Shown here: positions 1 through 42,443 of the stretch, in pieces | Numbering within the stretch: position 1 is the first letter of the stretch | Layout of the letters: each line of letters starts with the position of its first letter | DNA from: Cyclobacteriaceae bacterium | GTDB lineage: Bacteria > Bacteroidota > Bacteroidia > Cytophagales > Cyclobacteriaceae | Direction: 5' to 3' | Length of the DNA stretch: 42,443 bases | NCBI GenBank assembly: GCA_029881895.1 | Contig: JAOULS010000003.1 | Span: forward strand, 1-42,443 | Program-made: the position numbers and the translations under genes | Notes under the pieces: model-generated | Databases searched by the model: none | The model's input: the letters and a program-made list of their open reading frames with translations, nothing else | Told to the model about the DNA's origin: nothing

Positions 1-10
1 CTTCCGATCT
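1..10. other. Probable Illumina adapter remnant
   Basis: The first ten bases, CTTCCGATCT, are identical to the 3' end of the Illumina TruSeq adapter. They sit exactly at the edge of the window, inside the reading frame of ftsK. This is best read as untrimmed adapter at a contig end rather than genomic DNA; genomic sequence would start at base 11. Confidence 0.85.
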
Positions 11-1689
11 ATTGGACTGTTTCAAACAAAGAGGATGTATCTAAAAAGAAAGTGATTACAGATGAAAAGCCTACGTTAGAGCTTGATGTAGAGGTTGCTG
101 AACCAGAACAAGTAGAAGAACAACCAGAGTTAGAGCTTGAAACTGTGTCAACTGAAGAAAAAACGGTTATCTCACAAGAGAATTATGACCCTACTTTAGA
201 CTTGGGGTCATATCAATATCCTTTATTGAGTTTGTTGGACGATCACAAATCAGGAAAGGCACAGGTGAGTAAAGAAGAGTTAGAACAAAATAAGGACAAA
301 ATTGTAGAAACACTTATTAATTTTAAAATTGGTATTTCAAGCATAAAAGCTACTATTGGCCCAACGGTTACGTTGTACGAAATAGTTCCAGAGGCGGGGG
401 TAAAAATATCTAAGATTAAAAATTTAGAGGACGATATAGCACTGAGTTTGGCTGCGTTAGGGATTAGAATTATAGCTCCCATACCTGGAAAAGGCACCAT
501 AGGTATAGAAGTGCCTAATAAAAATCGTGAAATGGTAGGGATGCGTTCTGTGATGAGTGTAGATAGGTTTATGAATTCAACTAAGGAACTACCTGTTGCT
601 ATCGGAAAAACAATTTCGAACGAAGTTTTTGTTTTAGATTTAGCAAAAATGCCTCATATATTAATGGCAGGAGCAACTGGGCAAGGAAAATCTGTAGGGT
701 TGAATGCCTTATTGGTGTCATTACTATATAAAAAGCATCCATCACAACTAAAATTTATATTAGTTGACCCTAAAAAAGTTGAACTGTCTCTTTTTAGTAA
801 AATTGAAAGACATTTTTTGGCGATGCTTCCAGATGGAGAAGAAGCGATTATTACGGATACAAAAAAAGTAGTAAATACGTTGAACTCCCTTTGTATTGAA
901 ATGGATCAACGCTATGACTTACTGAAAGATGCTGGCGCTAGAAATTTGAAAGAATATAACGACAAGTTTGTGAAGCGAAGGTTGAACCCTGAGAAAGGAC
1001 ATCGTTTTATGCCCTATATAGTATTAGTGATTGATGAACTTGCAGATTTGATGATGACTGCGGGCAAGGAAGTGGAAACTCCTATTGCACGATTGGCGCA
1101 ATTAGCAAGAGCTATTGGTATTCATTTAGTTGTAGCGACACAACGACCTTCTGTAAATGTAATTACAGGGATTATAAAAGCTAATTTCCCAGCGAGACTA
1201 TCATTTAAAGTAACCTCTAAAATTGATTCGAGAACGATATTAGATTCGGGAGGTGCAGACCAACTCATAGGGATGGGAGACATGTTATTTTCACAGGGAT
1301 CCGATATTATACGTTTACAATGTGCCTTTGTGGATACTGATGAAGTTGAAAAAATATGTGATTATATAGGAGAGCAAAGAGGGTATGAATCGGCATATAT
1401 GCTACCAGAGTTTGTTGGAGACGAAGAAGGTGGAGCAAAATCGGATGTAGATTTGTCTGACCGAGATGCACTATTTGAAGAAGCCGCAAGAGTGATTGTG
1501 TTGCATCAGCAAGGAAGTACTTCTCTTATTCAACGAAAGTTGAAATTGGGGTATAATAGAGCAGGAAGATTGATTGATCAGTTGGAAGCAGCAGGGATAG
1601 TAGGTCAGTTTGAAGGTAGTAAAGCACGAGAAGTATTAATACCCGATGAGTATAGTTTGGAACAGTTATTGAGAGACATAGATAATTAA
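1..1689 (+). CDS. ftsK: DNA translocase FtsK, 3' part (5' truncated)
   Basis: The frame is open to the window edge, so the gene is 5' truncated. The GTG at 52 is not a convincing start, and bases 1-10 are probably adapter. About 560 residues remain of a protein that is usually around 800. The N-terminal membrane anchor is missing; a short acidic linker, the alpha/beta motor and the gamma domain are present. The Walker A motif GATGQGKS is at 670-693 and Walker B (LVIDELAD) near 1024-1047. A C-terminal winged-helix gamma domain (about 1460-1680) would read KOPS-like sites. FtsK pumps DNA and helps resolve chromosome dimers at the division septum. It is followed after 18 bases by lolA, a common pairing in Bacteroidota. 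Confidence 0.95.
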   Translation, partial: LPIYWTVSNKEDVSKKKVITDEKPTLELDVEVAEPEQVEEQPELELETVSTEEKTVISQENYDPTLDLGSYQYPLLSLLDDHKSGKAQVSKEELEQNKDKIVETLINFKIGISSIKATIGPTVTLYEIVPEAGVKISKIKNLEDDIALSLAALGIRIIAPIPGKGTIGIEVPNKNREMVGMRSVMSVDRFMNSTKELPVAIGKTISNEVFVLDLAKMPHILMAGATGQGKSVGLNALLVSLLYKKHPSQLKFILVDPKKVELSLFSKIERHFLAMLPDGEEAIITDTKKVVNTLNSLCIEMDQRYDLLKDAGARNLKEYNDKFVKRRLNPEKGHRFMPYIVLVIDELADLMMTAGKEVETPIARLAQLARAIGIHLVVATQRPSVNVITGIIKANFPARLSFKVTSKIDSRTILDSGGADQLIGMGDMLFSQGSDIIRLQCAFVDTDEVEKICDYIGEQRGYESAYMLPEFVGDEEGGAKSDVDLSDRDALFEEAARVIVLHQQGSTSLIQRKLKLGYNRAGRLIDQLEAAGIVGQFEGSKAREVLIPDEYSLEQLLRDIDN

Positions 1690-1707
1690 TTAGAATAAAT
1701 AAAAAAA

Positions 1708-2358
1708 ATGAAAAAATACGCTTACCTATTATTAACACTTTTTATGGGTGTTCAAGTTGTTTCTTTTGCGCAATATGACACTAAAGCAAAAGAAATTTTG
1801 GATGCCATGAGTAATAAGTATAAAAACATATCAGCTTACAAAGCGAAGTTCAGTACATCACTTGTAAACAAAATAGATGGAGTTAATGAAACCTTTAAAG
1901 GTGAAATTACCATTAAAGGAGATAAATATATTCTTTATACAGAAGAACAAACAGTAATAAATAACGGAACTACGGTCTGGACTTATTTACCAGATGTAAA
2001 TGAAGTTAATATTGATGTTTATGATCCTGATGATGATGAGATTACACCCTCAAGTATTTTCGATGAATATAAAAAAGGATATAAATATATTTGGATAGAA
2101 AATACAACTCAAGAAGGTGTAGCTTGTGATGTAGTTGATCTCATTCCAAATGACACAAAAAGCAGTCAATTTTTTAAAATTAAAATGATCATTTCTAGTA
2201 AAGATAAAACACTAAAAAAATGGACGATGTTTGAAAAGTCTGGAAATCAGCATATATATATCATAAGTAATTTTAATAGTAGTATCTCAATATCTGATGC
2301 TGTATTTAAGTTTGATGAAAGTAAATTTCCTGATGTAGAGGTCGTAGATTTGAGATAG
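1708..2358 (+). CDS. lolA: LolA-like outer membrane lipoprotein carrier protein
   Basis: 216 residues with a signal peptide (MKKYAYLLLTLFMGVQVVSF, then AQ). The mature part has the LolA/LolB-like half-barrel pattern: an early amphipathic helix (AKEILDAMSNKYKNISAYKA), then a run of beta strands with a GEITIKGDKYILY segment. LolA carries lipoproteins through the periplasm from LolCDE to the outer membrane. It starts just after ftsK and is probably co-transcribed with it; a strong hairpin terminator follows. The family call rests on fold pattern, length and position. No sorting partner is encoded nearby. Confidence 0.85.
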   Translation: MKKYAYLLLTLFMGVQVVSFAQYDTKAKEILDAMSNKYKNISAYKAKFSTSLVNKIDGVNETFKGEITIKGDKYILYTEEQTVINNGTTVWTYLPDVNEVNIDVYDPDDDEITPSSIFDEYKKGYKYIWIENTTQEGVACDVVDLIPNDTKSSQFFKIKMIISSKDKTLKKWTMFEKSGNQHIYIISNFNSSISISDAVFKFDESKFPDVEVVDLR

Positions 2359-2384
2359 AATAAATTATAGAAAAATAATTTATC

Positions 2385-2424
2385 AAAATACCTCAAGGGA
2401 TTTTCATTCTCTTGAGGTATTTTT
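2385..2424 (+). terminator. Rho-independent terminator after lolA
   Basis: A perfect 13-bp inverted repeat (2385-2397 AAAATACCTCAAG paired with 2411-2423 CTTGAGGTATTTT) with a 13-base loop and a T tract. The A-rich left arm would also let it act on the other strand. It ends only about 6 bases before the pyrF ATG. Confidence 0.85.
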
Positions 2425-2429
2425 GTGTT

Positions 2430-3242
2430 ATGACACGTCAGCAACTCTTTCAACAAATCCAACTAAAAAAATCATATCTATGTGTTGGTCTCGATGCCGA
2501 TATTACTAAAATCCCAAAACACCTTTTGGAAAAAGAGGATCCTATATTTGAGTTTAATAAACAAATAATAGATGCTACGAAAGAATATTGCGTAGCTTAT
2601 AAGCCTAATACCGCTTTTTATGAATCGTTGGGTCCTGATGGTTGGAGGAGTTTGCAAAAAACAGTAGCATATATCCCAAAGGATATTTTCACGATAGCAG
2701 ATGCAAAAAGAGGAGATATTGGAAATACATCTAGGCTATATGCAAAAGCATTTTTTGAAAACATGGACTTTGATTCAATAACAGTTGCGCCATACATGGG
2801 CGAAGATTCTGTAATGCCTTTTTTGGAATTTAATAATAAGTGGGTAATCGTATTAGCCCATACATCTAACAAAGGAAGCATGGATTTTCAACTATTTAAT
2901 GATAAAGGTAAAACGCTATATCAAGAAGTGATTGAAAAAAGTCAACAATGGGCTTCTCCTGATGAGCTGATGTTTGTAGTGGGGGCTACTAGGGCTGATA
3001 AAATTGGCGAAATTAGAAAACTAGCTCCTGATAATTTTTTCTTAGTACCTGGTGTAGGTGCACAAGGGGGCGATTTGGGTGAAGTGTCAAAATATGGCAT
3101 GAATAAGCAATGTGGTCTTTTAGTAAACTCTTCAAGAGGCATTATCTATGCTTCAGATAAAGAAGATTTTGCTGATACAGCAAGAGGTGAATCAAAAAAA
3201 CTTCAGCAACAAATGAGTGAGTACTTGGAGATGTACCTGTAA
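2430..3242 (+). CDS. pyrF: Orotidine 5'-phosphate decarboxylase
   Basis: 270 residues from the ATG at 2430. A TTG at 2412 would add six residues but lies inside the terminator stem, so it was rejected. The enzyme decarboxylates OMP to UMP, the last step of de novo pyrimidine synthesis. The catalytic block [11 protein letters not shown], with the key lysine near residue 93, and the [12 protein letters not shown] phosphate-binding loop are visible. The length and [10 protein letters not shown] motif fit the longer PyrF subfamily (about 270 residues) rather than the 230-residue E. coli type. There is no Shine-Dalgarno sequence, and the leader left after the upstream terminator is almost zero, which is odd. 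Confidence 0.95.
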
Positions 3243-3278
3243 GTTTATTAACTTATTCGTTCATTAATCCAATATGTT

Positions 3279-4565
3279 GTGCAGGAAACCTTTTTACATT
3301 TTATTTGGCAATATCAATATTTTGATAAACATAATTTAACTACTACTTCAGGAGTATCAGTCAATATTGTTTCTTCAGGGCATAGTAACCATGATGCAGG
3401 TCCTGATTTCGGTAACTCAAAAATTGTTATTGGCAGGATAAAATGGGCAGGTAATGTGGAAATACATATAAAATCATCGGATTGGTATGCACATCACCAT
3501 GAAATAGACAAAGGGTATGATAACGTGGTGTTACATGTGGTTTGGGAGTTTGATAAGCCTGTATATCGAACAGATGGATCAGAAATTCCAACGCTAGAAT
3601 TGAAAAGTAGAATTGACCCTTTATTGATAAATAACAGTGATAGATTAGTGAATAGCACTAAATCAATTCCTTGCTCTAATCAATTTCCTGCTATTAAAAA
3701 TTTGAGTAAGCAATCGATGATGGATCGTGTGTTGGCGGAACGATTGCAAAGAAAAGCGAAAGAAGTGATGGAGGTTCATGAAAGAACCAATGGTAATTGG
3801 GAGGAATGTGCCTATGTGTTACTTTGCAAAAATTTTGGATTTAAAACAAATGCTCAACCGTTTGAGCAGTTAGCGAGAGCTCTCCCTATAAAGGTGTTGA
3901 GAAAGCACAGCAATACGTTGTTACAGATAGAAGCACTTTTATTCGGTCAGGCAGGTTTTCTTGATAAAATAAGTAATGATTATCAGCAAGAGCTAGAATA
4001 TGAATATCGCTTTCTAGCACATAAATATAAACTTGAGGAAAACAAGCTCAATAAAGAACAATGGAAATTTGCTCGTTTAAGACCTGCGAATTTCCCAACT
4101 ATACGCCTCGCCCAGTTATCTGTGATCCTAAAAAACAGCACAAATTTATTTGCTAGTTTAATAGCATTAAGAAATTTTAAAGAGGTAGAGAAATTATTTA
4201 AAGAAGACCTTTCAAGTTATTGGACAAGTCATTATCAGTTTGGAGAGGAATCAGTAAAAAAAATAGCATCAATTGGGAAGTCTTCAATCGAAAATATTAT
4301 TGTTAATACCATAGTTCCGTTATTAGTTGCATACGGAAAGTCGATAGATGATCAGTCGCTTGTAGATAAGGCAGTATTATTACTCGAGTCTACTGCACCC
4401 GAAAAAAATAAAATCACCCGAAATTGGGACGTTTTAGGTGAAAAAGCTATGTCAGCATATTCTTCTCAAGCTCAAATAGAATTGTTCAATAACTATTGCT
4501 TACAAAAGAAGTGCCTTAAATGTGTCATTGGTTTACAGATTTTGAAAAAAAAAGCAATAATGTGA
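3279..4565 (+). CDS. DUF2851 family protein
   Basis: 428 residues starting at a GTG (3279), chosen because family members begin with a similar M-x-E-x-FLH-x-IWQYQ-F segment. The N-terminal half carries the conserved block HNDAGPDF-like (SNHDAGPDFGNSKI), WAGNVEIHIKSSDWYAH and a VVLHVVWEFD strand, as in DUF2851. The C-terminal half is helical and variable. The family is widespread in Bacteroidota and has no established function that I know of; the H, D and W-rich N-terminal block hints at a nuclease-like or sugar-binding core, which is only a guess. It follows pyrF by 36 bases and abuts the next membrane-protein gene (one base between stop and ATG), so these are probably one transcript. Confidence 0.85.
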   Translation: MQETFLHFIWQYQYFDKHNLTTTSGVSVNIVSSGHSNHDAGPDFGNSKIVIGRIKWAGNVEIHIKSSDWYAHHHEIDKGYDNVVLHVVWEFDKPVYRTDGSEIPTLELKSRIDPLLINNSDRLVNSTKSIPCSNQFPAIKNLSKQSMMDRVLAERLQRKAKEVMEVHERTNGNWEECAYVLLCKNFGFKTNAQPFEQLARALPIKVLRKHSNTLLQIEALLFGQAGFLDKISNDYQQELEYEYRFLAHKYKLEENKLNKEQWKFARLRPANFPTIRLAQLSVILKNSTNLFASLIALRNFKEVEKLFKEDLSSYWTSHYQFGEESVKKIASIGKSSIENIIVNTIVPLLVAYGKSIDDQSLVDKAVLLLESTAPEKNKITRNWDVLGEKAMSAYSSQAQIELFNNYCLQKKCLKCVIGLQILKKKAIM

Positions 4566-4566
4566 A

Positions 4567-5829
4567 ATGATGATTTATATTATTCATGCTGTTATTCTTG
4601 GAAGTGTTATCTATTGGAGCTATAAGAAGCCAAATAGTAGTGAACTGTCGGGCTTCTTTTTCCCCGCAATGCTATTTAAAATTGTAGCGGGCTTAGGTGT
4701 AGGAGTACTTTATTTTTTTTATTATGAAATTGGTGATACAATACTTTATTTCGAAGATGCCAAAAAGGTAAGTGAAGTATTTTACAGTAGTTGGGTGAAT
4801 TATTTTCGATTTCTTTTCGGCTACGATTCTATGGAACTGAATTATATTGATAATTATAGGGCTTTATTATTTGTGAAGTTGATTAGCCCAATAGTTATAT
4901 TCACACAAAACAATTATTGGATTACTTCAGTATATTTATCCCTAATGAGTTTTTATACTTGTTGGTATTTAGTGTTAAACATTAATAAATATTATCATCA
5001 GGTTATTACTGGTGGAGTAGTAGCATTTTTGTTTTTCCCTTCCATTGTTTTTTGGTCTTCAGGAGTGTTAAAAGAAACTATTTCTATGTCCATTATTGTT
5101 GTGTTGTCAGTTTTTTTTATTCAGATAGTAAATGATGAATTTAAACTTCCTGTCAGGAAAGTTGTTCTTGCTTTATTGTTGGTGTTTCTCCTTTTCCAAT
5201 TAAAATACTACTATGCAGCAATTTTTTTAATTGCAACCTTACCAACGTTAATTTTTAAGCTCTTTTCTAAATATTTTAAAATTAAAAATACTGTTTTTAT
5301 TTGGTTGATGCTATTGTTATGTTTCACAGTAGGAGTTTCATATCTTCATCCTAATTTAAGCTTACAACGTGTTATGGATGTTGTAATAGCTAACAACAAG
5401 CTGTACAATCAACATGTTGATTTATCAAAAACGATATATTATTACAATTTAGAGAATACTTTAATTAGTATTTTTATTAATGCACCTTTGGCATTAGTAT
5501 CTGCACTTTTTCGTCCTTTTGTTTTTGAAGTGGGGAGTGTTTTGCAATTTATGTTAGGGGTAGAAAATGTTTTTCTTGTTGCTCTATTTTTAGTATTTCC
5601 CTTTCGGAAAATAAAAATAAAAAAAAATGAATGGCCAGTTATATTAACATGTTTCACCTATATCATTGTTCTGGCAGTACTTTTAGCTTTATCAACTCCA
5701 AATTTCGGAACGCTATCAAGGTATAGGATTAGTTTTTTGCCATTCTTAGTTGTTTTGTTAAGCTACAATAATCCACTATTAATTAAGTTTTTTGGTTTGA
5801 TGGTTAAAATCGATGTTCGAAAAACGTAA
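4567..5829 (+). CDS. Multi-pass integral membrane protein of unknown function
   Basis: 420 residues with roughly ten or eleven hydrophobic segments spread over the whole length. Short charged loops such as KLPVRK-like and RKIKIKKNEW separate them. An FFPSIVFWSSGVLKE segment near residue 155 resembles loops seen in membrane glycosyltransferases (GT-C) and EpsG/Wzy-type polymerases of Bacteroidota, but I cannot assign a family with confidence. The start is ATG 4567, directly after the DUF2851 stop; a second ATG follows at 4570. The next gene is a NeuD/PglD-type sugar acetyltransferase, which supports, without proving, a role in making or modifying a surface glycan. Confidence 0.8.
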   Translation: MMIYIIHAVILGSVIYWSYKKPNSSELSGFFFPAMLFKIVAGLGVGVLYFFYYEIGDTILYFEDAKKVSEVFYSSWVNYFRFLFGYDSMELNYIDNYRALLFVKLISPIVIFTQNNYWITSVYLSLMSFYTCWYLVLNINKYYHQVITGGVVAFLFFPSIVFWSSGVLKETISMSIIVVLSVFFIQIVNDEFKLPVRKVVLALLLVFLLFQLKYYYAAIFLIATLPTLIFKLFSKYFKIKNTVFIWLMLLLCFTVGVSYLHPNLSLQRVMDVVIANNKLYNQHVDLSKTIYYYNLENTLISIFINAPLALVSALFRPFVFEVGSVLQFMLGVENVFLVALFLVFPFRKIKIKKNEWPVILTCFTYIIVLAVLLALSTPNFGTLSRYRISFLPFLVVLLSYNNPLLIKFFGLMVKIDVRKT

Positions 5830-5839
5830 ATAAATTTTG

Positions 5840-5847
5840 TAACTTTG
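5840..5847 (+). promoter_or_regulatory. -7 box (TAACTTTG) of the acetyltransferase gene
   Basis: TAACTTTG matches the Bacteroidota -7 consensus TAnnTTTG exactly and lies 17 bases before the ATG at 5865. No TTG -33 element was found at the expected 17-23 base spacing. The 5' leader would be very short. Confidence 0.5.
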
Positions 5848-5864
5848 CCCTTTAAAAATAACCT

Positions 5865-6503
5865 ATGGATAACCCAGTAATAATTTTAGGTGCTAATGGC
5901 TTGGGAAAAGCCGCAAAAGAAATTTTCGAAAGTCATGAAATAGTGATTTTTGGATTTTTAGATGATAATAAATCATTGCATAATGCCGAGATCGGAGATG
6001 TGTCAGTATTAGGAAGTACTACTGATGATGGTTATCTGAAATATATTGGCAAAAAATGTCAGGCATTTGTTGCAGAGGACAATAATACTGCTCGGAAATC
6101 AATGGTAAAGGTATTGAATGATCGAAGAAAAGTAATGCCAGTCAATGCTATTCATAGTCAGGCTTATATTTCATCCTCAGCACATATTGGACATGGTAAT
6201 TTTATTAATGCAGGAGTTACTATTGGTGCAAATGCTAAAATAGAAAGCCATTGTCTTTTACATGCTAATTCAGTAATTGATTTTGATGTAGAGATTGGTG
6301 AGTATGTTCAAATAGGAGCAGGATCAATTATTGGCAGTAGTGCTAAGATTGAAAGTGAAGTGTTTATTGGTTCTGGTGCAACAATAGTTTCTGGTGTTAC
6401 CATTGAAAAAGGGGCAAGAATAGGAGCAGGTTCAGTCGTAATCTCTGATGTATCCAAAGGTGACACTGTATTTGGCAACCCTGCGCAACCTATTAAAAAG
6501 TAG
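5865..6503 (+). CDS. NeuD/PglD-family sugar O-acyltransferase
   Basis: 212 residues. The N-terminal domain (about 1-85) begins with a Rossmann-like VIILGANGLGKAAKEIFES segment and FGFLDDN, as in PglD/NeuD proteins. From about residue 95 the chain becomes hexapeptide repeats of a left-handed beta helix (AHIGHGNFINAGVTIGANAK and on), ending in the typical GNPAQPIKK tail. Such enzymes transfer an acetyl group from acetyl-CoA to an amino or hydroxyl group of a nucleotide sugar or sialic acid. No neuB, neuA or aminotransferase gene lies next to it, so the substrate cannot be named. The membrane protein upstream is a likely partner. Confidence 0.85.
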   Translation: MDNPVIILGANGLGKAAKEIFESHEIVIFGFLDDNKSLHNAEIGDVSVLGSTTDDGYLKYIGKKCQAFVAEDNNTARKSMVKVLNDRRKVMPVNAIHSQAYISSSAHIGHGNFINAGVTIGANAKIESHCLLHANSVIDFDVEIGEYVQIGAGSIIGSSAKIESEVFIGSGATIVSGVTIEKGARIGAGSVVISDVSKGDTVFGNPAQPIKK

Positions 6504-6561
6504 TTGCCATCGACATCAGATGATCGTTTTTCAGAAATTAATAAACGCTCTGTATGAAAAT

Positions 6562-6567
6562 AGGAGG
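6562..6567 (+). promoter_or_regulatory. Strong Shine-Dalgarno (AGGAGG) of trhO
   Basis: AGGAGG lies 5 bases before the ATG at 6573. A full consensus Shine-Dalgarno is uncommon in Bacteroidota, and most genes in this window have none. It settles the trhO start. Confidence 0.7.
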
Positions 6568-6572
6568 AAGTT

Positions 6573-7529
6573 ATGAAGAATTATTACATTTTATTGTATT
6601 ACTGCTACACGAAGATTGAGGATCCTGAATTGTTTAAGGAAGAGCATCATCAATTTTGTTTGGATAACAATATTCTAGGACGAATAATTATCGCTTCCGA
6701 AGGTCTAAATGGAACAGTTTCAGGGCTTAAAGAAGATTGTGAGAAATACATGGCTCATGTAAAGGCTGACGCTAGGTTCGATAAATTGGAGTTTAAAATT
6801 GAGGAACATGATGAACATGGTTTTAAAAAACTTCATGTACGCATAAAACCCGAAATTGTTCACTCAGGATTTAGTTATGTAGACCCCACTAAAAAAACAG
6901 GCATACATTTAGAACCTCATCAGTTTAAAGCCATGAAAGACGATGAAGATGTGGTGGTTTTAGATTGTAGGTCAAGTTATGAGTATAATCTAGGAAAGTT
7001 CAACAATGCTGAGACAATGGAAATTGATAATTTTCGTGATATCCCAGCACATATAGATGAACTGAAAGAGAAGTATAAAGGAAAAAAAATAGTCACCTAT
7101 TGTACAGGTGGCATTAAGTGTGAAAAGGCGAGTGCCTATCTGCTAGATCAAGGGTTTGAAAATGTGTATCAGCTTCATGGTGGAATTATTAAATATGGAA
7201 CTGAACAAGGAGGAGAGGATTTTGACGGAAAATGTTATGTCTTTGATAATAGAATTGGTGCAGATATAAATAAAGTGAATCCAGTAGTGGTTTCAGAGTG
7301 TCACATTTGTCACACTAAATCGGATAGAATGGTGAACTGTTGTAACCCTAGTTGTAATATTCATGTTGCTATATGTGAATCCTGTGGTTGGGAGTTAGAT
7401 GGAGCTTGCTCGGTTGAATGCCAATCGAATGAAAATAGAAGACCCTACGATGGTACTGGGTATTATCAAAAGAATACGAATGGTTATAACCCATATATTG
7501 GCTTCTATAGAAAAAAAGATTTCCTATAG
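6573..7529 (+). CDS. trhO: tRNA uridine(34) hydroxylase (rhodanese-related, TrhO/YceA)
   Basis: 318 residues. An N-terminal ferredoxin-like domain (GRIIIASEGLNGTVSG near residue 35) precedes a rhodanese domain (about 120-220) with the active-site loop TYCTGGIKCEKA, catalytic Cys near residue 177. A C-terminal cysteine-rich tail follows (CHICHTK, CCNPSC, CESCGW), probably a metal site. TrhO makes 5-hydroxyuridine at the wobble position of tRNA, using molecular oxygen. The length fits the family. It has a perfect Shine-Dalgarno, unlike its neighbours, and sits alone, with about 70 bases upstream and 54 downstream. Confidence 0.92.
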   Translation: MKNYYILLYYCYTKIEDPELFKEEHHQFCLDNNILGRIIIASEGLNGTVSGLKEDCEKYMAHVKADARFDKLEFKIEEHDEHGFKKLHVRIKPEIVHSGFSYVDPTKKTGIHLEPHQFKAMKDDEDVVVLDCRSSYEYNLGKFNNAETMEIDNFRDIPAHIDELKEKYKGKKIVTYCTGGIKCEKASAYLLDQGFENVYQLHGGIIKYGTEQGGEDFDGKCYVFDNRIGADINKVNPVVVSECHICHTKSDRMVNCCNPSCNIHVAICESCGWELDGACSVECQSNENRRPYDGTGYYQKNTNGYNPYIGFYRKKDFL

Positions 7530-7583
7530 AAGGAATATCAATTCATCTTTTTCATTATATTACTAGTTAAATGTGGTAACAAC

Positions 7584-8438
7584 ATGTCTATTTCTGAAGC
7601 AGATTTGATTTTAAATAAAGATGGTAGTGTATATCACTTAAATCTTAAGCCTGAACACCTTTCAGATACTATTATTACGGTAGGCGATCCTAGCAGAGTG
7701 TATAGAGTAAGCGAGCATTTTGATCAAATTGATTTTGAAATGAATAAACGTGAGTTTATTACACATATAGGTAAATATAAAGGAAAAAAAATAACGGTAA
7801 TTAGTACTGGTATGGGTACTGATAATATTGAAATTTTTCTTAATGAAATTGATGCATTGGCTAATATTGATTTGAAAACGAGAGAAATTAAATCACGAAA
7901 GAAAAAACTTAAAATTATAAGAATAGGAACTTCAGGAGCATTACAGGAAGATATCCCTTTGGGGAGTCATTTGGTTTCTGACTATGCCGTAGGGCTAGAT
8001 ACATTGATGTGTTTTTACAATTTACCCCAAAGTAAATACGAAAAAGACATTGCAGAGGGAATAAAGGAAACTACAGGAGTAGGGTTTACCCCCTATGTCG
8101 TTAGAGGGTCAAGAAGGTTGTTGGAGCAATTTGGTGAGGGAATGATAGTTGGGAATACGGTCACTTGTCCAGGCTTTTATGCTCCACAAGGACGAAAATT
8201 ACGTCTTGAATTAAAGCATCCAAAACTAATCGAGTCATTAAATTATTTCCATAAAGATGATTTTTGGATCACAAATTTTGAAATGGAAACCGCAGGGTAT
8301 TATGCTTTGGCAAAAATGATGGGACATGAAATGTTAAGTGTAAATGCGATTATTGCGAATAGAATAAAAAATAAATTTTCGAAGTCTGTTAATAAAACGG
8401 TAGACTCCTTAATTAAAAAAGTGTTGGACAGAATATGA
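7584..8438 (+). CDS. Nucleoside phosphorylase (uridine phosphorylase-like)
   Basis: 284 residues of the PNP_UDP_1 superfamily. The phosphate-binding motif GDPSRV (about residue 33), the GTSGALQEDIPLGS loop (about 113) and the ribose-binding NFEMETAGYYAL motif (about 230) are all present. These enzymes cleave nucleosides with phosphate to free base and ribose-1-phosphate in the cytoplasm. The sequence resembles the uridine-phosphorylase branch used for pyrimidine salvage in Bacteroidota, but base preference cannot be read safely. It lies in a loose + strand series with no clear functional partner. Confidence 0.88.
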   Translation: MSISEADLILNKDGSVYHLNLKPEHLSDTIITVGDPSRVYRVSEHFDQIDFEMNKREFITHIGKYKGKKITVISTGMGTDNIEIFLNEIDALANIDLKTREIKSRKKKLKIIRIGTSGALQEDIPLGSHLVSDYAVGLDTLMCFYNLPQSKYEKDIAEGIKETTGVGFTPYVVRGSRRLLEQFGEGMIVGNTVTCPGFYAPQGRKLRLELKHPKLIESLNYFHKDDFWITNFEMETAGYYALAKMMGHEMLSVNAIIANRIKNKFSKSVNKTVDSLIKKVLDRI

Positions 8439-8490
8439 GAATAAAAACGGGTTATTATTGTTATTTGAAAAGTTGTTACACAAAAAGTAA

Positions 8491-9723
8491 ATGAAGGATT
8501 ACGATATTTACACACTTTCAAATGGAATCAGAGTAATCCATAAACAAGTGACCCATACCAAAATAATACATTGTGGTTTTATTTTAGATGTTGGTAGCAG
8601 AGATGAAAATATTCACAATCAAGGGATAGCTCATTTTTGGGAGCACATGGCTTTTAAAGGGACGTCAAAACGCAAGGCATACCATATTATGAACCTTCTA
8701 GAATCTCACGGAGGTGAATTAAATGCATATACAACAAAGGAGAAAATAACGTTTTATGCTTCTGTATTACAGAATCATTTTGAAAAAGCTTTTGATCTAC
8801 TCTCCGACATTACTTTTGATTCTATATTTCCCGAAAAACAAATTGCGAACGAAAGGCAGGTTATTCTTGAAGAAATGGCCATGTATAAGGATTCGCCAGA
8901 TGATGATCTTCAAGATGAATTTGACGACTTAGTGTTTAGAAATCACCCATTAGGGATGAATATTTTAGGCGTAAAAAGTACAGTTGATAAATTTAAGAAG
9001 GATGATTTTACCACATTTATAAACCAAAATATAGATACAGAGAGGATTGTTTTTTCATGTGTTGGTAATATGTCATTTCAGACAGTAAAGAAATTAGCAG
9101 ATAAATACATTGGTCATATACCTAAAATATCATCTTCTCGAAAACGAATTAGTTTTAATTCATATATACCCCAGAGTAAAGTGGTTGAGAAGAATGTGTT
9201 ACAATCGTTGTGTGCCATGGGACTGCCAACTTATTCTAATAATGATGAGCGTAGATTGCCATTTTATATGCTAGTAAATATTCTTGGAGGCCCTGGTATG
9301 AACTCTAGATTAAATATGGAATTGCGCGAAAAACATGGGTTAGTATATACTGTAGATGCAAATTACTCCTCTTTTTCAGATACCGGTTTGTTTAGCATCT
9401 TTTTTGGAACAGAACCAAAACAAATGAAGAAGAGTATAGATGTTGTGAAAAAAGAATTGAAAAAATTAAGACTTACTCCATTGGGGAATAAACAAATTCA
9501 TGTAGCTAAAGAACAGCTAAAAGGTCAACTAGCTATGGCCGAAGAAAACAATGTAGGACTAATGTTGGCAATTGGAAAAAGTTTAATTGATCGAGGATAT
9601 ATTGATTCTCTCGAATCAATTTTTAATCAAATTGATAATGTCACTTCCAAACAATTACAAGATCTTGCGAATGAAATGTTTGATGATAAATTATTTAGCT
9701 ATCTAACCTATACCCCTGATTAA
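8491..9723 (+). CDS. M16 family zinc protease
   Basis: 410 residues. The inverted zinc motif HxxEH is present as HFWEH at residues 48-52, with the third ligand Glu expected in ANERQVILEEMAM near residue 128. The second half holds an M16_C domain (R-Y region GPGMNSRLNMELREKHGLVY). The length is that of single-chain processing-peptidase-like bacterial M16 proteins. No signal peptide is visible, so it is probably cytoplasmic. The stop is two bases before the O-methyltransferase ATG, and the transglycosylase gene overlaps that one by a base, so the three genes probably form one operon. Confidence 0.92.
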   Translation: MKDYDIYTLSNGIRVIHKQVTHTKIIHCGFILDVGSRDENIHNQGIAHFWEHMAFKGTSKRKAYHIMNLLESHGGELNAYTTKEKITFYASVLQNHFEKAFDLLSDITFDSIFPEKQIANERQVILEEMAMYKDSPDDDLQDEFDDLVFRNHPLGMNILGVKSTVDKFKKDDFTTFINQNIDTERIVFSCVGNMSFQTVKKLADKYIGHIPKISSSRKRISFNSYIPQSKVVEKNVLQSLCAMGLPTYSNNDERRLPFYMLVNILGGPGMNSRLNMELREKHGLVYTVDANYSSFSDTGLFSIFFGTEPKQMKKSIDVVKKELKKLRLTPLGNKQIHVAKEQLKGQLAMAEENNVGLMLAIGKSLIDRGYIDSLESIFNQIDNVTSKQLQDLANEMFDDKLFSYLTYTPD

Positions 9724-9725
9724 TT

Positions 9726-10370
9726 ATGGATTTTATTGATAAAGACTTGGTGAAATATATTGAAAGCCACACTGAGGAGGCACCAGAACTGTTATCGATG
9801 CTAGATAGAGAGACGTATGCCAATATATATATGCCAAGAATGTTGTCGGGTCATTTGCAAGGAAGAATTTTAGCAATGTTGTCAAATATGATTCAGCCAA
9901 AAGTGATTCTAGAGATAGGGACATATACGGGGTATTCAGCAATTTCATTGGCAGAGGGGTTAGCCGAAAATGGAAAAATTATCACGATTGACATTAATGA
10001 AGAACTCGAAGAATTAGTAAGGAATTATATTGCAAAAGCTAATTTGGAGAACATCATAGATTACAGAGTGGGAAATGCAATAGATGTAATTCCAACTATT
10101 GAAGATGAACTAGATTTAGTTTTTATCGATGCAGATAAAGGTAATTATTCAAATTATTTTGATTTGGTTTTCGGTAAACTTAAACGTGGAGGTTTTATAA
10201 TAGCTGATAACGTGCTTTGGAGTGGGAAGGTGTTGGAAAAAAATAGAAAAAAAATAGATAAAGATACGTCTGCAATTCTTTCTTTTAATAAGAAAGTACA
10301 TGATGATGTGCGAGTGGAAAATGTATTATTTCCTATAAGAGATGGATTGATGGTATTAAGAAAAAAATAA
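9726..10370 (+). CDS. O-methyltransferase, SAM-dependent (family 3, CCoAOMT-like)
   Basis: 214 residues. SAM-binding motif I is seen as LEIGTYTGYSAISLAE (about residue 58), followed by IITIDINEE and the metal-binding LVFIDADKGNY segment (about 133), then IIADNVLWSGKV. This is the caffeoyl-CoA/catechol O-methyltransferase type that needs a divalent cation. The natural substrate in Bacteroidota is not known to me. It starts 2 bases after the M16 protease gene, and its last base is the first base of the next ATG (TAATG), indicating translational coupling. Confidence 0.9.
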   Translation: MDFIDKDLVKYIESHTEEAPELLSMLDRETYANIYMPRMLSGHLQGRILAMLSNMIQPKVILEIGTYTGYSAISLAEGLAENGKIITIDINEELEELVRNYIAKANLENIIDYRVGNAIDVIPTIEDELDLVFIDADKGNYSNYFDLVFGKLKRGGFIIADNVLWSGKVLEKNRKKIDKDTSAILSFNKKVHDDVRVENVLFPIRDGLMVLRKK

Positions 10371-12196
10371 TGAAAAAAATAATTTTTTTACTGCTAGGGT
10401 TTGTGTTTTGTGGGTTTTCTTTTTCACAAAGTACTGTTGAAGTGCCTTCAAGAATGATGTTTGCTGATGTCAAACTTAAAATCACAGAGAAAGGTAGAAA
10501 GGCTATTCAGGAAGAAGTAGATAGAATTACACGCAGCCCTAAATATTTCAATGCGAAGGTAAGTAAAGCGGATATTCATTTTCCATTAATAGAAGAAGCC
10601 TTTAAAGAAGAAGGGGTGTCCACAGATTTTAAATACCTCTCCTTACAAGAAAGCGCCTTAATTCCCGATGCGGTTTCTACTTCCAATGCCGTTGGATATT
10701 GGCAGTTTAAAGATTTTACTGCAATTCAAATGGGACTTCGAGTTGATAAACACATTGATGAGCGAATGAATATATACGCCTCGTCACGTGCCGCTGCTAG
10801 GTACATGAAAAAAAACAACGAGTATTTTGACAATTGGATATTTGCACTCCAAGCCTATCAGATGGGGGCAGGAGCAGCAATGAAAGTAGTTGATGAAAAA
10901 TTATATGGTGCTAAGTCGATGACCATTACAGATAAGACCTATTGGTATGTGCGTACTTTTTTGGCGCATAAAATAGCTTACGAAACAGCAATAGGTAAAA
11001 ATAAGCCATCACCTGAATTAATTTTATACAAGTCGGGTAAAGGAAAAACACTTCATGAAATTGCTAAAGAAACTAATTTAGATTTAGAAATAATTAGAGC
11101 GTATAATAAATGGCTAATAAAAGGAAAGGTACCATCGGATAAGGTATACGAGGTCATTTTGCCTAGTAGCGATCCTATTAAACTTGATTTATTAGCAGTA
11201 AGTAAAAATAAACCTCAAAGTATTGTAAGGAAATTACCCGATTTTGATATGGATCAATCGAATAAATTCCCTGTAATAAATGATAAAAAACAGTATTCAT
11301 CAAATAGTGATTGGCGAAAAATTAATGGAATAGTTGGTGTTTTAGCTAAAGAGAAAGAAGCTATTAGAGATTTGGCGGTTAGGGGAAATTTAGATATTAG
11401 TAAGTTTTTAAAATACAATGATATTACCATAGATCATTATGTAACAAGTGAACAGGTATATTATTATAAGAAGAAACACAATAAGGCTGGGTTGTATTAT
11501 CACGTAGTTCAGCCAAATGAAGATTTATGGAGCATATCTCAAAAATATGGAATTCAGCTTAGTAAGTTATTGACAAAGAACAGAATGAGAAAAGTAGAAA
11601 CCGTAAAGTCTGGAAGGGTGTTATGGCTTAGGCATATTCGACCTTCTAACATTCCTATTGAGTACAAAGAGATAAAAAACAAGCCAGTGCCATTAGTAGT
11701 GACTTTACCATTAGAGAATTATGAATCAATAAAAAAATCTAATAATAATCAAGTGAAAATAGATACGCTAGAAACTAGGCTGGAAAAAAGTAATATAAAT
11801 AAAGAAAAAGAAACAGTTGATCTAATTATGGTTTCTCCTAATGTAGAGAAGACCGAAAGAGTAAAACACGAAGTACGAGTAGGAGAAACACTTTATGGAA
11901 TTTCTAAAACATATAATGTAGATGTTATGGATATTGTAAAATGGAATAACCTTAACCTTACCGAAGATATTAATGCCGGGCAATGGCTAACACTATATAC
12001 AACAAAAGGCAGTAATACTACAATAGTAGATGATGCTGTTCAAAAATATACAGTAAAGCCAGGGGACACAATGTATAAAATAGCTAGGGAGCACAATGTT
12101 TCGGTTGAAAATATATTATATTGGAATAATAAAAAAGATCACAGAGTATCTGTTGGAGAAATACTTATGATAAAAGAAAAGAAAAACAAAGAATAA
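10370..12196 (+). CDS. Membrane-bound lytic murein transglycosylase (MltD-like) with LysM repeats
   Basis: 608 residues with a signal peptide (first 20 or so residues, ending CGFSFSQ). A transglycosylase (SLT) domain spans about 55-200 with the catalytic Glu in YLSLQES (near residue 94) and the AVGYWQFK and ALQAYQMGAGAA motifs. LysM peptidoglycan-binding repeats follow at about residues 377, 499 and 559 (YHVVQPNEDLWSIS, HEVRVGETLYGIS, YTVKPGDTMYKIA). A degenerate one lies near 219. The enzyme would cleave glycan strands in the periplasm to 1,6-anhydro ends. The start overlaps the preceding stop by one base. Confidence 0.92.
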   Translation: MKKIIFLLLGFVFCGFSFSQSTVEVPSRMMFADVKLKITEKGRKAIQEEVDRITRSPKYFNAKVSKADIHFPLIEEAFKEEGVSTDFKYLSLQESALIPDAVSTSNAVGYWQFKDFTAIQMGLRVDKHIDERMNIYASSRAAARYMKKNNEYFDNWIFALQAYQMGAGAAMKVVDEKLYGAKSMTITDKTYWYVRTFLAHKIAYETAIGKNKPSPELILYKSGKGKTLHEIAKETNLDLEIIRAYNKWLIKGKVPSDKVYEVILPSSDPIKLDLLAVSKNKPQSIVRKLPDFDMDQSNKFPVINDKKQYSSNSDWRKINGIVGVLAKEKEAIRDLAVRGNLDISKFLKYNDITIDHYVTSEQVYYYKKKHNKAGLYYHVVQPNEDLWSISQKYGIQLSKLLTKNRMRKVETVKSGRVLWLRHIRPSNIPIEYKEIKNKPVPLVVTLPLENYESIKKSNNNQVKIDTLETRLEKSNINKEKETVDLIMVSPNVEKTERVKHEVRVGETLYGISKTYNVDVMDIVKWNNLNLTEDINAGQWLTLYTTKGSNTTIVDDAVQKYTVKPGDTMYKIAREHNVSVENILYWNNKKDHRVSVGEILMIKEKKNKE

Positions 12197-12298
12197 AAAT
12201 GAATTTCGATTTCTATTTTTTATATTTATAGTGAATTAAATAAACGATACTTATCGAAATGTATTTGTTAATTTATTAAAGAGACTTATTTAAATACA

Positions 12299-12691
12299 AT
12301 GGCTGATAAACCTATAGAACTAGTAATGTTAGTGGACGATAATGACACTGATAATTTTATAAGTAAACGAATAATAGAAATAACCAAATTTGCGAATGAG
12401 GTGGAAGTGAAAAATTCTGGTAAGAAAGCACTAGATTATTTAAGAGAAAACGAAAATAATGAAGAGAAGCTTCCGAACTTAATTTTTCTTGACATTAACA
12501 TGCCAATTGTAGATGGATTTGTTTTCTTATATGAATTCGAAAAATTTAATGATTTAATAAAGAATAAATGCAAAGTGATTATTCTTTCAAGTTCAGATAA
12601 CAAAAGAGATATTGATAAAATTGTGAATAACGATCATGTTATCAGATTTATAACAAAGCCATTAACGGAAAGTTCATTGTCTGAAATATAA
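12299..12691 (+). CDS. Single-domain response regulator (receiver protein)
   Basis: 130 residues, only a CheY-like receiver. The acidic pair is in VMLVDDND, the phospho-acceptor Asp is residue 65 in FLDINMP, the switch Ser is in ILSSSDN, and the conserved Lys is in FITKPL. There is no output domain. The style (long alpha-1 with DTDNFISKRII) matches the Rcp1/CheY-like stand-alone receivers common in Bacteroidota. No histidine kinase lies nearby, so the partner is unknown. The gene is flanked by a 102-base AT-rich leader and a strong terminator, so it is probably monocistronic. Confidence 0.92.
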   Translation: MADKPIELVMLVDDNDTDNFISKRIIEITKFANEVEVKNSGKKALDYLRENENNEEKLPNLIFLDINMPIVDGFVFLYEFEKFNDLIKNKCKVIILSSSDNKRDIDKIVNNDHVIRFITKPLTESSLSEI

Positions 12692-12725
12692 CCTTCGAAA
12701 TAATTTATAAAAAGTAATGTTTAAT

Positions 12726-12760
12726 AAAAAAAACCTGTCTTAAAAAGGCAGGTTTTTTTT
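12726..12760. terminator. Bidirectional rho-independent terminator
   Basis: Hairpin with CCTGTCTT (12734-12741) paired to AAGGCAGG (12745-12752; one G-T pair), flanked by A8 and T8 runs that extend the stem. It lies between two convergent genes (receiver protein on +, lipoprotein on -) and would serve both. Confidence 0.85.
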
Positions 12761-12783
12761 ATTAAATGAAGTTGAGAAGTGGA

Positions 12784-13272
12784 TTATTTTGCGATAAAAT
12801 CAAAAACCCAAGCACCACTAATTGCTTCAGTTCTTCCTCCTCCTGATGTGTGTGTGCCTTCAGTAAAGGTGAAACTAAGCGTCATTGCGCTTCCGTCAGC
12901 ATTCATTTGTAATGTCATGGGTAATTCATTCGGACTTCCAGCCTCTCTAAGAATTTTATTCACATTGGCTGTGCCATCTGTGTTCAAGTCAAAAGCGAAA
13001 GTACCACTTCCTGGCCATGGTTGAGGAGTTCTTGTAGCTCCTGTTGAGGTATAGCTGAAGGTACTTTCTACCGTCAACACAAAGTCGGTGAATCCAGCAG
13101 TAACATCGCCTTCTCCTCCTAGGGTAACAGTACTCACACCCCACGATTTGGTTAATAATGCTTTTTGTTGCTCTTCTTCTGAAAGACCTGGCGTATCGTT
13201 AGGCTTGCAACCAACTGATAGCAATATGCTTAGTAATATCGAGGCACTTAAGAAATAACTTAATTTTTTCAT
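12784..13272 (-). CDS. Small putative lipoprotein, function unknown
   Basis: 162 residues. The N-terminus is a lipoprotein signal (MKKLSYFLSASILLSILLSV then GC at the lipobox), so the protein would be anchored by the Cys near residue 22. The mature part starts with a KPNDTPGLSEEEQQ linker. It continues with a W-containing strand (LLTKSWGVSTVTLGGEGDVT), Thr/Gly/Ser-rich beta strands and a closing ISGAWVFDF strand. This looks like the small lipocalin-like lipoproteins common in Bacteroidota, but I do not recognise the exact family. It is convergent with the receiver gene and 124 bases from the ABC ATPase. Confidence 0.8.
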   Translation of the reverse strand: MKKLSYFLSASILLSILLSVGCKPNDTPGLSEEEQQKALLTKSWGVSTVTLGGEGDVTAGFTDFVLTVESTFSYTSTGATRTPQPWPGSGTFAFDLNTDGTANVNKILREAGSPNELPMTLQMNADGSAMTLSFTFTEGTHTSGGGRTEAISGAWVFDFIAK

Positions 13273-13396
13273 CTATATTTTTTTTATAATACAACCCAGC
13301 GCAATTCGTATTTACTGAGTTTTTGAATTAGTTATATATAGTTCATACTATATGTGTAAGTATTGGTAACCAAATAAACAAAATAAAGTTGAAATT

Positions 13397-14011
13397 TCAC
13401 ATGTATTTAGAAATATTAATATGATTCTTGCAAAATTCATATTCAAAAGCTTGATTAGAAGCTACAATAATCAATTTCTCTTTATTATTTTCAACTTGAT
13501 TTTTATACCAATCGATACCTTTTGCGTCTAAATTGGAAGTAGGTTCGTCTAAAAAAAGAATGGGTGTATCAGAATAAAATGCCAATACTAGCTTTAAGCG
13601 TTGTTTCATTCCCGAAGAAAAATTTCGAATTAACTTATTTTTATGTTTTTCCAAATACGCAATTTCAATTATATCTTGAATAGAATAATCGTGTTTTATT
13701 TTTTTGAATTTGAAATGAAACGTAATAAGTTCTAATAATGTAAATTCTTCAATTAAGTCGAGATAAGGAGAAGCAAGTATACTATATTGATAGATATGTT
13801 CTTCTTCAATATTCATACCATCTATGGAGTACTTTATTTGTCCCGTTGTAGGCGGAGTTACCCCCATTAGTACCTTAACAAAGGTGGATTTACCACTTCC
13901 ATTGGCACCCGTTATAGCATATGAGTTGTTAGAAGATAATTCTAAATTTATGTCCTTAAAAATCCATTGACGATTATATCGTTTTCCTAAATTTTCAAGA
14001 GTGATTTTCAT
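13397..14011 (-). CDS. ABC transporter ATP-binding protein
   Basis: 204 residues, a single nucleotide-binding domain. Walker A GANGSGKST is at residues 35-43, the signature FSSGMKQRLK and Walker B ILFLDEPTSNLD follow in the usual order. The size and the abbreviated C-terminus resemble the CcmA-like ATPase group. It begins 5 bases after the lpxA stop and so belongs to the lipid A transcript, but no permease gene is next to it. A partner may be encoded elsewhere. A role in lipid or envelope export is suggested only by position. Confidence 0.9.
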   Translation of the reverse strand: MKITLENLGKRYNRQWIFKDINLELSSNNSYAITGANGSGKSTFVKVLMGVTPPTTGQIKYSIDGMNIEEEHIYQYSILASPYLDLIEEFTLLELITFHFKFKKIKHDYSIQDIIEIAYLEKHKNKLIRNFSSGMKQRLKLVLAFYSDTPILFLDEPTSNLDAKGIDWYKNQVENNKEKLIIVASNQAFEYEFCKNHINISKYM

Positions 14012-14016
14012 AAAAA

Positions 14017-14796
14017 TTAATAAGAATAACCTTTCATGATACCCCTGTCAGAAGTTCGGACAAATTTCAATATCTCATCTCGTTCTTTAGATGGAGAAAG
14101 TTCTAGCTCTACTAAATCAATAGCCTTAGAATTATTTAGTCCTCGTAAAAAGAGATATCGATATATTTCTTGAATTTCATTGATTTTATCAGAAGAAAAA
14201 CCTCTTCTTCGTAGGCCAATTGAATTTATGCCGCAATATGTTAGAGGTTCTCTTGCTGCTTTAGTATAGGGGGGAATGTCTTTTCTCACCAATGATCCGC
14301 CAGAAACCATTACATGTGCACCAATTTTCACGAATTGGTGAACGGCACTAGACCCTCCAACAATTGCATACTCATCTATGGTCACATGTCCAGCAAGTTG
14401 AACTGCATTTACAAGGATACAATTATCCCCAATCACACAATCGTGCGCTACATGAACATAAGCCATCAATAAGCAATTTTTACCTATAGTGGTTTTATAA
14501 CGGTCTGTTGTACCTCTACTTATAGTCACATACTCTCTAATGACGGTGTTGTCTCCTATAAATACTTCTGTCTCCTCCCCTTCATACTTTAAATCTTGTG
14601 GAATTGCCGCAATCGAAGCCCCAGGGTAGATTTTGCAATTTTTGCCTATTCTAGCTCCTTCAAAGATAGTTACATTTGGGCCTATCCAAGTTCCTTCCTC
14701 TACAGTTACGTTCTTGTGTATTGTAGTGAAAGGTTCAATAACTACATTTCTAGCTATTTTAGCTTCTGGGTGTATATATGCTAATGGTTGGTTCAT
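14017..14796 (-). CDS. lpxA: Acyl-ACP--UDP-N-acetylglucosamine O-acyltransferase
   Basis: 259 residues. LpxA moves a hydroxyacyl chain from ACP to the 3-OH of UDP-GlcNAc, the first step of lipid A synthesis, in the cytoplasm. The first two thirds are left-handed beta-helix hexapeptides, beginning AYIHPEAKIARNVVIEPF. The catalytic His is in YVHVAHDC, and GGSSAVHQFVKIGAHVMVSG is the usual family block. A helical C-terminal domain contains GLRRRGFSSDKINEIQ. The start is one base beyond the lpxC/fabZ stop, so it is the third lipid A gene in the - strand operon. Confidence 0.97.
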   Translation of the reverse strand: MNQPLAYIHPEAKIARNVVIEPFTTIHKNVTVEEGTWIGPNVTIFEGARIGKNCKIYPGASIAAIPQDLKYEGEETEVFIGDNTVIREYVTISRGTTDRYKTTIGKNCLLMAYVHVAHDCVIGDNCILVNAVQLAGHVTIDEYAIVGGSSAVHQFVKIGAHVMVSGGSLVRKDIPPYTKAAREPLTYCGINSIGLRRRGFSSDKINEIQEIYRYLFLRGLNNSKAIDLVELELSPSKERDEILKFVRTSDRGIMKGYSY

Positions 14797-14797
14797 A

Positions 14798-16189
14798 TTA
14801 TCCTTTTTTTACAATACTTGCAGTCAAATAGCCTTCGCTTACTAATGTTTTTCCTACAAATGCTCGTCCGTACATTTTAGCTATTCCTCTTTTAATAGGC
14901 CCTTGCAAATAACAATCCATCACGATGGTGTCTCCTGGTAATACCATTTTTCTAAACTTGAATCCTTCAACCCCTAAAAAATAGGTCCAATAATTCTCAG
15001 GGTCAGGGACAGTATTTAACACTAATATACCGCCTACTTGTGCCATTGCTTCTATTTGAAGTACGCCTGGCATAACAGGGTTACCAGGGAAATGTCCTTG
15101 AAAAAAAGGCTCGTTAAGTGTTACATTTTTCACTCCTGTAACACGTTCTTCATCAAGATGAATGATTTTATCTACAAGCAAAAAAGGATAACGATGAGGT
15201 AGAATACTTGTTATTTTATTGATGTCATAAACAGGTGGTAAATTAATATCATATTTTGGAATGTTCTTTTTAGCCTCTTTTTGCATTATCTTTTTAATCT
15301 TTTTTGCAAAAGCAACATTGGCTGCATGCCCAGGGCGAGCTGCCAATATTTGAGCTTTAATAGGTTTTCCTACTAAGGCTAAATCACCCATAACATCAAG
15401 TAATTTATGTCTTGCTGGTTCGTTTTGATACCTTAACTCAACATTGTTTAGAATTCCTTCTTTTTTCACTTCTACTTTAGGCTTGTTGAATAGCTTTGCT
15501 AAGCTGTCTAGCTCATGTTCTTCTACTACTCTATCCACTACCACTATAGCATTATTCAAATCACCGCCTTTTACTAGGTTGTTTTTGTACAACATTTCAA
15601 GCTCATGAAGAAAACAAAAAGTTCGGCAAGAAGCTATTTCTTTTTCGAACTGACTTAAATTAGTTAGTGAAGCATGTTGACTACCTAGTACAGGAGAGTT
15701 ATAATCGACCATTACAGTTACTCTGTAATCATCTAATGGAAGTGCCGCAATTTCAACATCTCTTTCAGGTTCTCTGTAAAAAATGCTTTCAGTAATTTCA
15801 TAAAATTCTCTTTGAGCATTTTGTTCTTGTGTACCTGCTTCTTTTAAAATATTTACAAAAGCAGCAGAGCTACCATCCATAATGGGGGGCTCTGGGCCAT
15901 CAAGTTGTATTAATACATTATCGATTTCTAAACCAACAAGTGCTGCAAGAGTATGTTCGACAGTATTTACTCTTGCTTCTCCCTGCTCTATCGTTGTCCC
16001 TCTCGAAAGATCAACCACATAATCTACATCTGCATCAACAGTAGGGTGGCCTTCAATGTCAATGCGTTGAAATTTTATACCATGATTAGGTTTTGCAGGT
16101 AAAAAAGTCATGTTTGTTTCTACCCCAGTGTGTAGACCTACTCCTGATAGAGTAACTGATTTTTTTATAGTGTGCTGTTTTATATTCAT
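14798..16189 (-). CDS. lpxC/fabZ: Bifunctional UDP-3-O-acyl-GlcNAc deacetylase / 3-hydroxyacyl-ACP dehydratase
   Basis: 463 residues, a fusion typical of Bacteroidota. Residues about 1-305 are LpxC: GVGLHTGVETNMTF, the zinc His in VNTVEHTLAAL, MDGSSAAFV, and the second zinc pair in HKLLDVMGD. Residues about 320-463 are FabZ: ILPHRYPFLLVDKI and GHFPGNPVMPGVLQIEAMAQ, with catalytic His and Glu. LpxC removes the acetyl group in the first committed lipid A step. FabZ dehydrates hydroxyacyl-ACPs and so competes for the same precursor pool. A -7 box at 16211-16218 suggests its own promoter, because the usual lpxD link is broken by a 563-base spacer. Confidence 0.97.
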   Translation of the reverse strand: MNIKQHTIKKSVTLSGVGLHTGVETNMTFLPAKPNHGIKFQRIDIEGHPTVDADVDYVVDLSRGTTIEQGEARVNTVEHTLAALVGLEIDNVLIQLDGPEPPIMDGSSAAFVNILKEAGTQEQNAQREFYEITESIFYREPERDVEIAALPLDDYRVTVMVDYNSPVLGSQHASLTNLSQFEKEIASCRTFCFLHELEMLYKNNLVKGGDLNNAIVVVDRVVEEHELDSLAKLFNKPKVEVKKEGILNNVELRYQNEPARHKLLDVMGDLALVGKPIKAQILAARPGHAANVAFAKKIKKIMQKEAKKNIPKYDINLPPVYDINKITSILPHRYPFLLVDKIIHLDEERVTGVKNVTLNEPFFQGHFPGNPVMPGVLQIEAMAQVGGILVLNTVPDPENYWTYFLGVEGFKFRKMVLPGDTIVMDCYLQGPIKRGIAKMYGRAFVGKTLVSEGYLTASIVKKG

Positions 16190-16210
16190 TTCTGTATGCT
16201 AAGTAATCGG

Positions 16211-16218
16211 CAAATTTA
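16211..16218 (-). promoter_or_regulatory. -7 box (TAAATTTG) of lpxC/fabZ
   Basis: On the - strand this reads TAAATTTG, an exact match to TAnnTTTG, 21 bases before the lpxC/fabZ ATG. No TTG was found at the usual distance further upstream. It supports independent transcription of lpxC/fabZ-lpxA-ABC despite the insert after lpxD. Confidence 0.5.
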
Positions 16219-16270
16219 GTATTTTTTCTAAACCTGTCCTTATGTCTTTAATTCAAGTATAATTGATGTG

Positions 16271-16295
16271 TTCTATACAAATTCTATACAAATTC
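16271..16295. repeat. 11-bp tandem direct repeat upstream of lpxC/fabZ
   Basis: The unit TTCTATACAAA occurs twice in a row (16271-16292), followed by TTC. The period is close to one DNA turn. It lies about 53 bases upstream of the lpxC -7 box (in - strand sense). It could be an operator, or just local duplication in decaying DNA. Confidence 0.5.
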
Positions 16296-16329
16296 ATGTT
16301 AAAAAATACATAATCCCATATAAGACGTG

Positions 16330-16535
16330 CAAATATATTAAATTAAAGAATAGATATTCATCGCATTGCCCATAATTTAAGTTGTTACTAATCTATCACC
16401 AGTTTTAGGGTTGATTCAGGTTAATTAAATACTCCTCCCAAATACCATCAAATGGAAGTTGTTTTTCTCTTGACAATAAATGTCTGTTGGCAGAGCAATT
16501 ATAACTAAAGAAATAAGAAGTGATGATTTTAACAT
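16330..16535 (-). pseudogene. Probable decayed gene for a small secreted protein
   Basis: Within the 563-base gap between lpxD and lpxC/fabZ, an ATG at 16535 opens a signal-peptide-like frame (MLKSSLLISLVIIALPTDIY then CQEK). One base missing in an A run near 16470 would move into a second frame reading KQLPFDGIWEEYLINLNQ. A further shift reads PKTGDRLVTT, then a stop. Each piece looks like coding sequence, and the joined product resembles the start of an exported Bacteroidota protein. The rest of the gap (16196-16330 and 16536-16752) holds no frame or motif that I recognise apart from the lpxC promoter and an 11-bp repeat. I do not recognise the family. Confidence 0.4.
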
Positions 16536-16752
16536 AGAATAATTAGATTCAACAACAAGATATAAATACATGTAATATTTTTTCAACTCATTTTCTAATT
16601 GTATAAAATATAAGTTATGATATCCCGCTTATTTGTTTAAATTCTGTTGGAGGTGATTCTGAAAAAGCAGAATAAACCACTATTACGCTAATCAATGTAC
16701 ACTTTTTTATAAAAACACAAAACCACTACCTTTAGAAGATTTCATGGTGAAA

Positions 16753-17790
16753 TTACGAATTTAGCATTTTGTCTTCAAGTTGCCTTAATCGAGTACTTAA
16801 GTCGGGTAAATTTTTAAAAACAGCGTACGAACGGTAAAATTGTGAAAGGTTAATTGCAGGACTTCCAAATAATTTTTCCCCTTCTTTTTTTACACTTTTC
16901 CCCAAACCTGTTTGCGCACCTAGCGATGTTTTGTTGGCTACTTTTAGATGTCCTGCAACCCCACTCTGTCCTCCAAACACACAATTATCCCCTATTTCTG
17001 TGGAGCCAGCAATGGCCGAGTGAGCAGCAATAACTGTATTCTTGCCAATTTTCACATTGTGAGCTATTTGAATAAGGTTGTCTAGTTTGGTGCCATCTCC
17101 AATTATTGTAGAATCTGTTGGCATTACAGAGCAATCAATAACGGTATTACCACCAATATGTACATTGTTCCCTATTACTACATTTCCTAATTGAGGGATA
17201 TTCTTATAGGTGCCGTCTTCTTGAGGTGCAAAACCGAAACCATCGCTCCCAATGATCACGCCAGAATGGAGAACACAATTGTCTCCAATTTTTGAATTAG
17301 AATATAATTTTACACCTGAGTGTAATATGGTATTGTTGCCTATTACAGAGTTATCCCCTATATAAGTGTGTGGATATATTTTCACATTTTCTCCTATCGT
17401 TACATTCTCGCCAATATATGAAAAGGCACCTCTATAAATACCTTCGCCAGTTTTTGAATTAGATCCTATGAAAGACATTTCTTCAACCCCCGATTTTTGA
17501 AAACTGATAAATGCATGATATTGTTCAAGTAGTTGAGTAAAAGCGATATAGGGGTCGTTAACTCTTATAATGGTAGTAGTAAGTTTTTCTCGAGGCGAAA
17601 AATCATTTGAAACAATTACGGCAGAAGCATTGGTAGTATATATGAGTGGTTCATATTTAGGGTTGGACAAAAAAGAAATTTGACCTTTAGAGGCGTCCTG
17701 TATGCTTGATAGCATATTGATTGTTTCTTCAGCTTCACCTTCTACTTTACCACCAAGTAAAACGGCAATTTGGGCTATTGAAAATTGCAT
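16753..17790 (-). CDS. lpxD: UDP-3-O-(3-hydroxyacyl)glucosamine N-acyltransferase
   Basis: 345 residues. LpxD adds the N-linked hydroxyacyl chain to the LpxC product in lipid A synthesis. The N-terminal domain (about 1-100) contains the uridine-binding LSNPKYEPLIYTTNASAVIV region. The middle is a left-handed beta helix of hexapeptides, with the catalytic His in LIQIAHNVKIG and the GGQSGVAGHL block. A C-terminal helix (KNLPDLSTRLRQLEDKM) closes the trimer. It starts 24 bases after the HD-hydrolase stop, so the two are probably co-transcribed. A 563-base gap downstream separates it from lpxC/fabZ. Confidence 0.97.
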   Translation of the reverse strand: MQFSIAQIAVLLGGKVEGEAEETINMLSSIQDASKGQISFLSNPKYEPLIYTTNASAVIVSNDFSPREKLTTTIIRVNDPYIAFTQLLEQYHAFISFQKSGVEEMSFIGSNSKTGEGIYRGAFSYIGENVTIGENVKIYPHTYIGDNSVIGNNTILHSGVKLYSNSKIGDNCVLHSGVIIGSDGFGFAPQEDGTYKNIPQLGNVVIGNNVHIGGNTVIDCSVMPTDSTIIGDGTKLDNLIQIAHNVKIGKNTVIAAHSAIAGSTEIGDNCVFGGQSGVAGHLKVANKTSLGAQTGLGKSVKKEGEKLFGSPAINLSQFYRSYAVFKNLPDLSTRLRQLEDKMLNS

Positions 17791-17814
17791 GAATATTTAA
17801 TTTTAATAATTATG

Positions 17815-19044
17815 TTACAAACATAGGTTTTTTGGATAACCAAGGTAATACTTTTTTACTATTTTACTAATAGCTTTTATGTTTGGTAAATCTGCAGCTT
17901 GTGCAATATCAACAACCTGACCTTTTTTCGTTAATATATTAATGGTTTGTCCACCAGAAACATAGGCTTTATTACTTACCTCTCCATGAGAAATGAAATA
18001 CCGGCTTTCGCTGCGTAATACACCAAATTCTTTCACTATTTTTTCTCTAATCACCTCGATGTCATTTTTTTTAATGGGGTCATTGATCAGTTTTATTTTA
18101 AGTAATCTGCGATTTAAAAGCATATTACTTAGTAAAGAGAGTACTTTGTCATCATGATTAGCCCATAATTTTATTGCCCCTCCTATGTCGTGATCGTCCA
18201 TTTTCCCAAATGATTGAAGAATATTTTTATTGTTCTGGAAATCGTTCAGGTTGAATCTGTTTTTTAGAAAGAGGCCTAATTCGGCAGAGGCAGGTAAATC
18301 ATTCCCCGATTCTGCAAGTTCTTTAGCTCTATTGATAAGATTGATAAGCATGCGTTCGGCTCCAAGTGATGTTTTGTGAAGGTAGACTTGCCAATACATT
18401 AATCGTCTAGAATTCAGAAAATTTTCGATACTGTATATCCCCTTTTCTTCCACTACTATTTTGTCATCAACAACATTTAGCATCTCTACTATTCTTTCTA
18501 CACCAACAGTACCTTCAGAAACGCCTGTAAAAAAACTATCTCGTTGTAAATAATCCATTCTATCTACATCTAGCTGACTAGATACTAGCTGGTGTAGAAA
18601 TTTTTTAGGGTATACATTTTGAAAAATCTTTAGTGAAATGTCGAGCATCCCACTAAATTCCTCATTAAGGTGCTTCATTAATAAAAATGAAAGGCTTTCG
18701 TGTTCAACACCTTGAAGAAGGCTGTATTCTAATGCGTGAGAAAAAGGACCATGACCAATGTCATGTAAAAGAACCGCAATTAAACCTGCTTCATATTCTT
18801 TATCGGTAATGTCAACCCCTTTCCCTCTAAGTCCGTCCATTGCCTTGCCCATTAAGTGCATTGCGCCTATAGCATGTTGGAAACGTGTGTGTAGCGCTCC
18901 TGGATATACATATTCTGACACCCCTAACTGCCTTATTCTTCTTAGGCGCTGGAAGTAAGGGTGTTGTATGATGTCAAATATCAATTCACTTTGTATGGTT
19001 ACAAATCCGTAAATTGGGTCGTTAAATATTTTCTTTTTATTCAA
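17815..19044 (-). CDS. HD-domain phosphohydrolase (dNTPase/SAMHD1-like)
   Basis: 409 residues. The N-terminus reads IFNDPIYGFVTIQSELIFDI, then YFQRLRRIRQLG and VYPGALHTRFQHAIGAMHL, with the HD pair in LLHDIGHGPFSHALE. These are the marks of the HD superfamily branch that includes dGTPases and SAMHD1-like enzymes. The metal ligands (H..HD..D, with DVDRMDYLQRD later) look intact, so activity is likely; the substrate is not known. It is divergent from porX with 86 bases between, and upstream of lpxD. This HD-lpxD-lpxC/fabZ order beside porX is, as far as I know, common in Bacteroidota. Confidence 0.9.
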   Translation of the reverse strand: MNKKKIFNDPIYGFVTIQSELIFDIIQHPYFQRLRRIRQLGVSEYVYPGALHTRFQHAIGAMHLMGKAMDGLRGKGVDITDKEYEAGLIAVLLHDIGHGPFSHALEYSLLQGVEHESLSFLLMKHLNEEFSGMLDISLKIFQNVYPKKFLHQLVSSQLDVDRMDYLQRDSFFTGVSEGTVGVERIVEMLNVVDDKIVVEEKGIYSIENFLNSRRLMYWQVYLHKTSLGAERMLINLINRAKELAESGNDLPASAELGLFLKNRFNLNDFQNNKNILQSFGKMDDHDIGGAIKLWANHDDKVLSLLSNMLLNRRLLKIKLINDPIKKNDIEVIREKIVKEFGVLRSESRYFISHGEVSNKAYVSGGQTINILTKKGQVVDIAQAADLPNIKAISKIVKKYYLGYPKNLCL

Positions 19045-19074
19045 AATCTATAATAAGTTTATCGTTATTCAACA

Positions 19075-19082
19075 CGAATTTA
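19075..19082 (-). promoter_or_regulatory. -7-like box (TAAATTCG) of the HD/lpxD operon
   Basis: On the - strand TAAATTCG differs from TAnnTTTG at one base and lies 30 bases before the HD-gene ATG. No -33 TTG is visible. It shares the 86-base divergent region with a similar box for porX. Confidence 0.35.
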
Positions 19083-19106
19083 TACGAGTATGTCGGGTTA
19101 TTTAGT

Positions 19107-19114
19107 TAACTTCG
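19107..19114 (+). promoter_or_regulatory. -7-like box (TAACTTCG) of porX
   Basis: TAACTTCG, one mismatch from TAnnTTTG, ends 16 bases before the porX ATG. The same TTCG variant occurs on the opposite strand for the HD gene. No -33 element is visible. Confidence 0.35.
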
Positions 19115-19130
19115 ATTCAAATAATAAACT

Positions 19131-20690
19131 ATGCAAAGATATAATATTTTGTGGGCTGATGATGAAATTGATCTTTTAAAACCTCACATATTATTTCTCG
19201 AACAAAGAGGGTATGACATTACTCCAGTAAATAGTGGAGCAGATGCAATTGATGAATTTGAAGGAAATAATTTTGATATTGTTTTTTTAGATGAAAATAT
19301 GCCAGGGATGTCGGGACTAGAAACACTTACTCAAATAAAATCACTTCGCCCAAATACTCCAGTTGTGATGATTACTAAGAGTGAAGAGGAATATATCATG
19401 GAGGAGGCTATTGGGGCTAAGATTTCTGATTATTTGATAAAACCATTAAACCCAAATCAAATATTAATTTCAGTAAAAAAAATATTAGATAATAAACGAT
19501 TAATTACAGAGAAAACAAACCATAGTTATCAGCAAGAATTCAGAAATATTAGTATGGCTTTTGGGGACGACCTAAGTCATAGTGAGTGGGCAGCCATCTA
19601 TAAAAAATTAATATATTGGGAACTTGAGATGGAGAAAATTGAGGATTCGGGAATGTATGAAATATTGGAAATGCAGAAAAATGAAGCGAACTCAAATTTT
19701 TCAAAATTCATTATCGATAATTATGAGCAATGGCTAAATGATCCTGATTCTGATAAGCCATTACTTTCTCATCAATTGATGAAGAAAAAAGTTATTCCAG
19801 AGATAAGGGAAGATAGACCATTGTTTTTTATTGTCATTGATAATTTGCGCTATGATCAATGGAAAATTATTGAGCCAACAATTTCTGAAATGTTTAATAT
19901 CGAAGAGGAGGAGAGTTATTATTCAATATTGCCAACCACAACGGCATACGCCAGAAATTCCATATTTTCAGGAATGTTACCAACAGATATGGCTCAAAAA
20001 AACGCAGATATTTGGGTAGATGAAGATGAAGAAGGGGGGAAAAATAATTTTGAAGACAAATTCATTGAACGTCAATTAAAAAAACTGAATTTATCTGTAA
20101 AATTCAGTTATAATAAAATTAAGCATCTAAATGAAGGAAGACAATTGGTCGACAATATTAATAATCTATATAAAGTGCCATTAAATGTAATCGTTTATAA
20201 TTTTGTAGACATGTTATCTCATGCTCGTACCGATATGGCCATGATTAGAGAGTTAGCTCCTGATGAAAGTGCCTATCGATCAATTACTAAATCATGGTTC
20301 GAGCATTCTCCTTTAATTGACGCACTAAGAAAAATATCCACTACAAATGCAAAAGTTATTATCACAACAGACCATGGAACAATTAGAGTGAAAAAGCCTT
20401 TTAAAATTATTGGTGATAGAGATACAAATACAAATCTTAGGTACAAGCAAGGTCGGAATTTAGGCTATACTCCAGGTAATGTAATGGAAATACTTAAGCC
20501 AGAAAAGTGCTTTTTACCAAAGCAAAATATGTCAACTACTTATGCTATAGCTACTGAAGATCAATTTTTTGTATACCCAAATAAATACAATCATTACGCA
20601 AAGTATTATCGCGATACTTTTCAACATGGAGGAGTGTCAATGGAAGAAATGATAATTCCTATTATATCGTTAAATTCGAAGAATGCTTAA
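19131..20690 (+). CDS. porX: Type IX secretion system response regulator PorX
   Basis: 519 residues. A receiver domain (about 1-120) has the acidic pair in LWADDE, phospho-acceptor Asp54 in VFLDENMPGMSG and Lys in YLIKPL. A helical linker leads to a PglZ/alkaline-phosphatase-like domain: FFIVIDNLRYDQW, SILPTTTAYARNSIFSGMLP and ITTDHGTIRVKKP carry the metal and nucleophile residues. PorX controls type IX secretion and gliding genes with the kinase PorY and a sigma factor, and its PglZ domain is reported to act on oligonucleotides. PorY is not in this window. tsaE starts 8 bases before its stop. Confidence 0.95.
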   Translation: MQRYNILWADDEIDLLKPHILFLEQRGYDITPVNSGADAIDEFEGNNFDIVFLDENMPGMSGLETLTQIKSLRPNTPVVMITKSEEEYIMEEAIGAKISDYLIKPLNPNQILISVKKILDNKRLITEKTNHSYQQEFRNISMAFGDDLSHSEWAAIYKKLIYWELEMEKIEDSGMYEILEMQKNEANSNFSKFIIDNYEQWLNDPDSDKPLLSHQLMKKKVIPEIREDRPLFFIVIDNLRYDQWKIIEPTISEMFNIEEEESYYSILPTTTAYARNSIFSGMLPTDMAQKNADIWVDEDEEGGKNNFEDKFIERQLKKLNLSVKFSYNKIKHLNEGRQLVDNINNLYKVPLNVIVYNFVDMLSHARTDMAMIRELAPDESAYRSITKSWFEHSPLIDALRKISTTNAKVIITTDHGTIRVKKPFKIIGDRDTNTNLRYKQGRNLGYTPGNVMEILKPEKCFLPKQNMSTTYAIATEDQFFVYPNKYNHYAKYYRDTFQHGGVSMEEMIIPIISLNSKNA

Positions 20691-21129
20691 TTTAGAAATG
20701 GTTGAGTTGAAAATTAATCAAGTTAAATTAGAGAAAATAGGGGAAGTAGCGAGTCAAATCATTTCCTATGCCAAAGGTGTTGATGTTTGGATCTTTGAAG
20801 GAGATATGGGGGCGGGTAAAACGACACTAATAAAGGCTATCTGTGAAAAAATTGGTGTTGTGGACAATGTACATAGCCCTACATTTTCCATCGTAAATGA
20901 ATATATTAATGAAAATGACGATAAAATATATCATTTTGATTTCTATAGAATAGAAAATGAAAAAGAAGCGTTAGATATTGGCTGCGATGAATATTTTTAT
21001 TCGGAACAAAAATGTTTTATCGAATGGCCATCTAAAATATTAAATTTAATTCCAGACAATAGGATTGAGATTAATATTTCTATTGTTGATGAATTCACTA
21101 GGTCGATAAATGTATTGAAACATGTCTAA
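20683..21129 (+). CDS. tsaE: tRNA threonylcarbamoyladenosine biosynthesis ATPase TsaE
   Basis: 148 residues. Walker A is EGDMGAGKTT (residues 39-48), followed by VHSPTFSIVNEY, HFDFYRIENEKEALDIGCDEYF and the IEWPSK motif, all family marks. TsaE is the ATPase of the TsaBDE complex that makes t6A37 on ANN-decoding tRNAs and is essential in most bacteria. The ATG at 20683 overlaps the porX stop by 8 bases; a second ATG at 20698 is possible and would shorten the leader to MVELKINQ. The final bases overlap the ald start (8 bases), so the three genes are tightly coupled. Confidence 0.95.
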   Translation: MLNLEMVELKINQVKLEKIGEVASQIISYAKGVDVWIFEGDMGAGKTTLIKAICEKIGVVDNVHSPTFSIVNEYINENDDKIYHFDFYRIENEKEALDIGCDEYFYSEQKCFIEWPSKILNLIPDNRIEINISIVDEFTRSINVLKHV

Positions 21130-22348
21130 TTCAAAAAAAACTGGTTTTGAGGCTCTAGCTAAAGAAAGTCAATATTATCCTCAAGAACAATTGGATAAAA
21201 TTAAAAAGAGTAAAAACTCTTTTATTATTGGTTTACCCAAAGAGGTGTCTCTTCAAGAAAAACGAATAACATTAACCCCTGATGCAGTAAGATTATTGAC
21301 AGTTAATGGACATAATATCATTATTGAGGCAGGGGCAGGATTAGGATCAAATTTTACTGATAACGAATATAGTGAGGCAGGAGCAAAAGTTGTTTATACC
21401 CCTGAAGAAGTATATGAAGCAAATGCAATATTGAAAATTGAACCCCCAACGCTAGATGAAATCAATTATTTAAAACCTGGTAAAATTCTTATCTCAGCAT
21501 ATCAGGTAGGAGGTCAAACGTTAGCGTATTTGAATGCTCTAAATAGTAGAAAAGTGGTGGCTTTAGGGTTCGAATTTATTGAAGATAAAGTTGGTGGGAT
21601 GCCGATTATTAGAGCAATGAGTGAAATCGCAGGAAATACTGTGATGTTAATTGCTGCTCAATATTTGAGTAGCAGTCAAAATGGAAGAGGGGTGGTACTT
21701 GGAGGTATTACGGGAGTAGCACCTACTAAGGTAGTAATTCTTGGCGCAGGTACAGTTGCTGAATATGCTGCTAGAGCTGCGAAAGGTCTAGGGGCTGAGG
21801 TACAGGTTTTTGATAATCATATTTACAAACTTAGAAGACTAAAATATGCTTTGGGTGACCAAATTTACACTTCGTCTATCGATACGATTACGCTTAGCGA
21901 AAGTTTAAAGAAAGCAGATGTAGTAATAGGAGCTTTAAGAGCTGAAAAGGGAATCAATAGACATGTAGTGTCAGAAGAAATGGTAAGTAACATGAACCCC
22001 GGTGCTGTTATTATCGATTTAAGTATTGATCAGGGAGGGTGCATTGAAACATCAGAGTTAACAACACATAGTGATCCTGTGTTTGAAAAATATGGTGTAA
22101 TTCATTATTGTGTGCCTAATGTTGCCTCAACGGTAGCACGAACTGCGACTACTGCCCTAAGTAATATTTTCACGCCTACAATTTTAAGAGCAGCAGATGA
22201 AGGAGGTATAGAAGAAATGATTTTTTCTCATAAATGGTTTATGAAGGGAGTATACTCCTATAAAGGTGTACTAACCAACGAACACATCGCTCGAAAATTT
22301 AATATGAAATACAAAGATTTAAACCTTATTATGGCGACTCGATTATAA
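21122..22348 (+). CDS. ald: Alanine dehydrogenase-family NAD(P)-binding protein
   Basis: 408 residues. The AlaDH/PNT N-terminal domain (IGLPKEVSLQEKRITLTPDAV and ILKIEPPT with a probable substrate Lys) is followed by a Rossmann domain with VVILGAGTVAEYAARAAKGLGAEVQVFDN. The C-terminal block (PGAVIIDLSIDQGGCIETSE, VIHYCVPNVASTVARTAT) is typical. Canonical enzymes convert L-alanine to pyruvate and ammonia. Here the His of the usual YLHLA motif seems replaced (ISAYQVGGQT). The N-terminus is about 30 residues longer than in classical Ald, as in other Bacteroidota copies next to porX-tsaE. The reaction should therefore be treated as likely rather than certain. Confidence 0.85.
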   Translation: MSNSKKTGFEALAKESQYYPQEQLDKIKKSKNSFIIGLPKEVSLQEKRITLTPDAVRLLTVNGHNIIIEAGAGLGSNFTDNEYSEAGAKVVYTPEEVYEANAILKIEPPTLDEINYLKPGKILISAYQVGGQTLAYLNALNSRKVVALGFEFIEDKVGGMPIIRAMSEIAGNTVMLIAAQYLSSSQNGRGVVLGGITGVAPTKVVILGAGTVAEYAARAAKGLGAEVQVFDNHIYKLRRLKYALGDQIYTSSIDTITLSESLKKADVVIGALRAEKGINRHVVSEEMVSNMNPGAVIIDLSIDQGGCIETSELTTHSDPVFEKYGVIHYCVPNVASTVARTATTALSNIFTPTILRAADEGGIEEMIFSHKWFMKGVYSYKGVLTNEHIARKFNMKYKDLNLIMATRL

Positions 22349-22372
22349 AATAATTTGGGCTGTAGTTTAAAT

Positions 22373-23869
22373 TTAAAAATACAGTCCAAGTGTCATAACT
22401 GATCGAGTAGAGTTTTTAGATACAAGTGCTACAGGAGTTCTGTTCTTGTCTGTTAATGTATAAGGCGAATATTCAAAATTTTGGTTGGTATTGATAATAG
22501 CGATATCAAATGAAACATGTTTCTGACGAATACCTACCCCTCCTGAAATTGTTTGAGTAGGTGTTCCCTCTAAATTGCCATTTTGAGATAATCCATATCC
22601 CCCTCTAAACCTGAAAATATTCACTCGACCTTCAGCTCCAATTCTATAGTTATATACCTTGCTATACCTTGCCTTTATTTCACGATTATCTGCTGTAGTT
22701 AAATAATCATTAGAGCTAAATCTATTCTTTCCATAATCAATCATCTCAGCATCAGCGGTAATAAAACCATATTTACCTCCGAAAAAAGTAACTCCTCCAG
22801 AAAGTTTCATAGGAGTAGAAAGGGAATAGGTGGAAATAATAATGTCCGATTCAGCGTATAGATCACTTATTGAGTTATAGTCAGCATCCATAGTTCTGTT
22901 AAATTCTTCGTCAAGAAGAAAATAGGTGGGCGATGTAAACGTAGCGCCTAATTGTACAAAATCAATGGGTCTGTAAATAACGCCAAGAGTAGTATTTACC
23001 CCTCCGCCAGAAACGTTTAAATTTTCTTCAAGAATAAAATTGTTGAGTGGGTTTTGATAGGTGTCATTCGCATCTATTGGTGTGTATGCGAAATCCTTTT
23101 CAATATAGGTTTGTTGTGTACTATAGTCAATTGATTTTATACCAATATTAGCGCCAAAATAAAAAACATCATTATAATTAAACCCATACCCTAAGTTAAA
23201 CTGATATTGAGCACCCCTAATAGTAATAGTCTCTTTTTGGATAGGGTTTCCTAATATATCTGAGTCGTATAAATAATTGACTCCATTGATGGAATCAAAA
23301 GAAAGAGTAGGAAGAATTAATTCGTTTCTAACGGCCAACCCTTCTACATAATTATAGGCAGATCCATTATAAAATTCATATTCAGAAACACCATCTGCTT
23401 GCTCAATAAAATAATCCAACATACTTGATTGATCGTTTACCCCCTCATAAGAAAACCTGTTTTGATAATCGCCAATTCGATTATAACTAATACCTAAGGA
23501 ATGGCTTTTTATTTTACCATTTCCGTTTTTCTGGAGTACTATGCCAAAATTTGGAATATTAGCATTAAGCTTTAAATCATTGGTTAGTTTTCCATAATAG
23601 GTAGCATCGCTATAGATGAAATTTAAGCCAGTAGAGAGACTAAAAGTGGATCGGTTAAACATCCCTAAACCTGCGGGGTTAGATTGAAGACTACTTATGT
23701 CGCCCCCTAATGATATTTGCGCTCCTCCTAGTGCTTGTATTCTAGCTGTTCCGCCAGGAGTAGTTTGACTAAAAAGAAGTCCTAACGATGGCAAATCCTG
23801 TGCTTTACCATTAAAAATGAACATAGATATGGCTATGCCTATTAAAAAAAGGCTTAATTTATTCTTCAT
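22373..23869 (-). CDS. Outer membrane beta-barrel protein, OmpP1/FadL/TodX-like
   Basis: 498 residues with a signal peptide (MKNKLSLFLIGIAISMFIF, then NGKAQ). The mature N-terminus (SQTTPGGTARIQALGGAQIS, then SLQSNPAGLGMFNRSTFSLS) carries the NPAG plug motif of the FadL/OmpP1 family. Many alternating strands run to a C-terminal aromatic residue (TLGLYF), the usual barrel end. FadL-like proteins let hydrophobic compounds cross the outer membrane; here the substrate is unknown. Homologues in Bacteroidota are often labelled hemin receptor. The gene is downstream of the Ser/Asn-rich protein on the same strand (about 18 bases), so they are probably co-transcribed. Confidence 0.88.
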   Translation of the reverse strand: MKNKLSLFLIGIAISMFIFNGKAQDLPSLGLLFSQTTPGGTARIQALGGAQISLGGDISSLQSNPAGLGMFNRSTFSLSTGLNFIYSDATYYGKLTNDLKLNANIPNFGIVLQKNGNGKIKSHSLGISYNRIGDYQNRFSYEGVNDQSSMLDYFIEQADGVSEYEFYNGSAYNYVEGLAVRNELILPTLSFDSINGVNYLYDSDILGNPIQKETITIRGAQYQFNLGYGFNYNDVFYFGANIGIKSIDYSTQQTYIEKDFAYTPIDANDTYQNPLNNFILEENLNVSGGGVNTTLGVIYRPIDFVQLGATFTSPTYFLLDEEFNRTMDADYNSISDLYAESDIIISTYSLSTPMKLSGGVTFFGGKYGFITADAEMIDYGKNRFSSNDYLTTADNREIKARYSKVYNYRIGAEGRVNIFRFRGGYGLSQNGNLEGTPTQTISGGVGIRQKHVSFDIAIINTNQNFEYSPYTLTDKNRTPVALVSKNSTRSVMTLGLYF

Positions 23870-23887
23870 GACCGTATGATTTAGAGG

Positions 23888-25285
23888 TTAGTCTTTTTTA
23901 CTTCTTGAGCTACTTCTTGAACTGCTTGATGAGCTTCTAGAACTTCCTGAAGAAGATCTAGAGTTGCTGCTACTTCTATTGTAACTTCCTGAAGAAGATC
24001 TTGAGGAGCTATTATTACTCCTGTTGTAACTTCCAGAGGAAGATCTTGAGCTATTATTACTCCTGTTGTAACTTCTAGAGGTAGAGCCACTACTATTTGA
24101 ACTGCTACTTCTGTTATAGTTAGAATTTGAACTATTGCTTCTGTTGCTACTCCCCGTTCTTGACGATTTTTGTTGATTTGAAGGAGTATAATTACTTCTG
24201 CTATTATTATTCGTTCTAGTCGAACTGTTGGTTCTTACATTATAATTCGAACCACTATTTCTTGAGCTACGAGTAGTCGTTTCTACAGTACCACTTCTGT
24301 TACTGTTCACATTAGTTCTAGCTCCTGTAGTAGCGTTATTTCTTGAGTTATAATTGCTTCTTGTATTTTCTGACGTCCTAGAAAACCCTGAGTAATTATT
24401 CCCTTTGGTTGTAGAACTTGCTACTCTGCTATTTGTTCTGCTGGTTACATTGTCAGTACTATTACTGGTAACTCTTCCATTAGAAATCCTTCCAGAATTT
24501 ACATCATTAGTGGCAACTCTACCTCTAGTAGTAGTGGAGCTCACACGTCCATTGGTGTTATAATTGGTTCCTCGGCTTGTTCTTTTTCCTCTTACAATAC
24601 CCCTTGAGCTAAAGTTGTCATTATTACTTACAAAATAATTGTTTTGGTTGTAATGATTGTAATAAGACGGAGGACACCAAAAAGGGTCGTAATAGTTGTA
24701 GTATGAGTTGTAATAACTACTTCCCCAATAATATCCATATGGATTATATCTCCATCGGTTATAGCCAAATGCAGAATAGCTATTGCCTATTGAAAATGAA
24801 ACGCCCCATCCAGGACGGTAATAAGCATTGTGTCTATAATAGGGGTCATAAAAAGGACCAAACATGTTGCCTTGATATAGAAAAGGGTCATTCCAAAATA
24901 CATCGTCATAACGACTATAGTATCTTGTGGAGGGAGATCCATAATAATAATGTTTAACGACCACATCGGCATTTTCTATGTATTCTTCAACATCTTGAGA
25001 TGGATTTTGGACTTGATAGCCTTCTTCAAAATATACATCGGCATCTTTGTCTATATATGACTCATTATCTGCCAAATACTCAGGATTCGTTGTCTTATTA
25101 AGTAATGAATCATTCTCAGTTACTGGAGGTGCAGTTTGTTGTGCAGCTATAGCTACTTTTGATTCAACTTTTTCACGGTCTTTTTTTCTGAAGTAGATGT
25201 CATCATATTCCTGTCCATACGAAGGAATTGACACGATTACTAAGAGAATAAAAATGGGGGCAAGTGTAGTAAGTAGCTTTTTCAT
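23888..25285 (-). CDS. Secreted Tyr-rich and Ser/Asn/Arg-rich repeat protein, unknown function
   Basis: About 465 residues from the ATG at 25285 (MKKLLTTLAPIFILLVIVSI); an upstream ATG at 25309 would add eight residues without signal character. After the signal peptide comes an acidic stretch (PEYLADNESYIDKDADVYFE), then a Tyr/Asn/Trp/Pro-rich middle. The C-terminal half is Ser/Arg/Asn/Thr-rich and low complexity, ending in SSRSSSRSKKD. At DNA level, 42-45-bp units encoding SGSYNRSNNSSRSS repeat around 23939-24090. No catalytic motif is visible. Possible roles are surface or matrix binding; none can be shown. The gene sits just upstream of the OmpP1-like gene. Confidence 0.75.
   Translation of the reverse strand: MKKLLTTLAPIFILLVIVSIPSYGQEYDDIYFRKKDREKVESKVAIAAQQTAPPVTENDSLLNKTTNPEYLADNESYIDKDADVYFEEGYQVQNPSQDVEEYIENADVVVKHYYYGSPSTRYYSRYDDVFWNDPFLYQGNMFGPFYDPYYRHNAYYRPGWGVSFSIGNSYSAFGYNRWRYNPYGYYWGSSYYNSYYNYYDPFWCPPSYYNHYNQNNYFVSNNDNFSSRGIVRGKRTSRGTNYNTNGRVSSTTTRGRVATNDVNSGRISNGRVTSNSTDNVTSRTNSRVASSTTKGNNYSGFSRTSENTRSNYNSRNNATTGARTNVNSNRSGTVETTTRSSRNSGSNYNVRTNSSTRTNNNSRSNYTPSNQQKSSRTGSSNRSNSSNSNYNRSSSSNSSGSTSRSYNRSNNSSRSSSGSYNRSNNSSSRSSSGSYNRSSSNSRSSSGSSRSSSSSSRSSSRSKKD
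23939..24090. repeat. Imperfect 42-45-bp tandem repeat in the Ser/Asn-rich gene
   Basis: Units begin with a GTAACTTCC-like segment on + and recur at 23981, 24026 and 24068, with a diverged unit at 23939. They encode SGSYNRSNNSSRSS-like peptides on the - strand. Length differences are multiples of three, so the frame is kept. Confidence 0.75.
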
Positions 25286-25345
25286 GACTATAATTTTTAT
25301 ATTAAACACAGTAGCTTAATAATATAAACGACAATTTAACAATAA

Positions 25346-26886
<1,541 letters not shown>

Positions 26887-26920
26887 TATTATTAAGAACG
26901 AATTCGTACCTTAGTACCTT

Positions 26921-27394
26921 ATGATGGAATGGTTAATTGTAATCTCATTAATAACCTTCGGCATTATTTTAATAGTAGCCGAAGTAGTGTTTGTTCCTGG
27001 AACAACAATAGTTGGTGTTTTAGGACTATTACTCTTGGTTTTAGGAGTATATAAATCGTTTGAGTATTTTGATAATGTGATTGCGTATTCGGTACTAGCA
27101 GGTACATCGGTTCTTTTTTTAGGGATGCTCTATTATGTATTTACCACAAGAATTTGGGAAAAATTTTCTTTAAAACAAGAAATAAATAGTAAGTTTAATA
27201 AAGGGATGTCGGATGTATTAAGTGTAGGAGATGTTGGAGAAACGGTTTCCGCATTAAAACCCATTGGAAAAGCAGAGTTTGGAAATAAAGTGTTCGAAGT
27301 GAAGTCTCTTGGTGGGTATGTTGAACCAAATAAAAAAATAGAAATAATAAAAATCGAGAACAATCAAATAACAATAAAACCAGTAAATAACTAA
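26921..27394 (+). CDS. NfeD-like membrane protein
   Basis: 157 residues. The N-terminal 80 residues hold three to four hydrophobic segments ([55 protein letters not shown]). The C-terminal part is an OB-fold ([20 protein letters not shown], then [18 protein letters not shown]), as in NfeD. Long NfeD proteins also have an N-terminal ClpP-like serine protease domain, which is absent here, so this is the short form. It pairs with the flotillin-like gene two bases downstream, a recurring NfeD-FloA arrangement, and probably works at membrane microdomains. Confidence 0.85.
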
Positions 27395-27396
27395 CT

Positions 27397-28374
27397 ATGC
27401 CATTATTAACAATTTTAATACTAATTGCAGGAATAATCTTATTCTTCCTGTTTTTCTACTTTATTCCAGTAGGTCTTTGGATTACTGCAATATTTTCAAA
27501 TGTACGAGTAACGCTTGGAGAATTAATCGGTATGCGCTTCAGAAAAGTGCCTCCAGGTATTATTGTTAACTCACTAATTACTGCTGTTAAGGCTGGTGTG
27601 AAGTTGACAACTTCTGAACTGGAAACACACTATTTAGCAGGTGGAAATGTTCCAAATGTAATTCGAGCATTAATTTCAGCTGATAAAGCCAATATAAATT
27701 TGGAATTCAAACAAGCTACTGCCATTGATTTGGCAGGGAGAGATGTAATGGAAGCGGTTCAAATCTCAGTTAATCCAAAGGTAATCACAACGCCTAGAGT
27801 TGCGGCTGTTGCGGCTGATGGAATTCAGTTAATCGCTGTAGCTAGAGTTACGGTAAGAGCAAACATCCAACAATTGGTTGGTGGAGCTGGAGAAGATACT
27901 ATTCTTGCAAGAGTTGGTGAAGGTATTGTAACTTCTATTGGATCAGCTAACACACATAAAGCGGTTTTAGAAAATCCTGATAAAATCTCAAAATTAGTAC
28001 TTGAACGAGGATTGGATGCTGGAACTGCATTCGAAATTCTTTCAATTGATATTGCAGATATTGATATAGGTAAAAACATTGGTGCTGAACTACAAACAGA
28101 TCAAGCTAGTGCAGATTTAAAAGTGGCTGAAGCTAAGGCGGAAGAAAGAAGAGCAATGGCGGTTGCTGTTGAGCAGGAAATGAAAGCAAAAGCTCAAGAA
28201 GCACGTGCTAAAGTGATAGAAGCAGAAGCTGAAGTGCCTAAAGCGATGGCTGAAGCATTCCGTTCAGGGAATCTAGGTATAATGGATTACTATAAAATGG
28301 AAAACATTAAGTCCGATACAGGAATGAGGGAAGCGATTTCTGATTCTGGTAAAAAAGGAACTAAGAAAAAATAA
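27397..28374 (+). CDS. floA: Flotillin-like protein FloA
   Basis: 325 residues. An N-terminal membrane segment ([20 protein letters not shown]) is followed by the YqfA/FloA domain with [20 protein letters not shown] and [21 protein letters not shown] long Ala/Glu/Lys-rich coiled-coil ([20 protein letters not shown], then [18 protein letters not shown]) and a short C-terminal tail follow. FloA organises membrane microdomains in other bacteria. It starts 2 bases after nfeD and is followed by a strong terminator, so the pair is a two-gene unit, perhaps read on from proS (34 bases between). Confidence 0.92.
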
Positions 28375-28393
28375 ACTAGATAATCGTTAAACA

Positions 28394-28426
28394 AAAAAGC
28401 CCTATGAAATTTTCATAGGGCTTTTT
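28394..28426. terminator. Bidirectional terminator between floA and an outer membrane protein gene
   Basis: AAAAAGCCCTATGAAA (28394-28409) pairs perfectly with TTTCATAGGGCTTTTT (28411-28426). The flanking A and T runs give a terminator in both directions, and the two genes converge on it. Confidence 0.9.
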
Positions 28427-28429
28427 GTT

Positions 28430-28948
28430 TTATAATTTGAAGGTAAAACCCACCATAGCGCCTGAGTGTGTACCAGCATCTACTTGTGCTTGTACAGACC
28501 ATTTAGGGTTAAAATTATAGCGACCACCTACGTGAGGATTTACACCTACATTAGGTAAAAGTGTGTTTGTAGTTACCCCAGTTGTAGAATTTATTACAAA
28601 GTAGCTAACACTAGCTCCTGCATATACATCGAATTCTCTAGGAATGCTTAATAAATTATTAAAATGAAAATCTCCATTAAAACCAATGCCAAAAGCAGTT
28701 TCTGTAGTATTAGTTCTTATAAAAGTAACTGGGTCGATAACGGTAGTGTTGTATGCTCTAAATGATAGTATAGGGCCAAGACTTATGTTTTCATGAATCC
28801 CAAAATCCATACCTAAATATACGGGTATGCCAAACGTAGAAGCCCCTGTTCCAAAATTGAATTGTTTTTCTCCTTTCCGAATAGGACTTTGAGCATTCGC
28901 AAGCGAAATGCTAAATGTTAATAGAATTAGAAATGATAATTTTTTCAT
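28430..28948 (-). CDS. Small outer membrane beta-barrel protein
   Basis: 172 residues from the ATG at 28948 (MKKLSFLILLTFSISLANAQ, a clear signal peptide); an upstream ATG at 28987 would add 13 charged/polar residues and was rejected. The mature part starts SPIRKGEKQFNFGTGASTFG and continues with alternating strands (MDFGIHENISLGPILSFRAY, FDVYAGASVSYFV, GGRYNFNPKWSVQAQVDAG), ending in the barrel-like MVGFTFKL. It looks like an eight-stranded OmpA/OmpW-type barrel, common in Bacteroidota; no ligand can be named. A well-placed promoter (TTG, 23 bases, TATATTTG) sits just upstream. Confidence 0.82.
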   Translation of the reverse strand: MKKLSFLILLTFSISLANAQSPIRKGEKQFNFGTGASTFGIPVYLGMDFGIHENISLGPILSFRAYNTTVIDPVTFIRTNTTETAFGIGFNGDFHFNNLLSIPREFDVYAGASVSYFVINSTTGVTTNTLLPNVGVNPHVGGRYNFNPKWSVQAQVDAGTHSGAMVGFTFKL

Positions 28949-28984
28949 GTTTAATGGTTGGTTTTGTTTTATTAATTGTTGAGG

Positions 28985-29018
28985 CAAATATATTCATTCA
29001 CCCTGTATTTTTGAGCAA
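28985..29018 (-). promoter_or_regulatory. Promoter of the small outer membrane protein gene
   Basis: On the - strand, TTG (29016-29018) is followed after 23 bases by TATATTTG (28992-28985), in agreement with the Bacteroidota pattern TTG-N17-23-TAnnTTTG. The start would fall within about 35 bases of the ATG at 28948. Confidence 0.6.
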
Positions 29019-29063
29019 ATTGATTATAATTTAGTTATTATTGGATTTACAAAAATCACATCT

Positions 29064-30239
29064 TTGAAACATAATCAAGAAACTTCATTTTACGGGTTGC
29101 AATTTTGGCTACTATGCGCAAGTTCATTCTTGTTTTTTGCTAGTTTTAATATGCTGATTCCTGAATTACCCAATTACATAACGAGTTTAGGGGGAGAAAA
29201 GTATAAAGGTTTTATTATAGCGATATTCACCCTTTCGGCTGGGTTATCACGTCCTTTTAGTGGTAAATTGGCAGATACTATTGGTAGAATGCCTGTAATG
29301 ATAGTAGGGGTGGTGGTGTGTTTCCTGATAGGATTTCTGTATCCAGTATTAACATCTGTAAGTGGATTTCTATTATTGCGTTTTTTTCATGGTTTTTCAA
29401 CAGGGTTTAAGCCAACGGGTACGGTAGCTTATCTGGCTGACATTGTTCCTATTAATAGAAGGGGAGAAGCAATGGGCATTATCGGGATGATGGGTAGTTT
29501 TGGGATGGCAGCTGGACCAGCTGTGGGCAGCTGGATTGCAGAAAGTTATGGAATAAATATGATGTTTTATACTTCGTCAGGTGTAGCATTACTTTCTATA
29601 CTTGTTCTAATTGGGATGAAGGAAACATTACCCAACAAGCAAACCATGAAATTTGGTTTATTGAAAATATCAATGGATGATGTCTATGAGCCAAGGGTGA
29701 TTAAACCTTCTGTGGTGTTTTTGCTAACAGCAATTTCATTTGGTACAATCCTTATAATAATTCCTGATTACAGTGAATATTTAGGGGTGAAAAATAAAGG
29801 ATTATTTTTTGCCGTCTTTACAATTTCATCGATTGTTATTCGGGTACTTGGAGGTAGAGCTTCTGATAAATATGGAAGAGAAATTGTAATTAAAATCGCT
29901 GCGATTGGTCTTACTTTAGCACTTTTGTTACTGGCACTTTCGCCTACCAAAACGTACTTTATAGTAAGTGCAATTATTTTCGGATTGTCTGTTGGGTTAA
30001 ACGCGCCTAATATTTTTGCTTGGGCAGTAGATTTAAGTGACGAGAAACACAGAGGTAGGGCGATGTCTACAGTATACATAGCACTAGAAATAGGGATTGG
30101 TGGAGGAGCTCTGCTTTCAAGTTGGCTGTATGCCAATAACTCAGAGAATTTTCAACAAATGTTTTTGGTATGTAGTGCGTTTTCATTTGCAGCTTTTTTA
30201 TTTTTAATGTTCTCTAATTCAAAAAAACAGAACGTATGA
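29064..30239 (+). CDS. MFS transporter
   Basis: 391 residues with about 12 membrane segments. The MFS motif between segments 2 and 3 is visible as GKLADTIGRMPVM, and its repeat in the second half as GRASDKYGREIV. The TTG at 29064 gives MKHNQETSFYGLQFWLL; the next in-frame ATG is near residue 30, inside the first membrane segment, so the TTG is preferred although the start is uncertain. The overall form resembles DHA1-type drug/efflux carriers; no substrate can be assigned. The stop overlaps the next ATG by four bases (ATGA), indicating co-translation with the YhhN-family gene. Confidence 0.88.
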   Translation: MKHNQETSFYGLQFWLLCASSFLFFASFNMLIPELPNYITSLGGEKYKGFIIAIFTLSAGLSRPFSGKLADTIGRMPVMIVGVVVCFLIGFLYPVLTSVSGFLLLRFFHGFSTGFKPTGTVAYLADIVPINRRGEAMGIIGMMGSFGMAAGPAVGSWIAESYGINMMFYTSSGVALLSILVLIGMKETLPNKQTMKFGLLKISMDDVYEPRVIKPSVVFLLTAISFGTILIIIPDYSEYLGVKNKGLFFAVFTISSIVIRVLGGRASDKYGREIVIKIAAIGLTLALLLLALSPTKTYFIVSAIIFGLSVGLNAPNIFAWAVDLSDEKHRGRAMSTVYIALEIGIGGGALLSSWLYANNSENFQQMFLVCSAFSFAAFLFLMFSNSKKQNV

Positions 30240-30922
30240 ATAAATCAAAAATAGCACTGTCTTTATTTTTATCTGCTGCGTTGATAAACATACTAGGTAA
30301 TGCCTTGTCGGTAGAGGTGTTAAATCTTTCGACAAAACCACTATTAATGGTGTTTTTACTACTTTATTTTTTAGCAAAAACAAGTGAAAAGAAACACTCA
30401 TCCCAATTGTTGATAATAAGCGCTTTACTATTTTCTTGGATAGGGGATTTATTTTTAATGTTTCAAAGTGAAAATGCGCTGTTTTTTACGGTTGGTTTAG
30501 GTGCGTTCTTAATTTCTCATTTGTTTTATATTACTATAAATAGGAAAACCAGAAACGATTCGACTTCGAAAGAAATGAGTAAACCACGTTTAGCTCGCTA
30601 TGATTTCTTCCTGTTTTTGATATGTGTTTCTTTAGTTATGGTTTTATCACCTCACTTAGGAACTATGCTGTTTCCAGTAGTTACCTATGCTATTACAATT
30701 ACTTTTATGACCATTACGGCATTACATAGGTATGGAAAAACCACAACAATTAGCTTTTGGATGGTGATGATTGGGGCATCATTTTTTATGTTTTCAGATG
30801 CGGTAATTGCTTTAAATAAATTTGTTGCTCCTATTTCTGAAGCAAGGACTATTATAATGTCAACGTATATCTTAGCACAATACTTACTAGTTGAGGGGCT
30901 TCTCAATCATATGAAAAGATAG
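30236..30922 (+). CDS. YhhN-family membrane protein (lysoplasmalogenase-like)
   Basis: 228 residues with about eight hydrophobic segments. The family block STKPLLMVFLLLYFLA, then LLFSWIGDLFLMF and the C-terminal FFMFSDAVIALNKF (D-containing) are visible. Animal TMEM86 members are lysoplasmalogenases that cleave the vinyl-ether bond of lysoplasmalogens; the bacterial YhhN branch is only partly characterised, so the reaction is inferred. It begins with the ATGA overlap of the MFS gene and ends 109 bases before sod. Confidence 0.85.
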   Translation: MNKSKIALSLFLSAALINILGNALSVEVLNLSTKPLLMVFLLLYFLAKTSEKKHSSQLLIISALLFSWIGDLFLMFQSENALFFTVGLGAFLISHLFYITINRKTRNDSTSKEMSKPRLARYDFFLFLICVSLVMVLSPHLGTMLFPVVTYAITITFMTITALHRYGKTTTISFWMVMIGASFFMFSDAVIALNKFVAPISEARTIIMSTYILAQYLLVEGLLNHMKR

Positions 30923-30960
30923 CTTTTATCTATAACCATATCAATATTTCTTAATTGAAA

Positions 30961-30995
30961 TTTGTTTCAATTGCTGTTAGTGTTATGTATATTTG
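30961..30995 (+). promoter_or_regulatory. Promoter of the superoxide dismutase gene
   Basis: TTTG (30961-30964), 23-base spacer, TATATTTG (30988-30995), matching the Bacteroidota TTG-N17-23-TAnnTTTG pattern. It leaves about 30 bases of leader before the ATG at 31032. Confidence 0.6.
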
Positions 30996-31031
30996 AATAA
31001 AAAACATATCACATTTTAAATATATATAAAT

Positions 31032-31640
31032 ATGGCATTTGAATTACCACAATTACCTTACGCATACGATGCATTAGCACCTAATATAGATGCGAGAACG
31101 ATGGAAATACACCATGGAAAACATCATGCAGGTTACACAAATAATTTGAACGCAGCGATTACTGGAACAGAATTAGAAGGTAAATCCATTGAAGACATTT
31201 TGAAAGGAATGGATATGAGCAATGGAGCTGTTCGAAATAATGGCGGAGGGTATTATAATCACAGTTTGTTCTGGCAAGTAATGTCTCCAAACGGAGGAGG
31301 AAATCCTTCTGGTGAATTAGCAGAAGCAATAGATGCTGCATTTGGTTCATTTGATGAATTTAAGGATGCTTTTTCTAAAGCTGCGGCTACTCGTTTTGGA
31401 TCAGGCTGGGCTTGGTTATGTGTTCATAAAGGAGGAAAAGTAGATGTTTGTTCTTCTGCAAACCAAGATAACCCATTGATGCCTGAAATTGGATGCGGAG
31501 GTATTCCAATATTAGGATTAGATGTTTGGGAACATGCGTATTACTTAAATTACCAAAACAGAAGGCCTGATTATATTGCAGCATTTTTCAATGTAATAAA
31601 TTGGGATGAGGTAGCTAAAAGATATTCAGAAGGTAAATAA
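31032..31640 (+). CDS. sodA: Superoxide dismutase, Fe/Mn family (probably Mn)
   Basis: 202 residues. It begins [20 protein letters not shown], the usual Fe/Mn SOD start. The four metal ligands are His27 (EIHHGKHH), His77 ([11 protein letters not shown]), Asp164 and His168 ([10 protein letters not shown]). The GGG before the second ligand and the Gln of SANQDNPLM point to the Mn type, in which the second-shell Gln is near residue 145. Iron or mixed use cannot be excluded. No signal peptide, so the protein is cytoplasmic. It has its own promoter and a strong terminator, so it is monocistronic. Confidence 0.96.
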
Positions 31641-31684
31641 TAGTATCAATGGTTAATCAGCTTTATGGTTAACTAAGAATGTTT

Positions 31685-31720
31685 TACATCACTACATAGT
31701 TGTAGTGATGTATTTTTTTT
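31685..31720 (+). terminator. Rho-independent terminator after sod
   Basis: TACATCACTACA (31685-31696) pairs perfectly with TGTAGTGATGTA (31701-31712) across a four-base loop, followed by eight Ts. It is one of the cleanest terminators in the window. The convergent gene on the - strand ends in the T run. Confidence 0.92.
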
Positions 31721-32651
31721 ACTGAAATCTAGCCAATACTGCTCGATGGTCTGATATGTTGTATTCAACGTTATTGATGCAATTTTCTAATTTAATTGTT
31801 TTTACTTCAGTAAAACGATTAAATAGTTCATTGGTGATTAAAATATGATCTAAATGACTTGGCCAACTTGGATAACTCCAATTGGATGAATTACCATCCC
31901 CTATTTCTTCATCAGTAAAAGTGAAATTAGGGTCATTTATGAAGTTGTCAAAAGGACCATCATGGATATCATCATTCCAATCGCCTAATATGATTACGTT
32001 TTCATCGGGTAGATTATTATTGATATTGTTTTGGAGAGCAATTGAGGCTGATTCTCTTCGTTTTGCTTCGATTGACCCTGCTACTCCACAGCATTTAAGA
32101 TGAATATTAAAGAAAGTCACTTCCAAATCAGTTTCTTTGTGTTTTATTTTGATTTGTATAGCAGGACGAGGCTCAACTTCATCTAAAAGAGCAATAGAAG
32201 GAGGTTCTAAAACAATTATTTCACAGGTTTTGTACAAATAGCCCATGTCTAAAGAGCCACTTATATTGGTTACTTCTCCTTCCCAACCATTAAGGTTATC
32301 AACGAGTAGGTTGAAGTCAGTAATAGAAGTTATTTCTTGAACAGCTATAATGTCGGCATTCATGTTAGGAATAATATCTTCAAGTAAGCCTAATGTGACA
32401 TACCCATTATTAGGGAAACGTTCTAAATTCCAAGTCACAACATCTAATGTTGACGAGCTTAAATCTATTAAACAGGAAGAGTATGCGCTTTGAACTTCAT
32501 TAAGTTGGCAGAGAGCGGTATCTAAAATATTTTTTACTGAATCAGTAGTATTGTTTTTCGAAAAATCGGGAGCATCATTACATTGTTGAAACAACAAAAA
32601 GATAATGATTGCCATGAATATTGATGCCTCATTTTTAATAGAATGTGTCAA
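31719..32651 (-). CDS. Endonuclease/exonuclease/phosphatase-family protein, probable lipoprotein
   Basis: 310 residues. The EEP-fold motifs are in order: VVTWNLERFPN (about residue 75), DIIAVQEITS, the HLKCC strand, ILGDWNDD, then LDHILIT and SDHRAVLARF at the end. They include the catalytic Glu, Asp, Asn and His. The N-terminus (MTHSIKNEASIFMAIIIFLL then FQQC) looks like a lipoprotein signal, but the lipobox is unusual (QQC), and a later ATG at 32615 is possible. Exported EEP proteins often degrade extracellular DNA or phosphoesters; the substrate is unknown. It ends inside the sod terminator region. Confidence 0.88.
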   Translation of the reverse strand: MTHSIKNEASIFMAIIIFLLFQQCNDAPDFSKNNTTDSVKNILDTALCQLNEVQSAYSSCLIDLSSSTLDVVTWNLERFPNNGYVTLGLLEDIIPNMNADIIAVQEITSITDFNLLVDNLNGWEGEVTNISGSLDMGYLYKTCEIIVLEPPSIALLDEVEPRPAIQIKIKHKETDLEVTFFNIHLKCCGVAGSIEAKRRESASIALQNNINNNLPDENVIILGDWNDDIHDGPFDNFINDPNFTFTDEEIGDGNSSNWSYPSWPSHLDHILITNELFNRFTEVKTIKLENCINNVEYNISDHRAVLARFQ

Positions 32652-32790
32652 TGTAAAAACGATTGATAAATTAGGAAACTACTTACGTTCTGTTATTTGA
32701 TTTATTGTAATAACAATATAAGTTATATTTATATGAAATCTAAATTAACATTTGATACGAGGTAAAACATACTTGTATGAAAATTTATTT

Positions 32791-32798
32791 TACCTTTG
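32791..32798 (+). promoter_or_regulatory. -7 box (TACCTTTG) of the exopolysaccharide gene block
   Basis: TACCTTTG matches TAnnTTTG exactly. A TTG at 32773-32775 is a little closer (15 bases) than the usual 17-23. It leaves a leader of about 70-80 bases before the glycosyltransferase ATG at 32878. Confidence 0.5.
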
Positions 32799-32877
32799 TA
32801 AAATAATTAAATTAATGGTTACTTTTTTATTACCAGACGTATTTAGTTATGTTTAACCTAACCTATAGTTGGCATTT

Positions 32878-33993
32878 ATGAGGGTAGCAATTGTACTCAA
32901 TACATCTTGGAATATTTATAACTTTAGATATAATCTAGTTATTCGTCTTTTAAGTAGGGGATACGAAGTATATGCTATAGCGCCACACGATTCATATAGT
33001 GAGAAGCTTGAAAAAATGGGATGTAAATATATCCCTCTTTCTATGGATAGTAGAGGGGTAAATCCTATGAAAGATTTTGCTCTTCTCATCGAGTTATTTA
33101 AAATATACAGAAAAATACTACCTGATGTAGTGCTTCACTACACTATAAAACCCAATGTTTATGGTACTTTGGCTGCAAGTCTCTTAAAAATACCAGTAGT
33201 GAATAACGTATGTGGTCTAGGTACTGCTTTTTTACAGAATAACTTATTGTCAGTAATAGCTAAGATGATGTACAGGATATCTTTTTGGTATCCTAAAAAA
33301 ATATTTTTTCAGAATGATGATGACCTAGAATTATTTGTAGATAATAATATAGTAAGTAAAAATAGTGCTGATATACTTCCTGGTTCAGGCATAGATTTAA
33401 CTAAATTCAAGCCTTCTTTCTTAAAATCAAGGGAAAAACTTACTTTTTTACTAATTTCTAGACTTATTTCAGATAAGGGGGTATATGAGTATGTGGAGGC
33501 AGTAAAATTGTTAAAAAAAGAGGGGGTAGAGGCTAACTTTCAAATTTTAGGAAGTAAAGACCCAGAACATAGACGAGGTATTCCTATTCATGAAATTGAC
33601 CAATGGATAAATGATGGAGTAATAGAATATTTAGGGACTACCGAAGATGTTAGGCCCTTTATTAATGAATCTGACTGTGTAATACTGCCTTCATATAGAG
33701 AGGGGACACCACGTACGTTATTAGAAGCAGCTAGTTCTACTCGACCAATTATAGCAACTGATGTGCCAGGGTGTAATAATGTAGTTGTTGATGGATATAA
33801 TGGGTTTTTGTGTAAAGAAAAGGATGCTAATGACCTGGCAGAAAAAATAAAATTATTCATAAAACTTCCACATGATAAGCGAATTGAAATGGGTGAAATG
33901 GGAAGGAAACGAGTTGAAGAAAATTTTGATGAAAATTTTGTGATTGATAAATACCTCAACGCTATTTCTGATATTTCCAAAAAAATAGCTTAG
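32878..33993 (+). CDS. Glycosyltransferase family 4-like
   Basis: 371 residues from ATG 32878 (MRVAIVLNTSWNIYNF); a TTG at 32869 was rejected. This is a GT-B fold enzyme. The N-terminal acceptor domain contains HYTIKPNVYGTLAASLLKIP and NNVCGLGTAF, and the C-terminal domain begins LLISRLISDKGVYEYVEA. The nucleotide-sugar motif E-x7-E is in EGTPRTLLEA. The sequence resembles GT4 enzymes of exopolysaccharide pathways (PelF/TuaC-like), and the sugar is unknown. It leads the export block, but a small hairpin after its stop may separate it partly from the next gene. Confidence 0.92.
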   Translation: MRVAIVLNTSWNIYNFRYNLVIRLLSRGYEVYAIAPHDSYSEKLEKMGCKYIPLSMDSRGVNPMKDFALLIELFKIYRKILPDVVLHYTIKPNVYGTLAASLLKIPVVNNVCGLGTAFLQNNLLSVIAKMMYRISFWYPKKIFFQNDDDLELFVDNNIVSKNSADILPGSGIDLTKFKPSFLKSREKLTFLLISRLISDKGVYEYVEAVKLLKKEGVEANFQILGSKDPEHRRGIPIHEIDQWINDGVIEYLGTTEDVRPFINESDCVILPSYREGTPRTLLEAASSTRPIIATDVPGCNNVVVDGYNGFLCKEKDANDLAEKIKLFIKLPHDKRIEMGEMGRKRVEENFDENFVIDKYLNAISDISKKIA

Positions 33994-33996
33994 AAT

Positions 33997-34019
33997 CCCT
34001 TTTTTTGAGAAGGGTTTTT
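33997..34019 (+). terminator. Weak hairpin terminator after the glycosyltransferase gene
   Basis: CCCTT (33997-34001) and AAGGG (34010-34014) can pair, followed by five Ts. The stem is only 5 bp, so it may give partial termination between the glycosyltransferase gene and the Wza-like gene. Confidence 0.4.
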
Positions 34020-34082
34020 GCAGTTTGCATAGAAGAATAAAGATTTTTAATATTTTAGCAATTGATTTAAAAAAAAAGTAAA

Positions 34083-34841
34083 ATGTCAATGGTGAAAAAT
34101 ATTACCGTAGCACTTTTATCTGTATTTCTCATTACATCATGTGGTACTTATCGTAAAAACATAATGTTGCAAGTTGGGGAAGAATTAAGTCCTTCTGATT
34201 CAGAGGAACTTAATTTAGAAACAAATTACACCATTCAAACGAATGATATTCTAAAATTAGAAGTATTTACAAATAAAGGAGAAAGAATAATTGATCCAGA
34301 TTTTGAACTCACAAAGGAACTAGGTGCCAATCAATCTAATTTAAAACCTAAATTAGAGTATATTGTAAATGCTGATGGTAGTGTAAAACTTCCAATGATT
34401 GGAATTATATTTCTAGAAGGAAAAAGCCTTCGTGAAGCAGAGTTGTTACTACAAAATGCTTATGGAGAATATTATAATACTCCGTTTATTTCGCTTCAAT
34501 ATATAAATAAGAGAGTAACCGTTATTGGTGCAGTAAATCAGGTGGTAGAACTTAAGAATGAGAATATGAAACTCATTGAAGTTTTAGCACTAGCCGATGC
34601 TATTGATAATGATGTCATTGTTCAAAATATTCGATTAATGCGAGGTGATGAAATATATGTTTTAGACTTAAGTAAGTCTGATGAAGTTCAGAAAACGAAT
34701 ATGCTGTTGAAGCCTGGAGATATTATATATGTTGAGCCATTAAGGCGACCTTTTATAGAAGCGGTAAAAGATTATGGGCCTATTATTAGTTTAGTGAGTA
34801 GTTTAACAGCTATTGTTGTAATTATTTCAAATTCAAAATAA
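34083..34841 (+). CDS. Polysaccharide export outer membrane lipoprotein (Wza-like)
   Basis: 252 residues. A lipoprotein signal is present (MSMVKNITVALLSVFLITSC with Cys near residue 20). The mature part has the Poly_export domain (YTIQTNDILKLEVFTNKGE) and a YIVNADGSVKLPMIG strand, then an SLBB-like segment (ITVIGAVNQ-type, here RVTVIGAVNQVVELKN). A C-terminal membrane helix (IISLVSSLTAIVVIIS) follows. Wza-like proteins form the outer membrane export channel for capsule or exopolysaccharide. It is followed after seven bases by its co-polymerase/kinase partner. Confidence 0.92.
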   Translation: MSMVKNITVALLSVFLITSCGTYRKNIMLQVGEELSPSDSEELNLETNYTIQTNDILKLEVFTNKGERIIDPDFELTKELGANQSNLKPKLEYIVNADGSVKLPMIGIIFLEGKSLREAELLLQNAYGEYYNTPFISLQYINKRVTVIGAVNQVVELKNENMKLIEVLALADAIDNDVIVQNIRLMRGDEIYVLDLSKSDEVQKTNMLLKPGDIIYVEPLRRPFIEAVKDYGPIISLVSSLTAIVVIISNSK

Positions 34842-34848
34842 TCAGAAA

Positions 34849-37170
34849 TTGGAAAATAAATCACTGAACGATATTTCACAACATTCTGAATTTGATGAGT
34901 TCCAGAGCATAGATTTTGAAAAATTATATACTATTTTCAAAAAAAGCTTAATCTGGATAACACTTATATTTGTCACTACAATTTCTGTAGCTTATTTCAC
35001 TATTCGTTGGACAAAGCCTCTATTTAAGTCCGAATCAGTATTAAAACTTGATTTCAAAAGTGAGGCTTCCGCCTTAGGAATTAGTAACGTACTTGAAAAT
35101 CAAAATCTAAATCATATTTCTGGTGAGATAGAAATTTTAAGTTCAAGACTATTTTTTAAAAAAGCCATTGATGCTTCTGATATTGCTGTTAGTTATAACA
35201 GTAGAGGAAATATCCTTAATGATGAGCGTTATAAGCACTCTCCATTTATTGTTAATTATAAGCTATCTGACGAACGATTATTAGATAAAGAAATTGATGT
35301 TAATTTTATTTCAGAAACGAAATATAAATTGGGATATCACATAAATGGGAATAAAATAGAGAATGTATATAACTTGGGCGACACCATTTTAGTAGAAGGA
35401 TCTGAGTTAGTTATTAACAAAACAAAATACCTAGAAGGGCAAAATGAAGAGAATTATTTTTTCGTAATAAAAAGCCTAGATGCTTTATATCAATATTTTG
35501 AAAACAATTTAGAAGTACACCCTCTTAATTTTCAAGCAAATACTATTAAAATAAACTTAAAAGATCATAATCGTTATAAGGCAAGGGAGCTTGTGGATAT
35601 TATTAATTCTATTTATTTGATTTATAGCCAAGAACAAAAAACGATTGAGAATAACAGTAAAATAAATTGGTTAAATGAAGAGTTAGGTAACATTGAAAAA
35701 CGGTTAGAAGAGTACGAGGACTATTTTGAAAAATTCACAATTACGAATAGAACCAACAACCTAGATAGGGTTCTTCTTGAAACGATTGAGGCGATGCATG
35801 AATTAGATTCTCAACGACTCAATCTTCAACTTCGGCTCGTAAGTATGAAAGATGTAAAAAAGAAGTTTGATGAGACTGACGGAGTATTAAGTATTAGTTC
35901 ATATCAATTAACAGCAGTACTTCAGGTAGATGTGAAAAAATATAATGAGTTGGTGCTAGATTTTGAAAGAATAAAGCAAGGATATAGTGAAAGTACATTT
36001 ACATATAAAAGAAAGTTAAACCAGCTACAGTCAACCAAATCGTTATTATCAGAAAACATTAATGATAGAATAAACTATCTAGAGGGAGAGATTGAGGTAT
36101 TACTAAAAAGAAAAATAAGGTTGGAAAATTCTTTTAATAAAATACCAGCTAAAGATAGAGCTTTCAAAAAAGCACAATTATATTATTCATTGTATGAGGA
36201 ACATTATTTAGCAATAATGCAAGCTAGAACAAACTTCGAAGTTGCAAAGGCAGGGACTAAAAACGATATTATTATTTTGTCGTCAGCAACATTGCCAGTA
36301 CACCCCATTTCTCCAGATAAGTTCATTATTTATGGGATAGGTTTTGTCGCAGGATTTGTTATTTGTTTGATTTTTATAGGAATTAGATACTTGTTGAGTA
36401 ATAGCATCACTAGCCTTAGCGAATTAGAAAGGTTAACAAACGGTATGACTATTTTAGGTGCTATCCCAAAGTACTCTAATGAGAAGTTGAAGGAAACACG
36501 CCTTATTGTTACTAAATCATCGAGGTCATCTATAAGTGAAGCTTTACGAAGTATTAGAACTAATTTAGAATTTTTAGGAGGGGGAAAAAACAATAAAATA
36601 ATCACAGTAACTTCTACTGTTAGTAGTGAAGGAAAAACATTTGTGTCGGTTAATCTTGGAGGTATACTTTCTCTTTCAAAAAGGAAAGTGGTTATAGTTG
36701 ATATGGACATGCGTAAACCAAGAATTCATAAAGCATTTCAAAACCCTGAAAATACGAAGGGAGTAAGTACAATATTAATTGGAAAGCACACTATTGAGGA
36801 AAGTATTTGTGAATCAGAGATAGATACTCTAAATTATTTGCCAGCTGGTCCTACGCCACCCAACCCTTCAGAACTTTTACTAAATGGTGAATTTGATAAA
36901 CTAATTGTGGAGTTGTCTAAAAAATACGATCATATAATTTTAGATACCCCTCCTTCGGGTATTGTTACTGATGCAATATTAGTGATGAAGAAGGCAGATA
37001 TCCCTATATATGTTTTTAGAGCTGATTTTTCTAAAAAGCAATTTGTAAAAACATTACATCGACTAAAGGTTGTAAATAAGTTTAATAACATAGCCTTGGT
37101 ACTTAATGGTTTACAAAGCATGAATAATAAAAAATATGGCTATGGGTATTACCTAGATGAGAATAAATAG
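34849..37170 (+). CDS. Polysaccharide co-polymerase / tyrosine autokinase (Wzc-like)
   Basis: 773 residues from a TTG at 34849 (MENKSLNDISQHSEF); there is no in-frame ATG until well inside the protein. Two membrane helices (about 33-53 and 490-510) enclose a periplasmic coiled-coil domain with Wzz-like segments. The cytoplasmic BY-kinase domain has Walker A (VSSEGKTFVSVNL), Walker A' (VVIVDMDMRKPRIHKAF) and Walker B (HIILDTPPSG). The C-terminus is a short tyrosine cluster (KKYGYGYYLDENK), the autophosphorylation site. It controls polymer length and export with the Wza-like protein just upstream and the phosphatase downstream. Confidence 0.93.
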   Translation: MENKSLNDISQHSEFDEFQSIDFEKLYTIFKKSLIWITLIFVTTISVAYFTIRWTKPLFKSESVLKLDFKSEASALGISNVLENQNLNHISGEIEILSSRLFFKKAIDASDIAVSYNSRGNILNDERYKHSPFIVNYKLSDERLLDKEIDVNFISETKYKLGYHINGNKIENVYNLGDTILVEGSELVINKTKYLEGQNEENYFFVIKSLDALYQYFENNLEVHPLNFQANTIKINLKDHNRYKARELVDIINSIYLIYSQEQKTIENNSKINWLNEELGNIEKRLEEYEDYFEKFTITNRTNNLDRVLLETIEAMHELDSQRLNLQLRLVSMKDVKKKFDETDGVLSISSYQLTAVLQVDVKKYNELVLDFERIKQGYSESTFTYKRKLNQLQSTKSLLSENINDRINYLEGEIEVLLKRKIRLENSFNKIPAKDRAFKKAQLYYSLYEEHYLAIMQARTNFEVAKAGTKNDIIILSSATLPVHPISPDKFIIYGIGFVAGFVICLIFIGIRYLLSNSITSLSELERLTNGMTILGAIPKYSNEKLKETRLIVTKSSRSSISEALRSIRTNLEFLGGGKNNKIITVTSTVSSEGKTFVSVNLGGILSLSKRKVVIVDMDMRKPRIHKAFQNPENTKGVSTILIGKHTIEESICESEIDTLNYLPAGPTPPNPSELLLNGEFDKLIVELSKKYDHIILDTPPSGIVTDAILVMKKADIPIYVFRADFSKKQFVKTLHRLKVVNKFNNIALVLNGLQSMNNKKYGYGYYLDENK

Positions 37171-37194
37171 GGGCATATATAAATTTAAATTAAA

Positions 37195-37923
37195 TTGTTT
37201 TCATTCTTTCATAATAAAAAGGCATCTATAAAGTCAGAAATAGTAACTGATTTACATTCACATCTTTTACCTGGAATAGATGATGGTGTCGCTACACTTA
37301 TGCAATCGGTGGAGATAATCCGTAAATTTCAAGATTTAGGATATACTAAGCTTATTACCACACCTCATATTCTACACGATTTTTTTGATAATACGCCACA
37401 AATTATACGTGATAAATTAATGGTTGTAAAAGACCAACTTAAATTGGAAGGCTGTGATATTGAAATTGAAGCAGCTTCGGAATATTATTTAGACGAACAC
37501 TTCTCCTCTCTAATAGATGATAAATCAGAAATACTCACATTTGGGGACAATTATGTTCTTTTTGAAACAGGGTTTATGAATGAACCTGTAAATCTGAAAG
37601 AGGTGATTTTCAAACTTAAATCAAATGGGTTAAACCCTATAATGGCACACCCTGAGCGTTATGGGTATTTGTCTCAAAATTTTGAATTAGTAGAAGACTT
37701 GGTTGATCGTGGTGTTTATATGCAGTTAAATATTACCTCATTATCTGGCTATTATTCGAAAGAAATAAAGAAAATGGCAGAAAAGTTAATTGATAATAAA
37801 TTTATTCATTTTTTAGGAAGTGACTGTCATCATATGCACCATATGGAGGCATTGGAGAAATCTAGAAATAAAAAATATTATAGAAAAGCTTTGGAACTCA
37901 ACCTACTAAATAATACGCTATAA
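37195..37923 (+). CDS. Tyrosine-protein phosphatase, CpsB/YwqE family (PHP fold)
   Basis: 242 residues from a TTG at 37195 (MFSFFHNKKA), a start form common for this family. The PHP metal-binding motifs are TDLHSHLLPGIDDG (about residue 20), TPHI, AHPERYGY and GSDCHHMH. These manganese-dependent phosphatases remove phosphate from the tyrosine cluster of Wzc-like kinases, so it completes the on/off cycle with the gene just upstream (24 bases). The next gene begins immediately after its stop. Confidence 0.92.
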   Translation: MFSFFHNKKASIKSEIVTDLHSHLLPGIDDGVATLMQSVEIIRKFQDLGYTKLITTPHILHDFFDNTPQIIRDKLMVVKDQLKLEGCDIEIEAASEYYLDEHFSSLIDDKSEILTFGDNYVLFETGFMNEPVNLKEVIFKLKSNGLNPIMAHPERYGYLSQNFELVEDLVDRGVYMQLNITSLSGYYSKEIKKMAEKLIDNKFIHFLGSDCHHMHHMEALEKSRNKKYYRKALELNLLNNTL

Positions 37924-38904
37924 ATGATATTAATTACTGGTGCAAATGGCTTAATAGGGAGTCAAATTTGTAAATATTTGATATCTGAAGACCTACCTTT
38001 TAAAGCATTAAAAAGGAAAGGTTCTGATATTTCATTACTTCCAGACGATAAAGTGAATTGGGTTGATGGCGATATCCTTGATGCAGTTTTGTTGCGAGAG
38101 TACCTTAGAGGAGTTAGTGTAGTGATTCATTGTGCTGCTATCGTGTCATATCACAAGGAAGATGAGCAGTTGATGTATCATGTAAATGTAAAAGGAACAA
38201 GAAATATTGTAGATGTATGTATCGAGGAAGGTGTGCAACAATTTATACATATAAGTTCTATTGCCGCTTTTGGAAAAAAGCCAAATCAACTTGAAGTAGA
38301 TGAAAATAATGATTGGGTAGAGTCTCCAGTAAATAGTGCCTATGCTAGAACAAAATATTTGTCTGAACTTGAGGTATGGCGTGGATTTCATGAAGGAATG
38401 GGGGTTTGCGTGGTTAACCCTAGTGTTGTATTAGCACCTGGTGATGGAAAAAGAAGTAGTAGTAAACTTTTGAAATATGTTTGGGATGAAAAGAAGTTTT
38501 ATACCAAAGGTATGCTTAATTATGTTGACGTAAGGGATATAGCAAAAGTGGTGATTGAAATTTATAAGAATAATATTGTCGGTGAACGATTTATTCTTAA
38601 TGCAGGAAATATCACTTATAAAGATATCTTTGAACGAATTGCTAATCGTTTTGAAAAAAAATCGCCAACCTTTTTAGTAGGAGAGAGTTTACTTAAAGTT
38701 ATTTATGTTCTAGATCAAATAAAATACTTCTTCACGAGAATTAAACCTGTTGTGACGAAAGAAATGCTTAAATCTACTAGGAGTAATTATTTATATGTGA
38801 ATAATAAATCGAGAGATTTTTTCAAAATGAATTATACACCACTTGATGAAACATTAGATTGGGTGTGTTTGAATTTCAAACAACAAATTAAAAAGATAGT
38901 ATAG
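37924..38904 (+). CDS. NAD-dependent epimerase/dehydratase (extended SDR)
   Basis: 326 residues. The NAD-binding glycine motif TGANGLIGSQIC is at the N-terminus; YxxxK (SAYARTKYLSE, about residue 140) and the DGDILD segment are typical of extended SDRs. It resembles the dihydroflavonol-4-reductase-like/NAD-dependent epimerase group rather than a classical sugar-nucleotide epimerase, so the substrate is unclear. It is directly joined to the phosphatase gene and probably belongs to the polysaccharide transcript. The stop is about 40 bases before the TPR gene ATG. Confidence 0.88.
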   Translation: MILITGANGLIGSQICKYLISEDLPFKALKRKGSDISLLPDDKVNWVDGDILDAVLLREYLRGVSVVIHCAAIVSYHKEDEQLMYHVNVKGTRNIVDVCIEEGVQQFIHISSIAAFGKKPNQLEVDENNDWVESPVNSAYARTKYLSELEVWRGFHEGMGVCVVNPSVVLAPGDGKRSSSKLLKYVWDEKKFYTKGMLNYVDVRDIAKVVIEIYKNNIVGERFILNAGNITYKDIFERIANRFEKKSPTFLVGESLLKVIYVLDQIKYFFTRIKPVVTKEMLKSTRSNYLYVNNKSRDFFKMNYTPLDETLDWVCLNFKQQIKKIV

Positions 38905-38945
38905 GTGTAAATAATTATTTATATTGAATAGAAAGGTTGGGATGT

Positions 38946-40349
38946 ATGGGAAACTATCGAAAAAAAATAGAAAATAACGTGTTAATTAATCGGTTTGAAA
39001 ATTATTTAAAAAATCATGCGCCCCTTTTTTTGGAGATGGAAGCATTTGAAGAGATAATTTCTGTTTATCAAGAAAATTTTAAATTTAAAAAAGCTTTAAT
39101 TGCTTGTGAATTAGCCGAAGAGCAATATCCTTTTTCAATAGAAATATTAATCATGAAATCTCAGGTGTTGAGTAATTTAGAGATGTATGATGAGGCATTG
39201 GAGTTATTGGAACGTGCTCAAAGTTTACAACCTAATGAAGCTGATATATACCTGATGAAAGGGTCTATATGTGCGCTACAATATAGGCATGAAGAAGCTA
39301 TCGAAGCTTATAATATGGCATTAAAATTTGCAGAAGATAAAGATGAGGTATATTATAGTTTGGGAATGTCCTACCAAAGTTTAGATGATTATCCAAGAGC
39401 CATTGAATGCTATAAGGAAGCTATAGAACTAAACATACTTCATGAAGGAGCATTATATGAATTAGCCTTTTGTCTTGATTTTATTGGAGAGCTAGAAAAG
39501 AGTATTTCCTATTACAAAAAATTCATTGACTCTGACCCTTATTCGCAAGGAGCTTGGTATAATTTAGGAATAGTTTATAATAAGCTTGAAAAATATGAAC
39601 TAGCAATAGATGCATACGAATATGCGATTGCCATTGAAGAGAATTTTGCATCTGCACATTTCAATATGGGAAACACTTTTATGAGTTTGGAACAATACAC
39701 CAAATCATTAGATGCATATCGAAAGACAATAGACATTGAAGGACCTTCTCCAGAAGTGTATTGTAGCTTGGGAAAGGTGTATGAAAATATGGATCAGTAT
39801 GAATTAGGTTTGAAGTATTATCAGAAATGCACCAAATTAGACAATATGTATGCGGAAGCTTGGTTTGGAGCAGGTACTTGCCTTTCTAGTCAAGATAAAT
39901 GGTTTGAAGCAATTCACTTTATTAAAAAAGCCATCAAATTCGATGACTTAAATGGCGAGTACTGGTTAGAATTAGGGCGAGTTGAATATGCAGTAGGCAA
40001 TGTGGTTTCAGGGCTTTCTTCTTATGAAAGAGCTGCAGAGCTAGATCCTGAGGAAATTGATATTTGGTTAGAATGGTCATATATATATTATGAACAAGGT
40101 CAAATAGATGCTGCAATAGATGTGATTTTCATGGCTTTTGAAGAGCATACGGAAGATGCTGATTTGCACTATCGATTAACTGCATATTTAATAGATGCAG
40201 GTAAATTCAAAGAAGCCTTTAATTATTTAGAAAATGCATTAATTTTGGACTTTGAAAAACATGAGGTGCTGTTTGAATTTTTTCCAAAATTAGAAACTCA
40301 AAAAGCACTTTATAAAATTATAGATCAATATCGTAAAGACAATTATTAA
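38946..40349 (+). CDS. Tetratricopeptide repeat protein
   Basis: 467 residues from ATG 38946 (MGNYRKKIENNVLI); a TTG at 38937 was rejected. About eleven to twelve 34-residue TPR units run through almost all of it (for example DEVYYSLGMSYQSLDDYPRA and SQGAWYNLGIVYNKLEKYEL). There is no signal peptide, so it is cytoplasmic. TPR proteins act as scaffolds; no enzyme domain is present. The next gene overlaps its stop by one base, so the two products are probably made together. This TPR-next-to-phosphosulfolactate-synthase order may be functional. Confidence 0.9.
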   Translation: MGNYRKKIENNVLINRFENYLKNHAPLFLEMEAFEEIISVYQENFKFKKALIACELAEEQYPFSIEILIMKSQVLSNLEMYDEALELLERAQSLQPNEADIYLMKGSICALQYRHEEAIEAYNMALKFAEDKDEVYYSLGMSYQSLDDYPRAIECYKEAIELNILHEGALYELAFCLDFIGELEKSISYYKKFIDSDPYSQGAWYNLGIVYNKLEKYELAIDAYEYAIAIEENFASAHFNMGNTFMSLEQYTKSLDAYRKTIDIEGPSPEVYCSLGKVYENMDQYELGLKYYQKCTKLDNMYAEAWFGAGTCLSSQDKWFEAIHFIKKAIKFDDLNGEYWLELGRVEYAVGNVVSGLSSYERAAELDPEEIDIWLEWSYIYYEQGQIDAAIDVIFMAFEEHTEDADLHYRLTAYLIDAGKFKEAFNYLENALILDFEKHEVLFEFFPKLETQKALYKIIDQYRKDNY

Positions 40350-41125
40350 TGAATTACAATTTAAAAAACATTCCTGAGAGAACACAAAAGCCTAGAATCG
40401 ATGGCTACACCATGGCTATGGACAAAGGACTAAGTTTACGAGAAACTGAAGACTTTATTAGTGTTTGTGAAAATCATGTAGATATAGTGAAGTTGGGATG
40501 GGGAACTTCGTATGTCTACCCACATGTAAAAGAAAAAATAAAACTCTATCAGGATGCAGGAATTCCAGTATATTTTGGAGGAACTTTATTTGAGGCTTTT
40601 ATTATCAGAGGTCAATTTGATGATTATAGAAAAATGTTGGATGTGTATGGGGTGACTTATGCCGAAGTATCTGATGGTTCTATTACTCTTAATCATGATA
40701 AAAAATGTGAATTCATAAGTAAATTATCAGACCAAGTTACAGTACTCTCTGAGGTAGGGTCAAAAGATGCTGAAAAAATAATACCTCCGTATAAATGGAT
40801 ACAGCTTATGAAAGCTGAGTTGGAAGCTGGTGCATGGAAAGTAATTGGAGAAGCACGTGAAGGTGGGAATGTAGGTCTTTTTCGCTCGAGTGGAGAAGTT
40901 AGATCAGGGCTTGTGGAAGAAATACTTACTGAAATCCCTTCGGAGAAAATTATTTGGGAAGCTCCTATTAAATCACAACAAGTATGGTTTATTAAGTTGC
41001 TAGGTTCAAATGTTAACTTAGGTAACATAGCCCCTAATGAAGTTATTCCTCTTGAAACGATTCGCCTTGGTTTAAGAGGTGATACGTTTGATTATTTTTT
41101 AAAACCAGAAGATTTCAAACTGTAG
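40349..41125 (+). CDS. comA: Phosphosulfolactate synthase (ComA-like)
   Basis: 258 residues. Family signatures are PRIDGYTMAMDKGLSL, VDIVKLGWGTSYVY, VYFGGTLFEAFIIRGQFDDY, AEVSDGSITL, VLSEVGSKD and VIGEAREGGNVGLFR. The enzyme adds sulfite to phosphoenolpyruvate to give phosphosulfolactate. In methanogens this leads to coenzyme M; in Bacillus to sulfolactate. In Bacteroidota it may feed a sulfonate pool used for sulfonolipid precursors; this link is inference. ATG overlaps the TPR stop by one base (TAATG). ComB and ComC homologues are not seen here. Confidence 0.92.
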   Translation: MNYNLKNIPERTQKPRIDGYTMAMDKGLSLRETEDFISVCENHVDIVKLGWGTSYVYPHVKEKIKLYQDAGIPVYFGGTLFEAFIIRGQFDDYRKMLDVYGVTYAEVSDGSITLNHDKKCEFISKLSDQVTVLSEVGSKDAEKIIPPYKWIQLMKAELEAGAWKVIGEAREGGNVGLFRSSGEVRSGLVEEILTEIPSEKIIWEAPIKSQQVWFIKLLGSNVNLGNIAPNEVIPLETIRLGLRGDTFDYFLKPEDFKL

Positions 41126-41137
41126 CGTAGAAAATGG

Positions 41138-42076
41138 ATGAGGAACTTTAAGGATTACTTTGTCCTTTTTATAAAAGGTTTAGGTATGGGGGCAGCAGAT
41201 GTTGTCCCTGGTGTGTCGGGAGGTACAATAGCCTTTATAACAGGGATATATGAAGAGTTGATCAACTCAATAAAATCACTTGATGGTAAAACATTTCGTT
41301 TGTTTTTTACTTTTAAATGGAGTGATTTTTGGAAAAGTATAAATGGTAATTTTTTATTTTCTGTTCTTCTTGGGATAATAGTTAGTGTGTTTTCACTAGC
41401 TAAATTAATATCTTATTTACTGGAAGTTCATTCTATAAAAGTATGGTCTTTCTTTTTTGGGTTGGTAGTGATTTCAGCTATCACCATTTTGAGAGAGGTG
41501 AAAAAATGGAGTTTTAGTGTGGTAGTTATGTTATTGATAGGAATTATTATTGCCTATTATATTACCATTGTTTCACCCTCCACTACTCCCAATGCTTGGT
41601 GGTTTGTTTTGTTAAGTGGAGCAGTTGCTATTAGTGCAATGATTCTACCTGGTATTTCAGGAGCTTTTATTTTATTGATTTTAGGTAAGTATGAATACGT
41701 TACCGGTGCTTTGCATGAACTAAATATTCCTGTAATTCTGATTTTTGTTGTAGGTTGTGTTTTAGGGTTATTAAGCTTTGTTCGTTTAATTTCATGGGTG
41801 CTCAATAAATATTATTATACGACCGTAGCTCTATTATCTGGTTTTATGATTGGCTCTTTGAATAAAGTTTGGCCATGGAAAGAAATTATTTCATATCGTA
41901 TTGATAGTCATGGCGAACAAGTAGCTCTACAAGAAAAAAGTATTCTACCATCTCAATACCTTTCATTAGGGAATAATCCTGAAATATTAGAAGCGTTGTT
42001 ATTTATGGCTATAGGAATTGGTGTGGTTGTAATTATCGAGAAAATAGCCCATGCTAATGAAAAAGAGGAATCATGA
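41138..42076 (+). CDS. DUF368 membrane protein (polyprenyl-phosphate flippase, PopT-like)
   Basis: 312 residues with about eight membrane segments. The DUF368 signature GLGMGAADVVPGVSGGTIAFITGIYEELINSIK begins at about residue 14 (cut here into GLGMGAADVVPGVSGG and TIAFITGIYEELI), and a second copy, AISAMILPGISGAFILLILG, lies around 165. Members of this family were recently shown to return undecaprenyl phosphate to the cytoplasmic face of the membrane (PopT). It starts 12 bases after the comA stop, and its last bases overlap the aroE ATG (ATGA). Confidence 0.92.
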   Translation: MRNFKDYFVLFIKGLGMGAADVVPGVSGGTIAFITGIYEELINSIKSLDGKTFRLFFTFKWSDFWKSINGNFLFSVLLGIIVSVFSLAKLISYLLEVHSIKVWSFFFGLVVISAITILREVKKWSFSVVVMLLIGIIIAYYITIVSPSTTPNAWWFVLLSGAVAISAMILPGISGAFILLILGKYEYVTGALHELNIPVILIFVVGCVLGLLSFVRLISWVLNKYYYTTVALLSGFMIGSLNKVWPWKEIISYRIDSHGEQVALQEKSILPSQYLSLGNNPEILEALLFMAIGIGVVVIIEKIAHANEKEES

Positions 42077-42443
42077 AAACTTTCGGGCTAATAGGTCGTA
42101 AACTATCTCATTCATTTTCGAAACGTTTTTTTGAAAATAAATTTGCGAATGAAAATATTGTGGGTAACGAATATAAGTTGTTTGAAATCGATAATATAAA
42201 TTCATTTAGCCAATTACTGAAAGATCACCCTAGTATCTCTGGACTTAATGTTACCATACCCTATAAAAATGAAGTAATTCCTTTTTTGGATGCTTTAGAT
42301 GAAAGTGCTGAAAAGGTAGGGGCTGTAAATGTTATTAAAGTTAATACAGAATCTTCTGGTGAGAAAAAATTGATTGGTCACAATACAGATTATTTAGCTT
42401 TTAAAAATTCGCTAGTGAATTGGTTGAAAGGTAAAGAGGTAGA
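42073..42443 (+). CDS. aroE: Shikimate dehydrogenase, 5' part (truncated by the window edge)
   Basis: Start ATG 42073 overlaps the DUF368 stop by four bases. About 123 codons are visible. The first residues MKTFGLIGRKLSHSFSKRFF hold the shikimate-binding serines, and NVTIPYK holds catalytic Lys65. The block GAVNVIK and then HNTDY is also in place. AroE reduces dehydroshikimate with NADPH in the aromatic amino-acid pathway. The frame stays open to base 42443, so the 3' half (NADP-binding domain) lies beyond the window. Confidence 0.92.
   Translation, partial: MKTFGLIGRKLSHSFSKRFFENKFANENIVGNEYKLFEIDNINSFSQLLKDHPSISGLNVTIPYKNEVIPFLDALDESAEKVGAVNVIKVNTESSGEKKLIGHNTDYLAFKNSLVNWLKGKEV

Follow-up and report, generated by a model that had tools for sequence, protein, structure and literature searches.

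The long gap between lpxD and the fused lpxC-fabZ gene in the window (the whole stretch of 42,443 nucleotides from a Cyclobacteriaceae bacterium analysed here) is accounted for exactly by a net insertion of 545 bp in the end of lpxD, made up of 526 bp of other DNA and a 19-bp direct duplicate. The whole account that we favour, with a probability of roughly 0.7, is that this insertion and its duplicate split the coding end of lpxD from the promoter box of lpxC. The locus is laid out as follows:

14798 to 16189, minus strand: lpxC-fabZ fused gene, above the NCBIfam cutoff, 95% identity to the sister
16190 to 16752, minus strand: 563-bp gap, the spacer between lpxD and lpxC-fabZ
16753 to 17790, minus strand: lpxD, above the NCBIfam cutoff, its end now ...LRQLEDKMLNS and stop on copy A of the duplicate

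The preliminary description had reported 563 AT-rich bases between the two genes, and this is confirmed (27.0% GC in the gap vs 33.4% in the window). In the sister genome, the sole congener compared, the spacing is just 9 bp. When 19 spacers were compared between the window and the sister contig, 18 differed by 34 bp or less (two of these span a skipped gene) and lpxD-lpxC alone was strongly different. The sister contig is identical to JAOUKH010000002.1 over the compared 4 kb, and a scan of the genome contigs returned the sister sequence as its sole find. Elsewhere on the contig, the best sister segment for 6573-7529 spans residues 1-195 of 318 only, one segment per gene having been kept, and 23888-25309 has 45% identity to the sister over residues 1-320 of 473, its neighbours having 72% and 96%.

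A wider comparison was based on 98 junctions, namely 58 (own genome included) and 40 hand-picked among the matches listed; 272 of the 295 family genomes matched, and several genera are represented at least twice. Seven junctions in which lpxC had no tblastn match in the fetched stretch were dropped, so that 91 remain, the window being one of them. The view that lpxD and lpxC/fabZ are usually tightly linked in this group holds in the main, since 68 of 91 spacers are at most 50 bp, yet 23 exceed 60 bp and four exceed 150 bp. The window has the longest of all 91, followed by 370, 216 and 188 bp, the last of which stems from a frameshifted lpxD reading. In one relative (L182, G311), lpxD seems frameshifted near its end, with the normal tail LEEKILNLPSFQ and stop in another frame, followed by 132 bp to lpxC. 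In the second longest spacer (L017, G005), TAAATTTG lies 84 bp upstream of lpxC, and the lpxD tail has no significant counterpart there (p 0.058 with the own tail). Displaced lpxD tails were sought in 13 of the 22 other gaps longer than 60 bp, and the lowest values in 26 tests were p 0.01 (L025, own tail) and p 0.016 (L092, sister tail).

The gap results from an insertion relative to the sister and the relatives, and it carries a duplicate of which one copy is exactly conserved. Its parts are:

16756 to 16774, minus strand: copy A of the 19-bp direct duplicate, AGACAAAATGCTAAATTCG, which still codes for the LpxD end and in which the box reads TAAATTCG
16230 to 16755, minus strand: inserted DNA, 526 bp, 26.8% GC, without counterpart in the sister
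16211 to 16229, minus strand: copy B of the duplicate, AGAAAAAATACTAAATTTG, with 19/19 identity to the sister lpxD 3' end
16199 to 16229, minus strand: displaced old lpxD tail, readable as EKILNLPIT and stop (sister EKILNLPTT and stop)

With the gap as query in a DNA search, its first 40 bases matched the 3' end of the sister lpxD (E 9.1e-7), and about bases 18-40 matched lpxD ends in other genera. In blastn, positions 56-4033 of the sister contig correspond to window 20733-16758 and positions 4017-7027 to window 16229-13231; because these segments overlap, 17 bp of the sister occur twice in the window. Together, the DNA match and the split alignment identify 16190-16229, the last 40 bases of the gap, as the old lpxD 3' end, which the preliminary description overlooked. 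Here 35 of 40 bases agree with the sister without an indel, and lpxC lies at the sister's distance. Copy B agrees with the sister lpxD 3' end in 19 of 19 bases and in the next four as well. Copies A and B agree with each other in 16 of 19. The present LpxD end on copy A (EDKMLNS and stop) is three residues shorter than the sister LpxD. A duplicate longer than 19 bp was evaluated by an own-alignment test with four lpxD ends (p 0.05 for the own lpxD, 0.16 for the sister, 0.29 and 0.43) and by an anchored test in six settings (p 0.02 in one, 0.19-0.63 in the rest).

The claim of a gain in the lipid A gene cluster is supported, as the insert is lineage-specific and missing in the sister and nearly all relatives. 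That the gain was recent is not demonstrable. Silent divergence between the window and the sister is high (pS 0.45-0.75 over 20 genes, Ks >1 in 17 of 20), and the duplicate copies differ at 3 of 19 positions. These three differences argue against a very young insertion.

The insert was seen in one metagenome-type assembly only, and this assembly is fragmented (312 contigs, of which the window is contig 163) with 90% completeness and 4.4% contamination. A misjoin of one strain's lpxD to the lpxC side of another could therefore be considered, and we regard it as very improbable: both flanks are syntenic with the sister, the divergence of lpxD and lpxC is within the spread along the contig, and the repeats are short and imperfect. 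Replacement by a foreign LpxD was also considered and rejected, because the 79% identity of the syntenic LpxD to the sister protein falls within the 45-98% of its neighbours and gives no sign of replacement.

What kind of DNA was inserted is a separate question. A remnant of a transposable or integrated element, with the 19-bp repeat as its target duplication, is an explanation that deserves consideration but that we think unlikely. A direct repeat of the target is present at both ends of the insert, the repeat flanks DNA missing from relatives, and the insertion lies at a gene's 3' end. However, terminal inverted repeats, a recombinase gene and further copies of the insert were sought in the window, the own genome and the 59 genomes, and none was found: the search at the insert ends gave no inverted repeats, the own genome holds no second copy at E 0.001, and a DNA search detected the insert in none of the other 58 genomes. 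No frame of more than 67 codons lies wholly inside the gap, and matches to mobile DNA are short, the best reaching E 0.004 over 34 bp in phages and E 0.01 in plasmids. A 19-bp duplication is also long for most insertion sequences.

The significance of the duplicated stretch lies in the motif that it contains:

16211 to 16218, minus strand: TAAATTTG, candidate -7 box of an lpxC promoter, 29 bp upstream of the ATG, a position shared with the sister, identified by comparison

A -7 consensus of TAnnTTTG has been published for Bacteroides and Flavobacterium (PMC7366714, PMC9723704). A single such box carries little weight, as 55 occur in the window vs 64 expected by chance, but its recurrence does: the 60 bp upstream of lpxC contain TAnnTTTG in 66 of 91 junctions as compared to 18 of 427 control windows, and in the reverse orientation in three of 91. 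The smaller junction set gave 33 of 51 vs 15 of 306. The genomes are related, so that these counts are not independent and the p-values overstate independence. When the best match to TAAATTTG, with one mismatch allowed, was located over the same 60-bp range in all 91 junctions, it lay inside lpxD in 40, over the stop codon in 21 and in the intergenic space in 13 (the window among them), and was absent in 17. By comparison, the box before lpxC-fabZ has a conserved place, and it likely acts as a promoter, judging from its sequence and position.

The boxes inside lpxD all have one phase (40/40), mostly giving an LpxD tail of the form [ILV]-N-L. In genomes with an LNL-type tail, a set picked by the peptide tail and not by the box, TTG encodes the final Leu in 42 of 42, vs 18% of 943 other Leu codons in the same lpxD stretches. 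This tail occurs in 39 of 40 genomes with the box inside lpxD, a figure that partly follows from the box itself, and in none of 34 genomes with the box over the stop or downstream. (The LNL-type total is 42 in one count and 43 in the other because the scripts examined tail stretches of unequal length.) The use of TTG and the absence of the tail where the box lies elsewhere make the tail peptide look like a by-product of the promoter box.

For a -33 element, TTG was sought upstream of the boxes, and none occurs 17-23 bases before that of copy B. Before 21 gene-embedded boxes, TTG has a spacing of 12 in 16 cases and of 21-22 in five, and it occurs at 19-21 bases in three of 12 intergenic or stop-overlapping boxes. 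In F. johnsoniae, too, the -33 element reportedly escaped detection.

These observations suggest the following history. Before the insertion, the stretch would have served, as in relatives, both as the C-terminal tail of LpxD and as the -7 box TAAATTTG of lpxC-fabZ. Some 526 bp of unrelated DNA would then have entered the last lpxD codons, with about 19 bp directly duplicated. Copy A would have stayed with lpxD and supplied the gene end while its box was altered to TAAATTCG; copy B would have stayed 29 bp before lpxC and kept the intact box. Insertion thus probably uncoupled DNA that had served as both coding sequence and promoter. The copy B box is unchanged to the base relative to the sister, even though Ks between the two genomes is >1 in 17 of 20 genes. 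We infer that selection preserved this box and that copy A has lost the promoter role. Copy A may not be inactive, as one relative (L146) has no box before lpxC other than TAAATTCG when one mismatch is allowed. Also, if the insertion is young, the conservation of copy B may simply derive from its having been coding until lately.

For the insert itself, the preliminary description had proposed a small secreted-protein gene that was gained and then decayed by frameshifts, based on a signal peptide and coding-like pieces on the minus strand:

16425 to 16535, minus strand: 36-aa ORF beginning MLKSSLLISLVIIALPTDIYCQEK, with a signal-peptide-like start, probably a chance occurrence
16405 to 16461, minus strand: piece QLPFDGIWEEYLINLNQP and stop in another frame, probably due to chance
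16377 to 16409, minus strand: piece PKTGDRLVTT and stop in another frame, probably also due to chance

The letters are as described, the start does resemble a signal peptide, and with two frame changes the pieces can be joined into a single protein of 51 aa. An ATG-started ORF that passes a simple signal-peptide rule arose in only 60 of 1000 dinucleotide shuffles (6%), and the codon score of the gap was reached in 15-26% of shuffles (p 0.15-0.26, with frameshifts allowed or not), so that neither signal is clearly above chance. The best codon-usage segment lies mostly on the plus strand, outside the proposed frames. Codon usage was trained on 37 ORFs of the window, and with short pieces the test has limited power, since real 50-codon gene pieces have a mean score of 15 and a range of 0.6-36. 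Searches with the separate pieces and with the joined peptide gave best family matches of E 0.19 in Pfam, E 0.33 in PHROGs and E 1.8 in PDB, none in NCBIfam, and no credible match in the 59 genomes or the 295 family genomes, both sets including the own genome.

Several weak candidates were rejected. The best foreign matches, E 0.0132 in the 59 genomes and E 0.0026 in the 295 family genomes, come from one genome each and are at chance level; the latter (G298) falls within a gene for ribosomal protein L1, in a different frame. A resemblance to NuoN around GIWEKYL/GIWEEYL, at E 0.0217 for the sister and 0.0346 for the own genome, had no support at the DNA level, where the alignment scores (19 and 17) were no better than 100 shuffles produced. 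Two family matches, to a PHROG tail chaperone (E 0.33) and to Pfam Imm72 (E 0.19), are likewise at chance level. With neither protein similarity nor a coding signal, the reading as a decayed secreted-protein gene is not supported, and we hold it to be improbable; if the insert is old, no trace of such a gene would be left in it, but there is little evidence for one. The opposite expectation, a spacer conserved at base level as a regulatory element, applies only in part: protein similarity is lacking, and base-level conservation is confined to the last 40 bp and does not extend over the whole spacer.

If the insert were functional, as the gene of a small secreted peptide or as a leader RNA for lpxC, it would have its own promoter at a second box:

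16330 to 16337, minus strand: TATATTTG, predicted second promoter-like box, inside the insert and within AATTTAATATATTTGCAC

Among the 59 genomes, exact occurrences of the 18-mer AATTTAATATATTTGCAC (16327-16344, minus strand) number two, one in the window and one in a relative (L072, G009), each in the lpxD-lpxC spacer; the 216-bp spacer of another relative (L147, G098) contains the similar TTAATATATTTGCA. The shared second box may reflect common descent or a favoured promoter form. We nevertheless consider a functional insert quite improbable: no unusual RNA fold was predicted (z 1.07 to -1.30), the best Rfam match is far below the cutoff, the insert as a sequence is absent from all other genomes of the 59, and the 18-mer is also exact in 10 viral-contig stretches. 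The Rfam candidate, S414, was rejected at E 0.22 and 23.8 bits vs a cutoff of 45. Most likely, the insert is non-coding filler.

An insertion that probably separated a coding end from a promoter box takes the place of the dead-gene reading, and the statement about regulation that follows from it can be tested. In a large bacterial group, a separate promoter for lpxC-fabZ, the committed step in making lipid A, seems to lie in the end of lpxD, and the recurrent C-terminal peptide of LpxD (xNL) is probably the shadow of selection at the DNA level. On balance, we lean slightly towards the general form of this statement, in which the last residues of LpxD across Cytophagales-like relatives are set by the promoter of the next gene and not by protein function, and an insertion with target duplication separated both roles. 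The locus shows a way in which an overlap of coding sequence and promoter can be undone and, if the account is true, represents a natural experiment in which two overlapping codes were split between two lipid A genes. No paper on an overlap of the lpxD tail and the lpxC promoter was found among the matches listed from the open literature, most subscription papers lying outside its scope.

The candidate box resembles the housekeeping promoter of Bacteroidetes (-7 TAnnTTTG, -33 TTTG) in its motif, TAAATTTG 29 bp before lpxC, and in its recurrent position and orientation; it differs in being predicted, without a recognisable -33 element and often written inside the upstream gene. In B. thetaiotaomicron, 21% of transcription starts are reported as internal to coding sequences (PMC7366714). 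The lpxC box is similar in that a start signal likely lies within the coding sequence of the preceding gene. Unlike these internal starts, the box here leaves its mark on codons and on a peptide tail in many genera; in further lineages it overlaps the stop codon or lies outside the gene. Duplication-degeneration-complementation is a concept for bifunctional elements, and the present locus is comparable in that two copies exist, each apparently retaining one former role. It is unlike that model in that the duplicated unit is a 19-bp stretch derived from an insertion and not a gene duplicate, and in that copy A would presumably have lost its promoter role.
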